Source of the DNA: Roseovarius sp. Pro17
Lineage (GTDB): Bacteria; Pseudomonadota; Alphaproteobacteria; Rhodobacterales; Rhodobacteraceae
Direction: 5' to 3'
NCBI RefSeq assembly: GCF_035599575.1
Contig: NZ_CP141179.1
Coordinates: 1,798,001-1,862,000, forward strand
DNA length: 64,000 nt
Below are positions 1 through 64,000 of the stretch, in pieces. Made by a program: the position numbers and the translations under genes. Within the stretch, counting starts at the first letter, position 1; every line of letters starts with the position of its first letter. The notes below the pieces were generated by a model. The model was not told the DNA's origin and searched no databases. It saw only the letters and a list, made by a program, of their open reading frames with translations.

Positions 1-452
1 TCGACATCACATCAGTGGTTATGAAGCCCTATTTCGTGCCCGAAACCACCACGCTTGATGACCAGATGCGCCAGTTCCTGCGGATGCGCACGCATTTCGC
101 GCTGGTGGTAGACGAATACGGCTCGCTTCAGGGTCTCATCACGCTCGAAGATATCCTGGAGGAGATCGTCGGCGAGATCACGGATGAATTCGACACCGAT
201 TCCGAGCACCCCATCAAGCGCAGCGACGACAACCAGTACCTCGTCGACGGCGCCATGACGATCCGCGACCTGAATCGCGCGACCGACTGGTCGCTGCCCG
301 ATGACGCCGCCAACACCATCGCCGGACTGGTCATCCACGAGGCGCAGATGATCCCCAAGGTCAATCAGGTGTTCAACTTCCACGGCTTCAGGTTCGAGGT
401 GCTGGCGCGCAAGGCAAATAGGATCACGCGGCTGAAAATTGGGAAGCTGTGA
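1..452 (+). CDS. CorC/HlyC-family CBS-domain protein, C-terminal part
   Basis: The reading frame is open to the left edge, so the start lies outside the window. The visible roughly 150 residues show the end of a CBS pair (HFALVVDEYGSLQGLITLEDILEEIVGEI) followed by the small CorC_HlyC transporter-associated domain, ending in a basic tail. In this family (hemolysin C / CorC / TlyC) the N-terminal part may carry a DUF21 membrane domain; this cannot be seen here. The role is usually assigned to Mg2+/Co2+ efflux or membrane-associated regulation. The gene converges on the phosphate permease, 13 nt away. Confidence 0.9.
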   Translation, partial: DITSVVMKPYFVPETTTLDDQMRQFLRMRTHFALVVDEYGSLQGLITLEDILEEIVGEITDEFDTDSEHPIKRSDDNQYLVDGAMTIRDLNRATDWSLPDDAANTIAGLVIHEAQMIPKVNQVFNFHGFRFEVLARKANRITRLKIGKL

Positions 453-465
453 GGCTGGGCGCGCG

Positions 466-1950
466 CTAACCCACGACCGCGTTTATCAGCACAAAGATCG
501 CGCCCGACAAAGTGGCCGCTGCAGGCACGGTGATGATCCAAGCCGCAATGATGGTCATGAAATGCGAGCGCCGCACCAACTTGCGGTGCCGCCGCTCCTG
601 AGGGGCAAAGGTGGTCCTGTCCGGCATATCCAGCTGCGCCTTGCGAATGCGCCGCTTGGTATCCCATTCGCGGAAGAATCCGACGCCGAAAACTCCGCCA
701 ACAGCAATGTGGGTCGAACTGACGGGCAAGCCCAGCCAGCTGGCCACGATGACAGTGATCGCTGCCGATAGCGCGACACAATAGGCCCGCATCGGGTTCA
801 GCTTGGTAATTTGGCCGCCGACCATGCGGATCAGCTTGGGCCCAAAAAGGAACAGGCCAAAGGAAATACCAAACGCACCGATTACCATCACCCAGAACGG
901 CAGGCTGACCGCGTCCGTGAAGCTGCCCGATTGCGATGCCTGCACAATAGCGGCGAGCGGCCCCACCGCATTGGCCACATCATTGGCACCATGTGCAAAG
1001 CTGAGCAGGGCCGCAGATATGACCAGTGGAATACCGAACAGCACCTTGAGCGATTTGTTCCGATTCTCCAGCCCGCGCGACTGGCGGCGGATCAGCGGGA
1101 TCATCGCCAGCCAGACCGCGATACCCAGCGCCGCGCCGATGGCCAGCGCGAGCGGCAGGTCGACGTCTATGAGGTGTTTCAGCCCCTTCAGCGCCAGATA
1201 GGCCGCAAAGGCACCGGCCATGATTCCGACCAGGATAGGCACCCAGATGCGCGCTGCTGCGATCTTGTCCTCTCGGTAGATGATGCGCGATTTGATCAGC
1301 CATAGGAAACCCGCCGCGACCGCGCCGCCCAGTATTGGCGAGATGACCCAGCTGGCTGCAATCGCGCCCATGGTCGGCCAGTTGACCGCGGCAAATCCGG
1401 CGGCGGCGATGCCCGCCCCCATAACGCCGCCCACGACCGAATGTGTGGTCGATACGGGCGCGCCGATCCATGTGGCTAGGTTGACCCACAGCGCCGCCGA
1501 CAGCAGAGCCGCCATCATCGCCCAGATAAAGACCGACGCGGTCCCCATGCTTTCGGGCGCGATGATGCCCTTGGCGATGGTCGACACCACATCGCCGCCG
1601 GCGAGAAGTGCGCCCGCACTCTCGAAGATGGCTGCAATCGCGATGGCGCCGCCCATGGTCAGCGCATTTGCACCAACGGCTGGCCCCATGTTGTTGGCCA
1701 CATCGTTGGCGCCGATATTCAACGCCATGTACGCCCCCAGGCAGGTCGCAATGACAACGATCATCGCATTGCTGCTATGCCCGAAAAACAGCATCGCAGC
1801 GATACCTGCCAGTAAAACGAACACCAGCCCGATGCCCGGCCCGACCATTGGACGTGCCACATAAGCCGTCGCCAGTTCGAGTTTGGAGTAGCGCGCCAGA
1901 TCGCGGTCCAGCGTATCAAGGTGGCGCGGATCGCCCTGCCCGTCGGTCAT
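466..1950 (-). CDS. PiT-family inorganic phosphate permease
   Basis: A 494-residue integral membrane protein of the PHO4/PiT family, which imports phosphate (or metal phosphate) with a cation. Both halves carry the family signature: GANDVANNMGPAVGANA in the first and HGANDVANAVGPLA in the second, about 220 residues apart, with SSTHIAVGG and STTHSVVGG as matching motifs. At least ten hydrophobic segments are visible. An ATG at 1959 sits directly on a GGGGG tract; the ATG at 1950 has that tract at normal ribosome-binding distance, so I prefer 1950. No phoU-like gene is adjacent. Confidence 0.93.
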   Translation of the reverse strand: MTDGQGDPRHLDTLDRDLARYSKLELATAYVARPMVGPGIGLVFVLLAGIAAMLFFGHSSNAMIVVIATCLGAYMALNIGANDVANNMGPAVGANALTMGGAIAIAAIFESAGALLAGGDVVSTIAKGIIAPESMGTASVFIWAMMAALLSAALWVNLATWIGAPVSTTHSVVGGVMGAGIAAAGFAAVNWPTMGAIAASWVISPILGGAVAAGFLWLIKSRIIYREDKIAAARIWVPILVGIMAGAFAAYLALKGLKHLIDVDLPLALAIGAALGIAVWLAMIPLIRRQSRGLENRNKSLKVLFGIPLVISAALLSFAHGANDVANAVGPLAAIVQASQSGSFTDAVSLPFWVMVIGAFGISFGLFLFGPKLIRMVGGQITKLNPMRAYCVALSAAITVIVASWLGLPVSSTHIAVGGVFGVGFFREWDTKRRIRKAQLDMPDRTTFAPQERRHRKLVRRSHFMTIIAAWIITVPAAATLSGAIFVLINAVVG

Positions 1951-2066
1951 GTTAATCATCCCCCTAGTTGGGTGGGACGACTAGCGCCGCAAGGGCTACC
2001 AAGGCAACCACCCAATTCAGAGTTTGGGTGAAAACTTGCACTATTTCTGCCGCGCGCGATCCGGTT

Positions 2067-4487
2067 TTACCCCCGCAGCTTTGCCCCGGTCGCATCAAAT
2101 GGCGGCTCCGCCAATATCATCGCCTTGTGCGGCCTCCCCAGCACCATGACCTCAACCTGATCGCCCGCCTTCGCGCCCTTCACATAGCCCAGCGCAAGGC
2201 TCATCCCGACCGAATAGCCATAGGCGCCGGACGTCACGCGCCCGATACCGGCGCCGTCCTTGAAAATCGGCTCGCCACCGGTCGCGTCGGCGTTTGAGGC
2301 GGTGGTATCGGCCTCATTGAGGTGCAGTAGGACCAGCGTTTCGCGAGCGTCCTTTTCCATGACCTTAGCCACTGCATCCTTGTGCAGAAAATCCTTATCC
2401 ATCTTGACCAGACCGGCCAGCCCCACCTCTTGGGGCCAGTATTCGGGGCTGTATTCGCGGCTCCAACTGCCATAGCCCTTCTCGATGCGCAGGCTCATCA
2501 ACGCGCGGCTGCCGACGGGGCCTGCGCCCAATTCGCGCCCTGCCTCCAGCAACGCAGTGTATAGCTGCACCTGATCGGCGGCGGCGCAATGCAATTCCCA
2601 CCCCAGATCGCCGGTAAAACTGACGCGCAGGGCGAGGCATTGCACCCCTGCCAATTCGATTTGTTGGGATCGCATGAACGGAAAATCGACTGTCGCCAGC
2701 GAGGCATTTGTCAGCCGCTGAAGCATTTCGCGCGATTTTGGGCCAGCCACGTTAAAGCCACAGGTCGCCTCGGTAAGGCTCTCGAACACCGTCCCATCTG
2801 GCAGCGGCACCATCTGAAAGAACCGCGCATGATACCGCTCGGCCATGCCCGATCCTATGATCCAGAACTCGTCCTCGCCGGTGCGTGTTACGGTAAAATC
2901 GCCCGCAATGCCGCCCCGCACCGAGATCAGCGGCGTCAGACACGAGCGGCCCACGGTTTTCGGCATCCGATTGGCAAAGACAGCGTTCAGCCAATCCTCG
3001 GCCCCAGCCCCGGCGCAGCGGTATTTGGCAAAGTTCGAAATGTCGATAATTCCCGCAGCCTCGCGCAGCATCCGCGCCTCGGCGCCCACCGGCGCCCACC
3101 AATTCTGGCGGGCAAAGCCGTTGGTGTCGACCACCCCGGGCTGATCTGCGAACCACAATGGATGCTCCCACCCGTAGTTAAGGCCAAAGACGGCGCCCAT
3201 GTCCTTTTGCATCTGATATGCGGGCCGCACACGACAGGGGCGGCCTGCCGCGCGCTCTTCATTGGGGAAATGGATGGCAAAGCGGTTGGCGTATTGGTCA
3301 CCCACCTTCGCCTTGGTGAATGCCTTGTCGGCCCAATCGCCGAACCGCGCCATGTCCCACGCGAACATATCATAGCGCATCTCACCCTCGACGATCCAGT
3401 CCGCGACCATCAGGCCCATTCCGGCGGACTGGCTGAAACCGGGGATGATGCCGTTGCAGCAGAAATACCCCTGTTTCTCGGGCACGGGGCCAAGGATCAC
3501 ATTGGCATCGGGCGTCCAGATCATCGGGCCGTTGATGACCCGCTTGATACCGGCCGCGCCCGCCACTGGCACGCGCTCTATCGCGCGCATCATGTTATCC
3601 TCGATCCGGTCCAGATCGTCGGCGAACAGTTCATGCGCGAAATCCAGCGGCGTGCCATTCTCGGCCCAGAATCGCATGTCTTTCTCGTAGGCACCGATCA
3701 GCAGGCCCTTGCCCTCCTGGCGCAGATAGTATTCGCCGTCGCGGTCAGCAACGGAGGGCAAACGGCGATCCAGTACAGCGATCTCGGCAATCGTTTCGGT
3801 CACAAAATACTGGTGCTCGGTCGGTTGCAGCGGCAATTCTACCCCCGCCAGTGCCGCCACCTCGCGGCCCCATAGGCCCGCGGCATTGATGACCCAAGGC
3901 GTCGCTATATTGCCCTTGGGCGTCTCGACGATCCACGTGCCGTCGGGTTGATGAACGGTCGCCATAACCGGAGTAAAGCGATGAATCTCCGCACCGGCCG
4001 CCCGCGCACCGGCCGCGTAGGCCGCCGTGACGCCAGAGGGGTCCACATTGCCGCCATCGGGCTCCCACATGATGCAGCGGATGCCATCGAAATCGACCAG
4101 CGGGTGAAGGCGCTCGGCCTCCGTCCTGTCCACCTCATGAAAGTTCATGCCATATAGCTTGGCCTTGGCCGCCTGCAGGCGCAGTTGGTGTTCGCGCGCC
4201 TCTGTCTGGGCCAGATAGAGGCTACCGGGTTGAAACACTCCGCAGCTCTGGCCCGTCTCGGCCTCGAGCCGGTTATAGAGCGTCATGGTGTAGTGCTGAA
4301 GGCGGCTGATATTGGCGCTATCATGCAATCCATGGATGTTGGCCGCCGCGTGCCAAGTCGACCCTGACGTCAGTTCATCGCGCTCTAGCAGGACGACATC
4401 GCTCCAGCCCAGTTTCGTCAGATGATATAGGATCGAGCATCCAATGACGCCCCCGCCGATCACGACAGCCTGTGCGTGGGTTTTCAT
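2067..4487 (-). CDS. FAD-dependent oxidoreductase with GcvT domains (sarcosine/dimethylglycine dehydrogenase-like)
   Basis: An 806-residue two-part protein. The N-terminal half is a DAO-type FAD enzyme: dinucleotide motif GGGVIGCS near residue 11 and SGSTWHAAA near residue 44, whose His is the covalent FAD site in dimethylglycine and sarcosine dehydrogenases. The C-terminal half (from about residue 430) is a GcvT-type folate-binding region with the GDLGWELH motif. Such enzymes oxidatively demethylate N-methyl amino acids, passing the one-carbon unit to tetrahydrofolate. AAGGAG precedes the start. A paralogue at 6069-8477 lies on the other side of the DUF2254 gene. The exact substrate cannot be read from sequence. 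Confidence 0.88.
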   Translation of the reverse strand: MKTHAQAVVIGGGVIGCSILYHLTKLGWSDVVLLERDELTSGSTWHAAANIHGLHDSANISRLQHYTMTLYNRLEAETGQSCGVFQPGSLYLAQTEAREHQLRLQAAKAKLYGMNFHEVDRTEAERLHPLVDFDGIRCIMWEPDGGNVDPSGVTAAYAAGARAAGAEIHRFTPVMATVHQPDGTWIVETPKGNIATPWVINAAGLWGREVAALAGVELPLQPTEHQYFVTETIAEIAVLDRRLPSVADRDGEYYLRQEGKGLLIGAYEKDMRFWAENGTPLDFAHELFADDLDRIEDNMMRAIERVPVAGAAGIKRVINGPMIWTPDANVILGPVPEKQGYFCCNGIIPGFSQSAGMGLMVADWIVEGEMRYDMFAWDMARFGDWADKAFTKAKVGDQYANRFAIHFPNEERAAGRPCRVRPAYQMQKDMGAVFGLNYGWEHPLWFADQPGVVDTNGFARQNWWAPVGAEARMLREAAGIIDISNFAKYRCAGAGAEDWLNAVFANRMPKTVGRSCLTPLISVRGGIAGDFTVTRTGEDEFWIIGSGMAERYHARFFQMVPLPDGTVFESLTEATCGFNVAGPKSREMLQRLTNASLATVDFPFMRSQQIELAGVQCLALRVSFTGDLGWELHCAAADQVQLYTALLEAGRELGAGPVGSRALMSLRIEKGYGSWSREYSPEYWPQEVGLAGLVKMDKDFLHKDAVAKVMEKDARETLVLLHLNEADTTASNADATGGEPIFKDGAGIGRVTSGAYGYSVGMSLALGYVKGAKAGDQVEVMVLGRPHKAMILAEPPFDATGAKLRG

Positions 4488-4535
4488 CTATGCGCTCCTT
4501 TGCCCGCTCTGCGTCCAGTTTGGCGGTGGATCGGG

Positions 4536-4588
4536 GCACGCACTTGCCTTACTGCGACAAGACGCGTCGCAGTAAGGCAAGTGCGTGC
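4536..4588 (-). terminator. Long perfect hairpin between DUF2254 gene and FAD oxidoreductase gene
   Basis: A 23-bp arm (4536-4558, beginning GCACGCACTTGC) is exactly complementary to 4566-4588, with a 7-nt loop. It lies 22 nt past the stop of the minus-strand DUF2254 gene and about 50 nt before the next start. It is followed by CC-rich rather than T-rich sequence on the minus strand, so it may be a rho-independent-like terminator, an mRNA-stabilising stem or a small palindromic element. Confidence 0.6.
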
Positions 4589-4609
4589 TTTCCCCAGAAC
4601 ATTTGCGGC

Positions 4610-5932
4610 TCAGGTTTGCGTCACGCGCACGCGCAAGCGCTCGTCGACGCTGGCCAGCAGGCGCTCGCGGTCGGGGGCAAAATCCATAGCCTCGACCGCA
4701 CGGCGCAGCGCCATTTCAGCATAGTCAAAGGCGGCGTCGCGCAACCCTTTGTCGGGATGGCGCATCAGACCCGCCAGCGTCGCCTGTAGCCGGAATTGCA
4801 CCTCGTACAACTGCGCTCCGTCGCGGGTCAGCGAGCCGAAACCGTCATCCAGCAGATCGGCGGGCTTTAGCGGCGGCACCCAGAGCCGGTCCAGTTCGGG
4901 GCCGCCCTCACGCGACTCGCTATTCTCATCGGCCTCGTTGGAATAGCTGGACAGGATGCGCCCGACGCGCGTGATGATGTCGATGGCTGTGCCGGGATCG
5001 TTGATGCCGGGCGACAGAGCCTTTGATGCGATCTCGCCCATCACGACAAGGCCAAAGCGCGGGTCCTGATCGTAGTCGCGCAGATCAATGACGTTTACAT
5101 GGTCGCGCACCAGCGACAGGAATTCCTCGCGATCGTCCTCGGTCACGTCGCCTTCGACCCATAAAAGCGGCTCGTTGAGGAAAATATAATACCCGATAGG
5201 CTGCGGCAGATAGAGGCGCACGTCGTATCGCTCGGCCACGGCGTTCAGCCCTTCGGGATAAATATGCTGGATGTAGCCGCTTTGATCGGACTCGATTGAC
5301 CAGGCGGCGTTCGGCACAGCGCCATGCAACGGATTGGCCCCGAGGCAGGGCGTCTTCAACCGCTCCTGAAAACGCTCCTTTGTAATGTCCTCAACCTGCC
5401 GCGTGGTGTGCAGGAGGCTGCCAAACGTCTGCAAATGCAGCACCCAGCGCACCAGCGACCAGACCACATAGGCCAGCACCAGAACCGTTAGCCAAAAGAT
5501 GATCAGCGCGTGTTCGTCGCGGAAAACGCTCGTCTCGCGCAGAATGATCGCAATCAACGCATAGACCCACGCGCCAATAAAGGCCGCCAGAGTCTTTTGG
5601 GTCGTGGAATCCTGCATGATCAGCTGATGGACCCGCGGCGTCCATTGCGAGGCCGAACTGCGATAGACCGATACCATCACCGTCATGGAAAAGATCGTGA
5701 CCGATAGCATGGCGCTGGAAATGATATTCAGCAGGCGATCCGCCGACGCGCCGGTCATCCGCGAGGCCATGCTATCAGGCACGAAAGTCTCGATAATCTG
5801 GGTAATGCCCAGTGCTATCAGGGACAAAATGCCCATAAACATGACCCGCACCCACAGTTTGCGGGAATATTTGCGCGCCTTGCGCCATAGGGTCGCGGGG
5901 ATGAGCAGGATGTCGTTCATATGCCATCGCAT
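4610..5932 (-). CDS. DUF2254 membrane protein
   Basis: About 440 residues. Four hydrophobic segments lie in the first about 160 residues (two before and two after the SVYRSSASQWTPRVH stretch typical of DUF2254), followed by a soluble region of about 270 residues containing the conserved GEIASKALSPGINDPGTAIDI segment. The function of the family is not established. Several in-frame starts exist; I take the ATG at 5932 (MRWHMNDI), preceded by a weak GGAAA; 5920 is the alternative. The longer frame reaching 6040 would run into the promoter region of the divergent FAD gene. Confidence 0.8.
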   Translation of the reverse strand: MRWHMNDILLIPATLWRKARKYSRKLWVRVMFMGILSLIALGITQIIETFVPDSMASRMTGASADRLLNIISSAMLSVTIFSMTVMVSVYRSSASQWTPRVHQLIMQDSTTQKTLAAFIGAWVYALIAIILRETSVFRDEHALIIFWLTVLVLAYVVWSLVRWVLHLQTFGSLLHTTRQVEDITKERFQERLKTPCLGANPLHGAVPNAAWSIESDQSGYIQHIYPEGLNAVAERYDVRLYLPQPIGYYIFLNEPLLWVEGDVTEDDREEFLSLVRDHVNVIDLRDYDQDPRFGLVVMGEIASKALSPGINDPGTAIDIITRVGRILSSYSNEADENSESREGGPELDRLWVPPLKPADLLDDGFGSLTRDGAQLYEVQFRLQATLAGLMRHPDKGLRDAAFDYAEMALRRAVEAMDFAPDRERLLASVDERLRVRVTQT

Positions 5933-6068
5933 ATAGGACGTTTCCATCAGGTTCCAGTGAAACGCGGCGACATCCTTGCGGTCCGTTCGCGACACATCCC
6001 GTCGCAGCCGCACATGCGCGCCACCCCCGACCGGTAGCATTCTGAACGCAAATCGGGAGGGACGTCAC

Positions 6069-8477
6069 ATGAAGACCACAACTCAGGCCATCGTAATCGG
6101 CGGCGGCGTCGTCGGATGCAGCGTACTGTATCACCTGACAAAGCTGGGTTGGTCCGACGTCATGCTACTGGAACGCTCCGAGCTGACGTCAGGCAGCACA
6201 TGGCACGCGGCCGGTGGGTTTCACACCCTGAACGGCGACACCAATATGGCCGCCCTTCAGGGCTACACCATCCGCCTTTACAAGGAGTTGGAAGAGATCA
6301 CCGGGATGTCCTGCGGCCTGCACCATGTCGGCGGCGTGACGCTGGCGGACAATGCTGATCGCTTTGACATGCTGCTGGCCGAGCGGGCCAAGCATCGCTA
6401 CATGGGCCTCGATACCCGTATCGTCACGCCCGAGGAAATCGCCCAGATCGCGCCGGTGACGAACACCGACGGCATCATAGGCGGGCTCTACGATCCACTT
6501 GACGGCCACCTCGACCCCTCCGGCACGACCCACGCCTATGCCAAGGCCGCGCGCATGGGCGGCGCGGTGATCGAAACGCAGTGCATGGTGCGCGAGACAC
6601 GGCAGCGCGCCGATGGCACGTGGGACGTCGTCACCGACAAGGGCACCATCCACGCTGAGAATGTCGTCAACGCAGGCGGCCTCTGGGCGCGCGAGGTGGG
6701 TGCGATGGCAGGTGTCTATCTGCCGCTGCACCCGATGGAGCATCAGTATATCGTGACGGACGATGTGCCCGAGATCGTCGCGCGCGACACCGAGCATCCG
6801 CACGTCATGGACCCCGCCGGGGAATCATATCTGAGGCAGGAGGGCCGCGGCCTTTGCATCGGATTCTACGAGCAGCCCTGTCAGCCATGGGCCGTGGACG
6901 GCACCCCTTGGGATTTCGGGCACGAGCTGTTGCCTGATAATCTGGACAAGATCGAGGCGAGTATAGAATTCGCATATCGTCGGTTTCCGGCACTGGAACG
7001 CGCGGGCGTCAAATCGGTCATTCACGGTCCCTTCACCTTTGCGCCCGATGGCAACCCGCTGGTCGGCCCGGTGCCGGGGATGCGCGGCTACTGGTCGGCT
7101 TGCGGCGTCATGGCCGGGTTCAGTCAGGGCGGCGGCGTCGGGCTGATGCTGGCGCAGTGGATGGTTCATGGCGAATGCGAACGCGACGTCGGTGCGATGG
7201 ACGTGGCGCGCTTTGGCGACTGGATCACGCCGGGCTATACAAGGCCCAAGGTGGTCGAGAATTACCAGACGCGGTTCTCGGTAAGCTACCCGAACGAGGA
7301 ACTGCCCGCCGCCCGGCCCTTCCTGACGACGCCGATGTATGACATTTTCAGCGAGATGGGCGCCGTTTGGGGCCAGCAATATGGGCTAGAGGTAGCCAAC
7401 TACTTCGCGACTGACGACGAGCCGCGCTATGAGACGCCCAGCTTTCGCCGCTCGAACGCACATAATGCGACTGCGCGCGAGGTCCGTGCCGTCCGCGAAG
7501 CAGTCGGCATCAATGAGGTGCAGAATTTCGGTAAGTATTTGGTGACGGGGCCTAATGCTCGTGATTGGCTGGACGTCATCATGGCGGGGCGCGTGCCACA
7601 GCCGGGGCGGCTATCGCTAACGCCTATGTTGTCGCCCGCCGGGCGGCTGATGGGTGATTTCACCATTTCCTGCCTGTCCGATAACGCGTTCCAGTTGACC
7701 GCCTCCTACGGCGCGCAGGCTATGCATATGCGCTGGTTCCAGCAGCATGAGGCGCCAGACGTGCATGTCGAGAACATCAGCGACCGCCTGACCGGGTTTC
7801 AGATAGCAGGCCCCAAGGCGCGTGAGGTGTTGATCGCATGCGCGCAGGGTCCGGTGGATGACATGCGCTTCCTAGATTTGCGCCGCGCGATTGTGGGCAT
7901 GACCGATTGCCTCATTCAGCGGGTTAGCTACACTGGCGATCTGGGATATGAAATCTACTGCGATCCTATGGCGCAGCGCGCGCTGTGGGATACGCTCTGG
8001 CAGGCGGGGCAACCGTACGGAATGCGCCCGTTTGGCATGCGCGCGATGATGTCGCTGCGCCTTGATAAGTTCTTTGGCTCGTGGGGCGCGGAATTCTCGC
8101 CCGATTACACACCGGGCGAGACAGGCATGGACCGGTTCATCCAGTGGAGCAAACCCGCCGATTTCATCGGCCGCGCCGCCGCCGAGGCGGAGCGCAGCGC
8201 AGGTGCCGCGCGCCAATTGGTCGCGTTTCATGTCGACGCCGACGATGCCGACGCGCATTGGTACGAGCCGATCTGGCTGGACGGCGAGGTCAAGGGATTC
8301 GTCACCTCCGGCGGCTACTCGCACCATGTTGGGCAGTCCATCGCGCTGGGATTGATCCCGCGCGCCATGGCGAGTGGCGGACAACAAGCGCAGATCGAAA
8401 TACTGGGGCAGATGCGGAATGCCACCCTGATCACCGCGCCCCTCTTTGACGCGGATGGCGCGCGCATGCGGGGGTAA
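6069..8477 (+). CDS. FAD-dependent oxidoreductase with GcvT domains, paralogue
   Basis: An 802-residue protein with the same architecture as the product of 2067-4487: GGGVVGCS dinucleotide motif near residue 11, SGSTWHAAGG around residue 44 (covalent FAD His), and a C-terminal GcvT region with YTGDLGYEIYC. The start at 6069 follows GGGAGG at good spacing and matches the paralogue's N-terminus (MKTTTQAIVIGGG against MKTHAQAVVIGGG); a longer frame from 5976 has no such support. Probably a second dehydrogenase for an N-methylated amino acid; the difference right after the flavin motif (GGFHTLNGD against ANIHGLHDS) suggests altered substrate use. Confidence 0.88.
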   Translation: MKTTTQAIVIGGGVVGCSVLYHLTKLGWSDVMLLERSELTSGSTWHAAGGFHTLNGDTNMAALQGYTIRLYKELEEITGMSCGLHHVGGVTLADNADRFDMLLAERAKHRYMGLDTRIVTPEEIAQIAPVTNTDGIIGGLYDPLDGHLDPSGTTHAYAKAARMGGAVIETQCMVRETRQRADGTWDVVTDKGTIHAENVVNAGGLWAREVGAMAGVYLPLHPMEHQYIVTDDVPEIVARDTEHPHVMDPAGESYLRQEGRGLCIGFYEQPCQPWAVDGTPWDFGHELLPDNLDKIEASIEFAYRRFPALERAGVKSVIHGPFTFAPDGNPLVGPVPGMRGYWSACGVMAGFSQGGGVGLMLAQWMVHGECERDVGAMDVARFGDWITPGYTRPKVVENYQTRFSVSYPNEELPAARPFLTTPMYDIFSEMGAVWGQQYGLEVANYFATDDEPRYETPSFRRSNAHNATAREVRAVREAVGINEVQNFGKYLVTGPNARDWLDVIMAGRVPQPGRLSLTPMLSPAGRLMGDFTISCLSDNAFQLTASYGAQAMHMRWFQQHEAPDVHVENISDRLTGFQIAGPKAREVLIACAQGPVDDMRFLDLRRAIVGMTDCLIQRVSYTGDLGYEIYCDPMAQRALWDTLWQAGQPYGMRPFGMRAMMSLRLDKFFGSWGAEFSPDYTPGETGMDRFIQWSKPADFIGRAAAEAERSAGAARQLVAFHVDADDADAHWYEPIWLDGEVKGFVTSGGYSHHVGQSIALGLIPRAMASGGQQAQIEILGQMRNATLITAPLFDADGARMRG

Positions 8478-8480
8478 TAT

Positions 8481-9845
8481 TCAGCGCGGCGTGATCCTTA
8501 GCCAGATGCCGTCCTTGCCACGCACAGTCAGATGCGCGACCGGCATCGCTGGGCGCTCTGGCACCACCTCAAAGCGATAAGCGCGCACCAGCATCGCCAG
8601 CAGCAGCACGCCCTCAATCATCGCAAATCCCGCACCGGGGCAGACGCGCTGCCCGGCGGAAAAGGGTATGAACGCCTCACGCAGACATTTGCGCCCCGCC
8701 TCTGTCCCGTAGCGCGCCGGATCAAACGCGTCTGGCGCGCCCCATATCCGTTCGTGCCGGTGCAGGTGCCACGGGCTAAGCACGATCTGCGCGCCGGGGG
8801 ATATTTTACGATCTCGAAAAACCTCAGGGCAACGCGCCTGCCGCACCATCATCGGTACCGGCGGATAAAGGCGCAGGGTTTCGCGGAAAACATCGCGCGT
8901 CTGGGCCAGCTTGGACATGTGCGAGAATTCGGGAGGGCCAGCGCCAAACGCCGCCTCGGCCTCCGCTGCCACGCGGTCTTGCCACTCGGGATAGAGGGCC
9001 AGCAGATAAAGCGCCCATCCCAGCGCCGACGCACTGGTTTCATGCCCCGCAAGAAAGAAGATCGCGACCTGATCAACCATCTCTTCGGTATCAAAGCGCT
9101 GGCCGGTCTCTGGGTCGGCAGTCGTCATAATCTTGGTCGCCAAATCGTCCGGGGCATCCCCAGCCTCGATCTGCGTCATGCGCCCACTCGTCAGTTCACG
9201 GATGAGGCTGCGAATGACCTCGGCGGTGCGCCGCGTGCTGCGGCTGTGAAACCGGGGCATCCATGCGGGCAACGGGATCAGCGCCGCTAGGTTTACCACC
9301 GGCTGCGTGCGCTGGTGATCGCGAAACTCGTTGAACACACGCGCCGCCACCTTGTTTTCGATCGGAATCGAGAAAAGCGTGCGGAAAATCACGTCCGCGG
9401 CTACATGGCTCGCCTCGCCCTCGATATCGCGGGGTGTGCCATCGGCCAGTGGCGCAAGGCGGCGCACCGCGCTCTGCCCCGCCTCCAGCATCGCCGGAAA
9501 GACGTCGCGCAAACGCCCGCCCTCAAAGGCCGGGTCGATGATGCGCCGCTGGCGCTTCCACACCTCGCCATTGGTGACGAACACGGAATTTCCCAAGAGT
9601 GGCGTCAGCCCCTCGCGCACGCGGTCAGATTTGGGAAAATCGTCGGGCCGCCCCTTTAGCACGAGGTCCACAAGGTCCGGCTGATTGCATAGGTACGAGC
9701 GAAAGAACGGCGTGCGAAACTCGGCCATCCACGCGCGATAGAGGCGCGCGGGCTGGGCCGACAGGATATCGGCGCGGAACAGTTGCAGATAGCGCCACAG
9801 CGACACGCGACCGGGTCGCGACGGTGGTTTCGGCGGCAGAGTCAT
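8481..9845 (-). CDS. Cytochrome P450
   Basis: A 454-residue haem monooxygenase. Seen: I-helix oxygen-binding motif AGHETSA, K-helix ExxR (ETLR), and the cysteine haem-ligand loop FSAGQRVCPGAGFA near residue 395. No N-terminal membrane anchor, so a soluble bacterial P450 needing separate redox partners, none of which is adjacent. The next gene in the transcript's upstream direction overlaps its start by 4 nt (ATGA), so the P450 and the alpha/beta hydrolase are co-translated. The substrate is unknown; the pairing with a lipase-like protein hints at a lipid or ester. Confidence 0.93.
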   Translation of the reverse strand: MTLPPKPPSRPGRVSLWRYLQLFRADILSAQPARLYRAWMAEFRTPFFRSYLCNQPDLVDLVLKGRPDDFPKSDRVREGLTPLLGNSVFVTNGEVWKRQRRIIDPAFEGGRLRDVFPAMLEAGQSAVRRLAPLADGTPRDIEGEASHVAADVIFRTLFSIPIENKVAARVFNEFRDHQRTQPVVNLAALIPLPAWMPRFHSRSTRRTAEVIRSLIRELTSGRMTQIEAGDAPDDLATKIMTTADPETGQRFDTEEMVDQVAIFFLAGHETSASALGWALYLLALYPEWQDRVAAEAEAAFGAGPPEFSHMSKLAQTRDVFRETLRLYPPVPMMVRQARCPEVFRDRKISPGAQIVLSPWHLHRHERIWGAPDAFDPARYGTEAGRKCLREAFIPFSAGQRVCPGAGFAMIEGVLLLAMLVRAYRFEVVPERPAMPVAHLTVRGKDGIWLRITPR

Positions 9846-11110
9846 GCCGCAATGCTGGTGTATTTATTCACCGCCCGCTCGATCCGGCTGGCCGAGGGCG
9901 CGCGGCCTGCATAGCGCTGGCTCAGCGTCATCGGACCTGCCGTAATACGAAAATAATCGTAATCACCGGGTCTGTCGAACGCGCAGAGATACTGAAAATG
10001 CAGGCGAAAGAACTTCCAGCGCAGTTCGCGCCAGCGCGCGGGGCTGAGTGTCTGGGAAAACGCCGCCGAGATCACCAGCGGCCAGCGCTTGCGCAGTGGG
10101 GCTACGCCGCTGACCGAAACAGGATCGCATAGCGCAAAGGCGCAGCCGTCGCCGGGTGCGGTGACGTCCACCCATGTCAACGCACCGCTCTGGCTAAGAT
10201 AGGCAAGGTCCGCACGCAGACGGTGTGCGCCGGGCAGGAACGACACCATCGGCACCACCTGCCCCAGCGACAGGAACGATAGCGCCGGGCCATCATCACA
10301 CACGCGGCCTGCGCGGATCAGGTCAGCGAGGATCGACACCGCCAGATGCGCACCCGACGAATGGCCGACGATCAGAACTTCGTCTGAAACACCGGTCAAT
10401 GCGTGGGCGATTTCATCCGCGAACTCGGCCATGCGCGCCTCCAGCGCGGGCGGGTTGGCGCCGCCATGCCGCGCGGCATAAGCATAGTCGTGCATGAGAT
10501 AATAGGCATAAAACTTACCGTCGCGCGCCTTGAACCAGCGCAGCAGGACATAGCCTGCGGCGATCCCCAATCCTGCGCCGAAGAGTTGGGCAACGGCACC
10601 CGGCAACGAAACCACGCCCCAGAGCGCCAGAACACCGCAAAAGAGTGCGTAGCCCACGGCAATGGCCAGAAAAAGCTGCACCAGCAGAAATCCCACCGGG
10701 TAGAGCGCAGCGATCACCGGTCCCTTGCGCAAGCGCATCAGGCGAAACAGCGCACCGCTAGCGATATAGGTCCACGCAGTGCGGATGAGTTGCAGATAGG
10801 TGGCGAGGATCGTGTGGCTCATCGAGCTGCGCACGATATCCGACCAGACCAGCACGTCGACCTCTGCCGCCACCTCGGTGCCGTCCATGTTGCCAGTCAC
10901 GCTCCAACCATAGCGACCTATGACCGTTCCCTTGCGCGCGTTCAGCTTTAGCTCGTAACCTGAAATGGCAGCCTGCGCCGCGCCCTCCTTGCGGTATAGT
11001 TCGCGGTAGCGGCGCGGGTGGATCGGATCGTAGCCGGGAATATAGAAGACGCGCCGCGTACGCACCTGTGGCACGGGGCTGTCAGGGATGCTCTTGCGCT
11101 GGCTGCTCAT
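9842..11110 (-). CDS. Membrane-associated alpha/beta-hydrolase-like protein
   Basis: A 422-residue protein with a nucleophile-elbow motif, LIVGHSSGAHLAVS (near residue 235), an early RRVFYIPGYDP strand-loop typical of alpha/beta hydrolases, and two hydrophobic segments around residues 120-170. The product may therefore be a membrane-tethered serine esterase or lipase. It is the upstream partner of the P450 gene (ATGA overlap). I do not recognise a named family. The Asp and His of the triad cannot be placed by eye. Confidence 0.7.
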   Translation of the reverse strand: MSSQRKSIPDSPVPQVRTRRVFYIPGYDPIHPRRYRELYRKEGAAQAAISGYELKLNARKGTVIGRYGWSVTGNMDGTEVAAEVDVLVWSDIVRSSMSHTILATYLQLIRTAWTYIASGALFRLMRLRKGPVIAALYPVGFLLVQLFLAIAVGYALFCGVLALWGVVSLPGAVAQLFGAGLGIAAGYVLLRWFKARDGKFYAYYLMHDYAYAARHGGANPPALEARMAEFADEIAHALTGVSDEVLIVGHSSGAHLAVSILADLIRAGRVCDDGPALSFLSLGQVVPMVSFLPGAHRLRADLAYLSQSGALTWVDVTAPGDGCAFALCDPVSVSGVAPLRKRWPLVISAAFSQTLSPARWRELRWKFFRLHFQYLCAFDRPGDYDYFRITAGPMTLSQRYAGRAPSASRIERAVNKYTSIAA

Positions 11111-11190
11111 GCAGAATGATCCGGGTCTGGCATTTCTCGCGTCACGTTAGGCGATCATCGGGGCGAGAGTAAGACCTGAGCTGCGCAGGT

Positions 11191-11943
11191 TCAGCCTAGC
11201 ACGGCGAGGACAGGAAATGTCTCAAGCAGCCAGAAAGCGAAGGCGGAAAATCCCCCGGTCAGCATCATAAGACCGATGGTCCACAGCAAGAGACCCATAA
11301 CTTTCTCGATCCGGTCCATGTGCCGCTTCATCCAGCTCATGACGCCTGTGAGGCGTGGCAAGAACGCCGCGACAAGGATAAAGGGCACGCCCAGGCCGAT
11401 AGCATAGACCGCCAGTAGCGCGGTGCCGCGCGCGACCGAAGCCTCGCCCGCTGCCAGCGACAGGATCGCACCCAGCTGCGGGCCGATGCAGGGCGTCCAG
11501 CCAAAGGCAAATGCAAGGCCGAGGATATAGGCGCCAAACGCACTGCCACCCCGGTCGCCTGCATCCACGCGCATTTCGCGGTCGAGAAATCCGATGCGGA
11601 TGATCCCGAGGAAATGCAGGCCAAAAAACATCACCAGCACACCCGCGATACCGCTGAGCGTCGATTGATATTGCAGGAACGCAAGGCCCAGCGCCGAGGC
11701 CGCCGCGCCCAGCAGCAGGAATATGGTCGATAGGCCCAGCACAAAGAAGAGAGCAGGCACGATGGCTCGCATGCGATGGACGCGGCCAGTGGCGAGGTCC
11801 GGGAGGGTAACGCCGCTCATATAAGCCAAATAGGGCGGCACAATAGGCAGCACGCAAGGGCTGAGAAAGGACAGCGTCCCGGCCAGCAGCGCCACGATCA
11901 TCGCGGGGATCAGGCCCGCGTCCATTATTTCGATTCCGAACAT
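11191..11943 (-). CDS. ccdA: CcdA-family thiol-redox membrane protein
   Basis: A 250-residue protein with about six transmembrane helices. It carries the two conserved cysteine helices of the CcdA/DsbD-beta family: LSFLSPCVLPIVPPYL in helix 1 and FGWTPCIGPQLG in helix 4. CcdA moves reducing equivalents from cytoplasmic thioredoxin to periplasmic thiol proteins for cytochrome c maturation or other thiol repair. It stands divergent to tusA, 94 nt away. Confidence 0.92.
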   Translation of the reverse strand: MFGIEIMDAGLIPAMIVALLAGTLSFLSPCVLPIVPPYLAYMSGVTLPDLATGRVHRMRAIVPALFFVLGLSTIFLLLGAAASALGLAFLQYQSTLSGIAGVLVMFFGLHFLGIIRIGFLDREMRVDAGDRGGSAFGAYILGLAFAFGWTPCIGPQLGAILSLAAGEASVARGTALLAVYAIGLGVPFILVAAFLPRLTGVMSWMKRHMDRIEKVMGLLLWTIGLMMLTGGFSAFAFWLLETFPVLAVLG

Positions 11944-12037
11944 GTCGCAGCCTTAGCGCATCGGATCGGCGGCGTCACGCGACGGTATCTCACAAGTTTG
12001 TGGACAGGCGCCGCGCGCGCCTGCTACCCCGCGCCAT

Positions 12038-12256
12038 ATGGAAGAGATCGACGCCATCGGCCTGTTGTGCCCCCTGCCCGTACTAAAACTGCGCAAGCGC
12101 CTGACGCGCCTCGCGCCGGGGGGCGAAGTGCGCCTGATCTGCGACGATCCGGCGGCGGCGATCGACGTGCCGCATTTCTGCGCCGAGGCGGGGCATGAGC
12201 TGCTGTCAGTGGATACGGGCGAAGGGTGCGCCGTCTATCTGGTGCGCAAGGGCTGA
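12038..12256 (+). CDS. TusA-like sulfur carrier protein
   Basis: A 72-residue protein with the family core DAIGLLCPLPVLKLRKRL; the Cys of the CPxP motif is the persulfide-carrying residue in TusA/SirA-like proteins. Normal family length. Its position next to ccdA, a thiol transporter, fits sulfur or redox trafficking, but no partner sulfurtransferase is visible. Just downstream (12301-12316) a short AGGAG/CTCCT stem could end transcription. Confidence 0.88.
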   Translation: MEEIDAIGLLCPLPVLKLRKRLTRLAPGGEVRLICDDPAAAIDVPHFCAEAGHELLSVDTGEGCAVYLVRKG

Positions 12257-12428
12257 AGCACCGCTTACCATTCATCACCCTGTCTGGATGACAAGTAAAT
12301 CAGGAGTAAAAGCTCCTAAAATGCCACCTCATCCTCAAGGATGACAGAGGCGCAGGTCAGAGCCAGTCGACGCAACCTGTTCATCGACCGGTTTGGCATG
12401 GGCGCCCTTCGAGGGGTGTCGCACCGCA

Positions 12429-12859
12429 TCACTTTACGAAAACACTTGTCAAAGCTTCGCGGCTGATCTGGCCGTATTTGCTGGGCAACAACGCGCCGAC
12501 GCGCAGACTAATTAGACCTTTGTCGCGCAGTTCGTCGCGCCAAAAAAGCGTCCGTCGAATGCCACTTCGTCGCCTTCGCGGCCATCGACCCGCAGTTCGA
12601 ACCTCATCATCTTCTTCGGCTCAAAGGCACCTTCGGACACTATGGGCTTGCGCGGCGCGAGCCGTTTCAGAAAGGCCGGGTCGAGGCGAGCTGCAATGTC
12701 GCGTTGCAACGGCAACTTTTCCACGTCCAATGCCGTGTGGCCAAACGCGTCACCCTCAGGGCGACGACCATCGGTGGGACGGACGGGGCGTGTGGCATCT
12801 TCCTTTGCGCGGTCCTCGGTAAATTTCCAGTTTACAGTGAGCGTGGCGATCATTTTCAT
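12429..12859 (-). pseudogene. Frameshifted gene of unknown family
   Basis: An open frame from ATG 12859 (MKMIATLTVNWKF) runs to a TAA near 12512. Shifting one base near 12545 continues as WRDELRDKGLISLRVGALLPSKYGQ and closes at 12429-12431, which reads like a natural protein end. I therefore treat it as one gene of about 140 residues with a single-base lesion. I do not recognise the family. It lies just downstream of the broken binding-protein gene on the same strand. Confidence 0.4.
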
Positions 12860-13019
12860 CCCATTAGCGCCGATCCTGCCGTCACATTACAGCCGGGTGA
12901 CTAGCATCAGCCTGCCCGAGTTGACTTGGGAGTTCAGCCAGTACTGCAGCGCCGACTTTGACAGGATCACGACTTGGGATGTGTCCGTGATGCTGCTATT
13001 GGACGCGATGCCAAGCTGC

Positions 13020-13427
13020 CACTCGTTCTCACAAGCAAAATCGCTGAACGGTATTTGAAGGGCGGCGCGACACGGGCAGGACCGTGCTGTCGCACATCCG
13101 TTCCGAACGCCTCGGAATGCGATGGCACCAGAGCAGCGCGTCTGTATTTTCGAACAATGGCAGGACTTATTTGCGACTGGATGACGTGTAGCAGCCGATG
13201 ACATGTTCCCGGCGGTGATCCTACAATATGCTGCGCGCGCCCTCGACATACCCGACAAGCTGCCCCGCCGGATCTGCAGGAACTGATTTGATCCGAACTT
13301 CAGACTCGGGATCGTGGTTGATCTCATCAATTGCCAGAACCGCGCCCGCGCACATTGCATTGCCAACCGCCGCATAAGATCCGCTTTGTGACAGAAGCAG
13401 CCCAGCTGTTAGTTCCAGTCGTTCCAT
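13020..13427 (-). pseudogene. Remnant of an AmiC/UrtA-like substrate-binding protein
   Basis: The N-terminus LTAGLLLSQSGSYAAVGNAM...AGAVLAIDEIN is typical of the AmiC/FmdD/UrtA periplasmic-binding fold, without a signal peptide as in AmiC. It stops after GARSIL at 13221. In a second frame the family's next block is readable (HVIGCYTSSSRK), then VLPLFENTDALLW after a stop, then SHSEAFGT in a third frame. At least three lesions and no C-terminal half, so a dead gene. A complete member would be about 380 residues. Confidence 0.75.
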
Positions 13428-13467
13428 GAATCATCGCCAGAATAGAAAAAGCCCCTGCTGGCGCATC

Positions 13468-13931
13468 ATTCACCAGAGAGGCTTCGTTGCCACGCCGCGA
13501 TCAGCGGCACGTATTCCAGTAAAATGACAGCGGTCTCTTCGGTGAGCCCATGGTCATCACAAGGCTAACGCGCACTGCGAAGATTCGGCGAGCTATCGTG
13601 TCGCAGCCGTCCTGAAATGTCGTGAAATGGCACATGATCGCCCTGAGGGTTTTTTGACGACGCAGCATTTGACGCTGCACTATGGGGCTGGCCCGATACC
13701 CGGCTCGCTTATGGACCGCAAGATTGCACGGCACCTCCCAGCCATTGATAGAAGCTGGGTGCACGGATGGCATCCCGGCCGTGCCGGGTAAAAATGGCAA
13801 GTGGACGTTCGCTAAGATCAAAGCGAACGTCCATATTTTGCGAAATTTTAAAAAGCGCTGGCCCAGTTGAGGCTAACGCCATGGGCTGCCAATGTTTACC
13901 CTATGGCAATGTTCCTCAGTCCAAAAGCGCC
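13468..13931. other. Non-coding or decayed stretch
   Basis: No intact gene is visible. On the minus strand, ending at 13468, a short natural-looking C-terminus (ETAVILLEYVPLIAAWQRS, then LSGE and stop) may be the tail of a lost gene that once lay upstream of the binding-protein remnant. Overlapping short open frames on both strands show no family features. The neighbouring piece 12257-12428 also holds nothing I can name. Confidence 0.4.
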
Positions 13932-14987
13932 TTAGGACGGGGCCTTCACCAATATCTTGATTTGGGATTTTTCCGATGACAACACATCAAACCCCTCGGC
14001 GACGATATCGTCGATTTCGATCCGTTTGGTCACCAGGTTTTCTGCCTGAAAGTAACCGCGCGCCATCATTTCCATCACCGCGGGATAGACGTTGCGATAG
14101 GCGATTGAGCCCTTGATCTGTCGTTCGCTCAGCACGATCGTGTTGGGCTGGAACGACGCTTCCTTTTCCCAGATCGACACGATCAACGCCTGTCCTTCGT
14201 AGCGCGTGGAGTCGATCGCCTGCGCCAGGACCTGCGGCACGCCAGTCACCTCAAAGGCAACGTCGACACCGCAGCCGGTCGCTGTGCGGATCTCTTCGAC
14301 CACGTCGCCGGCAGTTGGGTCCAGCGCGCGGGTCGCGCCCAATTCAAGCGCCTTGTCGCGGCGCGTTTGTGACGGTTCGACGACATAAATCTGTGCGGCA
14401 CCGGCAGCGCGTAGCGCCTCGACCACAAGCAACCCAATCGGGCCAGCGCCAAAGACTGCGGCGGTGTCCCCTGCCTTGATGGTGCTGACGCGCACCGCAT
14501 GCAGGGCGACGGCGGCGGGTTCGATCAGCGCGCCCTGTTCGTCAGTCAGGTCATCAGGCATCTTGTGCGCCATTCGTGCGGGCACGACAGAATATTCCGC
14601 GAAACCACCGGCACCTCCGGACAGGCCGACAAAGCCCAGATTTTCACACAGGTTGTAAAGACCGTTGCGGCAAGGCGCGCAATGCCCGCAATTATAGATC
14701 GGTTCCACCGCGACCCGGTCGCCGACTGCGATGTCATCGACGTCTTCGCCGACTTCCACTACCTCTCCGCAGTATTCGTGGCCCATCGTGATCGGGGCCT
14801 TGTCATGGCTTAGCGGGTGGTTTTCGCCCACGGGAACAAAGATCGGCCCGGCGAGGTATTCGTGCAGATCACTCCCGCAGATGCCGGCCCATGCGACCTT
14901 GATCTTGACGTCACCGGGGGTGACCTGCGGCTCGTCGATGTCTTCGACGCGTATGTCCTTGGCGGCGTGCCAGCGTGCAGCTTTCAT
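13932..14987 (-). CDS. Zn-dependent (R,R)-butanediol dehydrogenase-like alcohol dehydrogenase
   Basis: A 351-residue medium-chain dehydrogenase. Catalytic-zinc motifs: GICGSDLHEY (Cys) and GHEYCGEVVEVG (His-Glu); structural zinc cysteines in NCGHCAPCRNGLYNLC; Rossmann motif GAGPIGLLVVEAL. The resemblance is closest to 2,3-butanediol dehydrogenases, which interconvert acetoin and butanediol with NAD(H). The start at 14987 (MKAARWHAAKDI) matches the family; a longer frame to 15053 adds an unlikely N-terminus. The TGTCAGTTTAA-type palindromes and a perfect FNR-like box lie further upstream, consistent with control by oxygen or carbon state. Confidence 0.85.
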   Translation of the reverse strand: MKAARWHAAKDIRVEDIDEPQVTPGDVKIKVAWAGICGSDLHEYLAGPIFVPVGENHPLSHDKAPITMGHEYCGEVVEVGEDVDDIAVGDRVAVEPIYNCGHCAPCRNGLYNLCENLGFVGLSGGAGGFAEYSVVPARMAHKMPDDLTDEQGALIEPAAVALHAVRVSTIKAGDTAAVFGAGPIGLLVVEALRAAGAAQIYVVEPSQTRRDKALELGATRALDPTAGDVVEEIRTATGCGVDVAFEVTGVPQVLAQAIDSTRYEGQALIVSIWEKEASFQPNTIVLSERQIKGSIAYRNVYPAVMEMMARGYFQAENLVTKRIEIDDIVAEGFDVLSSEKSQIKILVKAPS

Positions 14988-15301
14988 TTCATTTCGCTCC
15001 ATTTTTCTGTATTGCATTGGCGCATAGCGGGAAGCAGCAGGCCTAGGCAGCACCGGCCCTTATGATGGGCCTCTGTGCATCGTCGGTTCGAGGTTTGCAG
15101 CCGCTACGCTAACTCCCCCATCGGCAGGACCGGATGAAAGGGATTGTTTAGCGAACGGAGCGGTTCGGTGGTTTGAAACCACGTATCCCCGCGTTGCGTC
15201 GACATAGATTTCCTGCCCTTTTTACTGACCTGTTCCCCAAGTCGATTGAGGACCTTGAGCACCGTTCAAAATTCAGAGTAGCGGATTGATCAGGTCTGTC
15301 G

Positions 15302-15315
15302 TTGATCGGGATCAA
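15302..15315. promoter_or_regulatory. FNR/FnrL-type box upstream of the alcohol dehydrogenase gene
   Basis: TTGATCGGGATCAA matches the FNR consensus TTGAT-N4-ATCAA exactly. It sits 315 nt upstream of the butanediol-dehydrogenase-like start and about 120 nt downstream of a Crp/Fnr gene on the same strand. The gap 15054-15434 holds no gene I can support. It also has an ACTGACCTGT half-site near 15224 resembling the palindrome at 16268. The distance to the start is long, so function is uncertain. Confidence 0.5.
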
Positions 15316-15434
15316 CAGAGCCCGGAAAGCAGAAGGCGATGCAGCATTGCATTCTCTCAGGGGCTGACCCGGTGCCGACAGATGCCGCCCCGAACACATG
15401 CCGCAGGCAGCATCCGTCGGGCGCGAAGCCGGGC

Positions 15435-16184
15435 TTACTTCAACAGCGGGCCTTCGAAATCCATGTAGGCCGTGTCGAAATCGGCGAGTTTTACCAGCCC
15501 GTCGAAATCGTCGAACGTAACCTTGCCACCACGAAAGGTCATCATCCCCTCTTCGCGCAATTGGCGCAGGACGCGGTTGATATGAACGGCGCTGAGGCCC
15601 AGCGCGTCTGCCAGATGATATTGCGACAGCGGGCAAGCATATCCCTCCCTCGTCGCCAGCCCGACCAATTTCAGCCGCGCGCCAAACTCGAGAAAGAAAT
15701 GCGCGACCCGCTCAAGCGCATCCCGGCGTCCGAGGCTGACCAGTCGCTCAACGACGATGGCCTCGTCCGACGACAGCGCCCAAAGCACGGCACAAGCGAG
15801 GCGAGGCGATTCCCGGAACGTGGCCATCACATCCGGGACCCCCACCTCAACCGCTGTTATCGCTGTTGCAGATTCGATATTGTGGTCGGCCGTGCGAAGC
15901 AGGACGCTGCGCAGTCCCAGAAAATCGCCCGGTATCTGAAAGTCGACGATTTGGCGCCCGCCCCCGCGCAGCACCTTGTAGGAAATCGCCCAGCCATCGA
16001 CCAGAATGTAGGCGGCAGGATTGCTCTGCCCCTCATGCACCAGTTCCGTCCCGGCGGCAAAACTGCGCTGGGGGTGATCGAACCGATCGAGTATCGCCAT
16101 TTCGTCATTGGAGAACGACATGAAGGCACTGAGTTTGTAAACAAACGGAGTTTGAAGGCCGTTCAGCGCTTGAAGTTTGCTCAT
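15435..16184 (-). CDS. Crp/Fnr-family transcriptional regulator
   Basis: A 249-residue regulator with an N-terminal cyclic-nucleotide-binding-like barrel (about residues 25-145; GTELVHEGQ, IPGDFLGL) and a C-terminal winged helix (LSQYHLADALGLSAVHINRVLRQL, recognition helix about residues 190-210). It lacks the N-terminal cysteine cluster of FNR, so it is not an iron-sulfur oxygen sensor of that type. This subgroup is common in multiple copies in Rhodobacterales. Its promoter region carries a 24-bp palindrome (16268-16291). Confidence 0.9.
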   Translation of the reverse strand: MSKLQALNGLQTPFVYKLSAFMSFSNDEMAILDRFDHPQRSFAAGTELVHEGQSNPAAYILVDGWAISYKVLRGGGRQIVDFQIPGDFLGLRSVLLRTADHNIESATAITAVEVGVPDVMATFRESPRLACAVLWALSSDEAIVVERLVSLGRRDALERVAHFFLEFGARLKLVGLATREGYACPLSQYHLADALGLSAVHINRVLRQLREEGMMTFRGGKVTFDDFDGLVKLADFDTAYMDFEGPLLK

Positions 16185-16267
16185 AAGGCTGTGGCCCCCT
16201 TATTCATATCAGATCAACCCGGAAGTTTGCCATCGATGCTGATAAAACTTGACGTGTTAGCCGCACC

Positions 16268-16291
16268 TTAAACTGACCTGTGTCAGTTTAA
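16268..16291. promoter_or_regulatory. Perfect 10-bp-arm palindrome, putative Crp/Fnr-family operator
   Basis: Arms TTAAACTGAC and GTCAGTTTAA are exact inverted repeats around the spacer CTGT. The core TGAC-N4-GTCA has Crp/Fnr-family operator geometry. It lies 83 nt upstream of the regulator gene start at 16184 and recurs in shorter form at 16784 before the second regulator. Likely an operator for one of them or for a third family member. Confidence 0.6.
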
Positions 16292-16384
16292 ATTAGGCCA
16301 TTGCTGCGAAACTGTCACGCGTAACAAATGTATCGCGAGCGGACGCAACGGCACAAGGGCTACGCCCTGAAAGGATCTCATATC

Positions 16385-16620
16385 ATGAGACAAAAAATGA
16401 CGTTTCAAGAGCTGCGGCTTTGTCGATTTGCGAAGCAATGTTACTGGCGTTGAACGATCACAAGATGCTGCCTGAGTAAGGGATTATAGGCCTTCTCGAC
16501 GACGCGGCATCGGCTCATGAGGGAATCTTGCCAAAGAACGCGCAGCCTGAATTTCACACCGAAATTGCTGAACTGATCCGCAAAATCATCAATGGCGGGA
16601 ATTGCGTCCGACGACAGTAA
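16385..16620 (+). pseudogene. Broken small conserved gene
   Basis: Read with one frame correction just after the ATG, this gives a compact protein of about 77 residues: ETKNDVSRAAALSICEAMLL, ALNDHKMLPE, then an in-frame TAA at 16477-16479, then GIIGLLDDAASAHEG and IAELIRKIINGGN before a stop at 16618-16620. An AAGGA lies upstream of the ATG. The composition and helical pattern resemble a small hypothetical family I associate with Rhodobacterales. Two lesions make it a pseudogene; function unknown. Confidence 0.6.
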
Positions 16621-16783
16621 AGGCGGCATCCCGCCGAGGTGGCATTTCGGAGCAATTTCCAGTTACCTAAATACCATAGTCTGGCGATTCGATCATAGTG
16701 GCGGCCAGCCAGTCCTCGCGCGCATCGCCCCACTTAACGACGTTGGAAAGACCCTCGAACTCATCTGTTTTCAGATCACCTGA

Positions 16784-16797
16784 ATGACATGCGTCAT
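16784..16797. promoter_or_regulatory. Palindrome ATGAC-N4-GTCAT upstream of second Crp/Fnr gene
   Basis: ATGAC, ATGC, GTCAT: an inverted repeat with the same TGAC-N4-GTCA core as the longer palindrome at 16268. It is 75 nt before the preferred start at 16873, close to the 83-nt spacing of the other. This suggests a shared regulator or mutual control between the two divergently arranged Crp/Fnr genes. Confidence 0.5.
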
Positions 16798-16872
16798 CGC
16801 AACGCAGGTCAACGCATGCCAAACAACACCGGGACGTATGTCACTCGCCCCCAGACACGAAAAGCAAATTTG

Positions 16873-17649
16873 ATGGTAAAGACTAGCGAAAATTCCATTA
16901 GCTGCCTCGTCAGCCGACTTGCCCGCTTTGTCGAGCTTGAGGAACACGAACGCGCCTTCATTGCCGAAATGGAAAAGGACGAACGCCCGCTGGCCAAAGG
17001 GCGCCCCGTCACCAGCGTGGGCGATCCGACCAAGGGCGTCATGGTCCTTAAATCGGGTTGGGCCGTCGTCAAGGCGGAGGGCAAGGATGGGCGCAGCCAG
17101 ATCCTGCGCATCTATTTGCCGGGCGAGGTCATCGGGCTGGCCGAAATCGGATCGACCCACACCAGCCACCGCATCGTGATGCAGACGGACGGCATCATCT
17201 GTCCATTCCCGCGCAAGGGGCTCGCGCCGTTGCTGACGGATTATCCGAGGCTCGCGGCGCTGCTGATCGCGGTTGGCAGTCTCGATCAGATCGCGCTGCG
17301 TCATCATGCCGCCTGCCTCGGCTCGATGGATGCGAGCCGCAAGCTCAAGTTCTTTTTGCTGCAACTGCGCGCCCGGCTGGAAGTGGCCAATGTGGGATTG
17401 GGCAATCGGTTTCGGGTGCCGTTCAGTCAGGTCGAAATCGGACAGGCCGTCGGACTGACCTCAATCTATGTGAACAAGATGCTGCGCGCATTCATCGCCG
17501 CCGGCGAGATTGAGGTCGAGCGACCTTATTTTCGCCTTTTGGATCGCGACAATTGGGAAAAGGACACAGAATTCGTCGACGCCTTTGTCGATATGGATAC
17601 ATCCTGGTTTCCCGAGCCAACCAAAGTCGCTAATCCGGCGCAATTCTAA
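16873..17649 (+). CDS. Crp/Fnr-family transcriptional regulator
   Basis: About 258 residues from the preferred start MVKTSENSISCLVSRLARF. Cyclic-nucleotide-like barrel in the first half (LKSGWAVVKAE, IYLPGEVIGLAEIG) and a winged helix with recognition helix VEIGQAVGLTSIYVNKMLRAF near residues 205-225. Only one cysteine lies near the N-terminus, so no FNR-type cluster. Longer in-frame starts at 16816 and 16789 would swallow or abut the palindrome at 16784 and are less likely. It is divergent from the other Crp/Fnr gene with a dead small gene between. Confidence 0.87.
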   Translation: MVKTSENSISCLVSRLARFVELEEHERAFIAEMEKDERPLAKGRPVTSVGDPTKGVMVLKSGWAVVKAEGKDGRSQILRIYLPGEVIGLAEIGSTHTSHRIVMQTDGIICPFPRKGLAPLLTDYPRLAALLIAVGSLDQIALRHHAACLGSMDASRKLKFFLLQLRARLEVANVGLGNRFRVPFSQVEIGQAVGLTSIYVNKMLRAFIAAGEIEVERPYFRLLDRDNWEKDTEFVDAFVDMDTSWFPEPTKVANPAQF

Positions 17650-17754
17650 AGCGTTTCGAGATATTTCTCGGATATCTCGAAACGCCCAAAATGCATCAAT
17701 GTTTCGCGCGTTCCAAATTCAAGCTTGTTTTCGACATGAACCCGAAACGCTTTA
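17649..17754. repeat. Palindromic intergenic element bounded by TAAAGCG/CGCTTTA
   Basis: The element starts TAAAGCGTTTCG and ends CGAAACGCTTTA. Inside it, 17651-17664 (GCGTTTCGAGATAT) pairs perfectly with 17672-17685 across a 7-nt loop. A related element with the same outer ends lies between norC and norB (55685-55758). It may act as a bidirectional terminator between these convergent genes, but the shared ends suggest a small dispersed repeat (REP-like). Confidence 0.6.
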
Positions 17755-18249
17755 GTCCAGCGCATCCTTGTTAATCCCGCCGGTCGCAAGGTCGGTCATG
17801 GTGCGATCGCCCTCATAAGTCTTGTCGAGGCAGGATTTCAACGCGCGCTCATCCTCGCCCAATTCGAGCCGCCCGGCGAATGCGGCGAGGCAGCCATAGC
17901 CCGCCAGCGCATAGTGAACCAGCCGCTGATACTGGGTGATGATCATCGCGTCCCTGACGGCGTCATCGCCGAAACTCTCGTCGACGGCATGCGCGCGCGC
18001 CTCGCTCACCAGGCCCTCCATGCCCTTGCAATGGGCGCCGCCTAGATCTTCTTCGTGACGCTTGGCGATGTCCTCAAGCGCCTCATTCCCCCGACTGATA
18101 CCGTCCGCGCCGGATTTCAACGCATCCTTCAGGTTCGCGTCGCTTGCCACTTCGGCCATCTCGTTGGTGACGTCTAGGGCTTGGGTGTTCGCGCTGTGAA
18201 TGTCCTTGAGTTGCTCCAGATAGAGGTCTTCCAATGTGTCGATGCTCAT
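17752..18249 (-). CDS. DUF892 (YciE/YciF-like) ferritin-like protein
   Basis: A 165-residue protein beginning MSIDTLEDLYLEQLKDIHSANTQAL, the typical start of DUF892 proteins, which form a four-helix ferritin-like bundle. Metal-ligand candidates include Glu and His in EQLKDIHSAN and in DDAVRDAMIITQYQRLVHYALAGYG. The role is thought to be in stress response; enzymatic activity is not proven. The gene is followed on the left by the palindromic repeat and opens the decayed stress-gene region on its right. Confidence 0.88.
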   Translation of the reverse strand: MSIDTLEDLYLEQLKDIHSANTQALDVTNEMAEVASDANLKDALKSGADGISRGNEALEDIAKRHEEDLGGAHCKGMEGLVSEARAHAVDESFGDDAVRDAMIITQYQRLVHYALAGYGCLAAFAGRLELGEDERALKSCLDKTYEGDRTMTDLATGGINKDALD

Positions 18250-18445
18250 GGGTGTGGTCCTTTCATGACAGGTCTCACGCTACCCCGGACAGGCCGCTGC
18301 GATAGGCACAATCCGCTCTGCGGCTTCATTCATTTGCAAAAGGTTAATGCAGATTAGAGTCTGCCTGCCCCGACGCCAAAAAATAGCATCTACGCTCTGC
18401 CACGAACGGGCGCCACGCTGGCACCCGCCCGTAAAGGACATCCAG

Positions 18446-18514
18446 ATGCACAGCCTTTTCTATCTTATCGGCGTGATAATCGTCGTTCTGGTCATCGTCA
18501 GCTTCGTAGCCTGA
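18446..18514 (+). CDS. 22-residue single-span membrane protein
   Basis: ATG at 18446 follows AAAGGACATCCAG. The product is almost entirely one hydrophobic helix (YLIGVIIVVLVIVSFVA) with a short polar start, MHSLF. Very small proteins of this look occur in proteobacterial stress loci. It precedes the next ribosome-binding site by a few bases and is probably the first cistron of the decayed holin/DUF3618 unit. Too short for homology by eye. Confidence 0.55.
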   Translation: MHSLFYLIGVIIVVLVIVSFVA

Positions 18515-18528
18515 ATTCAAGGAGACCT

Positions 18529-18636
18529 GTCATGACCACCCCCAAGCTCCGATCAACACCGCCCAAGCCATCCGCCAGTGTAGAGGCAAAAATACAGCAG
18601 CAGACCCAGCGACGCAATTTGACCAGACATGAGTGA
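18529..18636 (+). CDS. Short proline-rich open frame
   Basis: ATG at 18529 is preceded by AAGGAGACCTGTC, an excellent ribosome-binding site. The 35-residue product (MTTPPKLRSTPPKPSASV then a Gln/Arg-rich end) overlaps the following ATG by ATGA coupling. It may be a true tiny gene or the truncated start of a larger one. I do not recognise it. Confidence 0.35.
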   Translation, partial: VMTTPKLRSTPPKPSASVEAKIQQQTQRRNLTRHE

Positions 18637-18923
18637 TCCGAACCTTAGCAAGAGCGCAGTCAACTTGCTGTCGGACGCAACGGGTAGCCTCAGCTCGCTG
18701 TTGGGCTGAACATGCTGGTCGCAGTGGTTGCCATGATGACCGAAGCCGGGCTGGGCGCAAGTATGGCTGCGCTGATCGCGGGTGTCGCGCTGGCCGTGAT
18801 CGCCTTCGATCTGATGAACATGGGGCTAATGACCCGAAAATCTCCAGCCGCGCCCCGATGCGAACCGCCAAGAACGTCAGGCGCGATGCCTATGCCGTCA
18901 AGGAGGCATATGATGACAAGTGA
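18629..18923 (+). pseudogene. Broken phage-holin-superfamily (YqjE-like) membrane protein gene
   Basis: Three frames together give the layout of a PF07332-type protein: SDPNLSKSAVNLLSDATGSLSSLL (18629 onward), then hydrophobic LVAVVAMMTEAGLGASMAALIAGVALAVIAF (from 18712), then the C-terminal APMRTAKNVRRDAYAVKEAY ending at 18923. About 50 residues including one membrane span appear deleted between the first two pieces. The intact family are small two-span inner-membrane proteins, often next to DUF883 or DUF3618 genes. Confidence 0.6.
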
Positions 18924-18948
18924 TATCCGCACACCCGACGACAGGATC
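18913..18948 (+). pseudogene. N-terminal stub of a DUF3618 gene
   Basis: After AAGGAGG, the frame MTSDIRTPDD matches the usual start of DUF3618 proteins (normally followed by IER-type residues), then diverges into unrelated sequence. DUF3618 genes commonly follow holin-superfamily genes, as here. From about 18950 to 19110 I see nothing coding that fits either neighbour, so a deletion junction is likely. Confidence 0.45.
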
Positions 18949-19114
18949 ACCCTTCGGCCTACGTTTTGCACGCGGTTCAGTCTATACGGACAGTGCAGCT
19001 TGCCAAGTCCGGTGCACTTGCCTGTGTTACAACGGCAGCGGAACCTATTCTGCAGTCGTTGATTATCTGCGGATCCGGGCGTTGCGGCGACTATCTGAAA
19101 TCGGAGATGAGTGT

Positions 19115-20083
19115 TTGCTGAGTGGAATAATCTGGGTGGTCGCTGCGGCGATTTTTGTGGCCACGGTTCTGCCGCTGACCAATAGCGTGCGGTGGTGGAT
19201 CAGGATGTGGGAGTTTCCGCGCCTTCACATCGCTGTTCTGGCAATTGTGCTGCTGCTGATTGTCCTGCCACTCGATCTGTTCTTCAAGGGTCTACTGATC
19301 ACCGGCCTGCTGGCCTGCACTGTCTATCATGCGATCAGGATATTTCCCTACACTCCATGGGCCACCAAGGAGGTTGTGAAAGTCGAAAATGCGCCGCAGG
19401 ACGAGCGGATCAGCCTGCTGTCCGCGAACGTGCTGATGGAGAATACACGTCACGCCGACCTGATCCGCATCATCGAGCGTGAGGACCCGGACGTGCTGTT
19501 CCTGATGGAGGCGGATGAGGTCTGGCACACGGCGTTGAAGGAAACCCTGAAGGGCTACTCCTTCGTCAAGGCGCATCCTATGGACAACCACTATGGGCTG
19601 ATCTTTGCGACGCGGCTGCAAACGATCAGTTGCGAGTTGCTGTTTCTGTCGGGCGACGACACCCCCACGGTCAAGGCCGTGCTGCAAGGCCCGAGCGGCA
19701 GTAAATTCAACTTTATCGGCGTGCACCCCCGCCCCCCGGTTCCGGGGAACGATACCGCATCGCGCGACAAGGAAATCAAGCGCGCCGCCCAGATCACCGG
19801 AGCATCCGATCTGGCGACCGTGTGCATGGGTGATTTCAACGACGTGGCGTGGTCCTGGACGACACGCCGATTCAAGCGATACGGCAACTACCGGGACCCG
19901 CGCGTCGGGCGCGGAATGCTGTCCAGTTTCGATGCACGGCACTGGTTCCTGCGATTTCCCATCGACCAGATGTTTCTGACCGAGGGCATCGGTTTGGTGT
20001 CGTTCGAACGGCTCGAAGCATTCGGCTCCGATCATTTCCCGATCAAGTCCGTCGTCACCCTGCACGATCAGAAAGACGGTTAA
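19115..20083 (+). CDS. Membrane-anchored endonuclease/exonuclease/phosphatase-family protein
   Basis: About 322 residues. Two to three hydrophobic segments in the first about 90 residues (IIWVVAAAIFVATVLPL; LHIAVLAIVLLLIVLPLDLFF), then an EEP catalytic domain: SLLSANVLMEN, DPDVLFLMEAD, HPRPP, MGDFNDVAWS and GSDHFPIKS with the metal and catalytic Asp/Asn/His residues. The domain would face the periplasm. The TTG at 19115 has GGAG eight bases upstream and gives a sensible N-terminus; the frame is open further upstream without a good start. The stop overlaps the next ATG (TAAATG). Confidence 0.82.
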   Translation: MLSGIIWVVAAAIFVATVLPLTNSVRWWIRMWEFPRLHIAVLAIVLLLIVLPLDLFFKGLLITGLLACTVYHAIRIFPYTPWATKEVVKVENAPQDERISLLSANVLMENTRHADLIRIIEREDPDVLFLMEADEVWHTALKETLKGYSFVKAHPMDNHYGLIFATRLQTISCELLFLSGDDTPTVKAVLQGPSGSKFNFIGVHPRPPVPGNDTASRDKEIKRAAQITGASDLATVCMGDFNDVAWSWTTRRFKRYGNYRDPRVGRGMLSSFDARHWFLRFPIDQMFLTEGIGLVSFERLEAFGSDHFPIKSVVTLHDQKDG

Positions 20084-21287
20084 ATGGCCCCGCCCCCCCC
20101 CCCCAAAGTTATGAGATCACCGGTGCAGACGCCACCAAATCGGCCAGACTTGCGCAGGTTCTGGAACGGCTGGCCATTCCGATCTACGGCATGTTCATCA
20201 TTCTGCTGCTGCAAGGGCTGGTCTGGGCCAGCGATTTCCTGATCCCGGTCACGGCGGCGATCTTGGGTTATTTCATTCTCAACCGTCCGCGCCGGTGGCT
20301 GCAACGCATCGGCGTTTCTGCGGTCTTTTCAGCCGCGATATTCACAGGCCTTCTCACGATCGTCATTGCGCTGTTGCTGGTTCAACTCAGCACACCGGCG
20401 GCTCAGTTCATCGAGATGATCTGCCCTCACTGATGCAGCAAATCAAGAGCAAGCTTTCGTCCTCGGGCGGCGCCCTTGAGGCCATCAAGGACGCCACAGT
20501 CGCCGTCGAAGAGATCGTCGCCGAAACGGATCAGGAAACCGTCTCGGTCGAGATCGTATCGAACACCGGGGTCGCAGCGACACTGTTCAGCATGGCGCCG
20601 GGGTTCCTCAGCCGCATCATGTTTTCGTTGATCCTGCTGTTTTTTCTCGTGGCATCGGGCGACATGTTCCTGACCAAGACTGTCCAGAGCTTTGATCGGT
20701 TCGCCGATAAACGCCGCGCAGTCGACGTCTTTCATTCAATCGAGGAGCGGCTGGGGTATTATCTGGGCGGGATAACGTTCATCAACCTCGGCCTCTGGGG
20801 CGCGGTTGCCATCGCGATGGCCATTTGAGGGATGCCCAGCGCGGTTGTCTTTGGCGTGATGGCGTTCGGGCTGAACTTTGTTCCCTATCTCGGCGGCCTT
20901 CTGGGCGCGGCCATCGCCGCTGCCGTTGCGTTTGTCAGTCTGAATGGCGTCTGGCCTGCGGCGGGCGTGTTCGCAGCCTACATCGCCCTCACGGCTGTCG
21001 AGGGGCAGCTTATCACTCCCTTGCTGATCTCACGCAGGATGCGGCTAAACACGACGGTCGTGTTGTTGACCGTCGCATTTTTTGCGTGGATCTGGTCGTT
21101 CATGGGGATGATCGTCGCGTTGCCGATTCTGATCGTCGTCAAGGTCGCCTGCGACGAGACGACATCACTGCACACAATCGGGCGTTTTCTAGGCGACATC
21201 GATGATGCGAAACCGCGCTCCGATACGTTGACCGACACTAAGTCGACGGGACACGCAGATAAAACGCCGGGCGGGCGCGGGGTCTGA
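20084..21287 (+). pseudogene. AI-2E-family permease gene, disrupted three times
   Basis: The conceptual product of about 400 residues is a typical AI-2E (PerM/YdiK) multi-span protein: VLERLAIPIYGMFIILLLQGLVW, then LPSLMQQIKSKL, FNFVPYLGG-like GLNFVPYLGGLLGA, and VEGQLITPLLISRRMRLN. Lesions: a 12-C run directly after the ATG puts the start out of frame (13 C would restore it), a one-base shift near 20416 (AAQFIEM to DDLPSLM), and an in-frame TGA at 20826-20828 where Trp would fit (AMAI-stop-GMPS). Immediately downstream of the EEP gene and probably once co-transcribed. Confidence 0.8.
20093..20104 (+). repeat. Homopolymer tract of 12 C
   Basis: Twelve consecutive C bases lie seven bases after the A of the AI-2E ATG. 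Slippage by one base would switch the start codon in and out of frame with the rest of the gene. Because the gene has two further lesions, this may be simple decay or a sequencing length error rather than phase variation. Confidence 0.7.
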
Positions 21288-21309
21288 CCCTCACAGCCCG
21301 GCGCGGTCT

Positions 21310-21564
21310 TCAGGCCTTGCGCCGGATCATGCGCACGATGCCGATCAGCAGGCACGCGCCCGCAGCCGCGACGACCAACTGACCGAACCATCCGCCCAGC
21401 GTCGAGCCGGTGATCAGCACCAGCAGCCAGTTCAGCATCAGCGCGCCCACGATGCCGAGGATGATGTTCATCAGCAGGCCCTGTTCTGCCTTCATGATCT
21501 TCTCCGCGATCCAGCCCGCAAGCGCGCCGACAATCAACGATCCGATCCAACCAATTCCAGTCAT
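21310..21564 (-). CDS. GlsB/YeaQ/YmgE-family stress membrane protein
   Basis: An 84-residue protein with three hydrophobic segments and the family pattern GWIGSLIVGALAGWIAEKIMK, then GLLMNIILGIVGALM and a glycine-rich last helix. These transglycosylase-associated-like proteins are linked to general envelope stress; no activity is proven. Its frame is intact, unlike its neighbours, which suggests it is still under selection. Confidence 0.9.
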   Translation of the reverse strand: MTGIGWIGSLIVGALAGWIAEKIMKAEQGLLMNIILGIVGALMLNWLLVLITGSTLGGWFGQLVVAAAGACLLIGIVRMIRRKA

Positions 21565-21679
21565 TCTTTCATATCCTTTTAAAATTTGGTTTTGCGATTA
21601 TGGACGCTAGCACACCGCCCTCGAAAAAGCTGCCGCCCGATATCGGGCGACAGCAGATTTATAAAGCTATTGACGCGGT

Positions 21680-22815
21680 TCAGCTGCCCAGAAGATCGGC
21701 AATGGTGCCATTGCCGTCGGACATGACGACTTCGCTGTCGTTATATTCCGGCATGTTCTTGAGTTCTGCCTCGGACGTTTTGGGCAGATAAACGGCGCCA
21801 TCGCGCACGCTCTGACGGTCAACAGGCAGTGCCACCTCACGCTCGCCCAGCCCGAGAAAGCCGCCAACCCCGATGATCGCGACAATGGTATCGCCGCGCA
21901 GGCCGATATTGTCGATCTCGCCAACATCTTCGCCGCTTTCGCTCAGCACATTCATGCCAGTCAAATCACCGACGAGCATCTGGCTGATCGGGTTCTGGGT
22001 CACGTTGTCGTTGTAGACCGCACGATCCTTTTCGGTTTTCATCTTGCCGCTGTCGTCAGCCTCATAGTCCTGCATTTCGATGACGGCCTCGCCCTGCTCG
22101 ACATTCACTTCGGCATCGTCGGTCTGGCTGATGTTGACCTCGGCCTCCTCTTCGGCTGCCTTGACGTCTACATCGGCACCATCCGATTGCAGCACGTCGA
22201 CGTTGCCTCGGCCTGCTCGACCGAAATATCGGCCTGCTCGGCGCTGTCGACCTGAACATCGGCTTCGGCGGACTGGATATTTAACTTGGGCTCGGATTCC
22301 TGAATCGTGATCTTGGGCTCGGGACGCACGAAACGCACGACCGGCTCGGGCTGCGTGACGCTGACCTGCGGTTCGGCGCTATTGACGTCAACCTGAGGGT
22401 CGGGGATGCGCACGGTAACGATGGGTTCCGGAATGACGACGGTGATGACGGGCTGGGCCTGCTCGATCGTGATGATCGGCGCGACCTGCTGCACGGTGAC
22501 GGTCGGTTCCGGCACTTCGACAGTTATTTCCGGCTGAGGCTGCTCGACTGTCGACGTGACCGTAGCTGAGTCGACCGTTTCGGTCGATCAGCGTTTGCGC
22601 CTTTGCGATGGTGTCGGGCGCATGGTTGTTGTCGATGTCCCCGAATCCGGCCTCTTTGATAGCGCCGATGATCAACTGGGCGTTGTCGCCAGCTTGGCGA
22701 TACCGAGTGCTGCAAACCAGAAAAGGACGCTATGCATTCAGCATGCTGGAAATCAGCCCGGCATTGGCATCGATCTTGTCTATGGGGGTCCTTGCCGGTG
22801 CAACAGTGGCACAAG
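21680..22815 (-). pseudogene. PRC-barrel protein with beta-repeat region, frameshifted
   Basis: Reading three frames in order gives one protein: an N-terminal piece (KIDANAGLISSMLNA, then FGDIDNNHAPDTIAKAQTLIDR), about fifteen repeats of 9-10 residues of the form PEPxVxV (for example PEPTVTVQQ, PEPIVTVRI, PDPQVDVNS, PEPVVRFVR), and a C-terminal PRC barrel (GDLTGMNVLSESGEDVGEIDNIGL, FLGLGEREVALPVD). Single-base shifts lie near 22580 and 22208, and the start region is damaged by a stop near 22736. A secreted or surface protein is likely in the intact form. Part from 22195 down could still be translated. Confidence 0.65.
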
Positions 22816-22817
22816 GA

Positions 22818-22847
22818 AATGGCCCCCCTGCACGCAGAGGGGCCATT
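22818..22847 (-). terminator. Terminator hairpin after the membrane protein gene
   Basis: AATGGCCCCCCTG pairs with CAGAGGGGCCATT around a CACG loop (one G-T wobble). It lies 20 nt past the stop of the minus-strand gene at 22867. On the minus strand the stem is followed by TTTCC, so a moderate rho-independent terminator. Confidence 0.6.
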
Positions 22848-22866
22848 ATTTCTTCATCAGGCCGAT

Positions 22867-23910
22867 TTATACGTGATCGTCGCGACGATCACCAATCAGG
22901 CTGTCGGGTTTAGCCGCGAACGCACCGCCGCAGGCAGCAGCAAGGCCCAGCAGCGAGGCAAGCGCCAGCAGCAGCGCGACGGACGCCAGCGCATCACTGG
23001 TGGCCTGCGCCGCCTCGATCGCCTGTGTCTGAGCCGCTTGGACCCCGTCGCGCAGCGCGTTGACCGACTGCTCTACTTGAGACTGGACCTCGTTGACCAT
23101 CTGCTCGGCTTCCTGCGGCGTTACGCCAAGGCGGCGTTCCATGACGGCACGGGCCTGCTGCAAATCCTCTTCGGACAGGATCGCGTTGGGGCCACCCAGC
23201 ATGTCGTCTGCGAAAGCATCCAGATCGGCGCTGATATCGCCCGGCGAAGACACAATGTCGCGAAGCGTCGATCTGGCCTCGGCAATTGCTGCCTCCTGCT
23301 CGGATTTGCTAAAGACATTGCGAAACGCCTCTTTCGCTTCGGAGCGCAGGTTCGCCTCGGTGATGCCGTTCTCGCGCAAAGTCGCCTGCAATTCGTCAGG
23401 CAGATCGTCCATCGACAGATTATCCACCAGTTCGGACGGATCGGGCAGCGAGATGTCGTCGGGAATGATCGCATCGGCGGCAGTGGCAACCGTGCTGGCG
23501 GTTCCGCTCATCAGCGCGCCTGCGGCGCCGAACACTGCGCCCGCACCCGTTACCGACGCCCATGCGAGAAAGATCGTGGCCACGGCCCAGACAGACGCGC
23601 CATGTAGCAAGGAAGAGATCAAGCGCGGAATCCCAGCCATGCGTGACGCGACGTACCCGCCTGCGCCCAGTGCGATGAGCTGCGTTATGACCAGATAGAT
23701 ACCGGTCCCGATCGTCATGCCCGCGCCCGGATTTTGGTCGAATTGTGGATCGACGATGGCGGCGCCCATGCCGATGCCGAGCGTTGCAAAAAAGATCATC
23801 ACCGCGACGGCAACAACCGCGCCCGCAATGATCGCACCCCAGGAAACCCGACTGATCGCGCCCTGTCCCGGCGCGGCGGGCCGCACTGCGTATTGTTCAT
23901 CCATGCTCAT
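22867..23910 (-). CDS. Multi-span membrane protein of unknown function
   Basis: 347 residues. N-terminal cytosolic tail, then RVSWGAIIAGAVVAVAVMIFFATLGIGMGAA and two to three further spans, an acidic/helical region (about residues 150-300, with LPDELQATLRENGITEANL) and a last hydrophobic helix near the C-terminus. Similar proteins in alphaproteobacteria have been labelled PhnA-like, though nothing here relates to phosphonate chemistry. It is the intact upstream neighbour of the broken PRC-barrel gene on the same strand. Function not known. Confidence 0.7.
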   Translation of the reverse strand: MSMDEQYAVRPAAPGQGAISRVSWGAIIAGAVVAVAVMIFFATLGIGMGAAIVDPQFDQNPGAGMTIGTGIYLVITQLIALGAGGYVASRMAGIPRLISSLLHGASVWAVATIFLAWASVTGAGAVFGAAGALMSGTASTVATAADAIIPDDISLPDPSELVDNLSMDDLPDELQATLRENGITEANLRSEAKEAFRNVFSKSEQEAAIAEARSTLRDIVSSPGDISADLDAFADDMLGGPNAILSEEDLQQARAVMERRLGVTPQEAEQMVNEVQSQVEQSVNALRDGVQAAQTQAIEAAQATSDALASVALLLALASLLGLAAACGGAFAAKPDSLIGDRRDDHV

Positions 23911-24115
23911 ATTTCTCTCCGGTAGGATCCCAATTTGACCGGCCTCCCCGGATGGGTAAGCAGCGTTCTTGCATGGCGGATCGAGGCCATGCAGGATGGG
24001 TTCATCATAGCATCCGATGCCCGCGGGATCGGGCCGAATACCTTAATCTCGGACAAGGTTGCGCGATTTTGGCACGCGTCTGGGGCGACGATCCAGCCAG
24101 AGGGCGGCAGTTACG

Positions 24116-27100
24116 TCAGGGTGCTTCGCCGGGCGCAAGGTCCGCCGGTATGGGCTGCCCCATATCAATGGGCATATCATTCGCCATGATCGGCCGACGG
24201 TCGGGAAGCTCCATTTCCAGATGAAATCCGACGCTATCCTCGGCGCGGCGAAACAGTTGGGGCGTGGCGAATGGCAGGTGTTCCAGCGCGTCCTCGAATT
24301 CTTCGGCGGTGACAGGACGGTTGCGAAACTCGGTCAGCGCATTGTCCGTCACGATCGGATAGAGCCGCAGCGCCGCTCTGCCCTGCTGTTGGTCGGTGAA
24401 ATCCAGCGCCACGGCGAGGCCGTAGGGAGGCACGCCGCGCTTGGAAAAGCGGCCGGGCGTGTTCCAGACAAAGTTGCCGATGTTATAGATCACGGCGCAA
24501 TCCTTGATCATCTCGGCGTCCTGCACGATGTGGGCGCCGTGTCCGATGATCAGGTCGGCCCCGGCATCTGCCAGTGCGGCAGCCATATCGCGCTGCTTTT
24601 GTGTGACGTCCGCGTAATCGACCCCCCAATGGGGAAAGACGACAAAGGTAGGATCGGGCAAAGTATCCCGCAATTCCGAAATCTGATCGGCAATGCGCTG
24701 CGCGCTCAGCTTGCCAATCCCCGCGATACGACGACCTGCATACCAGTGGTATTCATTCTCATAGCGCCCCCGGCGCTCGAACCCGCCAAACACGACGAGC
24801 GAGCGTTCCACTCCGTTCACCGCGAACCTGTGAACAAAGGGACGCGCCGCCGCCTCACCATTGCCGCCCGCACCAAAACTGGCGATGCCTGCGCTGTGCA
24901 GCCTTGCCTGTGTTTCGGACAGTCCCGCAGTCCCGCAGTCCAGCATATGATTGTTGGCAAGTGTGACCGCGCTGATTTTTGCGTCTGTCAGCGCTGTGAC
25001 AGTGGGGGCTGCATCGCACCAGCCCAGATAATTCTTGCGGCCCTCCAGCGCCGGGTCGGGCGTGGCGGCAAGTGGCACTTCGAGATTGGCGATGGTCAAG
25101 TCGGCCGAGTCCAACAACCCCTTGAGCCCAGTCAGACAATAGCCAGGGCCGTGTGCGGCAAGGATGTCTTGCAGGCCCGCAACGCGGGGGCGGTGCATAT
25201 AGGATTCCCCAAACCCGACATCGCCGACGAAAAGCGCGGTCAACCTATCCGTCGCAAGCGTCATTGCGCGCGCAGGCATCTCAGGCTCAGGCACCTCGTT
25301 GGGCAGGATTGCGTCAACCGGCAACCCCAGCGTTTCCGACGCGCGCACTAACGATGCGGGATCGTCCAGCGATGCGGTGCGGGGTCCGACGATCCGTGAT
25401 ATCGACTGCGCGGCCTGCTCTTGCGTGTCCGAGCCGTCGGATGGCGCCAGAACCGCAAAGTCGACATATTCAACGCCAAGACCACGCCGCACCATTTGCG
25501 CGGGCGTGATTTCGATGATGCCGATCTCAATCCGGCTGTCGCGGCTAAGGGTTTCGCCCGTCTCGCTGCGCAGGGTCGCGCGGCGTGCCTTGCTGCGCGT
25601 GCGGCTGAACACAGCGCCCAGCGGCCTGTTGGCGCGGGTTGCAACCGCCTCGATATCGCGGCGCATTTGGCGCGTCTGACCGGGCGCGCCAAGTAACACG
25701 ACGACGGGAATGCGCGCGGGCGTCCCGATGGGATAGAGCATGTCGAGCATCGCCTCGGTCACCTTGTGCGCGTCGTCGCCCATCACATGAAGGTGTGGAT
25801 TTACGCCGGGCCGACTGTTGACTTCGCATATGGCGCCGCCGGTTTCGGTGTAGGGGCGCTCCAGATCGGTGGTTATGAAATCGACGCCGCAGACATCAAG
25901 GCCTATGACCGCCGCCGCCCTCTCGGCTACGTCGCGGATCGACGGATGGACCTTGTCCGTGACGTCAAAAGGCTCGCCCCCGCGCGAGAGGTTGGATTCC
26001 TGGCGCAGCAGAATCTTGGTGCCGTTCGTCGGAACAGAGTCTAGCGTCAGGCCCTGATCGTTCAGCAGTTCCGCCGCCTCGTCGTCAAGCTGGATCGACT
26101 TCATCACCGATGTACGCCCGCGCGTGGCAGGCACACGCTCGGGGCGCGTATTTTCCAGCGTGACCAGCTCCTGCACGGTCGAAGTGCCATCCCCGCGCAC
26201 TTGGGCCGGGCTTCTGTGCATGGCCGAGACGTAGCGGCCATTCACGACCAAAAGGCGGTATTCCTCGCCCGGAATGACGTGTTCCAGAATGACCCTGCGG
26301 GAGTATTTCTGCGCGTGATGAAAGGCCCGCAAAAGCCGCTCTTCGCTAGGAACGCCGACGGTGACGCCATTGCCCATATTGCCGTCCAGCGGTTTTACGA
26401 CCAACGGATAACCAATAGCGCGCGCCTGCTGGACGGCCGCCTTTTCGCTGCGCGCCATGCGCTGCCGCGCAACCGGCAGCCCTGCCTCGTTCAGCATATC
26501 GCGCGTCAGACGCTTGTCACGGGATATGGCCCGGCTGACCGATGCTGTATTCGTCGATTCCGACCCTTTCAAAAGGTGGGAATACCGCCCCGACCCCAGT
26601 TGAAGGTATTGCGATCGATGCAGGGGGGACCAAGGAATGGACCGTGTCTCCGCCAAGGCGGCGAGTTCCAGCGCGTCCGCTGCGGGGGTTTGCTGGTTCG
26701 TCAATTTCAGGAATCGCTCCAGCCGCTTGAAAAATATCGCGTTCAGCTTTGTGCGCGAGACACCCTTGATCATGGCTGCGGTCACGGCGACCGCCATCTC
26801 GGCCGCCGCACGCCCGATCTCTTGGCTGCCGACCTCGAAAATGGCGCGCCCCTGCGTCTGAAGATCGGGCACCGGGTCCGCATCTGTCACGTCTGTCGTG
26901 TCTGTCTCAGCCGGGCTGCTGCCCTCGCGCCAGGCACAGAATTTGACCGGCCAATAGGCACAGCGCTGCGTGATAAGCGCAAGCATTTCGACCACGGCGG
27001 CAGCGGGCACAGGCTGGCGCGCACGCATCAGCCGTCGCCAGGCGGGGCAATCGGTCACCCTGCCCTGTGGCGCGTCAAATATCTGTGGAAGGCGGCGAAT

Positions 27101-27211
27101 GTCCTTGCGGGTCAGAAAAACACCTGCCGCACCCTCTAGCCGCAGTTCCAGCGCCAGACGGCGTGTATGGATATTGCCGCGTCGCCACAGCTTGTGCGAT
27201 TTGATTTCCAT
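24116..27211 (-). CDS. Cyanophycin-synthetase-like ATP-grasp protein fused to a CapA-type phosphoesterase
   Basis: 1031 residues, in order: CphA N-domain (WRRGNIHTRRLALELRL, residues 9-25; AIFEVGSQEIGRAAAEMAV near 123); ATP-grasp (about 205-490) with QLGSGRYSHLLKGSESTNTA, PLVVKPLDGNMGNGV near 269 and the metal/nucleotide strand CEVNSRPGVNPHLH near 462; a Mur-ligase-like remnant (about 500-630) where the CphA P-loop GTNGKT reads GAPGQT and RRGLGFDRCD reads RRGLGVEYVD; then CapA/PGA_cap (about 655-985) with FVGDVGFGE, NLEVPL, LANNHMLDCG, HWGVDY and IIGHGAHIVQ. The ATP-grasp should ligate amino acids; the second ligase site looks dead. CapA-type domains belong to poly-gamma-glutamate systems. 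Last gene of the unit after the type I exporter. Confidence 0.85.
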   Translation of the reverse strand: MEIKSHKLWRRGNIHTRRLALELRLEGAAGVFLTRKDIRRLPQIFDAPQGRVTDCPAWRRLMRARQPVPAAAVVEMLALITQRCAYWPVKFCAWREGSSPAETDTTDVTDADPVPDLQTQGRAIFEVGSQEIGRAAAEMAVAVTAAMIKGVSRTKLNAIFFKRLERFLKLTNQQTPAADALELAALAETRSIPWSPLHRSQYLQLGSGRYSHLLKGSESTNTASVSRAISRDKRLTRDMLNEAGLPVARQRMARSEKAAVQQARAIGYPLVVKPLDGNMGNGVTVGVPSEERLLRAFHHAQKYSRRVILEHVIPGEEYRLLVVNGRYVSAMHRSPAQVRGDGTSTVQELVTLENTRPERVPATRGRTSVMKSIQLDDEAAELLNDQGLTLDSVPTNGTKILLRQESNLSRGGEPFDVTDKVHPSIRDVAERAAAVIGLDVCGVDFITTDLERPYTETGGAICEVNSRPGVNPHLHVMGDDAHKVTEAMLDMLYPIGTPARIPVVVLLGAPGQTRQMRRDIEAVATRANRPLGAVFSRTRSKARRATLRSETGETLSRDSRIEIGIIEITPAQMVRRGLGVEYVDFAVLAPSDGSDTQEQAAQSISRIVGPRTASLDDPASLVRASETLGLPVDAILPNEVPEPEMPARAMTLATDRLTALFVGDVGFGESYMHRPRVAGLQDILAAHGPGYCLTGLKGLLDSADLTIANLEVPLAATPDPALEGRKNYLGWCDAAPTVTALTDAKISAVTLANNHMLDCGTAGLSETQARLHSAGIASFGAGGNGEAAARPFVHRFAVNGVERSLVVFGGFERRGRYENEYHWYAGRRIAGIGKLSAQRIADQISELRDTLPDPTFVVFPHWGVDYADVTQKQRDMAAALADAGADLIIGHGAHIVQDAEMIKDCAVIYNIGNFVWNTPGRFSKRGVPPYGLAVALDFTDQQQGRAALRLYPIVTDNALTEFRNRPVTAEEFEDALEHLPFATPQLFRRAEDSVGFHLEMELPDRRPIMANDMPIDMGQPIPADLAPGEAP

Positions 27212-27255
27212 CTCTGTCTAGTCCCTTCCCTCAAGTCCCGGCGCGGTGCGCCCGC

Positions 27256-28593
27256 TCACCCCTCGCGCAGCCCGCGCGACAAAAATCGCGTGATCGGCGT
27301 CGAAATATAATCCATGACCGAGCGCGCGCCGGTGCTGATCGCCACCTCGGCACTCATCCCCGGTTGCAGCGGAACGGACCCCCGCGCCGCATCGTCGCGG
27401 TCCAGCTCGATCCGGGCGCTGTAATAGCCGGCGCCCGTGGCTGGATCGATGATCCGATCGGCAGAGACGGTGGTAACAATGCCAGTCAGCGGTGCCTCGC
27501 TGCGTCGGTTAAGAGCGGCCAGCCACACTTGCGCGGGCAGTCCCGGCGTCACCTGATCAATGTCCAAGGGATCAATCGTCGCCAGCACAACCAGCTTGTC
27601 ACTGACCGGCACCACGTCGAGCAGGGTCTGCCCCGCCGCGATCACGCCGCCCACGGTATGCACGTTCAGCCCCGTGACAATCCCTGCCACGGGCGAACGG
27701 ATTTCTGTGCGTCCCACCACATCCTGCGCCGCGTTCAACTGTTGGCCGAGTTCGTAAGCCAGCGCGCGGGCGCGTTGCAGTTGCTCGGTCACTTCCGATG
27801 CCATCTCGGCCTGAAGCTCGGCAAAGCGCAATTCAGCCTGCTGGATGTTCTGACGCGCCGTGCCGATGGCGGCGCGATAACCGGAAATACCGCCCTCCAG
27901 TTCGGCCTTGTCACGCTGAAGCCCCAATAGCCGGGCCCGGTTCGTCAGATCCATGGCCAGCAGCGCCTCGACATCAGCCAGCTCTTCGGAAATCAGCTCA
28001 ACCCGCTGCTCAGAGGACGCGATCTGCCCCTCCAACCCGGTGATCTCGCTGGTGAGGCCATCCTTTATCCGCTCGGTGATTGAGGCGCGCTCGGCCAGCA
28101 GATCGCGGCGGTTTTGCAAGATGCCCCGCTGTCCGTCCATCGCGGCGCGCACCGCCTGATCGCCGAACTTTTTCGTCAGCTCGTCGGGGAACGTAATCTC
28201 GTCTGCGCCGGACTGCTCGGCGATCAACCGGGACTCGGCGGCGCGGGCCTCAAAATACTGGGCCTGAATTTCATTTCGGCTAGACGCCGAGACAGTGTTT
28301 TGAAGCCGGATTAAAACCTGTCCGGTTTCCACCCGGTCGCCTTCGCGCACTAATATCTGATCGACGATGCCGCCTTCGAGGTGCTGCACATTGCGCACGT
28401 TCGTATCCACATTGACGACACCGGGCGCGAGGACGGCCCCCTCAATCGGCGCGGCGGAGGCCCAGACATAGAAGCTGCCGAAAAAGAGCGCGATAATGGC
28501 AAATCCGATCAACCCCAGACCACGCCCAAAGGGGTATTTATCGTCCATCTGGGTGCGTGCCCAATCGGGTATGTCGGCGACAGGCGTGCTCAT
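27256..28593 (-). CDS. HlyD-family type I secretion adaptor
   Basis: A 445-residue membrane-fusion protein: one N-terminal span (LGLIGFAIIALFFGSFYVWASA, about residues 25-46), a biotinyl-lipoyl-like start (EGAVLAPGVVNVDTNVRNVQHLEGGIVDQILVREGDRVETGQ), a long coiled-coil hairpin (about 110-290) and the closing beta-barrel (TEIRSPVAGIVTGLNVHTVGGVI). It bridges the inner-membrane ABC transporter to an outer-membrane TolC protein, which is not encoded here. Its ATG overlaps the ABC gene stop by 4 nt. Confidence 0.94.
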   Translation of the reverse strand: MSTPVADIPDWARTQMDDKYPFGRGLGLIGFAIIALFFGSFYVWASAAPIEGAVLAPGVVNVDTNVRNVQHLEGGIVDQILVREGDRVETGQVLIRLQNTVSASSRNEIQAQYFEARAAESRLIAEQSGADEITFPDELTKKFGDQAVRAAMDGQRGILQNRRDLLAERASITERIKDGLTSEITGLEGQIASSEQRVELISEELADVEALLAMDLTNRARLLGLQRDKAELEGGISGYRAAIGTARQNIQQAELRFAELQAEMASEVTEQLQRARALAYELGQQLNAAQDVVGRTEIRSPVAGIVTGLNVHTVGGVIAAGQTLLDVVPVSDKLVVLATIDPLDIDQVTPGLPAQVWLAALNRRSEAPLTGIVTTVSADRIIDPATGAGYYSARIELDRDDAARGSVPLQPGMSAEVAISTGARSVMDYISTPITRFLSRGLREG

Positions 28594-30302
28594 GTGACGC
28601 TCCTCAGGTGGTCGCGGGCCTTTTGCGCAGCCTGTTTGCCAAGGTTCTGCGTGACCTCATGCGACTTGCCGCCAAGGATCAGAAAACAATCGGCCAGCCG
28701 GGTGATCTGTGACGAATGGATCGACTGGGTGATGACGATGGACGTCCCGCTCGCTTTCAGCGATTTCAGCGCGTTTTCCATTATGCGCCGGGCGGCGGCG
28801 TCCAGATTGGCGGATGGTTCGTCCAGCACGATCAGCCGCGGGCGGCCATAAAACGTGCGGGCAAGGGAAATGCGCTTGCGCTCGCTACCTGACATTCCGA
28901 ATGTGTCGCCGGTAATCTGCGTGTCGTAGCCATCGGGCAGATGAACGATCATGTCGTGGATTCCCACCAGCTTGGCCGCGGCGACGACCTCTTCCATGTC
29001 GCCCTCGCCCATGCGGGCGATGTTTTCGCGCATGGTTCCGCTGAACAGCTCAGTGTGCTGGGGCATGTAGCCGATCAGATCGGCGCGCACGGCGTCGGGC
29101 AGACGTGCGATAGTTACATCGCCCAACCGGATCTGGCCGTGGCGCGGCTGCAACAGGCCGACCAGCAGGCGCGACAGCGTCGACTTGCCCGTGCCTGCGG
29201 TACCGTTGACCACCAGCATCTGCCCCGGCTCCAGCGACAGCGACAGGCGACGATAGAGGTCCGTGCGCTGCCCCGGATGGCGAAAGTTCACCTCGTGCAG
29301 CACCATGGGCGCATCGATTGTGCCGGGCAACAGGGACGTGCGCGCGACATCCTCGTCAGTCAGGCGCTCTTTCACGGCATCATAGGCGGTTTTTGTTTCG
29401 CGCAGATTTCGGTAATTGCGCACTGCGCGCTCGGCCAGCGCATAGCCAAAGCCCGACATGATCCGCGCCGCGAATATCCCGCCCAGCGTCAGCGAGCCCA
29501 GCACCACCAGCCAGATACCGACCGCGATCATCGCGATGCGCAGGAACCGTCCCACGCCATGCATCATCGTGTTGAGCAATACCTGACGGCCGGCGATGCG
29601 CTCGTGCTCTTCCAGCCGTGAGCTCGAAGTGCGCTGCCAACGCTGGGTCAGGATCGGCGCCATTGACAGCGCGCCGACGCTTTCGCGGTTCTGTTCGGCG
29701 GACAGCACCAGCGCGTTGGCCTCCTTGTAGGCGTCACTGGAGGCGCGGCGCGGTTCGCGCGTCAGAACGTCATTGATAACCCCCAACACCAGCAGCAGCA
29801 GCAAACTGCCCAGACCGATGACGCCCAGCAAGGGGTGGATAAGGAAAATGCCAATGAAAAAGAGTGGTGCGAACATCACATCAAGCCATGACAGCGCCGG
29901 ACCGGTGACGAAATGGCGCAGCTTACTGACATCGGCCAAGGCGCGGCTGATCTGCGTCGCCTGCTCGGGCGCGCGCCCGTCCGCGAGTCCGCGATGCACC
30001 ATGCGCGGGCCGAACTGGCGTTCGATCCAGATGCCCCAGCGCACCATCATGCGGCGGCGAACCACCTCCAGCGCGAGGCCGCAGGCTATAGCCACAACCA
30101 CAGCGATGGTCAGCATGATCAGCGTCTCGATACTGCGGCTGGCAGGCACCCGGTCCAGCACCTGTAGCAGATAGAGGGGCGAGGCGAATTTGAGCAGGTT
30201 GAACACCGCAGTAAAGATCACGACACAGGCCAATCCAAGGCGTGACGCACGCCATGCGCTGGTGACCGCGGTGACGCGTCCCGCTTTTCTGCGTTTTGCC
30301 AT
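28590..30302 (-). CDS. Type I secretion ABC transporter (PrtD/LapB-like permease-ATPase)
   Basis: 570 residues: membrane domain (about 1-310) and ATPase domain (about 330-560) with Walker A NGTAGTGKSTLSRLL, an unusual signature GMSGSERKRISLARTF in place of LSGGQ, and Walker B RLIVLDEPSANLD. There is no N-terminal C39 peptidase domain, so double-glycine leaders would not be cleaved by it. Family members export unfolded proteins or peptides through a HlyD-TolC channel. GGAG precedes the ATG. Coupled to the adaptor; the P-loop/transposase-domain gene lies 27 nt upstream. Confidence 0.93.
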   Translation of the reverse strand: MAKRRKAGRVTAVTSAWRASRLGLACVVIFTAVFNLLKFASPLYLLQVLDRVPASRSIETLIMLTIAVVVAIACGLALEVVRRRMMVRWGIWIERQFGPRMVHRGLADGRAPEQATQISRALADVSKLRHFVTGPALSWLDVMFAPLFFIGIFLIHPLLGVIGLGSLLLLLVLGVINDVLTREPRRASSDAYKEANALVLSAEQNRESVGALSMAPILTQRWQRTSSSRLEEHERIAGRQVLLNTMMHGVGRFLRIAMIAVGIWLVVLGSLTLGGIFAARIMSGFGYALAERAVRNYRNLRETKTAYDAVKERLTDEDVARTSLLPGTIDAPMVLHEVNFRHPGQRTDLYRRLSLSLEPGQMLVVNGTAGTGKSTLSRLLVGLLQPRHGQIRLGDVTIARLPDAVRADLIGYMPQHTELFSGTMRENIARMGEGDMEEVVAAAKLVGIHDMIVHLPDGYDTQITGDTFGMSGSERKRISLARTFYGRPRLIVLDEPSANLDAAARRIMENALKSLKASGTSIVITQSIHSSQITRLADCFLILGGKSHEVTQNLGKQAAQKARDHLRSVT

Positions 30303-30329
30303 TTCTTGCTCCGCCCTTCTCTATCGCTC

Positions 30330-32084
30330 TCAGTTCAGGCCGCTTCGGTCCGAGATCGCTCCAATCGCGTCAATCCTGTCCTCACCGTAGCCCGCGCCGG
30401 GATAGGCCGGTTCGTCGGCAAATCCGCCGTCTTCGTCGAAATAGCGTTCATTGACCGCTGCGATGGTGGCAGACAATGGCCGCTCGGGTGCCTGCACGGT
30501 GCGCATGAGCGGCAAGCCTTGCCGACGGGCGGTGGCGATCTGCGCGGCAAGGTCCGCCGTCAGATCGTCCAGCGCGCCGGGTCGCAGGCGAATGCCTGTC
30601 AGCATCTCCCGCACCAGCGTGGACACTGCCGCATCAAAGGCATCGATTTCAGCTTCGATCACGGCAAAGACTGCGGCGACGGGGGCTGTCACCTTTTGCG
30701 TGAAGGACGGGTCATAATGATTGCATCTCAGCTTGGGGACGCGCAGGTCGATCCGGCCAAAATCGGTATGCCATTCGTGCAATCTAAATCCGTTGCGCCA
30801 GTCGCGCCGCCCGGACGAGCGCGATCCGAAGGGCGCAGCGCACAGCGCATCTACCTCCAACTGCATCACATGATAGGCTGCGCGTTCCAGCAGGTCATGC
30901 GCCAGCGACGTGCCGGTCGCCCCGGCCCCGCCCGCCTGCGACGAGGCGCTGCCGATCGCCACCAGATTGCTCAGCATCACGTTAGACGGCATCGCCATGC
31001 GCGCCAGCCGCGCCAGAAATGGATGCACAATTGAAATTCCAGCCTCGACAGCGCGGGAGCGCATCACGGGCACCATCGCGCCCTCCTGCAAATCCCATGG
31101 GGAATAGACGCGCAGTCCGGTGGCATCCTCGGCCTCGCGCACACCCAACGGCGAGCGGCCCAGCCGGCCACTGATTCCCAACACGTTATGCTGCGCCTCT
31201 CGCAGCACATCGACGCCGTATTTCGCGCCCATCGCATCATAGGCCGCAAAGACCGAACCGATGGTAACATCCAGTATCTTGCGGCTGCGAATTAATTGCG
31301 CAGTTTCAAGCTGTTGAAGCCCGTCGGCAATTTCAATCACTGCCACATCGCAGCCCTGTGCGGCAGCGTGGTTCATTAGCCGATAGGTCGCGCGCTCGAT
31401 TTCGGGGACACTGACCAGATACGTGCTGGAATAGCCCGCATCGGTAAAATCCAGTGACACATCAGCGCCCGCGTCACGCACGATCCACATGTCGCCACCC
31501 GATCCAGTGCCGGTGATCTTCATCGCCGCCACCTTGAACCCCAGCCGTTTAAAGCCGCGCATCAGCGACGTTGCGGTCAAAGTCTTGCCCGCGTTCATCG
31601 ACGTGCCAAGCGACAGTACCGCCGGGATATCTGGCCTCTGTTCGGACGCATCGACGCGGAATTGCATGGTATTCAGACGCTCGCCATCCGCGCCAACGAC
31701 CAAACCGACCGGAGTGATCTGCGTCGGCGGACGCAGACCTATGCGGCGCGAAATTTCAATCGAGGCAAGGCCCCCCGCGGCCACCAGATCGCAAGGCGAA
31801 AGGTCAGGACCGATGCGCGATTCATACTGATCGGGCGCATAGCGGTTGCCATAACAGACGATAATCTCGTCGCCCGGAAACATGTAGGCGCGCCGACCGT
31901 CTGTCAGCTCCAGCTTTTCCTGTTTGCCCAGTTCATCGACCCGCGCCAGCACGATGTCGCCGGGTCGTGGCTGGACATCATCGCCGGTGATAAGTCCCCG
32001 CATCGCGCTGACTGGCACCCTGCGCGTGCTGAAAGCGCGTTTTACCTTGGCCAACCGCGGTCTGCTCAGAATTGCATAAGCCAT
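30330..32084 (-). CDS. P-loop NTPase (DUF1611-like) carrying an IS256/Mutator transposase N-terminal domain
   Basis: 584 residues from ATG 32084 (GAGG upstream; a longer frame to 32120 has no better site). Residues about 1-145: beta-rich region. About 153-360: P-loop domain with Walker A LSLGTSMNAGKTLTATSL and CDVAVIEIADGL as probable Walker B strand, like DUF1611/MobB-type enzymes. About 394-465: AYHVMQLEVDALCAAPFGSRS, then WRNGFRLHEWHTDFGRIDLRVPKLR, which is the N-terminal DNA-binding region of IS256-family transposases. The DDE catalytic core is absent; the last about 120 residues are helical and unfamiliar. First large gene of the exporter unit. Confidence 0.75.
   Translation of the reverse strand: MAYAILSRPRLAKVKRAFSTRRVPVSAMRGLITGDDVQPRPGDIVLARVDELGKQEKLELTDGRRAYMFPGDEIIVCYGNRYAPDQYESRIGPDLSPCDLVAAGGLASIEISRRIGLRPPTQITPVGLVVGADGERLNTMQFRVDASEQRPDIPAVLSLGTSMNAGKTLTATSLMRGFKRLGFKVAAMKITGTGSGGDMWIVRDAGADVSLDFTDAGYSSTYLVSVPEIERATYRLMNHAAAQGCDVAVIEIADGLQQLETAQLIRSRKILDVTIGSVFAAYDAMGAKYGVDVLREAQHNVLGISGRLGRSPLGVREAEDATGLRVYSPWDLQEGAMVPVMRSRAVEAGISIVHPFLARLARMAMPSNVMLSNLVAIGSASSQAGGAGATGTSLAHDLLERAAYHVMQLEVDALCAAPFGSRSSGRRDWRNGFRLHEWHTDFGRIDLRVPKLRCNHYDPSFTQKVTAPVAAVFAVIEAEIDAFDAAVSTLVREMLTGIRLRPGALDDLTADLAAQIATARRQGLPLMRTVQAPERPLSATIAAVNERYFDEDGGFADEPAYPGAGYGEDRIDAIGAISDRSGLN
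30690..30905 (-). other. Transposase-derived domain within the P-loop protein gene
   Basis: This part of the gene encodes the stretch that reads like the start of Mutator-type transposases: a VMQxEVDALCxAxxGxRS helix followed by RNGxR, then a short strand pair DFGRIDLRVPKLR and a Y-x-P-x-F turn. The frame stays open into and out of it, and no inverted repeats or target duplication stand at its edges, so it looks like a captured domain and not a fresh insertion. Confidence 0.7.
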
Positions 32085-32175
32085 GAAATGCCCTCGTTGA
32101 TTTACGCTATTTTGCCGCACGTCCGATCTGCCGTGGCGGGTCGGGCGGTCGCTAAGTTTTGTTGGATCTCAGAGG

Positions 32176-32298
32176 TCAGGTCGGGTGCGGCTCTTGTTGA
32201 TCTTGAGGGGCACTCGATAGGAAGCGCAGCCTTTCGGGTGCGTCGGCGTTGGAACAGGTAACAGTCATGGTAGTCTCACTTTTCGTCTCAAATTTCAT
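32176..32298 (-). CDS. 40-residue peptide, candidate exported or modified precursor
   Basis: ATG 32298 follows GCAGGAGAGTGACG, a strong ribosome-binding site. The product starts MKFETKSETTMTVTCSNADA and ends in a Gln/Pro/His-rich tail (PQDQQEPHPT). One Cys, several Thr/Ser and Glu, no hydrophobic helix, no double-glycine motif. It is the first cistron before the P-loop gene (91 nt gap) in the exporter/ATP-grasp unit. I infer it may be the substrate of that system; nothing in the sequence proves it. It could also be a leader peptide or a chance frame. Confidence 0.5.
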   Translation of the reverse strand: MKFETKSETTMTVTCSNADAPERLRFLSSAPQDQQEPHPT

Positions 32299-32770
32299 CG
32301 TCACTCTCCTGCGGTTAGCGAGGGCGACCCGCCGACCGCCCGGCACCCTGAACAAAACAATCATTCAGCAGAGGCGCGCTGCAAAAAAAATGGCGCACCT
32401 CCATTGCCGCAACTGCTCGTTGAAGAACCTCCAATCTCTACAACCGGCAATTTGACTTTAAATTTCGGGGGGATGGACCCACACTAACGCATGTTAGGAT
32501 CGGTGCGCGTCGACTCTGGACTACAGGCAAATCTCCGCCTGCGGTTCGGCAACCCGTCGCCTGCCCGATGGAAATAATGCTGCGCTCAGAGATGCTTGGG
32601 GCATGATGCCCGCACGAATGCAGCCGGCGTGTCAGCCCCACTCGGACGCGGCGGACTGAGTACTGCCCTGTGGCCGTCTGGCCTTGCAGTCACGACAAAC
32701 TTCGCCGGTATCGGGCTGACGACCAACAACACACACTCTAGCAAATGAACATCGCAGGACTCGCAGCTTC
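32299..32770. other. Intergenic control region between divergent CphA-like units
   Basis: About 470 bases between the peptide gene (minus) and the CphA-like gene (plus). No supported open frame. It should hold both promoters. A GCGACCCGCCGACCGCCC stretch near 32328 recurs in related inverted form near 32138, flanking the peptide gene. No clear -35/-10 pair or operator could be fixed by eye. Confidence 0.4.
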
Positions 32771-34276
32771 ATGTCTCAGATTGTCACAAACAGCCCGCGT
32801 ATTCTGCGCAGACACCTCCTGCTCGGTCAGAACGTTTTTCACTCCCGATCAGTGCTTATGGCGGATATTGATCCCGGTGGGCTAAGCGGATTGACAAGAC
32901 GCAAGCTGCGTACCAATTCAGCGGGCGGATTTCAGAGGTTTTTCGATGCCAAGCATCTGCCGCACGAGCGCAACGACCTGACCAATGGCGCACCCGCGCC
33001 GAGCGCCTGTGACGACCTGGCGATTTCTCACACATTGCTGGACGCCGTGCTCGCGATCGAAACGCGGGCGTTGTCGATCATGGGCCAGAGCCGCGAAATC
33101 GGCTACAGCGCCACGGATACCAGGGCAGATGGCACTATGGTGCTGATTTGGGCCTCCACGCCGATGTCGCGAGACGCGCTGAACGTTGCGCTGATCGGGC
33201 TGGCCGAACTTGCCGGCGTGCCTATTCCGGGAGCTGAGTCCTTTGCAGATGAGCAGGAACGCTTGATGTCGCGTGCTGCGCGCAGGCGGCTGGACGCACA
33301 AACCCTCGATCTGCAAGCGGCGGCAGCCGCCAAGGGCATCGCGCAGCGCATTTCGGACGGGCAACTGATCCTCGGAGAAGGCGCGCGCCAGTGCCGGCCA
33401 CACGACGTCGCACCACCCACGACCGCGAGCGATCAGCATCCGGCCCGAATCATGCGCCCCACGCCAGAGGCGGCCGAAACGGCAGACACAGGCATTGCTG
33501 ACGGCGATCTTTCGCCCGCACCGTACCTGCGCCTTGTTCCACGCGAGGTCGCAGACCCTCAGAATGCTCAGGCGGTTCTGGAACGCATCTATCCGGACCC
33601 GCAAGATGCCGTTATTCCGTCGCTGGTTTTCGCAGGCGACCGCGCCACCGGGTCAGCAGCCCAGCAAGCTGGGGTGTTGTTGGAGGAGGCCGGGTTTTGC
33701 GTTGGCGTGGCGCTGAAACGGGGTGTCGTGCTGGCTGGCGCGCATCTTGAGCCGCCGGAGGGCCGTATCACCCGCGCGCCTGCGATGCTGCTGCGCGATC
33801 CCTCGCTAGAGGCGATAGTAACGGCGCTGTCCCTGCGGCGCATCGTCAACTATGGCCTCGGCTTTGCGCGCTGCGACGGCGCTGCACTGCAATTGGATCC
33901 CACCACGGATCGATCCGTCAGCGAGCGCGGCATCGACGTGCTGCTGCGCGCCTGTTGTGGCCCCTTCACGCTGGACAGCCGTCATCCTGTCCGCCGGATG
34001 CTGACCGAAAAGATCGGCCCGGGCCGGGTCATTCTGGTATCCCAAACGCCGGACGATCCCGAAGTGATCAATCATGTGGCTGCGGGTGGGCTGGCCGCCA
34101 CGCGTCAATGGGGCGCGAGCGGACCGCAAGTCAGGCTGCTGCGCCGCGACGGCGTTCTGGCCAGCGCACCACTGGAGAGCCGTGCCCACACGCGCGAACG
34201 TCTGATCTACGCCGGCATACATGCCTTCGCACTGGTGCAGGCGGTGGGCCTGTTGAAAACTGGAACCGCTGCATAG
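32771..34276 (+). CDS. Cyanophycin-synthetase-like protein lacking ATP-grasp, with degenerate Mur-ligase region
   Basis: 501 residues, with CphA blocks in CphA order. Residues about 100-150 resemble the N-domain beta-alpha unit (GTMVLIWASTPMSRDALNVALIGLAEL). About 165-215 (AARRRLDAQTLDLQAAAAAKGIAQRISDGQLILGEGARQCR) matches the linker that in CphA leads into ATP-grasp, but the ATP-grasp is missing. About 265-450 is Mur-ligase-like: LVFAGDRATGSAAQQAGVLLEEAGFCVGVAL where the P-loop GTNGKTTT should be, LLRDPSLEAIV, and YGLGFARCDGAALQL. No ATP site survives, so a structural or regulatory partner of the ATP-grasp protein is likely. AGGA precedes the ATG. Confidence 0.7.
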   Translation: MSQIVTNSPRILRRHLLLGQNVFHSRSVLMADIDPGGLSGLTRRKLRTNSAGGFQRFFDAKHLPHERNDLTNGAPAPSACDDLAISHTLLDAVLAIETRALSIMGQSREIGYSATDTRADGTMVLIWASTPMSRDALNVALIGLAELAGVPIPGAESFADEQERLMSRAARRRLDAQTLDLQAAAAAKGIAQRISDGQLILGEGARQCRPHDVAPPTTASDQHPARIMRPTPEAAETADTGIADGDLSPAPYLRLVPREVADPQNAQAVLERIYPDPQDAVIPSLVFAGDRATGSAAQQAGVLLEEAGFCVGVALKRGVVLAGAHLEPPEGRITRAPAMLLRDPSLEAIVTALSLRRIVNYGLGFARCDGAALQLDPTTDRSVSERGIDVLLRACCGPFTLDSRHPVRRMLTEKIGPGRVILVSQTPDDPEVINHVAAGGLAATRQWGASGPQVRLLRRDGVLASAPLESRAHTRERLIYAGIHAFALVQAVGLLKTGTAA

Positions 34277-34315
34277 ACGGCCTGATCGCGCGTGATGCGC
34301 GGCTCGCAGGTCGGT

Positions 34316-35212
34316 CTAAAATCCCATCGCTTCGATCATTTCGTTGGCGGTCAACATGCCGCGCCCGCTGTGGCCGACATCGTCGGCATAGACCAACTCC
34401 CAGTTAAAGGGCCAGCCATGCTGGGCTGCGGCACGCTTGGCCGCCTCAAACGTGCGCTGTCCACGATCAACCCGGTTGTCGCCCTGCCGCACAGCCTGCT
34501 GATTCATCGTCAGATCCTTGGCTCCGGTATCTTCTGATCCCAAAAAGATCGTGACGGGCGCGGCTAGATAAGCGCGCAACCATTGCTCGGCCTGATCCTC
34601 GGGAATGCCACCAAATCCATAGGGCGCGGCCTCGTCCTCGGTCGGCAGAACGTAGGTCGACGGGTTGGCGATGATGATGCGCTCGACATTATCCGGCAGG
34701 TCATAGGCCGCGACCCGCGACAGGAACTGCCCACCCGCCGAATGCCCAAAAAGATAGCTCTGGGCGTCTGGCCGCCCTTCCTGAGCGCGCGCCCAATCGA
34801 CCAGATCGTCGACGACATCCGTGGTCCAGCTGTCTTCGGGCAGCATCTTGCCGTCATGCACCAGGCCGCCGCGGTGATAGCTCCAGTTCGGGAAACGGTC
34901 GTCGTCAAACAGCGGGGCGTAGACGACGAAACACCCCCGATCTGCCAGATCGCGCGCCGATTTCAGATAGGATTGCGCCCCGCGCCCGTTGCCGTGAAAC
35001 ACCATGAGGATCGAAGGCGAGGCGCAGTTTTGCGGACGATAGGTGAACACCTGAAATTCGCGCCCCGCCACATTGGCCTGTACGCGCGCAAGTTCCCCGG
35101 TCCCGGCCTCTTGAGCCGCGACAGTCAACGGAACCGCTCCCGCGACCAGCAGCGCCGTCGCGAGGCCCGTCTTCGGATGTGCAGGGCAACCCGGATTTGA
35201 CCATATGAACAT
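34316..35212 (-). CDS. Secreted alpha/beta hydrolase (esterase or depolymerase-like)
   Basis: 298 residues from ATG 35212, preceded by AAAGGACG; the first about 35 residues form a signal peptide (hydrophobic GLATALLVAGAVPLTVAAQ). Oxyanion region LMVFHGNGRGAQSY near residue 70, nucleophile elbow YLFGHSAGGQFLSR near 150, and VGHSGRGM near the C-terminus with a plausible catalytic His. This resembles periplasmic polyhydroxybutyrate-depolymerase-like or feruloyl-type esterases. It converges on the CphA-like gene, 39 nt away; whether it cleaves that system's product is speculative. Confidence 0.8.
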   Translation of the reverse strand: MFIWSNPGCPAHPKTGLATALLVAGAVPLTVAAQEAGTGELARVQANVAGREFQVFTYRPQNCASPSILMVFHGNGRGAQSYLKSARDLADRGCFVVYAPLFDDDRFPNWSYHRGGLVHDGKMLPEDSWTTDVVDDLVDWARAQEGRPDAQSYLFGHSAGGQFLSRVAAYDLPDNVERIIIANPSTYVLPTEDEAAPYGFGGIPEDQAEQWLRAYLAAPVTIFLGSEDTGAKDLTMNQQAVRQGDNRVDRGQRTFEAAKRAAAQHGWPFNWELVYADDVGHSGRGMLTANEMIEAMGF

Positions 35213-35455
35213 GTCGGTCGTCCTTTTGTTCGCGATCACAGCGCTTGGCATCACAGCATTTAAATGAGTGTGGCAATCAGATCTGCGGATTTCAAGACGC
35301 AAGAGCGGTCACGCTTTTGCGGGCTGGCTGGCCCCGCCGCTGCGATGAACCTGCCCCGATGAACCGTCAACAGACACGGACATTGCGGCGCGACCCGCGG
35401 TGCATGAGCCCGATATCTGTTCGCCCGAAATCTATCACATGTCGTCCGGTTGCCG

Positions 35456-35902
35456 TCACGACTGGCTTTCCGGTTCAACCACCGCGATAGTTGCCAGCGC
35501 GTTCAGGTCTGACCGAAGGGCGTCGAGATTCCCCGTCAGAACGCGCTCGATCTCTTCGTGGGTCTTGATCCAGATCGGGATCGCCTGTTCCAGCAGGGCC
35601 AGCCCATCTTCGGTCAATGTCAGCCGACGGGCACGACGATCCTTGTCGTCGGGTGTCACGTTCAGCAGCCCTCGCCGCTCCAGCGGCTTGAGGTTTGCCG
35701 TCAACGTGGTGCGATCCATCGCCAACAGCTGCGCGACCGATCCAACCGTCGGCGGCTCGGGCCGGTTAAGCGAGATCAACAGCGAAAACTGGCCACTTTT
35801 CAGACCGACGGGACGCAGGGCATCGTCGAATCTGCGGGCGACCGCGCGGGCGGCACGTTGCGTGTGTAGGCACAGGCAAGAGTCCCGGACCCGCAGGGTC
35901 AT
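35456..35902 (-). CDS. MarR-family transcriptional regulator
   Basis: 148 residues from ATG 35902; a GTG at 35938 in frame would overlap the likely promoter. Winged helix core: LKSGQFSLLISLNRPEPPTVGSVAQLLAMDRTTLTANLKPLERRGLLNVTPDDKDRRARRLTLTEDG, with the DxRxRR wing. N- and C-terminal helices form the dimer interface. Divergent to the DUF899 gene with a perfect 18-bp palindrome between them, so probably self-regulating and repressing the operon on the right in answer to a small molecule or oxidant. Confidence 0.92.
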   Translation of the reverse strand: MTLRVRDSCLCLHTQRAARAVARRFDDALRPVGLKSGQFSLLISLNRPEPPTVGSVAQLLAMDRTTLTANLKPLERRGLLNVTPDDKDRRARRLTLTEDGLALLEQAIPIWIKTHEEIERVLTGNLDALRSDLNALATIAVVEPESQS

Positions 35903-35931
35903 GCCGAAAGTGGCGTGTTTGGGAGGATTTA

Positions 35932-35973
35932 TTGACACGCCAGAATATAAGTTGATATCAACTTAACTGTCAA
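35932..35973. promoter_or_regulatory. Divergent promoters overlapping a MarR operator
   Basis: TAAGTTGATATCAACTTA (35948-35965) is a perfect palindrome. On the minus strand TTGACA (35968-35973) and TATATT (35944-35949) are 18 bases apart, a good promoter for marR. On the plus strand TTGACA at 35932 is followed after 17 bases by ATATCA. A repressor on the palindrome would block both directions. Confidence 0.7.
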
Positions 35974-35991
35974 GAGAATCGGAGGAAGACC

Positions 35992-36684
35992 ATGACAGAC
36001 AATCTGACCTCTGCGCCTGAGCTTGCCGCGCGATCAACGGCACGCTGGCCGAACGAGAGTGCCGCCTACCGCACTGCACGCACGGCACTATTGGCCGAAG
36101 AGATCGAGTTGCGCCGCCATATCCAACGCGTTGCGGCCCAGCGCCGCGCCCTGCCGCCGGGCGGCAAGGTGCCTCAGGACTATGCGTTCGAGGGCAAGGG
36201 TGGACCGATGAAGCTGAGCGAGATGTTCGGCGATCACGATACGCTCGTCCTCTATTCGATGATGTATGGACCCGACCGCAAGCAGGGCTGCCCGATGTGC
36301 TCGGCCATGCTTGATGCGTGGGACGGCGAGGCACGGCACATCGAACAGCGGGTGGCGCTGGCTGTCATCGCCCGCTCGCCTATCGAGCGCATTCTGGCCT
36401 ACGCGAAGACGCGTGGATGGACCGGGCTGACATTCTATTCCGACCCGTCTGGCGACTTCACCGCTGACTATGTAGGCGAACGCAACGCCGACATGCCGGC
36501 CTACACCGTCTTTCGAAAACTGGACGGTGAGGTCCGCCATTTCTACAGCGGTGAGGGTGGCAGCGAGGTCGCCGATCCGGGTCAGGATCCGCATGGCGCG
36601 CCCGATCCTAACCCTCTCTGGAATATCCTCGACACCACGCCCGAAGGACGCGGGACTGACTGGTATCCCAAGCTGGATGACTGA
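35992..36684 (+). CDS. DUF899 thioredoxin-fold protein
   Basis: 230 residues. Family hallmarks: EIELRRHIQRVAAQRRALPPGG near the start, YAFEG, then LVLYSMMYGPDRKQGCPMCSAMLD with a CPMC pair placed like a thioredoxin active site, RGWTGLTFYSD, and TVFRKLDGEVRHFYSGEG. DUF899 proteins are thioredoxin-like and often sit with DUF1428 and VOC genes; their activity is not established. First gene of the MarR-linked operon. Confidence 0.9.
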   Translation: MTDNLTSAPELAARSTARWPNESAAYRTARTALLAEEIELRRHIQRVAAQRRALPPGGKVPQDYAFEGKGGPMKLSEMFGDHDTLVLYSMMYGPDRKQGCPMCSAMLDAWDGEARHIEQRVALAVIARSPIERILAYAKTRGWTGLTFYSDPSGDFTADYVGERNADMPAYTVFRKLDGEVRHFYSGEGGSEVADPGQDPHGAPDPNPLWNILDTTPEGRGTDWYPKLDD

Positions 36685-36738
36685 CACCTGAGCGGTTCCT
36701 GAAATGACGGAACGACGCCAAAGAAAGGGGCAAGACAC

Positions 36739-37110
36739 ATGAGTTACATCAGCGGATTCATTATGGCGGTGCCTACGGCCCGCAAGGAAGACTACCGAAA
36801 GATGGCAGCAGACGCCGCCGAAATGTTCAGGGAATACGGCGCCACCGAGATGATGGAGGCCTGGGGCGAGGACGTGCGCGAGGGCAAGGTCACCGATTTC
36901 AAGCGCGCAGTGCAGGCCCGCGACGATGAAACCGTGGTGTTTTCGTGGATCGTCTGGCCTGACCGGGCGACTGCCGACGCCGCCGAGCGAAAGATGCAAG
37001 ATGACGAGCGGATGAAACCGCCCGCCGATCCGCCATTCGCGATGGACCGGATGATCTTCGGCGGCTTCGCACCGATTTTCGAAATGGGACGCCAAGGAGA
37101 AAAGTCATGA
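36739..37110 (+). CDS. DUF1428 family protein
   Basis: 123 residues: MSYISGFIMAVPTARKEDYRKMA at the start and GEDVREGKVTDFKRAVQA and DRMIFGGFAPIFEMG later match the DUF1428 (YbaA-like) pattern, a dimeric ferredoxin-like fold related to antibiotic-biosynthesis-monooxygenase proteins. Function unknown. AAAGGGGCAAGACAC precedes the ATG; its stop overlaps the next start by ATGA. Confidence 0.92.
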   Translation: MSYISGFIMAVPTARKEDYRKMAADAAEMFREYGATEMMEAWGEDVREGKVTDFKRAVQARDDETVVFSWIVWPDRATADAAERKMQDDERMKPPADPPFAMDRMIFGGFAPIFEMGRQGEKS

Positions 37111-37895
37111 CCAACAAGGATGGAACCCCGATCTGGTATGAACTGATGTCACACGCGCCCGACCCTGCGCAAGACTTCTACGGTGCGGTGATGGGCTGGG
37201 CCTTTGACAAGCCCGCAGGTGGCATGGAACGCGACTATCGCACCTTCGCCGCGACCGATGGCGAGGGCGTCGGCGGGGTCATGAAGGCGCCCGAAGCCGC
37301 GCCATTCGTCCCGATCTGGGCGGTCTATTTCGGCGTTGCGGACGTCGATGCGGCAGCCGCAAAGGTGAAATCGCTCGGCGGCAGCGTCGATATGGAGCCG
37401 CAGGATATCCCCGGCGTCGGTCGCTTTGCCTTTGTCGCCGATCCGCAGGGCGCGCGTTTCTACCTGATGCGCGGCGACAGCGACGCCGACAGCACCGCCT
37501 TCGCGCCGATGAAGGAGGGGCATTGTTGCTGGAACGAACTGGTGACGAGCGATCAGGTCGCCGCGCTCGATTTTTACGGCAAGCTCTTTGGCTGGAAGAA
37601 ATCAGGGGCGATGCCGATGGGCGAAAGGGGCGACTATACCTTTATCGGCGAGGGCGACGACATGATCGGCGCGGTGATGACCGCGTTCGAAACTGATGCG
37701 ACGCCGTTCTGGAACTTTGCCTTTACCGTGCCCGACATAGATATGGCAAAGACCGCGGTCGAGACCGGCGGTGGGACGATCACCCACGGACCGGTCGAGT
37801 TGCCCGGCGATCAGGGCGACTGGATGATCCAGGCCAACGACCCGCAAGGTGCCAAGGTGATGTTTGTTGGCAAGCGTAAGGAAGGTGCACGATGA
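37107..37895 (+). CDS. Two-domain VOC (glyoxalase-like) protein
   Basis: 262 residues made of two vicinal-oxygen-chelate modules, beginning WYELMSHAPDPAQDFYGAVMGWAF and CCWNELVTSDQVAALDFYGKLFGWK, each followed by the VPDID/VADVDAAAAKV edge and a closing DPQGAKVMFVG type strand. Such proteins bind a metal between paired beta units; known members include glyoxalases and resistance proteins. Substrate unknown. Coupled to the DUF1428 gene before it. Confidence 0.9.
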   Translation: MTNKDGTPIWYELMSHAPDPAQDFYGAVMGWAFDKPAGGMERDYRTFAATDGEGVGGVMKAPEAAPFVPIWAVYFGVADVDAAAAKVKSLGGSVDMEPQDIPGVGRFAFVADPQGARFYLMRGDSDADSTAFAPMKEGHCCWNELVTSDQVAALDFYGKLFGWKKSGAMPMGERGDYTFIGEGDDMIGAVMTAFETDATPFWNFAFTVPDIDMAKTAVETGGGTITHGPVELPGDQGDWMIQANDPQGAKVMFVGKRKEGAR

Positions 37896-38008
37896 CGCGG
37901 GATCGAAAGCACAGCGTTGAGTTCGATGACGATAGTGCGGCCGCCGGGAAACACGGAGGCCGTTTCAAGGCAAAATTGCTGACCGGCGGGGGCAGCTATG
38001 AGGTTTAA
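37892..38008 (+). CDS. 38-residue open frame, coupled
   Basis: ATG at 37892 overlaps the VOC gene stop (ATGA). The product (MTRDRKHSVEFDDDSAAAGK, then a glycine/lysine-rich end closing GGGSYEV) is hydrophilic. It may be the N-terminal stub of a lost gene or a genuine tiny protein; the translational coupling is the only support. Not recognised. Confidence 0.4.
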   Translation: MTRDRKHSVEFDDDSAAAGKHGGRFKAKLLTGGGSYEV

Positions 38009-38043
38009 GAGCTGCAAGATCGACACTCTGAGAGGGCAACAGA

Positions 38044-38343
38044 ATGGCTGAGTCATCAGGCAAGATAGAGATCGAGAATGTAAACTGTCCGGGACGCGTC
38101 GAGCGTGTTGCCAAGGATAAGTACGAGGCAATGAAGACAGCGTATCTCGCCGTCATTCCGCAGACCAAACCGGGTGCGACAACGGCAGAATTGAAAGAAA
38201 GATTGCTTGCGAAACTGCCGGACGCGCTGTTTCCGGGCGGCGCGAAAGCCGGGTGGTGGATGAAGGCCGTGCAACTCGACCTCGAGGCCAAGGGCGTTGT
38301 GGCACGCGAAAACACAAAACCGCTTCGCTTTCACAAGATCTGA
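38044..38343 (+). CDS. DUF6958-type small protein
   Basis: 99 residues: IEIENVNCPGRVERVAKDKYEAMKTAYL, then KPGATTAELKERLLAKLPDALFPGGAKAGWWMKAVQLDLEAKGVVAREN and a basic end. The layout is that of a small winged-helix-like domain (LFPGGAKAGWWMKAVQLDLEAKG). Function unknown; members often travel with VOC and DUF1801-type genes as here. Confidence 0.7.
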   Translation: MAESSGKIEIENVNCPGRVERVAKDKYEAMKTAYLAVIPQTKPGATTAELKERLLAKLPDALFPGGAKAGWWMKAVQLDLEAKGVVARENTKPLRFHKI

Positions 38344-38377
38344 AATTCCCCGATACGCTGGCACAAGGAGGCCCACC

Positions 38378-38938
38378 ATGACAACGACACAGAAAATCAC
38401 GACTTTCCTATGGTTCGACAGTCAGGCCGAGGAGGCGGCGGAGTTCTACACCGGCCTCTTCCCCGACAGTCAGATCCAAGAGACGACTCGCACCACCATG
38501 GACTACCCCGGTGGCAAGGAGGGCGATGTGATCACCGTCGCCTTCACGCTGTCGGGCCGCAGCTTCATCGCGATGAACGGCGGGCCGGGGCATCCCTTTA
38601 CCGACGCGATCTCACTTTCCATCGACTGCGCCGATCAGGCCGAGGTGGACCGCTACTGGGACGCGCTATCAGACGGCGGCGAGCCGATCATGTGTGGCTG
38701 GGTGAAGGACCGCTTTGGCCTATGTTGGCAGGTCACGCCGCGCATTCTGCCCCAACTTCTGGCCGATCCGGACCCGGCCAAGGCGAAGCGCGTGATGGAG
38801 GCGATGACGGCGATGATAAAAGCTAGACGTGGGCGCGCTGAAAGCAGCGGCAAAAGGAGGCGCGCAATGAGGCAAGCGAACCTTCCTTCCGCAGCTTGGG
38901 ACAATCGCGCCCATTTGGACGATCCCTTCAAGCGGTGA
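38378..38938 (+). CDS. PhnB-like VOC protein
   Basis: 186 residues from the ATG after AAGGAGG. QKITTFLWFDSQAEEAAEFYTGLFPDSQI, GRSFIAMNGGPGHPFTDAISLSIDC and MCGWVKDRFGLCWQVTPRIL are the conserved blocks of the PhnB/3-demethylubiquinone-like VOC group. The core ends near residue 150; the remaining about 35 residues, basic then ANLPSAAWDNRAHLDD, are an unusual extension. The frame continues upstream without a better start. Last gene of the run. Confidence 0.88.
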   Translation: MTTTQKITTFLWFDSQAEEAAEFYTGLFPDSQIQETTRTTMDYPGGKEGDVITVAFTLSGRSFIAMNGGPGHPFTDAISLSIDCADQAEVDRYWDALSDGGEPIMCGWVKDRFGLCWQVTPRILPQLLADPDPAKAKRVMEAMTAMIKARRGRAESSGKRRRAMRQANLPSAAWDNRAHLDDPFKR

Positions 38939-39056
38939 CTGACAGAAATCGGTAGCTGAGCCCGAGGAACCGACCGATTTGGCGCCTATGGGGGGTGAGT
39001 GTTCGAGCTTATGACTGGCCGCCCATAGCCCAGCGATTGTTGATCTGCACAGCATT

Positions 39057-39671
39057 CTAGAAGGACTGTGCAATCCCCCAAAGGCCCAGAGCGCAAAGGG
39101 CCGTCCCACAGCTGCGATCCACGAACCTTATGGTGCCGGGTCGGTTCAGCTTGGCCATGGCCAGATACGGGGTATAGGCGGCTGCGCATGGCAGTAATGC
39201 CGCGGAAAGGAACGCTCCGACGGCTTGGGGGGACAGTGTGTCGGCACCCAGAAACACTGGCGCAACAGAGACGAAGAAGATCACCGACAGTGGATTTGAA
39301 AGAGCGATCAGAAACGCGCCAAAGATGGTTCGGATATGTCCCGCGGGGGCGATATGCCCACAACCGGCCAGTTGTGGCGCGGGGACGGTTCGCGCGCGCA
39401 GCATCCCCATGCCCAGTGCCAGCAGGACAATTGCGCCGATCAGATGCAGGGTCGGCCCGTCCAGCTGAACGATCTCGGGCGCCCCCAGAACGATCAGAAT
39501 TGCCAGCATGGCCAGAGCTGCCCGGGCGAGGATCACACCGCTTAATGCGCAAATGCCGCCAGCTAGGCCGCGGCGCGCGGACTGCGCCAGAACGACCGCC
39601 GCGTTCGGGCCCGGTGTCAGGCTACACACGAAGTTCATAATGGCAAAAGCGATCCAGGTTTCGATGGTCAT
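39057..39671 (-). CDS. LysE-family amino-acid exporter
   Basis: 204 residues from ATG 39671 (MTIETWIAFAIMNFVCSLTPGPNAAVV), with GGGGATGAG just upstream. The SLTPGPN motif in the first helix and the GVILARAALAMLAI and FLIALSNPLSVIFFVSVAP segments are typical of the LysE/RhtB group of six-helix exporters. The substrate cannot be told. A longer frame to 39740 adds a non-hydrophobic N-terminus and is rejected. Confidence 0.9.
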   Translation of the reverse strand: MTIETWIAFAIMNFVCSLTPGPNAAVVLAQSARRGLAGGICALSGVILARAALAMLAILIVLGAPEIVQLDGPTLHLIGAIVLLALGMGMLRARTVPAPQLAGCGHIAPAGHIRTIFGAFLIALSNPLSVIFFVSVAPVFLGADTLSPQAVGAFLSAALLPCAAAYTPYLAMAKLNRPGTIRFVDRSCGTALCALGLWGIAQSF

Positions 39672-39818
39672 TGATCTCATCCCCCGACGATGGGGAGAGT
39701 TTTTGCCGGTTCGTGCCGCCGCGTCTGTGATCCGGTTCACACCATGGGCATACGGGCACGCCCTGATGTGGTATAATTTGACGCATCGGTCGGCAGGCAG
39801 AGCGAAAGGAATGGTGCG

Positions 39819-40415
39819 ATGAAATCAATGCCTTGGGTCTTTGGTGCATTTTTGCTGGTATTTGCATCACCCGCACTGGCGCAATCGGATGCGCCCTGCG
39901 TCCTCAGCAGGGTCGAAGGGACCACGTCTCACGTTCTGCGCGAGGGGAAGTCCCTTCCGGCGCAAAGCGGCATGGGCATCATATCGTCGGACTCTCTCAG
40001 AACGGGCGACGCGTCGCGGATGACGCTGCACTGCACAAGTGGCGTCGTGGTGACGATTGGTCCCGATACATGGATCGCGGTCGACAAAGTCGCCCCTCAG
40101 CAGGGCGAGATACGCCTTTTCGACGGGATTGCCGGGTTCGTGCTGAATTGGCGCAAACCGGGCGTGTTCCAGATACGCACGCCATCGGCGATTGCAGCCG
40201 TTCGGTCCACCGAATGGGCGATGCAGGTCAAGTCCGGCGCGACGTCTGTGTTCGTGCGCGATGGCAGCGTCGATGTTACCGCGCGCAAGGGAGGTGCCTC
40301 ACTCGGCCCCGGCGACGGGATCGACGTATCGGATCAAAGCGTGGCCGAGCCCGTCAAGCGCTGGGGGCAGGCCCGGATTGATCTCTGCAATGAATTGCTC
40401 GGCCACTACTGGTGA
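39819..40415 (+). CDS. Periplasmic FecR-domain protein
   Basis: 198 residues: a signal peptide (MPWVFGAFLLVFASPALAQS) and a FecR beta-solenoid-like domain (TTSHVLREGKSLPAQSGMGIISSDSLRTGDASRMTLHCTSGVVVTIGPDTWIAV and TPSAIAAVRSTEWAMQV). Free-standing FecR proteins of this type occur with CHASE2 cyclases. Its stop overlaps the cyclase GTG start (GTGA), so the two are made together; I infer it supplies or shapes the periplasmic signal sensed by CHASE2. Confidence 0.9.
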   Translation: MKSMPWVFGAFLLVFASPALAQSDAPCVLSRVEGTTSHVLREGKSLPAQSGMGIISSDSLRTGDASRMTLHCTSGVVVTIGPDTWIAVDKVAPQQGEIRLFDGIAGFVLNWRKPGVFQIRTPSAIAAVRSTEWAMQVKSGATSVFVRDGSVDVTARKGGASLGPGDGIDVSDQSVAEPVKRWGQARIDLCNELLGHYW

Positions 40416-42253
40416 GGCGCGCGCCGGTCTTTCGCCGCCTCAGCCGCCTGCTTTTTGGCCTTGCGGTGGGCGCCGCACTGGCAGCGTCGCTTTGGCATCC
40501 GGGCGACAGCAGCGGGTTCTGGGGCGGGATCGAAGGGCGGTTCGTTGACGCGCGGTTTGCGCTGCGCGGGCCTCTGCCTGCACCCGACGGCGTCGCGATT
40601 CTGGCTCTGACGGATTCGGATATCAACCGGCTGGGCCAGTTTCCACCACCGCGAAGCGCCATAGCAGACGCGGTGGATGCGGCCACCGCTGGCGGCGCGC
40701 TGGCCGTAGCGCTGGATCTGCTACTGGTGCAGACGACACCGCAGGACAGCGCATTGATCGCCGCCCTCGCCCGGAATGGCCGGTCGGTTCTGGCCATCGC
40801 CGCCAGCAACACCCCCCAGGCGCAGGGGCGTTCGGACGCCTTGCAACGCAGCGGGTTCGATATCATCATAGGCGCGCCGGACGTCGTGCAGGGTCATGCG
40901 ATGCTGGGGCCGTCCGAACAGCTCGCTTCGCCCGCAACCTTCGGCCATGTCAACGTCATCACGGATACGGACGGTGCACTGCGCCGGTTGCTTGCGGTGG
41001 CCCCTTTTGGGCCTGAGAGGGATGTGATCCTCGTTCCGAACCTTGCGATCGCGGCCTTGCGGCAGACCAATGCGGGCGCACCGCTGGAGCTGCATCTTGG
41101 CGCGAGTGGCATGGTCAAGGGCGCAGGCCACACGCTGTTGCTGGATCGCGGCGGTGCAATACCGCTGGTCTATTACGGCGCGGCGGGGACAATCCCCACA
41201 TGGCCGCTGGCCGAGGCCGGGACTGCCGATCTTGCCGGGCGCATAGTCTTTGTCGGGGCGACTGCGCAAGGGATCGGAGACCGCCATGTCACGCCGTTCG
41301 ACCCCAACTTTGCGGGGGTCGAGGCCTATGCAACCCTTGCCGCCAATGCCATCGAAGGGCGTACCTTGCGGCGGGATCCGGTGGCTTGGATGGCCGATAT
41401 TGTCATCGCGTTGATTGCGGCATGGGCCGCGTTCGCCGCTGCCAGCATCGAGCGCCCTGTCCTCGCAGCACTGGTTGCGACCGGGGTGATCCTGTCTGCC
41501 GCCGCGTTTCTTCAGGGTGCCTTTGTTGCGGGCTGGTGGCTGGACGGCGCAACGCTGCTGATGGCGCTGGCCGCAGGACTGGCAGGCGGATCGACGCTAC
41601 GCCTGCTGCACCACCGGCGCCGGGCCGCGAACCTGAGACAGTATCAATCGCCAATTCTGGCAGACATGTTGGCAATGGAGCCGCACCCCACGTTTGATCG
41701 ACGCGCACAGGAGGCGGCGGTGTTGTTCGTTGACGTTGTCGCCTCGACCGCGCGGGTTGAGGCGGTCGGCCCCTCCGGCGCGGCCGATTTCATGGCCGAA
41801 TTCCACCGCAGGGTCGAGCGGATGGCAACGCGTCACGGCGGCATGGTCGAGCAATTCGCAGGCGACGGCGCGATGGTGATATTCGGCCTGCCACAGCCGC
41901 GACCCGGCGACGCCGAGGCGGCGCTCAGCTGCATGGCGGCACTGCGGGGCGCGATGAAAGAGAGCAAACCCCCAATCGAGGTGCGGATGAGCGCGCATTA
42001 CGGCCCGGTTCAGGCGGGCGTTCTCGGCGGTGACGCGCATCGCCATGTCACTGTCACCGGCGCCGTGGTCCACGCCGCAAACCGCTTGCAAGATTTCGCC
42101 CGTGACACTGGCGCGGTCATCGCGGTGTCGCAAGATTTGCTAAATGGCAGCGCCGATGGCCAAGGATGGATACAGCGACTGAACCTGGCCGATCGCGCCA
42201 CGCAATCCCTGCGCGGCTTGTCGGTGCCGGTCCATATTTGGGCGGCGACATGA
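40412..42253 (+). CDS. CHASE2-domain class III adenylate/guanylate cyclase
   Basis: 613 residues from GTG 40412. N-terminal span, periplasmic CHASE2 domain (about 35-320; FVDARFALRG, GVAILALTDSDINRLGQFPPPRS, GRIVFVGATAQGIGDRHVTPF), three spans (about 330-395) and a cytosolic class III cyclase domain (about 425-600) with the metal Asp in AVLFVDVVASTARVE and FAGDGAMVIFG. The residue before FAGDG is Gln (VEQ) where a base-selecting Lys is common, so nucleotide choice and activity deserve care. Sandwiched between FecR and Crp genes by 4-nt overlaps. Confidence 0.93.
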   Translation: MRRAPVFRRLSRLLFGLAVGAALAASLWHPGDSSGFWGGIEGRFVDARFALRGPLPAPDGVAILALTDSDINRLGQFPPPRSAIADAVDAATAGGALAVALDLLLVQTTPQDSALIAALARNGRSVLAIAASNTPQAQGRSDALQRSGFDIIIGAPDVVQGHAMLGPSEQLASPATFGHVNVITDTDGALRRLLAVAPFGPERDVILVPNLAIAALRQTNAGAPLELHLGASGMVKGAGHTLLLDRGGAIPLVYYGAAGTIPTWPLAEAGTADLAGRIVFVGATAQGIGDRHVTPFDPNFAGVEAYATLAANAIEGRTLRRDPVAWMADIVIALIAAWAAFAAASIERPVLAALVATGVILSAAAFLQGAFVAGWWLDGATLLMALAAGLAGGSTLRLLHHRRRAANLRQYQSPILADMLAMEPHPTFDRRAQEAAVLFVDVVASTARVEAVGPSGAADFMAEFHRRVERMATRHGGMVEQFAGDGAMVIFGLPQPRPGDAEAALSCMAALRGAMKESKPPIEVRMSAHYGPVQAGVLGGDAHRHVTVTGAVVHAANRLQDFARDTGAVIAVSQDLLNGSADGQGWIQRLNLADRATQSLRGLSVPVHIWAAT

Positions 42254-42948
42254 GCACCCGCGCCAATGCCGCCAAGCGGCTGGGCGAGACGGCGCTCTTT
42301 GCCGGTCTTGCCCCCGATGTTCTGGACATGCTGGCCGCTCAGGCCGTAACGGAACACTGGCCGCGCGGCGCGCTATTGTTCCAGAGCGGCGATCCCGCCG
42401 ACGGGCTGCGCGTCGTCGAGGGTGGCCTGCTCAGGGTCTGGGTGTCCAGCGCCGAGGGCCGCGAGATCACCCTGACCCTGCTAGAGCCGGGCGATGCACT
42501 GGGCGAAATCGCGCTGCTGGACGGCGCGCCGCGTAGCGCCAGCGTGACCGCAATGGACGGCGCTACCACCCTGCTGATCCGCCGCCCGGCCTTTCTGGCA
42601 GTGATGGAGTCTGACGCCGCTATTTGCCACCATATCATCGCGTTGCTGTGCGAGCGGCTGCGCTTGTCGACCGATCATGTGGGCAGTATCGCGCTGCTAC
42701 CCCTGCGCCAGCGGGTCGCTGCAAAGCTCTACCAACTGGCGCAATCCCATGCCGTGCCCGATGGCAAAGGCGCAAGGTTTTGCCGCCGCTTCAGCCAGGC
42801 CGAACTGGCGGACATGCTGGGTGTCACGCGTGAAGCCGTGAACAAGCAGATTGCCACCCTCGTCGCGGATGGGCTGATTTCGCTTCAGAGGGGGATGTTG
42901 CATATCACCGATCTGGATGCGCTTCCCGGCGGGCGGGATCGCGATTAA
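42250..42948 (+). CDS. Crp-family regulator coupled to the cyclase
   Basis: 232 residues from the ATG that overlaps the cyclase stop (ATGA). Cyclic-nucleotide barrel with the phosphate-binding cassette LEPGDALGEIALLDGAPRSASVTA (residues about 80-103), which retains the GE-x(4-6)-xR-A/S pattern of true cAMP binders, then a winged helix (FSQAELADMLGVTREAVNKQIATLVADGLI, about 185-215). This gene most likely encodes the receptor for the cAMP made by the preceding enzyme. Confidence 0.92.
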   Translation: MSTRANAAKRLGETALFAGLAPDVLDMLAAQAVTEHWPRGALLFQSGDPADGLRVVEGGLLRVWVSSAEGREITLTLLEPGDALGEIALLDGAPRSASVTAMDGATTLLIRRPAFLAVMESDAAICHHIIALLCERLRLSTDHVGSIALLPLRQRVAAKLYQLAQSHAVPDGKGARFCRRFSQAELADMLGVTREAVNKQIATLVADGLISLQRGMLHITDLDALPGGRDRD

Positions 42949-43223
42949 CCGGGCCATTCTTTGCCTGGGGTGCCCGAAGGCAGGGCCAATTCGGGCTTGC
43001 GGAACAGGCCGTTGCAACGTGGCGATAGCGAGGCGTGACGCAAGCTCATCGGCGGCAGGTTTCTCGGAGCACAAAAAATCCATCTTCGCGTAATCAGCCA
43101 GCCGCTACAGCGATAGAAGTCTTTGATATGTCTGACATAAAGCAAAAAAACCGGTTTGCGAGACACCCGCCCTCTCGAGGTGACCAGAGGATTCTGAGTT
43201 GTCGACACTTGATCGAGGGTTTA
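42949..43223. other. Intergenic stretch before the SOS mutasome
   Basis: About 275 bases with no gene I can support on either strand. Open frames here lack ribosome-binding sites and family features. An imperfect ATGTC/TGACAT palindrome lies near 43128. The imuA promoter should lie at its right end. Confidence 0.5.
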
Positions 43224-43238
43224 GAACGTATAGTGAAC
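43224..43238 (+). promoter_or_regulatory. LexA (SOS) box of alphaproteobacterial type
   Basis: GAAC-GTATAGT-GAAC fits exactly the GAAC-N7-GAAC / GTTC-N7-GTTC LexA operator of alphaproteobacteria. It lies just ahead of imuA-imuB-dnaE2, the cassette this repressor classically controls. Its position also shows that the open frame beginning at 43199 starts too early. Confidence 0.85.
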
Positions 43239-43255
43239 ATCTATTGGAATCACTC

Positions 43256-43930
43256 GTGCTGTGCGACTCTTCGATCATACGAAACAGCGACATTGCGACG
43301 CCCGCACTGACAGAAGGCCGCGCTCTGTCCGAGGTCTTTGCGACCAGTGCGGCGGATGCGGCCTGTGTGGGATTTGGGCTGGCCCGGCTGCCTCGCGGCG
43401 CTGCGCCTCTTTTCTGGGTGCAGGACAGGCTTTCGCGGCAGGAGACGGGCCTGCCCTATCTGCCCGGTCTGCATGGTCGGGCAATCATCCGCGTCAATGT
43501 GAGCCGTCCAATCGATGTGCTCTGGGCGATGGAGGAAGCGCTGAAATGCTCATCCCTCGGCGCGGTAATCGGCGAGATATGGGGAAATCCAAAGACGCTG
43601 GATTTCACCGCGACCAAGCGGCTGGTGATGCGCGCGGAACGTTACGAAGTGCCTTGCTGGTTGATCCGGCGCGCGGCCTCGCCCGATCTGAGCGCGGCGC
43701 GCGACCGTTGGCGGGTGACGTCGCTGCCGTCGCTGCCGCATCCGGACGATCCAAAGGCCCCCGGCGATCCGCGCTGGCAGGTGGAACTGTTTCGCTCGCG
43801 TTACAGGCAGCCCGGTACATGGGTCGCGACCTATGACCGGGCGGCGGATCGTATCGATATGTCTGCCCCATTTCGCGATGGAGCGGTGGCAGAAAAAGAT
43901 GGACCGCGCGAACGTCGCGCCGCCCGATGA
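43256..43930 (+). CDS. imuA: ImuA-like SOS mutasome protein
   Basis: About 224 residues. Recognisable ImuA/SulA-like blocks: LTEGRALSEVFATSAADAACVGFGLARL, APLFWVQDRLSRQETGLPYLPGL, ALKCSSLGAVIGEIWGNPKTLDFTATKRLVMRAERYEVPCWLIR. The RecA-like fold of ImuA helps deliver the error-prone polymerase. The start must lie downstream of the LexA box; GTG 43256 (GGA eight bases upstream) or TTG 43244 are the choices. Overlaps imuB by 98 nt. Confidence 0.85.
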   Translation: MLCDSSIIRNSDIATPALTEGRALSEVFATSAADAACVGFGLARLPRGAAPLFWVQDRLSRQETGLPYLPGLHGRAIIRVNVSRPIDVLWAMEEALKCSSLGAVIGEIWGNPKTLDFTATKRLVMRAERYEVPCWLIRRAASPDLSAARDRWRVTSLPSLPHPDDPKAPGDPRWQVELFRSRYRQPGTWVATYDRAADRIDMSAPFRDGAVAEKDGPRERRAAR

Positions 43931-45365
43931 TGTGGCCGTCGTTCTGGCGACCGAAGGTCAGCATGGCCCCGTGATTCACGCCACCAACCGCGCCGCGCGT
44001 CTGATGGGCGCCAGCGCCGGGGCGCGCGTGGTGGACATCAAGGCCGTCTGCCCCGATCTGCAGGTGGAATATGCCGATATCGCGGGTGATCAACTGGCAC
44101 TGGAACGCCTGACCCTTTGGGCGCGGCGCTGGTGCCCGTGGACTTCTCCGGACGGTGCGGACGGTCTGATCCTTGATACGACTGGCGCGGACCATCTGCT
44201 GGGCGGAGAGGCGGCCATGCTGGTCGATATCGAAACCCGCCTGTCTCTGCTGGGTCTGAGCGCCCGGATCGCGGTGGCGCCGACATGGGGCGCGGCATGG
44301 GCGCTGGCGCGATATGGGCCGGTCAGGGCGATCTGCCCGGTGGATCAGATGGCCGCGCAGCTTGCGCCATTGCCGGTCCCTGCCCTGCGCCTGAACGAGG
44401 CCACATTGCTTTTGCTGCGCCGTCTCGGGCTCAAGACCGTGGGCGATCTGGCCAAGGTGCCGCGCCTGTCCCTGACCCGACGCTTTGCGCGCGCGGCACT
44501 GCATGCCAATCCGCTGCTGCGGCTGGATCAGGCCATGGGGTGTCTGGCCGAACCTGTCGCCAGCAAGGAGGCGCGCCCAAGGATCAAGGCGCAGTCCCAA
44601 CTGCCCGAACCGATACAGGATCCGACCGCCTATCTGCCGGAACTCTGCGAGAATCTCTGCGCTCAACTGACGCTGCACGGCCTTGGCTGTCGCCGCCTTT
44701 CTCTGACTGTCTTTCGCACCGATGGCGAGGTCAGCACGATCACGGCGGCCACAGCCGCTCCCAGCCGCGATCCCGGCCATCTGCGCCGCCTCTTTGACGA
44801 CAAGCTGGAGCGGATCAATCCCGGCTTCGGCTTTGATTTGATAACGCTCGAGGCGGCAATTGTGGAGCCGGTCGAGAGTATCCAGACGCGGCTGGGCGGC
44901 GGATCAAACGAGGATCTGCAACTGCCGCATTTGATCGACCGCCTTGTGGCACGCTTTGGTGAGCGGTCCATCAAGCGCCCCGTGCTGAATGCCAGCCACC
45001 TGCCCGAACGCGCCCAAAGGGTGATCGGCGCCTTGCAAGAGGTCGACAGCACGACGGCACCCCTGATCAAGGAGCGTCCCATCCGCCTGCTCTGGACACC
45101 CGAACAGGTGCGCGTCGTCTATGCCGTCCCGGAAGGTCCGCCGGCGCAATTCATCTGGCGCAGGCAAACCCACAAGGTCGCGCGCTATGCCGGCCCCGAA
45201 CGGATCGCCCCCGAATGGTGGAAGGACCGCCCCGGCACACGGCTGCGCGATTATTTCAAGATCGAGGATCAGACCGGCAAGCGTCTGTGGCTTTATCGCG
45301 AAGGGCTGCATGAGGACGGGCGCGGCGGTGATCCGCGATGGTTCATCCACGGGATGTTCGCGTAA
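43833..45365 (+). CDS. imuB: ImuB, Y-family polymerase-like mutasome hub
   Basis: 510 residues starting RRIVSICLPHFAMERWQKKM. Y-family fold with the catalytic acidic residues largely missing, as in ImuB: the usual LDVD-type strand is SICLPHFAME, and LILDTTGADHLLGGEAAML replaces the second acidic motif. Helix-hairpin region VGDLAKVPRLSLTRRFA follows. ImuB is an inactive polymerase relative that binds the beta clamp, ImuA and DnaE2. Its stop and the dnaE2 start overlap by one base (TAATG). Confidence 0.92.
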   Translation: MTGRRIVSICLPHFAMERWQKKMDRANVAPPDDVAVVLATEGQHGPVIHATNRAARLMGASAGARVVDIKAVCPDLQVEYADIAGDQLALERLTLWARRWCPWTSPDGADGLILDTTGADHLLGGEAAMLVDIETRLSLLGLSARIAVAPTWGAAWALARYGPVRAICPVDQMAAQLAPLPVPALRLNEATLLLLRRLGLKTVGDLAKVPRLSLTRRFARAALHANPLLRLDQAMGCLAEPVASKEARPRIKAQSQLPEPIQDPTAYLPELCENLCAQLTLHGLGCRRLSLTVFRTDGEVSTITAATAAPSRDPGHLRRLFDDKLERINPGFGFDLITLEAAIVEPVESIQTRLGGGSNEDLQLPHLIDRLVARFGERSIKRPVLNASHLPERAQRVIGALQEVDSTTAPLIKERPIRLLWTPEQVRVVYAVPEGPPAQFIWRRQTHKVARYAGPERIAPEWWKDRPGTRLRDYFKIEDQTGKRLWLYREGLHEDGRGGDPRWFIHGMFA

Positions 45366-48300
45366 TGCCCGAGATGGACAATCAACGCCCCAGACGCACG
45401 CTGGACGAGGACGGGTTCACCCCCAACCCGCGCGCCGAGTTCATCGAGCTGGGCGTCACCACCTGTTTTTCATTCCTGCGCGGCGCCTCGGATGCGGTTG
45501 ATCTGTCCGCGACCGCCTGGGCGCAGGGGCATGACGCGCTGGGTGTGGCCGATCTGAACACCATGGCCGGTGTCGTGCGACTTCATGCCGAAGCACTAAA
45601 GGCGTGTTTACGTCCCGTGATCGGGTGCCGCCTGCATCTCGTGACTGGCGAGGAATTTCTGGCCTATCCGCAGGACCGCGACGCCTATGGGCGGCTGTGC
45701 GAATTGCTGTCCAAAGGCAAGATGCGCGACACAAACGGCGACTGGCAGGCCAAAGGGGCCTGCGACATTTCGCTCGATGATCTGGCCGCCCATGCGGACG
45801 GGGTGCACCTAATCGCGCTGCCGGGCGACGACCTCAACCTGTTTGCCGCTGGCCTGCGCCGCCTGAGCCGCGCCTTGCCGACACTGCGCCATATCGCGGC
45901 AAGCTATCTCTACCGTGGCGATGACCGTGCCCGGATCAACCGGCTGGATGCCTTGGCCCGCCAGCACGGCCTGTCGATACTGGCCACTAACGACGTGCAT
46001 TATCATGCACCGGACCGCCGCCCCTTGCAGGACGTGATGACCTGCGTCCTGCACCGAACGACCATTACCAAGGCCGGATACCTGCTGCACGTAAATGCCG
46101 AGCGGCATCTGAAATCGCCCGCGCAAATGGTCCAGCTTTTCGCGGAATGGCCACATGCGATCCGGGCCACCCGCGAGGTCGCGGATGCCTGCACCTTCGA
46201 TCTGCGTCAGCTGTCCTACGAATACCCGCAGGAAACGATCCCCGAGGGACGCTCACCCCAAGAATACCTGTGCGAACTGACATGGGCAGGTGCGGTCGAG
46301 AGGTATCCAGATGGCACCCCCGCCAAAGTGCGCGCCGCATTGGACAAGGAGCTGGCGCTGATCGGCAAGCTCGACATCGCGCAGTATTTCCTGACCATCC
46401 ACGATATTATCCAGTTCGCCCGGCATCAGGTCAGCCCTCCGATCCTGTGTCAGGGGCGCGGCTCTGCCGCCAATTCCGCTGTGTGCTACGTGTTGGGCAT
46501 CACGGCGGTCGATCCGGACAAGAACGACCTGCTGTTTGAGCGTTTCATCAGCGAGGAACGTATCGAGCCGCCCGATATCGACGTTGATTTCGAACATGAG
46601 CGGCGCGAGGAGGTGATCCAGCATATCTACACCAAATATGGCCGCGACCGCGCCGGGCTGTGCGCGACCGTCATCCATTATCGCCCCCGCATGGCCGTGC
46701 GCGAGGTGGGCAAGGTGATGGGTCTGTCCGAGGACATCACCACCGCCCTCGCCAAGACAATCTGGGGCAGTTACGGGCGCGAGGTCGGAGCCAAGGAAGC
46801 CGCTGAGGCGGGGCTTGATCTGCGCGATCCGCTGATTGCCCGCACGATCAGGCTGGCTGACATGATGATCGGGATGCCGCGCCATCTGTCGCAGCATGTC
46901 GGCGGTTTCATCCTGACCGAAACGCCGCTGACCCGGACCGTGCCCATTGGCAACGGCGCGATGAAAGAGCGCAGCTTTATCGAATGGGACAAGGACGACA
47001 TCGACGAGCTGCGCATCCTCAAGGTCGATGTGCTGGCGCTTGGTATGCTCACCTGCATCCGCAAGGCGTTTGATCTGATTGCGGCGCATCACGGGCCACG
47101 GTTCGATCTGGCAACGGTTCCCAAAGAGGACCGCGCGACCTACGACATGCTGTGCAAGGGCGACAGCTTGGGCACGTTTCAGGTCGAAAGCCGGGCGCAG
47201 ATGAACATGCTGCCCCGTCTGAAACCCCGCGCATTCTATGATCTGGTCATACAGGTCGCCATCGTGCGGCCCGGCCCGATTCAGGGCGACATGGTGCATC
47301 CGTTTCTCAGGCGGCGCAGCGGCAAGGATAAGGTGGAATACCCGTCGCCGGGGCCTGCGCATGACCCCGATGAGTTGCGCAACATTCTGGGCCGCACCAT
47401 GGGTGTGCCTATCTTTCAGGAACAGGCCATGAAGATTGCGATGGTGGCTGCTGAATTCTCTCCGAAAGAAGCGAATGAGCTCCGCAAGGCCATGGCCACC
47501 TTCCGGTCTCGCGGCACAATCGAAGCTCTAGAAGAGAAAATGGTCGGCCGGATGATCGGGCGGGGATATGATCCTGAATTTGCAAACCGGTGTTTCAATC
47601 AGATCAAGGGGTTCGGGGATTACGGCTTTCCCGAAAGCCACGCTGCCAGCTTTGCGTTGTTGGTCTACATTTCCAGTTGGATCAAATGCCACTATCCGGA
47701 CGTCTTCTGCGCCGCGCTGATGAATTCGCAGCCGATGGGATTCTACGCCCCCGCGCAGATCGTGCGAGACGCGCGCGAACATGGGGTCGATATCCGGGCG
47801 CCCGACGTGAATTACAGCGATTGGGACAACACGTTGGAGCCTACCGGCGCGGGCGCTTTCGCTGTGCGTCTTGGTCTGCGGCAGGTGGATGGCGTGCCCC
47901 AGGCGATTGCGGAGCAGATGATGCAGGTTCGCGATGTGCCTTTTACGGACCTGCAAGACCTCAAGACCCGCGCAAAAGCTGACGCAGGCACGATCCGCAA
48001 ACTGGCCGCCGCCGACACGTTTCGCTCGATGGGGCTGGATCGCAGGCAGGCGCTCTGGGACGCGCGCGCGCTTCGCGATGCCCCCGACCTGCCGCTGTTT
48101 CTGGACAGCGCGGATGAGGGCAACGAGACGATGTTTGCCCTACCTCAGATGCCCATCTGCGAACATGTCGTGGCGGATTACCAGACGCTGCGACTCTCGC
48201 TCAAGGCGCATCCCATGGCGTTTCTTCGGCGTAGCATGTCAAGGCAGGGCTATACCCCGGCGCAGGATCTTTTCAATATGCGCAGCGGACAGAGCGTATC

Positions 48301-48667
48301 ACTGGCTGGGATCGTGCTGATCCGCCAACGTCCCGGCAGCGCCAAGGGCGTGTGTTTCATCACGCTGGAGGACGAGACAGGCGTCGCCAATCTGGTCGTC
48401 TGGCCCAAGGTGATGGAGGCGTTCCGAAAGGCCATCATGCAATCCCGCCTGATCGATATTCGTGGCGTGGTGCAACGCAGCGAGGATGTGATCCATGTCG
48501 TCGCACACCGGCTGACAGATCGCAGCGACGCATTGGACCGGCTCTCGAACGATGTCATGGACGTCCCTCTCGCGCGCGCCGACGAAGTGCGCAAAGCGCT
48601 GCCCAGCGGAACGCATCGCCACCCCCGAAATGTACGGATCATCCCGAAATCGCGTGATTTTCACTGA
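45365..48667 (+). CDS. dnaE2: Error-prone DNA polymerase III alpha subunit DnaE2
   Basis: 1100 residues, family length. PHP domain at the N-terminus (FIELGVTTCFSFLRGASDAVDLSATA, GVADLNTMAGVVRLH); polymerase core with CQGRGSAANSAVCYVLGITAVDP and the catalytic aspartates in PPDIDVDFEHERREEVIQ and WDKDDIDELRILKVDVLALG; helix-hairpin and OB-fold regions near the end (VSLAGIVLIRQRPGSAKGVCFITLEDETGVANLVVW). Performs mutagenic translesion synthesis with ImuA and ImuB under LexA control. Confidence 0.95.
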   Translation: MPEMDNQRPRRTLDEDGFTPNPRAEFIELGVTTCFSFLRGASDAVDLSATAWAQGHDALGVADLNTMAGVVRLHAEALKACLRPVIGCRLHLVTGEEFLAYPQDRDAYGRLCELLSKGKMRDTNGDWQAKGACDISLDDLAAHADGVHLIALPGDDLNLFAAGLRRLSRALPTLRHIAASYLYRGDDRARINRLDALARQHGLSILATNDVHYHAPDRRPLQDVMTCVLHRTTITKAGYLLHVNAERHLKSPAQMVQLFAEWPHAIRATREVADACTFDLRQLSYEYPQETIPEGRSPQEYLCELTWAGAVERYPDGTPAKVRAALDKELALIGKLDIAQYFLTIHDIIQFARHQVSPPILCQGRGSAANSAVCYVLGITAVDPDKNDLLFERFISEERIEPPDIDVDFEHERREEVIQHIYTKYGRDRAGLCATVIHYRPRMAVREVGKVMGLSEDITTALAKTIWGSYGREVGAKEAAEAGLDLRDPLIARTIRLADMMIGMPRHLSQHVGGFILTETPLTRTVPIGNGAMKERSFIEWDKDDIDELRILKVDVLALGMLTCIRKAFDLIAAHHGPRFDLATVPKEDRATYDMLCKGDSLGTFQVESRAQMNMLPRLKPRAFYDLVIQVAIVRPGPIQGDMVHPFLRRRSGKDKVEYPSPGPAHDPDELRNILGRTMGVPIFQEQAMKIAMVAAEFSPKEANELRKAMATFRSRGTIEALEEKMVGRMIGRGYDPEFANRCFNQIKGFGDYGFPESHAASFALLVYISSWIKCHYPDVFCAALMNSQPMGFYAPAQIVRDAREHGVDIRAPDVNYSDWDNTLEPTGAGAFAVRLGLRQVDGVPQAIAEQMMQVRDVPFTDLQDLKTRAKADAGTIRKLAAADTFRSMGLDRRQALWDARALRDAPDLPLFLDSADEGNETMFALPQMPICEHVVADYQTLRLSLKAHPMAFLRRSMSRQGYTPAQDLFNMRSGQSVSLAGIVLIRQRPGSAKGVCFITLEDETGVANLVVWPKVMEAFRKAIMQSRLIDIRGVVQRSEDVIHVVAHRLTDRSDALDRLSNDVMDVPLARADEVRKALPSGTHRHPRNVRIIPKSRDFH

Positions 48668-48874
48668 TCGGAGGATCACAGGAATTCTACAATTCAAAGC
48701 ATCCGCATTTTTGCAATTGGCGGCTATACGCTACATTCAACAGCGCAGCGGGTCCGGACGGTAGACCTCACGCGCACCCCCGCCCATGGGCTAACGCTAC
48801 TTCAGGAGAGCCGCCCTGCCGGGCAGCTATCAGGGCTAATTTTATTGCCAAACACTTCTTGCGACCATCGCAAG

Positions 48875-50554
48875 CTATGTCCAATCCGAAGGATCTGTTT
48901 TCTGTGGCCCTGAATGGGTCGCCAACGCTTCACCGCCATGTTCCGGTTTCAGTGCCAGATCGTCGCGCAGTGGCACAGTCTGGCGTTCGATCATCCGGTG
49001 GACGATCGGGCCGTTCGGGCCGCGATGCAGCCGTCGCAGTAGATCCGACAGTTCTGCGTCCAACTGGGTCCGCCGTTCATTATGGCGCACGTATTCTCCC
49101 CAAGTGGGAACGTGATAACTCTCGCTCCAATGCTCGGGGTGTTGCAGGTCGCGCAATAGCGCCCATTGCTGCGCGCCATCGCGGATGCGCACGCGGCGGC
49201 GTCTGCTCATCGCGGCCAGAAACTCGGGCACATCCGACTGATCGATCTCGTAATCCACCATCACCATGACCGGACCGCTGCGATAAGTCAGATCAAACCG
49301 CAACGTCGGCTCCTTGAACCGGCCCAGCGGGTCAAGGTTCAGCCCATGTGATTCCGGCAAAGGCAGACGCAGACCGATCAGCGCGCCCACGATCAAAAGG
49401 CCGGCCACCAGCGCCAACGTGGGCGACGGGCCAACCCGTTCGGACATCGCGCCCCATATCCAGCTGCCCGCCGCCATCCCGCCAAACGTGCCGGTCTGAT
49501 ATAGCGCAAGTGCGCGCCCGACGACCCAACGCGGAGTCGATAGCTGCACCGTCACGTTGAACATCGACAGCGCCAGCACCCAGCACGCCCCGGCCAGCGC
49601 CAGCGCCGCGCCACTCAGCGACGCATAGCTGCTGATGGCCAGCAAAAAGCAGCTGGCAGCAAATCCGACAAAGGCACCGCGCGCGATGATCTCATTCTTG
49701 AACCGCTCGCGCAGGCGGGCATTCATCAACGCACCACCAACAGCCCCCACCCCAAAACAGCCCAGCAAAACGCCATAGATAAACGCCGTGCCATGCAGCG
49801 TCTCGCGCACCACCACGGGCAATAGCGCCAGCAGGACGATACCCGTAAGGCCGAACCAGAACCCCCGCAATATGACGTGCAGCAGGTTCGGCGACATCGC
49901 GACATAGCGCAGACCGGCCGAGAACGCGCTGCCCATCGGCTCTCGCGGTAGGTGCATGTCGCGCGCCGGTGCCTTCCAACGCAAAAGCGCGAGGATGATC
50001 GCAATATAGCTAAGCGCGTTCACGGCGAACGCCGCTGCTACCCCGGCCAGCGCCACGATGGCACCGCCCGCCGCCGGTCCGACGCTGCGCATGAGGTTAA
50101 AGCCCATGCTGTTAAGCGAAACAGCTGTCGGCAATTCCTCGCGCGTGACAATGTCGCCCATCGTCGCCTGCCAGGACGGGTTGTGCAGCGCCGTGCCGCA
50201 CCCGATCAGGAACGTGAACGCCAATAGCAGCCAAGGCGTGAGCAATCCCTGAAACGCCATGATCGTCAGTCCGACCGAAACGACGAACATGAAGCCCTGC
50301 GCGATCAGCATCACGCGACGCCGGTCGAAATTGTCGGCAAATACGCCGGCCAGCAAGGAAAACACCATGATCGGGAGCGACACGGATCCCTGCACCAGTG
50401 CCACCATTCTTGGTGAGTCAGACAGGGTGGTCATCATCCACGCAGCCCCGACCGCCTGCACCAATCCCCCAAAGTTCGACGCAAGGGCCGCGATCCAGAG
50501 CGAGCGGAACGTCTGATTGCGAAAAAGTGTCAGGGATGAGGGGCGGTCCGGCAC
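48875..50554 (-). CDS. MFS exporter of the transmembrane secretion effector (MFS_3) type
   Basis: 559 residues with about 12 spans in the first 400 (LFRNQTFRSLWIAALASNFGGLVQAVGAAWMMT at the start is characteristic of PF05977-type exporters) and a C-terminal soluble domain of about 130 residues (VMVDYEIDQSDVPEFLAAMSRRRRVRIRDGAQQW, HYPTWGEYVRH-like segment) resembling an antibiotic-biosynthesis-monooxygenase fold. Such fusions are common in proteobacteria; substrates are unknown. The gap 48668-48874 on its left holds nothing else of note. Confidence 0.88.
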   Translation of the reverse strand: MPDRPSSLTLFRNQTFRSLWIAALASNFGGLVQAVGAAWMMTTLSDSPRMVALVQGSVSLPIMVFSLLAGVFADNFDRRRVMLIAQGFMFVVSVGLTIMAFQGLLTPWLLLAFTFLIGCGTALHNPSWQATMGDIVTREELPTAVSLNSMGFNLMRSVGPAAGGAIVALAGVAAAFAVNALSYIAIILALLRWKAPARDMHLPREPMGSAFSAGLRYVAMSPNLLHVILRGFWFGLTGIVLLALLPVVVRETLHGTAFIYGVLLGCFGVGAVGGALMNARLRERFKNEIIARGAFVGFAASCFLLAISSYASLSGAALALAGACWVLALSMFNVTVQLSTPRWVVGRALALYQTGTFGGMAAGSWIWGAMSERVGPSPTLALVAGLLIVGALIGLRLPLPESHGLNLDPLGRFKEPTLRFDLTYRSGPVMVMVDYEIDQSDVPEFLAAMSRRRRVRIRDGAQQWALLRDLQHPEHWSESYHVPTWGEYVRHNERRTQLDAELSDLLRRLHRGPNGPIVHRMIERQTVPLRDDLALKPEHGGEALATHSGPQKTDPSDWT

Positions 50555-50581
50555 ATCGGGGCTTTCGTATTGGCAGGCGCC

Positions 50582-51000
50582 TTAACTGGTGGCCGGCGCC
50601 TTGACGGTATCGCTGACATCCAGCGGCGACAAGTCAGGTAAGGCCCCCATGTCTTGGAAAACTCCTTGATGCCCAGATCGACGCCCGCGCCCACTCGGAA
50701 TATCGGGAGCACTCTAGCCTCGCGACCGCTTCACCCTCAGCCCGTCTGTGCGATTCTAGGCCACATCCACTTGCGCTGCGCCTTCGGCCTGCAGCCTCAC
50801 GCGATCGTCGACAAAGGCTGCCGTGGCGCGCGCGCAATCCGCGCCCCAATATCCAGCTTTGGCCCCGCATAGGCGGGCACCTCGAACCGGGCGCTGCCGG
50901 TGATCTGTGCGTCCTCCGTGCGAACCGCCCACATCAACGGCTGGACACAAGAGCACCCTGACGCGTGCGCCAGACGAGCGGTAATCTCATAATATCTAAG
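50582..51000 (-). other. Possible gene remnants in a 620-base gap
   Basis: Two stretches read like ends of natural proteins on the minus strand. One is GCSCVQPLMWAVRTEDAQ followed by ITGSARFEVPAYAGPKLDIGARI, closing at about 50804. The other is MGALPDLSPLDVSDTVKAPATS, closing at 50582. Neither has a start or a frame long enough to be a gene. I do not recognise a family, and the rest of 50555-51179 looks non-coding. Confidence 0.3.
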
Positions 51001-51179
51001 TAATCTAAGTAGCTTATCGCATTAACCTGATGTCGGCTTTAGCTGATCGCCAGACCGCTAAAGCCTATGCAATGATCTACTCGTCACGGCCCGTACGGCA
51101 CAGGTCTCTCGTCTTCGGCATATGGAAATCTTTCCATGAAAGCCAAAAAAGTCCTCAAAAACGGGGAAGAGCAACAGAC

Positions 51180-51425
51180 TTACTGAGCTTCTGTGGCCTC
51201 GCCGTCCGCGCGATCCATCAACCCTCTTATATGGCGCGCGAAAAGCCAGGTCATCGGGATGCCCAGTACACATCCGCCGACCACAGACCAACCGGGGGTC
51301 AGAACCGGCAGATCGACCCACGAGAGTATCAGCCCGGCAAAAAACAGGTTGATCGCGACCGCGCCCGCGCCGAACGGATAGAGCAGCAGCGTGATTTTAC
51401 CTATGCCCCAACCCGCCCGTTTCAT
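51180..51425 (-). CDS. Small two-span membrane protein at the end of the nor operon
   Basis: 81 residues from the ATG that overlaps the preceding tiny gene (ATGA): MKRAGWGIGKITLLLYPFGAGAVAINLFFAGLILSW and GWSVVGGCVLGIPMTWLFARHIRGLMD give two helices. Its size, place and hydrophobicity recall NorF, the small membrane protein of some nor operons, but I cannot confirm homology. The longer frame to 51497 has no coupled start. Confidence 0.65.
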   Translation of the reverse strand: MKRAGWGIGKITLLLYPFGAGAVAINLFFAGLILSWVDLPVLTPGWSVVGGCVLGIPMTWLFARHIRGLMDRADGEATEAQ

Positions 51426-51598
51426 CGCCGCCGCACCAGCAGATGCACCGCGAGAAGCGAAGCCAGCAGCGCCAACGACGCCGCAAGGAACCACCATTCC
51501 GCTGTAGCCGATTGCGGCTGTGGGATTGGCCGCTGAAAGGCTTCGGCATGGGCCAAGGCCGGAAAGGTGGTGGCGATTATGGCTACTATTCTCAGCAT
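51422..51598 (-). CDS. 58-residue membrane protein between norD and the next gene
   Basis: ATG 51598 lies one base after the norD stop and is preceded by CAGGAGACCTGAT, so translation is coupled. A signal-like start (MLRIVAIIATTFPALAHAEA), a proline/glutamine linker and one C-terminal span (WWFLAASLALLASLLAVHLLV) ending in RRR. Likely periplasmic linker with a C-terminal anchor. Not in any family I know; its place suggests a part in NorBC assembly. Confidence 0.65.
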   Translation of the reverse strand: MLRIVAIIATTFPALAHAEAFQRPIPQPQSATAEWWFLAASLALLASLLAVHLLVRRR

Positions 51599-51599
51599 A

Positions 51600-53498
51600 T
51601 CAGGTCTCCTGTGTCAGGCTGCGGTAGATGTCGGGCAGCACGCGGGTCAGCTTGTCGGGGCGCGGCAGCAAATTGAAACCACCACGCCCGAAAATGCGCG
51701 CGAACCAGTCCTGCCCATCCTCGTCGATGATGATGCCGTGCAGAATCTGGCCGCGCCTGCGCGCCTCGGCGACGGCCATGTGGCTATCCTCGATGCCGTG
51801 CTGGCCCTCGTAGTGATCCAGATCGTTGGGCTTGCCGTCGGTCAACACGATCAGCAGTTTGCGCGCGGCAGTTTCGTTATCCAGCATAGCGCTGAGGTGG
51901 CGGATGGCAGGGCCGAGGCGCGTGTAATGCCCCGGCTTTAGCGCACAGATATTGTCGATGATGGCCGGGCTCATCGGTTGGTCAAAACGTTTGCAGCGGG
52001 TCAGGAAGACCCGGTCTCGCCTCAGCGACGAAAAACCCCAGATGCCCAGCCGGTCGCCCGCCGCATCTATGCCGCCCGCCAGCGCCGCCAGCGCATCACG
52101 CGCCACGTCGATGACGCAAGTATCGCCCACAGCGGATTCAGTCGAGCGTGAGGTGTCGATCAGGAATGCCACCGTCAGATCCCGCTGGGTTTGGCGCGCG
52201 GATTGAAACACGCGGTCGTCGCAGCGGCCTGTCGCGCGCAGGTCGATCTGCGCAGCGATGGCGGCGTCCAGATCCAGCTCGGACCCGTCGATCTGGCGTG
52301 GCTGCAGGATGCGGCGCGGGCGCAGCACCTCGAATTGGCGGCGCACCTCGCTCATCCGCTTGGCGTTAGGCACGAACCCGTTGTCGGGGTCGGGTTGCAC
52401 GTCTGCCTCCAGCACGCGGCAATGGTCCTGCATGTAGCTGCGCGAGCGGTGGTTCCACTCGGGGTAGGTGAACTCAGCCGACAGGCGTTCATGGTCGGCA
52501 TCCGCCGGGGACAGGTCCAGATGCAGGCGCAGCCGCGTGGCAGCGCGGCGGTCGTTTTTGGACAGGGTAATGTTATCCTGATCCTCTGCCGCCTTTTGCG
52601 CGTTTTCATCGTCGTCGTCGTGGATGGACCGATTCAGGTTCATGGATTCGACCCACGAGAGGATCGATTCAAACCGGTGCATGATAAAGCTGTCCTTGCG
52701 GTTGGCCTGATCCTGATCCTTGCGCAGGCCCAGCTTGCGTGTCGTCGTGGCGGCGGCTGCCGGAATTTCGGCCACGTCGTCGTGCAGATCATCGGCACCA
52801 GCGCCGCTGCCAGCGAGGTGGAAGTCCAGCCAGATCGGCACGGGCGCAAAGGGCATGTGCCCCCGGTTTGATATGCTATCAACCGTTGCGGGCGGGGTAT
52901 CGCCGCTAAGCGCGCTTCGCACGGCATCCTCTACGGCCGCCTCTGACGCGGGCAAGCGGACGCGCGGACGAGTGGCGAGGATATGCGCGATCATCGCGGC
53001 ATATTCAGCGCGCAGCCCGGGGCATTGCGCATGGGCCTTGTGCGCAGCGGTCAAATTCTCGCGGATCATGGAGAGGTCGCGCGCCGCCCCTGCCCGCCCA
53101 CCGGCGTCCAGCGCCGTAGGTTCGCACAGCGCGGCCAGCGCGGTCAGCCAGAAATATGCGGCACGGTTGAGGGCATGCACGGGAAAGGCGTCGATCATTG
53201 GCGGCAGGCGCAAACGCTCGCCATCAAAAGCAGGCTGGTAAAGCTTGTCGCGCTCGGTCGCCAACTTGCGCGCGTAGGACCGACGGTGGGGTGCAACAAT
53301 GGCAGGCGCCTCGCACAACTCGACACCTGGTTGCCCGCCAAGGGCACGGAACATCATCGTCAGGCTGGGGCGAATTGCGGTGAGGCTGGCCGCCTCATCG
53401 GGATAGCACGTGTGCGCACCGATCCCCACGGCGTAATCGTGCCAGATGTTGCCGACCGCCTCTTCGGGGTCCATCAGATCGAGGGGACGCAGCGCCAT
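51600..53498 (-). CDS. norD: NorD, von Willebrand A-domain activator of NO reductase
   Basis: 632 residues from ATG 53498, four bases after the norQ stop. C-terminal VWA domain (about 430-620) with the metal-ion motif AFLIDTSRSTESA (DxSxS) and LLIVLTDGKPNDLDHYEG. N-terminal part includes NIWHDYAVGIGAHTCYPDEAASL. Together with the AAA+ protein NorQ it activates the NorCB complex, thought to insert the non-haem iron. The longer frame to 53549 overlaps norQ without reason. Confidence 0.94.
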   Translation of the reverse strand: MALRPLDLMDPEEAVGNIWHDYAVGIGAHTCYPDEAASLTAIRPSLTMMFRALGGQPGVELCEAPAIVAPHRRSYARKLATERDKLYQPAFDGERLRLPPMIDAFPVHALNRAAYFWLTALAALCEPTALDAGGRAGAARDLSMIRENLTAAHKAHAQCPGLRAEYAAMIAHILATRPRVRLPASEAAVEDAVRSALSGDTPPATVDSISNRGHMPFAPVPIWLDFHLAGSGAGADDLHDDVAEIPAAAATTTRKLGLRKDQDQANRKDSFIMHRFESILSWVESMNLNRSIHDDDDENAQKAAEDQDNITLSKNDRRAATRLRLHLDLSPADADHERLSAEFTYPEWNHRSRSYMQDHCRVLEADVQPDPDNGFVPNAKRMSEVRRQFEVLRPRRILQPRQIDGSELDLDAAIAAQIDLRATGRCDDRVFQSARQTQRDLTVAFLIDTSRSTESAVGDTCVIDVARDALAALAGGIDAAGDRLGIWGFSSLRRDRVFLTRCKRFDQPMSPAIIDNICALKPGHYTRLGPAIRHLSAMLDNETAARKLLIVLTDGKPNDLDHYEGQHGIEDSHMAVAEARRRGQILHGIIIDEDGQDWFARIFGRGGFNLLPRPDKLTRVLPDIYRSLTQET

Positions 53499-53502
53499 GA
53501 TC

Positions 53503-54306
53503 CTACCCGTAGATCGTCGTGACCAGATCGCGCAGCGCCATCTGCACATCTTCGTCGTCGGTCAATGGTTCGATTACCGCCGCCTCCAGCGCCTTGTCGA
53601 CACCCATGCCACCCGCGATCAGCGTGGCAGCGTAGATTAGCAGGCGGGTCGACACGCCCTCCTCCAGATCCATGCCCGACAGGTTGCGGATATGCCCGCC
53701 GAGACGCACCAGTGGCGCGACGCGCCCCGGCTCCAGCCCGCTTTCCTGCGCGACAACCTTGATTTCAGTCTCGGGGTCCGGAAACCCAAAGGTGATGGCC
53801 AGAAACCGCTGGCGGGTCGATGGCTTCATCCGTTTCAGCACGTTCTGGTAGCCGGGGTTGTAGCTGGCGACCAGCATGAAACCGGGGGGCGCCTTCAGCT
53901 CTTCGCCGGTGCGGTCGATCATCAGGGTGCGGCGGTTGTCCGTCAGCGGGTGCAGAACGACGGCGACATCCTTGCGTGCCTCGACCACCTCGTCGAGGTA
54001 ACAGATCGCGCCCTCGCGCACCGCACGGGTCAGCGGACCATCGACCCATTCCGTCTCGCCGCCGCGCAGCAGGTAGCGCCCGATCAGGTCGGCTGCCGAC
54101 AGATCGTCATGGCAAGCCACGGTGTAGAGGCGCCGACACGAACGTGCCGCCATATGCTCGATGAACCGGGTCTTGCCGCAGCCGGTCGGCCCCTTCAGCA
54201 GAAGGGGCAGACCGTTGTCGCGTGCCGCATCAAACAAAGCACATTCATGGCCCGTCGCAACGTAGTAAGGCACGGGCATTGGGCCAGTATGTGCGTTCAT
54301 CGTCAT
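53503..54306 (-). CDS. norQ: NorQ, MoxR-type AAA+ ATPase
   Basis: 267 residues. Walker A LLLKGPTGCGKTRFIEHMAA (near residue 36), Walker B ICYLDEVVEAR, sensor region LVASYNPGYQN and arginine in PSTRQRFLAI. MoxR-class NorQ works with NorD to mature nitric oxide reductase. Its ATG overlaps the norB stop by 4 nt. Confidence 0.95.
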   Translation of the reverse strand: MTMNAHTGPMPVPYYVATGHECALFDAARDNGLPLLLKGPTGCGKTRFIEHMAARSCRRLYTVACHDDLSAADLIGRYLLRGGETEWVDGPLTRAVREGAICYLDEVVEARKDVAVVLHPLTDNRRTLMIDRTGEELKAPPGFMLVASYNPGYQNVLKRMKPSTRQRFLAITFGFPDPETEIKVVAQESGLEPGRVAPLVRLGGHIRNLSGMDLEEGVSTRLLIYAATLIAGGMGVDKALEAAVIEPLTDDEDVQMALRDLVTTIYG

Positions 54307-55673
54307 TCTCCCGCAATCGGATCCGATTTCGTCGGTGCCGGGTTAGCCGAGCCAGGTGCCACGACTTCGCGACGGCGCGCCACCATGATCGCGTAGATGA
54401 ACAGCAAAGCACCTGCGACAACCGACGCGCCAGCGATAAAGCGCATGACATAGAACAGCGCCAGCCCGTCCTGGACCTCCATGTAGTAGGTGCCCAGAAC
54501 ACGCTGCATATGCGTCTGGATCACGCCCGCGAAGGTCAGCGTAAACGTCATAAACGCCATGCCCCCGGTCATCAGCCAGAACGAGGCCATGTTCAGAACC
54601 TGATTATAAGGCTCACGCCCACGCAGCAGCGGCATCGCGTAGGTGATGATCGCAAGGTTGATCGCCACATATGCGCCGTAGAAGGCCAGATGCCCGTGCG
54701 CCGCGGTGATCTGCGTGCCGTGGCTGTAGAAGTTCACGCCGTGCATGTTGTGCAGCACGCCCCAGACGCCCGCGCCGAAAAACGCAAGGGTTGCCGAGCC
54801 CAGCGACCATAGCAGTGCCGCCTTGTTCGGGTGATTGCGCCGCCCCTTCCAGACCATGATGAACGCAAAGGACATCATCAAAAAGAACGGTATGATTTCT
54901 AGCGCGCCAAAGATTGAGCCGACCCACTGCCAATAGCCCGGCAGCCCGATCCAGAAGTAGTGGTGACCCGTGCCGAGGATGCCGGTGAACAGTGCGGTGG
55001 CGACGATGACATATAGCCATTTCTCGATTACCTCGCGGTCCACGCCGGTCAGTTTGAGCAGCAGGAAGGCAAGGATCGACGCCATCACCAGCTCCCACGT
55101 GCCTTCGACCCAGAGATGGACGACGAACCACCAATACATCTTGTCGAGACTAAGATTCTCGGGGTTGATGAACGCGAAAATCCACAAGAGCGAGAGCAGC
55201 CAGAGGCCAACCAGCAGCACGCCGGTGATGGCCGTCTTGCGCCCCGCCAGCACCGTCATCGAGATGTTGATCAGGAATATGACCGCGGCCACCAGAATGC
55301 CGAACTTGACCCACAGGGGCTGTTCCAGAAATTCGCGCCCGCCGTGGATCTTGAAGCCATAGCCGATAACCGCGCCCAACGTTCCGATCATCAAGATGGC
55401 GAGTTGGATATAAGCCAGCTTGGTCGACCAGATGTCGCGCTCGGCCTCTTCGGGGATCATGAAATAGGCAGCGCCGAAAAAGCCCAGCAGCAGCCAGACG
55501 ATCAACGCGTTGGTGTGGATCATACGCAGAATGTGAAATGGGAATATCTCGGCCAGAAAATTGGGCTGGACATAGACCCATCCGATGGTCAGCCCGCCCA
55601 GCACCTGCACGGCGAACAGCGCCATCGCACAGACAAAATAGGCGTAGGCCACCTGTTGTGATTGATACTTCAT
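54303..55673 (-). CDS. norB: Nitric oxide reductase large subunit NorB
   Basis: 456 residues with about 12 spans. Haem and iron-site histidines seen: FHILRMIHTNALIVW (low-spin haem His), FVVHLWVEGTWELVMA (active-site His and the Glu of cNOR), GTGHHYFWIG (His pair) and AAHGHLAFYGAYVAINLAI (last His region). Catalyses 2 NO to N2O plus water at the inner membrane with electrons from NorC. The palindromic element at 55685 separates it from norC. Confidence 0.96.
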   Translation of the reverse strand: MKYQSQQVAYAYFVCAMALFAVQVLGGLTIGWVYVQPNFLAEIFPFHILRMIHTNALIVWLLLGFFGAAYFMIPEEAERDIWSTKLAYIQLAILMIGTLGAVIGYGFKIHGGREFLEQPLWVKFGILVAAVIFLINISMTVLAGRKTAITGVLLVGLWLLSLLWIFAFINPENLSLDKMYWWFVVHLWVEGTWELVMASILAFLLLKLTGVDREVIEKWLYVIVATALFTGILGTGHHYFWIGLPGYWQWVGSIFGALEIIPFFLMMSFAFIMVWKGRRNHPNKAALLWSLGSATLAFFGAGVWGVLHNMHGVNFYSHGTQITAAHGHLAFYGAYVAINLAIITYAMPLLRGREPYNQVLNMASFWLMTGGMAFMTFTLTFAGVIQTHMQRVLGTYYMEVQDGLALFYVMRFIAGASVVAGALLFIYAIMVARRREVVAPGSANPAPTKSDPIAGE

Positions 55674-55684
55674 GTGCTCGTCTC

Positions 55685-55758
55685 CTTAAAGCGTTTTGCC
55701 CAAATTCACGGTCAGGGATTTTGGTAAAACGCACGCAACGTTCAGAGTTTTTGGCGCT
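55685..55758. repeat. Palindromic element between norC and norB
   Basis: Starts AAAGCGTTTTGCCC and ends GGCGCTTTA. Inside, GCGTTTTGCCCAAATTC near 55688 pairs imperfectly with GATTTTGGTAAAACGC. It has the same AAAGCG/CGCTTT ends as 17649-17754. Placed within an operon, it may form an mRNA stem that sets the norC to norB ratio. Confidence 0.55.
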
Positions 55759-56211
55759 TTAGCCCGCATCATTAGGCGGCCAGCCCTGTGTGTCGGTCTG
55801 GTCGGCCCAGCGCAGAAACTCGGCCAGCCCGCGCTTGTCCTCTTCGGTCATCTTGAAATAGGGCATCTGGCGGCGGCCCTCGATGCGGCTGGGCTGTGCC
55901 TCGATCCATGCATCCAGAATTTCATAAGCGCCTTCGGGATCGTCCATGACCCCCCAGCGCGTCATCACATTTGCTAGCTCGGGCGCGAAATAGGCGCCTT
56001 CGCCGTGCAATGTGTGGCAGTTGATGCAGCTGTGCTGCTCCCAAACGGCCTTGCCGTGGGCGACCTCTTCGCTCAGGGGCATGCCTGCGGTCGAACTATT
56101 GACAACGTATCGGTGGCTCTGCACGACCATCGCAACAAAGACGACGACGAAAAAAATCGACCCGCCATAAAATATGTTACGCGCCCGCGACTTGGTGAGG
56201 ATCTCGGCCAT
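55759..56211 (-). CDS. norC: Nitric oxide reductase cytochrome c subunit NorC
   Basis: 150 residues: N-terminal anchor (NIFYGGSIFFVVVFVAMVVQS), then one haem c site CINCH in EQHSCINCHTLHGEGAYFAPELANV and the axial Met in RRQMPYFKMTEEDK. Delivers electrons to NorB from periplasmic carriers. First gene of the norCBQD unit; an NnrR-type box lies 62 nt upstream of its start. Confidence 0.96.
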   Translation of the reverse strand: MAEILTKSRARNIFYGGSIFFVVVFVAMVVQSHRYVVNSSTAGMPLSEEVAHGKAVWEQHSCINCHTLHGEGAYFAPELANVMTRWGVMDDPEGAYEILDAWIEAQPSRIEGRRQMPYFKMTEEDKRGLAEFLRWADQTDTQGWPPNDAG

Positions 56212-56272
56212 GCGCGGGCCTCCTTACTGGTTGCAGTCAGGGGCAACTTATCTGCGGTCATGGTGGCCGAGT

Positions 56273-56286
56273 TTGTGCAACCGCAA
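56273..56286 (-). promoter_or_regulatory. NnrR-type operator upstream of norC
   Basis: TTGTG-CAAC-CGCAA on the plus strand, which reads TTGCG-N4-CACAA on the coding strand of norC. This is the NnrR box as I recall it from Rhodobacter nitrogen-oxide genes. It is centred about 68 nt upstream of the norC start, in promoter range, and lies between norC and the Nnr-type regulator gene. Confidence 0.7.
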
Positions 56287-56362
56287 CGTTCTGGGCGGCT
56301 GGACCCCTAATTTCGGCGGTATGTACCGGAAATTTCTGGTGAATGCGCAAACGCCTGCGCGA

Positions 56363-57085
56363 TCAGGTCTGCGATCCCGGCTCGGCCAGAATGGCCAGAC
56401 GCTGCGGCTGGCTGACCAGAATGCGCTTGCGGCGGCTTTCCACGATGCCCTGCTTTTCCCATGCGCTCAGCAGGCGGCTGACGGTGTGCAGGGTAGTGCC
56501 AGTCATTTCCGAAATATCCTGCCGGGTGATTGGAAAATCCACTTCGATCCCGTTCGCTGTCTTGCGCCCCATCTGGGTAATCAGGCGTAGCAGGGCGTTG
56601 GCCACCCTTCGCTCGACCAGCTGTGTTGCCATTTCGACCATCCGGTCGTGCATCTCGTTCAAACGCTTGCCGATTGTGTGATGGCTTGCAGCGGAAAAAC
56701 CGGCATAGCGGACCTCGAATTCTGACCAGAACCGTGTCGGCCAGGAAAGGGCAATAGTCTCTGATGCGGCGACCGCGCTCGCAGGATACTTGGTGTGACC
56801 GAACGCATCCGCAATGCCGAACATTTGCCCCGGAGGAATATGCATCATTGTCACAAATTCACCCTCGGCCGTCATGCGGACGACACGGATGTAACCATCC
56901 AGCAGCAAAAAGAACCGGTCAGCCGGGGCGCTTTCGTGAAAGACCGTGTCACCTACTTCATAGCGGTGCGAAACCGCCAGATCGAGGATCTCGCGAATCT
57001 CGCCCTTTGTCAGCGATTCAAAAGGCGCGAGATGGGTCAGAAGGCTTTCGTCGAGTTTTCGCAAAGCGTTTCCAATCCGATCCAC
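56363..57085 (-). CDS. nnrR: Nnr/DNR-type Crp/Fnr regulator of NO genes
   Basis: 240 residues: nucleotide-barrel half (VGDTVFHESAPADRFFLLLDGYIRVV, IPPGQMFGIADAFG) and winged helix (ITRQDISEMTGTTLHTVSRLLSAWEKQGIVESRRKRILV, about residues 175-215) whose HTVSR recognition helix fits FNR-like TTG-N8-CAA boxes. No FNR cysteines. Its place between the nor operon and nnrU-nnrS and the matching box before norC make NnrR the best assignment; it would respond to NO. Confidence 0.85.
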   Translation of the reverse strand: MDRIGNALRKLDESLLTHLAPFESLTKGEIREILDLAVSHRYEVGDTVFHESAPADRFFLLLDGYIRVVRMTAEGEFVTMMHIPPGQMFGIADAFGHTKYPASAVAASETIALSWPTRFWSEFEVRYAGFSAASHHTIGKRLNEMHDRMVEMATQLVERRVANALLRLITQMGRKTANGIEVDFPITRQDISEMTGTTLHTVSRLLSAWEKQGIVESRRKRILVSQPQRLAILAEPGSQT

Positions 57086-57351
57086 GTCGTCCCTTCCTTC
57101 GCGAAATGGAGGAACTCCGCTCCAATATTACCATGCATTGTTCGGTTCCGCACGGAAACTCGCATGAAGTGTGTGGTTGCCAAGTGTGCCTGGTCGCATC
57201 GGCCCGTGGATGCAAGATAAGTTAAAAATATTCGAAATAAAACGGGATATTAATCAAAACAAGCGCGGCACTGGCAGAGGAACTTTCCTATTTAGGCGCA
57301 TAATTTGGTCAAAAGCTTAGAGGTCCGGATGCTGATCAAGGGCGCGCCCTC

Positions 57352-58026
57352 CTAAGGCAGCGGCGTCACCCCCAGCAGGGCGGGGTGTAGCGCTATCAAC
57401 ACAGCATATAGCCCTCCCGCCAGCATCAGCCTGAGCGCGCCACCGCGCCACGAGGCCGGGCGCGGCATCAGCGGCCCCGACGCGATCTGCGCCCGCAAGG
57501 CGGCCCACTGCCCTGCCCCCATCTCGCGCCGTTTGCGCCGATCGACAATGCGCATTCCCAGCAGCGCAAAACCTGCAAAGACACCGAACAAAATGACATG
57601 CGCCAAATCACCGTTCGCCACCAGATGCGCCGCGGCCCAAAGCGTCAGCGCCAATAGCAACGGATGCCGCACAAGACGGATGATACCAGGATGCGCAGGA
57701 TCGAACAGGTCGTTGCGCGCCCCGCCAAAGGACAACGGGTTGGGCCGTGCAATACTCAGGCAGAGCAGCGCGCAGACGCCAGCCATCGCGAACAGCGGCA
57801 CCCATGTCTGCCACGGCGCGCGGTGCCATAGGACGACATAAGGCGCGTTCGCCGCCGCCACGATCAGCCAAGCAAGCATTCCCAGAGACAGGACCGAATA
57901 GAGTGTCAGGAAACCACGCCTGCCAACCAGACCCACCAGCTTCGCCCGGATTTTGGGCCGCATCGGCAGGCTGTGAGTGATGAAAAACGCCGCAAATGCT
58001 GCAGCAAACTCCAGCCAGCCCATCAC
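57352..58026 (-). CDS. nnrU: NnrU family membrane protein
   Basis: 224 residues, about six spans; conserved NnrU/isoprenylcysteine-methyltransferase-like features: FFITHSLPMRPKIRAKLVGLVGRRGFLTLYSVLSLGML, DLFDPAHPGIIRLVRHPLLLALTLWAAAHLVANGDL and VDRRKRREMG. NnrU is needed for nitrogen-oxide metabolism in some rhodobacters, mechanism unclear. ATG overlaps the nnrS stop (ATGA). The 266 bases to its left (57086-57351) hold the nnrR promoter and nothing else seen. Confidence 0.9.
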   Translation of the reverse strand: MMGWLEFAAAFAAFFITHSLPMRPKIRAKLVGLVGRRGFLTLYSVLSLGMLAWLIVAAANAPYVVLWHRAPWQTWVPLFAMAGVCALLCLSIARPNPLSFGGARNDLFDPAHPGIIRLVRHPLLLALTLWAAAHLVANGDLAHVILFGVFAGFALLGMRIVDRRKRREMGAGQWAALRAQIASGPLMPRPASWRGGALRLMLAGGLYAVLIALHPALLGVTPLP

Positions 58027-59222
58027 ACCTTGCCCGGCTTTGCGCTCAGGAGCAGCGGCCCGTACAGAACCGCAAAGCCCCCAAATGCCCCGATCCAGAG
58101 CACTGCAGCAGCCTCAAGCAGCGGCAGGTCGGGCCAGAACGCTGCGGCGACGCGCAGCGCGACCGAACCGACCACCATGCCATAAAGCGTCACCGTTCCG
58201 GCGCCGGCGACCAGCGCCCGCCCGGTATGTCCCAGAGTGGCGCGCGTCATCACCGACAGCGTCATCAGGCCGATCGCACCGGCCATCCACAGATGCTGGG
58301 CCGCGTCAGCGCCGATAGTCTCGGGAAACAGCGCCACCATGCCCAGCGCCAGCGCGCCCAGCGGCAGGAAGGCGTAACCGGCATGCAGCACCAGAACCAG
58401 CGGCTCGGCACGGGTTCGCCACCCCCGCCAGCGGGCGAGGCGCACAAAATGCAGCACACCTATCGCCAGAAGGGCGATTCCGGTTGGCCGGTCTTGGGGC
58501 CAGACCACCCATAGCGTCAGCGCCGCCAGCGTGATCATCAGCGTCACCTTGTCAAAGCGCTGCATCGGCGGTGCCGGGCGGGCCGGATCGCCCCGGCTGA
58601 CCAACCAGTTGCGGGTAAAGCTGGGCACGATCCGCCCGCCGATCAGCGCGATCATCATGATCGCGGCAGCAAGGCCCAGGCGCAGGCCAGTCCCTTGGGC
58701 CGCAAAGCGCCCTTGGGCCGCGTCCACATAAAACATCGCGTTCGCCAGCGTGAACACCGCGAGGAGCGCTAGCACGGGAAGGTTTTTCCAGTTTCGACCC
58801 GCGATAATCTCGCGCAGGATGACGGCACCCAAAAGGACGGGAAACGCCAGATCGATGGCCGCAACCGCCCCCCAAGGCACGCCGGAAGACAGCGCAACAG
58901 CCGCGCGCCCAGCGACCCAAAGAAGCGCCAGCGCGCCCAGCCGCCAGCCAGTGACCGGCAGGCGGCCTGTCCAATTCGGCACCGCCGTCAACAGAAAGCC
59001 CGCGATGATCGCGCCCAGCGCGGCAAACAGGAATTCATGCGCGTGCCACGACACCGGATCGAACCGCGTCGGCAAAGCAAGCTGCCCCGACAGCATGAAA
59101 ACCCATAGGATCATCGCGACGGCCGCCCACAGCGCTCCGCCCAGAAAAAACGGGCGAAACCCAAAGGATAGCAGCGCAGGCCCTGTCCAGGCGCGCATTC
59201 GCTGTGCTGTTCGTGCTGACAT
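58023..59222 (-). CDS. nnrS: NnrS family haem-copper membrane protein
   Basis: 399 residues with about 12 spans. Family motifs: SFGFRPFFLGGALWA at the N-terminus, SWHAHEFLFAALGAIIAGFLLTAVPNWTG, ALIGGRIVPSFTRNWL and ATLGHTGRAL. NnrS proteins bind haem and copper and relieve NO or iron-nitrosyl stress. Transcribed with nnrU; its upstream neighbour on the strand is the truncated haemoglobin. Confidence 0.94.
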   Translation of the reverse strand: MSARTAQRMRAWTGPALLSFGFRPFFLGGALWAAVAMILWVFMLSGQLALPTRFDPVSWHAHEFLFAALGAIIAGFLLTAVPNWTGRLPVTGWRLGALALLWVAGRAAVALSSGVPWGAVAAIDLAFPVLLGAVILREIIAGRNWKNLPVLALLAVFTLANAMFYVDAAQGRFAAQGTGLRLGLAAAIMMIALIGGRIVPSFTRNWLVSRGDPARPAPPMQRFDKVTLMITLAALTLWVVWPQDRPTGIALLAIGVLHFVRLARWRGWRTRAEPLVLVLHAGYAFLPLGALALGMVALFPETIGADAAQHLWMAGAIGLMTLSVMTRATLGHTGRALVAGAGTVTLYGMVVGSVALRVAAAFWPDLPLLEAAAVLWIGAFGGFAVLYGPLLLSAKPGKV

Positions 59223-59278
59223 GTCTGGTCCCTTGTGACGCTGTGGCGATATGCTTCAGAAGATGTTGCCACAAGGCA

Positions 59279-59725
59279 TCATGCGTCTTGCCCTGTCGTG
59301 ATGCTGGCCTTCTTGCTCCACTCTTCGCCCAGATAGGGCACGGGGCATCTGCCCTCCTGCTGCGGCAAGCCCAAGCTTAGCCCGCGCCCGATCCGGTGTG
59401 CCAGCGCGGACCACGCCTGCGCCAGAGGTTGCGGCAACTCCTGATCCAGCACCGCATCGAACAAGGACAGCCAGATCGGAAAATGCAGGGCTTTGACGTT
59501 GCCGGCGGCCTTGTGAACCTGCATCGGATTGCCATCATAGCTGCGCTGACACAATAGCGCGTTGCGCCAGAACCGGCCTATCTTGGCCTCATGCGAGGGC
59601 CAGTCCTGCACATGCGCGGCAAAGACCGGCGCCAGCGCAGGATGGGATCGAACGCGCCCGTAGAATTGCGCGACGACCCGGTCAATCTGGGCCTCAGTGA
59701 CCGCAATACGGGGGGCCGGGATCAT
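59279..59725 (-). CDS. Group III truncated haemoglobin
   Basis: 148 residues from the ATG that overlaps the preceding tiny gene (ATGA). ITEAQID-like start VTEAQIDRVVAQFYGRVRSHPALAPVFAAHV, with YGR/F residues for ligand contact and SHEAKIGRFWRNALLCQRSYDGNPMQVHKAAGNVKALHFPIWLSLF carrying the proximal His of the group III type. Likely binds or turns over NO or O2 next to NorCB and NnrS. Longer frame to 59854 reads through the small gene and is rejected. Confidence 0.9.
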   Translation of the reverse strand: MIPAPRIAVTEAQIDRVVAQFYGRVRSHPALAPVFAAHVQDWPSHEAKIGRFWRNALLCQRSYDGNPMQVHKAAGNVKALHFPIWLSLFDAVLDQELPQPLAQAWSALAHRIGRGLSLGLPQQEGRCPVPYLGEEWSKKASITTGQDA

Positions 59726-59877
59726 AAGACGACAATCCAGAGCACGATCAAGCTGACCAACAGATAAAAGAGCGTGTTGAACATCCAGCGGATAAGGCCT
59801 GCATCTGATTCGGGATCTACCCCCAAGCGTTCGCACACCTTGGTCCCCGGCCACAGAATGATTTCAGACGGTGTCAT
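59722..59877 (-). CDS. 51-residue single-span protein before the truncated haemoglobin
   Basis: ATG 59877: MTPSEIILWPGTKVCERLGV with an acidic linker (DPESDAGLIRW), then one C-terminal helix FNTLFYLLVSLIVLWIVVL. Stop overlaps the haemoglobin ATG (ATGA). It is the first gene after the NsrR site, so it belongs to the NO-responsive unit. Not recognised; likely a tail-anchored inner-membrane peptide. Confidence 0.65.
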   Translation of the reverse strand: MTPSEIILWPGTKVCERLGVDPESDAGLIRWMFNTLFYLLVSLIVLWIVVL

Positions 59878-59925
59878 GGCGCGACTCCATAATGAGTATT
59901 TTTGGTGCGTATTATATACCGCTTT

Positions 59926-59951
59926 AAATTGCGCATTGTAAATGCTAATTT
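59926..59951. promoter_or_regulatory. Putative NsrR operator between divergent genes
   Basis: AAATT-G-CGCATT, GTA, AATGC-TAATTT: an imperfect A/T-rich inverted repeat like NsrR sites (two ATGCA-type half-sites). It lies 8 bases before the nsrR-like start and about 50 from the small gene on the other strand, so it could govern both directions. Confidence 0.55.
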
Positions 59952-59958
59952 TACACGC

Positions 59959-60387
59959 ATGCAGATAGATAAATTCACTGACTATGCGTTGCGCGTCCTG
60001 ATGACACTGGCAGTTCGCGCCCCACAGCGGATTCCCACATCCGAAATTGCGACGACCTTTGGGCTATCGGAAAATCACCTGTCCAAGGTCGCCACCCGGC
60101 TGGCGCACGAAGGATTTGTCCTCTCGGAGCGGGGTCGCGGTGGCGGATTGACGTTGGCACATCCGGCAGATCAAATCGTGATCGGCGCCGTGGTTCGGGC
60201 CATGAAACGCGACGATCCGGTCGTCGAGTGTTTCGGCGCCAACACAAGCTGCCTTGTCCTGCCCGCATGCGGGCTGCGCGATCCATTGGCAGAAGCGCAG
60301 GAGGCATTCTTTGCCACACTTGATCGCTACACCCTCACCGATGTGACCCGCTCTCACCATGCACTCAAGGCGATGCTGGATGCGTGA
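59959..60387 (+). CDS. nsrR: Rrf2-family NO sensor, NsrR-like
   Basis: 142 residues from ATG 59959 (MQIDKFTDYALRVLMTLAV), standard Rrf2 start. Winged helix IPTSEIATTFGLSENHLSKVATRLAHEGFVLSERGRGGGLTLA, then three cysteines C91, C98 and C104 in VVECFGANTSCLVLPACGLRD, the iron-sulfur ligand pattern of NsrR. NO damages the cluster and releases target promoters. The longer frame from 59902 covers the operator and is rejected. Confidence 0.9.
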   Translation: MQIDKFTDYALRVLMTLAVRAPQRIPTSEIATTFGLSENHLSKVATRLAHEGFVLSERGRGGGLTLAHPADQIVIGAVVRAMKRDDPVVECFGANTSCLVLPACGLRDPLAEAQEAFFATLDRYTLTDVTRSHHALKAMLDA

Positions 60388-60525
60388 TCGATAGGCGTGG
60401 CAGGCGTCTGTGCGAGCCGTGCGCAACGCCGAGGGCGATTGCAATCCAAGTTGCCTGCTTTCAGGGCATCGCATAGGCTGACGATTGAGTGCCGTCACAT
60501 AAGAATAAAATCGGAGAGTTTTATC

Positions 60526-60879
60526 ATGACACGCGAAACTATTCTCAAATTCGGAAAGGTCGAAAACGCCGACGCTAACGACCTGCCCGGATGGGTGGTG
60601 GTCGAAGGAAAACCGACGATGAAGACCGCCGTTCAGCACAAGACTGAAGAGGGAAAAATCCTTTCGGGAACGTGGCAGGCGACTGTCGGCACTTATCATG
60701 CGACCTACTCGGATTACGAATTTGTTCATATGATTTCAGGTCGCATCGTCATCACGCCGGACGGCGGTGAGGCGGTAGAAGTAGGACCCGGCGATGCCTT
60801 TGTCGTCGAAGCAGACTTCAAGGGCACCTGGAAGATCGTCGAGCCGGTAACGAAGCATTTCGTGATCGCCCTGACTTAG
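60526..60879 (+). CDS. Cupin-domain protein
   Basis: 117 residues preceded by CGGAGAG. Single cupin barrel: TWQATVGTYHATYSDYEFVHMISGRIVITPDGGEAVEVGPGDAFVVEADFKGTWKI. It belongs to the RmlC-like DUF861 group with a Y-x-D-YEFVHMISG motif, not the classic three-His metal set, so metal binding is uncertain. Stands alone after nsrR; no clear link to NO. Confidence 0.88.
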   Translation: MTRETILKFGKVENADANDLPGWVVVEGKPTMKTAVQHKTEEGKILSGTWQATVGTYHATYSDYEFVHMISGRIVITPDGGEAVEVGPGDAFVVEADFKGTWKIVEPVTKHFVIALT

Positions 60880-60926
60880 CGTGGCCGCATCAAAGGCGTG
60901 GGTCGTCGGTTATTGATGACTGAGGA

Positions 60927-61853
60927 TCAAATCGCCGTCGCGTCACCGCCCTTGAGGTGCAGCATTTCGCGCGCTTCTTGCGGTGTGGCGACAGTGCGTC
61001 CCAGATCCTCGACAATGCGGCGGATCTTGTGCACCTGCTCGGCATTGGTCTTGGCCAGTGTGCCGCGCGAGATCATCAGCGAATCTTCCAGCCCGACGCG
61101 CACATGCCCGCCGAGGATGGCCGACATCGTGATCAGCGGCATCTGATGGCGGCCAGCAGCCAGCACCGAAAAGGTGTAGCTGTCGCCAAACAGCTTGTCG
61201 GCGATTGCCTTCATGTGAGTCAGGTTTTCAGGGTCCGGCCCGATGCCGCCCAGCACGCCAAACACGAACTGGATAAAGAGCGGCGCCTTGACTAGCCCGC
61301 GATCCACAAAATGCTTGAGCATGTAGAGATGTCCAACCTCGTAGCACTCAAACTCGAACCGCGCACCGCGCTTTTCGCCCATTTCGTTCAGCACATGCGC
61401 CATGTCGCGCGGCGTGTTCTTGAAAATCAGATCGTCTGAATTCTCGAGAAACGGCTTCTCCCAGTCGTATTTCCAGTCCGTGATCCGCTCTGCCGCTGGA
61501 TAGAGCGCAAAGTTCATACTGCCCATGTTGAGCGAGCACATCTCAGGCTCGGTCTGCATCGGCGCAGCAAGCCGCTGCTCCAGTGTCATGGTGGCGCTGC
61601 CGCCGGTCGTGAGGTTCAGCACCGCGTCGCAATTTTGATGAATACGCGGCAGGAAGGCGTTGAAATGGGCCGGGTCGGCGGACGGCCTGCCATCCGTGGG
61701 GTCGCGCGCGTGCAAGTGCAGGATCGCCGCGCCCGCCTCGGCGGCGCCAATGGAATGCTCGGTGATCTCATCCGCCGTGATCGGCAGATATGGCGACATA
61801 GAGGGCGTGTGGATGGACCCGGTGATCGCGCAGGTGATGATGATCTTGGACAT
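60927..61853 (-). CDS. BKACE (DUF849) beta-keto acid cleavage enzyme
   Basis: 308 residues. Zinc motif LHLHARD (near residue 46), PTDGRPSAD, catalytic-region LNLTTGGSATMTLEQRL, GHLYML and GGHVRVGLEDSL, all typical of 3-keto-5-aminohexanoate cleavage enzymes, which split a beta-keto acid with acetyl-CoA to give an acyl-CoA and acetoacetate. Adjacent aminotransferase and amino-acid ABC transporter suggest a beta-keto acid formed from an imported amino compound. Three bases separate it from the aminotransferase gene. Confidence 0.93.
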   Translation of the reverse strand: MSKIIITCAITGSIHTPSMSPYLPITADEITEHSIGAAEAGAAILHLHARDPTDGRPSADPAHFNAFLPRIHQNCDAVLNLTTGGSATMTLEQRLAAPMQTEPEMCSLNMGSMNFALYPAAERITDWKYDWEKPFLENSDDLIFKNTPRDMAHVLNEMGEKRGARFEFECYEVGHLYMLKHFVDRGLVKAPLFIQFVFGVLGGIGPDPENLTHMKAIADKLFGDSYTFSVLAAGRHQMPLITMSAILGGHVRVGLEDSLMISRGTLAKTNAEQVHKIRRIVEDLGRTVATPQEAREMLHLKGGDATAI

Positions 61854-61856
61854 ACG

Positions 61857-63191
61857 TTACTCCGCCGCCAGCTTGGGTATTTCGGCCATGAACTGCGCCA
61901 GCGAGCGGTCGAGCATGTCTGTCATCTCGTCCAGTTGCGCCTCGGTCACGATCATCGGCGGACAGACAAGGAAGTGATCGCCGACAGCGCCTCCGCGCGT
62001 GCGGCGTGAATAGATGATCAGGCCGTTATCATAGGCGATATCGACCAACCGGGAATGGGCGTTCAGGCCCTTTGGCAGCGGCTCTTTCGTGGCGCGATCC
62101 GCCATCAGTTCGAACGCGGTCAGCAGGCCCTTACCGCGCACATCGCCGATCAGCGGATAGCGCTGCATCAGGCCGTTTAGGCGCGTCGCCAATGCGTCGC
62201 CCATGCTGGCGGCATTCGCGATCATGTCCTGACGTGCAATCTCGTCCAGAACCGCGCTGCCAGCCGCGCAGGCCAGCGGATTACCTGCATAGGTGAATCC
62301 GTGGATGAAACCGCCCCCGTCCATCACCGCATCGACCATGTCATCCCTCGCGATCATCGCGCCAAGGGGGGCATAACCCGCACCAAATCCCTTGCTAAGG
62401 CAGATGAGGTCAGGCGCAGTATCCCAATGCTCGGCGCCGAAAAACGCGCCGGTGCGACCGCCCCCGGTCATCACCTCGTCATGGATCAGCAGCACGCCGT
62501 ATTCAGTGCAAATCTCGCGAATACGCTGCATATAGCCCGCAGGCGGCACCAGCGCGCCGGTGGACGCGCCGCCGACAGGCTCGACGATAAAGGCCATGAC
62601 GGTTTCCGGCCCCTCGTCGAGGATCTTCTGCTCCAGCATGTTCGCATAGTGCAGGCCCGTCGCCGGATCATCCGCGTCCAGCCCATCCAGATACGCACGA
62701 GGCGCGGGGATTTTCGGCATCCGCTGCATCATCGGGTCAAACGGCGCGGTCATGGTGGACATGCCGGTGATCGCCAGCGCGCCGAGAGTGCAACCATGAT
62801 AGCTAGGAAAGCGGGAAATCACCTTAAATCGTTGCGCCTGCCTTTGGGTCAGCACATATTGCCGGGCCAGCTTCAGGCAGCTTTCCACCGCCTCGGACCC
62901 GCCGGAGACAAAGAACACCTTGTTCAAATGCTCAGGCGTCAGCGCTACGATCTTCTGCGCCAGCTCCTCCGACGCATCGGTCTGGAAATGCAGGCGATAG
63001 CCAAAGGTGGATTTCTCCATCTGCGCGCGCATGGCTTCCAGCACGGCGGGATTCGAGTGGCCTATATTGGACACCATCGCACCAGACGAGCCGTCGATGT
63101 AACGCTTGCCCGACACGTCATACATATAGATGCCATCCGCCCGGTCCAGAACGGGACGGGGCGATTTGGTCTGATAAAACAGGTTCGACAT
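61857..63191 (-). CDS. Class III PLP aminotransferase
   Basis: 444 residues, family length. SGGSEAVESCLKLARQY for the phosphate site, VLLIHDEVMTGGGRTGAFFG (PLP-ring Asp) and SKGFGAGYAPLGAMIARDD with the Schiff-base Lys. Omega- or beta-amino acid:pyruvate type. It would make the keto acid used by the BKACE enzyme downstream. Transcribed after the ABC ATPase gene, 12 nt apart. Confidence 0.93.
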   Translation of the reverse strand: MSNLFYQTKSPRPVLDRADGIYMYDVSGKRYIDGSSGAMVSNIGHSNPAVLEAMRAQMEKSTFGYRLHFQTDASEELAQKIVALTPEHLNKVFFVSGGSEAVESCLKLARQYVLTQRQAQRFKVISRFPSYHGCTLGALAITGMSTMTAPFDPMMQRMPKIPAPRAYLDGLDADDPATGLHYANMLEQKILDEGPETVMAFIVEPVGGASTGALVPPAGYMQRIREICTEYGVLLIHDEVMTGGGRTGAFFGAEHWDTAPDLICLSKGFGAGYAPLGAMIARDDMVDAVMDGGGFIHGFTYAGNPLACAAGSAVLDEIARQDMIANAASMGDALATRLNGLMQRYPLIGDVRGKGLLTAFELMADRATKEPLPKGLNAHSRLVDIAYDNGLIIYSRRTRGGAVGDHFLVCPPMIVTEAQLDEMTDMLDRSLAQFMAEIPKLAAE

Positions 63192-63203
63192 TTTAGCGCC
63201 TAT

Positions 63204-63965
63204 CTAACGGCTGAGATGTTTGCGCAGGAAGTTTTTGGTGCGCTCTTCCTTGGGGTTTTGGAATATCACCTCGGGCGGGCCTTCCTCGACCACCACGCCC
63301 TGATCCATAAAGAGGACGCGATCGCAGACGCTGGCTGCAAAATCCATCTCGTGCGTGACGATGATCATCGTCATGTGCTCCTCGGCGAGCTGCTTCATCA
63401 CCAGGTTGACCTCTTCGACCAGTTCGGGATCCAGGGCTGATGTCGCCTCGTCAAACAGCATCACCTTGGGCTTCATCGCCAGCGCGCGCGCGATAGCGAC
63501 GCGCTGCTTTTGGCCGCCTGACAGGCGCGAGGGGAAAACATCGATCTTTTCCGACAAACCTACCTTGGCCAGTTGCTCTTCGGCCAGCTTGTTCGCGTCG
63601 GCAGTGGACATACCCTTTAGCATCTTGGGCGCCAGCGTGATGTTGTCGCGCACGTTCAGATGAGGGAACAGGTTAAAGTGCTGGAACACCATGCCGATGT
63701 CCTGGCGCACCTGGTTCACGTGCTTTTCATACTGCCGGTGCGACAGCTTCTTGTTGATCTGCACACCCTCCAGCCAGACCTCGCCCGAGCTTAGCGGGTC
63801 CAACTCGTTGATTGCGCGTAACAGCGTGGATTTGCCCGAGCCCGAGGGGCCGATGATCGCGACGATCTGGCCGCGCTCGACGGTCAGACTGATGTCTTTG
63901 AGCACTTCCAGCGCGCCAAAGCTTTTGGCGGCGTGGCGAATGTCGATAAAGGGGGTATCGGTCAT
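63204..63965 (-). CDS. Polar amino-acid ABC transporter ATPase
   Basis: 253 residues: Walker [18 protein letters not shown], signature [34 protein letters not shown] with Walker B, and the His-switch IVTHEMDFA, closest to GlnQ/HisP-type ATPases. Powers uptake of a polar amino acid or opine-like compound. Thirteen bases before its start ends another gene of the same strand. Confidence 0.95.
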
Positions 63966-63978
63966 GAATTGGCTCTCC

Positions 63979-64000
63979 TTAGCGCGAAGCCGCGATGCGG
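63979..64000 (-). CDS. End of an upstream gene, likely ABC permease
   Basis: Only the last residues RIAASR and a TAA are inside the window. The close spacing to the ATPase gene and the short basic tail suit an amino-acid ABC permease, but the identity is inferred from context. Confidence 0.5.

Follow-up and report, generated by a model that had tools for sequence, protein, structure and literature searches.

The window, a stretch of 64,000 nt from contig NZ_CP141179.1 of Roseovarius sp. Pro17 whose own positions serve as coordinates here, contains a conserved cluster formed by the genes of LIG, P3, PLOOP, an exporter pair and AB34. The features of the locus are as follows.

24116..27211, minus strand: LIG, predicted CphA-derived ATP-grasp ligase and CapA fusion, 1031 aa (CphA and PGA_cap matches)
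24461..25234, minus strand: CapA (PGA_cap) domain, LIG residues 660-917 (profile match and motifs)
25448..25726, minus strand: Mur-like (M) domain remnant, LIG residues 496-588 (GAPGQTRQ, without the P-loop lysine)
25727..26611, minus strand: ATP-grasp (G) domain, LIG residues 201-495 (alignment to CphA1)
27256..28593, minus strand: HlyD-type periplasmic adaptor of type I exporter (TIGR01843, 355.9 bits, cut-off 208.65)
28590..30302, minus strand: ABC exporter, PrtD-like (TIGR01842, 416.9 bits, cut-off of 510 not reached)
30330..32084, minus strand: PLOOP, P-loop protein (Transposase_mut, 32.6 bits, cut-off 21)
30660..30908, minus strand: IS256/Mutator transposase N-terminal piece within PLOOP (family profile, E 2.8e-10)
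32176..32298, minus strand: 40-codon ORF (ribosome-binding site present, membership unsupported)
32771..34276, plus strand: P3, putative pseudo-ligase, 501 aa (weak CphA match, 40.8 bits)
34316..35302, minus strand: AB34, alpha/beta hydrolase, poly(Asp) hydrolase-1/LpqC family (homology and conserved neighbour)

The ABC and HlyD genes overlap by 4 bases, and the remaining two minus-strand gaps are 27 and 44 bases long. The ORF of PLOOP opens at GTG 32120, with the likely start at ATG 32084, while AB34 likely starts at ATG 35212 and has an N-terminus resembling a signal peptide. A simple hydropathy scan of LIG, P3, PLOOP and AB34 predicted no membrane segments in the first three proteins and one, N-terminal, in AB34. 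The sequence-only reading of this DNA had LIG, HlyD, ABC, PLOOP and the divergent P3 in the right places, as the profile matches confirm, but its list of members overlooked AB34, which sits immediately beyond the stretch 24116..34276 that it covered, and counted a 40-residue peptide without support.

The ORF of this peptide has a good ribosome-binding site, with GCAGGAGAGTGACG preceding the ATG. A tblastn search against 88 loci gave no homologue (best E 0.1), and no relative of the peptide was found by tblastn upstream of the PLOOP gene in 18 relatives, one of them with only 423 bases available; several of the 18 carry some short ORF behind a purine-rich stretch, as is to be expected by chance. 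The DNA comparison covered relatives other than the nearest ones (72-74% in PLOOP; 89% in P3; 89-94% across P3 and LIG). The proposal that a product is loaded onto this peptide found no backing in these searches.

Judged from its sequence, LIG is a CphA-derived enzyme whose Mur half is predicted to be non-functional. Residues 123-588 match the CphA profile at 390 bits, below the cut-off of 877, and residues 660-917 match PGA_cap at 167.8 bits (cut-off 27), with the CapA motifs GDVGFG, NLE, ANNH..D, HWG and GHGAH intact. Equivalents of CphA1 K220, K261, R309, R323, N394, S396, D431 and E450 are retained, and with them ATP-binding, Mg-binding and chain-carboxylate positions of the G domain (K261, R309, D431 and E450 among them). 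H267 is replaced by Met and R458 by Asn, both original residues being present in the CphA of the same genome, and position 267 being Gln in one of the five annotated CphA controls. In CphA1, R458 binds the aspartate alpha-carboxylate, and its loss in LIG weighs against the polymer reading given below. R323 and N394 are also conserved in N-acetylglutaminylglutamine synthetases, so their retention is no proof of aspartate as the substrate. The Mur P-loop lysine (K499) is present in all five annotated CphA controls, versus none of the 30 cluster-related G-domain rows (2 gapped there). No HxxEH motif occurs in the LIG sequence, whereas the CphA of the same genome has HMVEH; this N-domain priming motif is found in about 80% of CphA1s, according to PMC9262961. 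Among the best 120 of 3257 LIG homologues, the top 44 all carry PGA_cap and 43 of these 44 also ATP-grasp domains, with no Mur domain annotated in any of the 44.

P3 consists of a CphA-like N domain and a Mur-like domain without the Walker lysine. The ATP-grasp domain is entirely absent, as it also is in P3 homologues down to 41% identity, and intermediate stages of domain loss are visible. From this domain composition P3 is predicted to be a conserved pseudo-ligase. It is not the second half of a split CphA, as had been suggested, since both the ATP-grasp domain and the Walker lysine are missing.

PLOOP comprises a beta-rich N-terminal domain, for which no fold match was found, a SIMIBI/dethiobiotin-synthetase-like P-loop ATPase domain (about residues 150-373) and a transposase-derived domain (about 390-510). 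The protein covers positions 24-106 of the 379 in the Transposase_mut profile, reaches 16 bits with NF033543 (cut-off 150), and gave no profile match to a transposase catalytic domain; PLOOP as a full IS256 transposase was rejected on these grounds. It appears instead to be a SIMIBI-type P-loop ATPase that keeps an IS256 N-terminal piece, which would make it a case of a transposase fragment preserved as part of a P-loop protein. The Pfam gathering score of DUF1611 (PF07755) was not reached. Databases label PLOOP-type proteins 'transposase', and plasmid records annotate the P-loop ATPase of the wider core as 'dethiobiotin synthase' or 'DUF1611'.

Over 237 residues AB34 shows homology to PahZ1 (1e-34), and it matches LpqC (3d0k; function unassigned) equally well; one class A hydrolase scores LpqC higher. 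Its segments GHSAGGQF, GSEDTG and VGHSGRGM align with the Ser, Asp and His segments of the poly(Asp) hydrolase-1 family, and we take them to hold the catalytic triad. A search of the host genome with AB34 found AB34 itself as the sole match. According to PMC4456602, PahZ1 cleaves the beta-amide bonds linking Asp units, and the Pedobacter enzyme prefers the L-Asp-D-Asp bond. The type I secretion pair has its adaptor over the HlyD family cut-off and its exporter best in PrtD, yet under the cut-off; no N-terminal peptidase domain was matched on the ABC exporter.

Homologues scattered over related genomes and never clustered were looked for, and the outcome speaks against such scattering. Among 394 genomes of the family, the CapA part of LIG and a long PLOOP coincide in the same three, each time in one cluster. 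At the 14 loci where PLOOP has the transposase piece, ABC and HlyD are present in 14/14, the hydrolase in 13/14 and ATP-grasp and CapA nearby in 12/14; a Microvirga plasmid carries the same genes. An exact-term search of the open-access literature returned no paper describing this combination.

The wider distribution is less uniform. Among the 24 loci of the HlyD class (set distances, some contigs cut), ATP-grasp was found at 16, CapA at 15 and the hydrolase at 16. CapA occurs without a ligase in its own locus in three relatives (L018 (= L178), L023 and L035), and two Microvirga loci (L019, L021) hold PLOOP, ABC, HlyD and hydrolase, with ligase and CapA absent within 10 kb. The 56 loci outside the HlyD class include 38 with ABC and 28 with the hydrolase, while CapA is present at two and ATP-grasp at only two, which indicates that the core module is independent of a LIG-type ligase. 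Thirteen newly added loci with a short PLOOP have ABC (13) and mostly the hydrolase (11), and neither ligase nor CapA (0). The P-loop ATPase, ABC exporter and hydrolase co-occur across several phyla, mostly without the ligase. Ligase-free loci adjoin Porin_O_P or OprB porins, two-component systems and S8 peptidases, and one of them (L121) has an RNA polymerase sigma factor as neighbour.

The cluster may be a unit that synthesises, exports and processes an oligomer or polymer of amide-linked amino acids, a reading that we regard as about evenly poised. That one unit makes and exports an amino-acid product had been proposed before, and this part of the proposal is supported by the gene sets of the 14 loci and the coincidence in 3/394 genomes, while peptide loading and a split CphA drop out of it. 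In the order of steps that we infer, the ATP-grasp domain of LIG would extend the chain with ATP in the cytoplasm. As LIG has no working Mur domain, cyanophycin arginine side chains would not be added, and the chain might be unbranched or otherwise built. The fused CapA domain might work on the same chain by release, transfer or epimerisation, P3 might be a non-catalytic partner in chain binding or assembly, and the PLOOP ATPase might ready the product or link it to export. Secretion would run through the PrtD-like ABC transporter, HlyD and a TolC-type channel encoded elsewhere, and the PahZ1-like AB34, probably exported, would trim the product outside the cell.

The best surviving alternative, possible though tentative, is a small-molecule conjugate, in which PLOOP, ABC and hydrolase form a general module that exports a metabolite of acid or ester type, to which the ligase and CapA attach just one amino acid or a few. 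The combination of PLOOP, ABC and hydrolase is indeed commoner without the ligase, as the counts given above for the 56 loci outside the HlyD class and the 13 with a short PLOOP show, and some ATP-grasp relatives are named N-acetylglutaminylglutamine synthetase, dipeptide makers going by name. However, LIG scores higher with CphA (390 bits) than with the dipeptide synthetase model (187 bits), polymers are the substrates of PahZ1 and of the CapA of poly-gamma-glutamate (PGA) systems, and ligase modules are paired or in tandem in L010 and L013-L015.

A poly-gamma-glutamate-like capsule, with CapA as a guide and the ligase supplying a surface-held glutamate polymer, is improbable: the PGA_cap domain has its motifs intact, but the scan of 7 window proteins gave no Pfam match to a CapB Mur-type ligase or to CapC, and the CapA domain is part of a fusion that has no membrane segments. 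We think similarly little of a lipid- or stress-related module for upkeep of the surface or outer membrane, with polymer making incidental, which would suit the porins, two-component systems, S8 peptidases and sigma factor near ligase-free loci but leaves the CphA-like ligases and CapA of the HlyD class unexplained. Modification of the 40-residue peptide by the ligase and CapA before export, as in a RiPP pathway, is very doubtful; the ribosome-binding site and the MslH match (49 bits, far below the cut-off of 700) are set against the absence of homologues and of a matched exporter peptidase domain described above. An ordinary cyanophycin locus is hardly credible, for although some LIG homologues are named 'cyanophycin synthetase', LIG has lost the Mur P-loop lysine, H267 and R458, no cyanophycinase was matched among the 7 window proteins scanned, and a canonical cphA with an adjoining cyanophycinase-like gene lies elsewhere in the host genome.

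Within the reading as an amino-acid polymer unit, a more specific and rather unlikely version is that the product is a secreted, unbranched poly-aspartate-like polymer, beta-linked and perhaps of mixed L/D chirality. The arginine-adding half would have been shed, CapA would act as epimerase or releasing transferase with the pseudo-ligase as partner, and the PahZ1-like enzyme would do the trimming. The bond preference of the Pedobacter PahZ1, as given in PMC4456602, would fit a mixed-chirality chain, and the MslH epimerase is related to CapA. If this version were true, it would name what the polyaspartate hydrolases cleave in nature. If the broader reading as an amino-acid polymer unit is right, CphA-type chemistry has been redirected from internal storage to secretion through the loss of a catalytic half and fusion to CapA, and the cluster offers a genetic handle on the natural role of polyaspartate hydrolases.

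In comparison with known systems, the exporter and adaptor are like those of PrtD/HlyD type I secretion, but no protein-substrate gene was recognised among the proteins scanned. AB34 shares homology with PahZ1 (PDB 9o7u, 6ve6) and a probable export signal, but is equally near LpqC. PLOOP differs from the DUF1611, dethiobiotin synthetase and HypB-type SIMIBI ATPases (2g0t, 3of5, 3vx3) by the added transposase piece; it shares this N-terminal segment with IS256/Mutator transposase (6xg8), which has here become a lasting part of one of the cluster's proteins. A PGA_cap domain with intact motifs is common to LIG, poly-gamma-glutamate CapA and the lasso-peptide epimerase MslH (8gq9), but that of LIG is joined to a ligase without membrane segments, with CapB and CapC unmatched in the cluster. 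LIG and CphA1 (PDB 7lgn, 7lgm, 7lg5, 7wac) have the N domain region and the ATP-grasp G domain in common, whereas LIG lacks H267, R458 and a working Mur domain and carries a fused CapA. The exporter and the PahZ1-like hydrolase adjoin LIG, while it is the canonical cphA that is adjoined by a cyanophycinase-like gene.

The genes at the locus lie in the window as follows, the minus-strand genes being given in their order of transcription.

34316-35302, minus strand: AB34, an alpha/beta hydrolase of the PahZ1/LpqC family, transcribed first
32771-34276, plus strand: P3, a 501-aa CphA-like protein lacking the ATP-grasp domain, running in the opposite direction between AB34 and the 40-codon ORF
32176-32298, minus strand: a 40-codon ORF between P3 and PLOOP
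30330-32084, minus strand: PLOOP, a SIMIBI-type P-loop ATPase with an IS256 transposase N-terminal piece, followed by ABC
28590-30302, minus strand: ABC, one half of a type I exporter pair, followed by HlyD
27256-28593, minus strand: HlyD, the other half of the pair, followed by LIG
24116-27211, minus strand: LIG, a 1031-aa CphA-derived ATP-grasp ligase fused to CapA (PGA_cap), transcribed last

There is a 4-base overlap between ABC and HlyD, and the gaps between PLOOP and ABC and between HlyD and LIG are 27 and 44 bases. Elsewhere in the window (19849-21287, plus strand), AI-2E_transport was matched piecewise by a row of three ORFs whose frames are shifted (at 5-79, 97-201 and 219-326 of the profile, two of the three scoring under the cut-off), which looks like a transporter gene with apparent frameshift damage, or sequence errors.

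The co-occurrence of these genes was examined in 394 family genomes (LIG match E <= 1e-60, long PLOOP match E < 1e-150, two or three candidates scored per genome). The CapA part of LIG was matched in three genomes, that of the window (G000), G066 and G336, and the long PLOOP in the same three; the random-draw chance of this coincidence is 1e-7 if the kinship of the genomes is ignored. Each carries the genes in one cluster (the window, L150 and L178), which goes against the refuting outcome named in the sequence-only proposal, that of homologues scattered and never clustered. The G336 cluster is PLOOP-ABC-HlyD-CapA-AB34, with PLOOP and CapA 3.4 kb apart, and gave no ligase match. The remaining 25 LIG-matching genomes matched the ligase part and not the CapA part. 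A strong PLOOP match (E < 1e-50) was found in 12 of 84 genomes of the genus, two of them with the long form, indicating that the system is patchy.

A PLOOP profile search of genome contigs, with genes taken from our own ORF calls, extended the comparison. Near PLOOP in the best 80 of 514 loci were an ABC exporter (62/80) and an AB34-like hydrolase (44/80), both within 4 kb, HlyD within 8 kb (24/80), and ATP-grasp (18/80) and CapA (17/80) within 10 kb. For the 14 of these loci whose PLOOP has the transposase piece, the counts were 14 for ABC and for HlyD, 13 for AB34, and 12 for ATP-grasp and for CapA. Several Paracoccus loci share the single-strand order AB34-PLOOP-ABC-HlyD-LIG; the AB34 gene of Palleronia (L024) lies on the opposite strand. 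A Microvirga plasmid carries the window's cluster genes, LIG being named 'CapA family protein' and PLOOP 'transposase', with a 303-aa hypothetical protein in the position of AB34.

Two classes of loci were distinguished: class B, that of the window, with a long PLOOP or HlyD and usually ligase and CapA, and class A, whose PLOOP is short (about 350-400 aa) and is joined by ABC and often by the hydrolase, some loci also having a porin (Porin_O_P or OprB), two-component systems or an S8 peptidase. Of 15 regions retrieved from relatives, 13 being new class A loci, all have ABC adjoining PLOOP, 13 have the hydrolase (L154 and L158 lack it) and four have S8. A ligase is rare in class A, so the core module does not depend on having one. 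An S8 peptidase lies near short PLOOP, ABC and hydrolase in L121, L155, L157, L161 and L162, together with an RNA polymerase sigma factor and a two-component system in L121. Protein family F7 occurs in 17 class A loci (L047, L052, L058 and others), mostly after the hydrolase; its sole scanned member, from L047, matched Porin_O_P. Family F11 is near the cluster in six loci (including L013:7789-8763), the sole member scanned matching LPG_synthase_C. A Bdellovibrionales locus (L054, 3056-19841) combines a Mur ligase gene having both Mur domains, two separate CphA-like ATP-grasp genes, CapA, PLOOP, ABC and hydrolases; a carbon-nitrogen hydrolase and an aminotransferase are also near its PLOOP.

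Residues 123-588 of LIG match CphA (cyanophycin synthetase), CphA structures included. Key CphA1 residues, as named in the available part of PMC9427784, were placed on LIG by spacing along the alignments with these structures: K220, K261, R309, R323, N394, S396, D431 and E450 are kept, and H267 (Met), R458 (Asn) and K499 (Gln) are lost. Among 30 G-domain rows, which take in the domain remnants P0126 and P0128 and the degenerate second ligase of L027, K499 is found in none (2 gapped), R309 in 29, and R323 and N394 in 24 each. Annotated CphA controls have R458 and K499 in 5/5 and H267 in 4/5, and both N-acetylglutaminylglutamine synthetase controls have Gln267, His396, Arg454 and Ala458. By this residue pattern LIG is predicted to be ATP-grasp competent, the Mur reaction should not be expected of it, and the mapped residues do not fix its monomer. 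Among the first 44 LIG homologues (best 120 of 3257), PGA_cap was present in all, ATP-grasp domains too in 43, and Mur domains were listed for none. In L013, L014 and L015 the homologues are about 1770 aa long, CapA being preceded by two tandem ATP-grasp modules that the tree places apart. The window's genome also has a canonical CphA (G000:C1:2715909-2718468; L168), a 911-codon frame that keeps H267, R458, K499 and HMVEH and adjoins a Peptidase_S51 (cyanophycinase-like) gene.

P3 resembles the CphA Mur region in its C-terminal half and, in its N-terminal half, the N domain found in full-length relatives. A 709-aa homologue at the equivalent position in Paracoccus (L010) has an ATP-grasp domain. 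The P3 search yielded eight proteins, including the window's own. The ATP-grasp domain is absent from P0125 (501 aa, 89% identity), P0127 (482 aa, 50%) and P0129 (462 aa, 41%), is without its ATP-binding half in P0126 and P0128, and is present in P0130 and P0131. Retention at 41-89% identity points to P3 being a working pseudo-ligase. In a G-domain tree built by a quick method, full-length P3-like ligases formed one group (seven rows, SH-aLRT 99); CapA-fused ligases grouped together with an SH-aLRT of just 59.

The gene set would fit the building of a chain in the cytoplasm, its export and its trimming outside, and we give about an even chance to the product being an exported amino-acid oligomer or polymer; a polyaspartate-like chain is an unlikely product. 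Counting against this are CapA without ligase in L018 (the same locus as L178), L023 and L035, Microvirga L019 and L021 with neither ligase nor CapA nearby, class A loci without ligases, and the LIG monomer not being fixed. In the open-access literature searched, no paper paired cyanophycin synthetase with the set of CapA, ATP-grasp and HlyD, with poly-gamma-glutamate together with type I secretion, or with 'CapA family protein'; no cluster like the window's was seen in the available part of a paper on cyanophycin gene clusters (PMC10206079), and the titles of the papers found for DUF1611 do not bear on it.

AB34 matched PDB entries of PahZ1 (poly(aspartic acid) hydrolase-1; 1.2e-34 and 3.1e-30) and of LpqC (2.2e-34); the Ser, Asp and His segments line up in the alignments. 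One class A hydrolase gave the same three matches, LpqC being the best. AB34 and many homologues have a hydrophobic, signal-like N-terminal segment. The Pedobacter PahZ1, according to the available part of PMC4456602, acts on the beta-amide bonds that link Asp units, cutting them with a preference for L-Asp-D-Asp.
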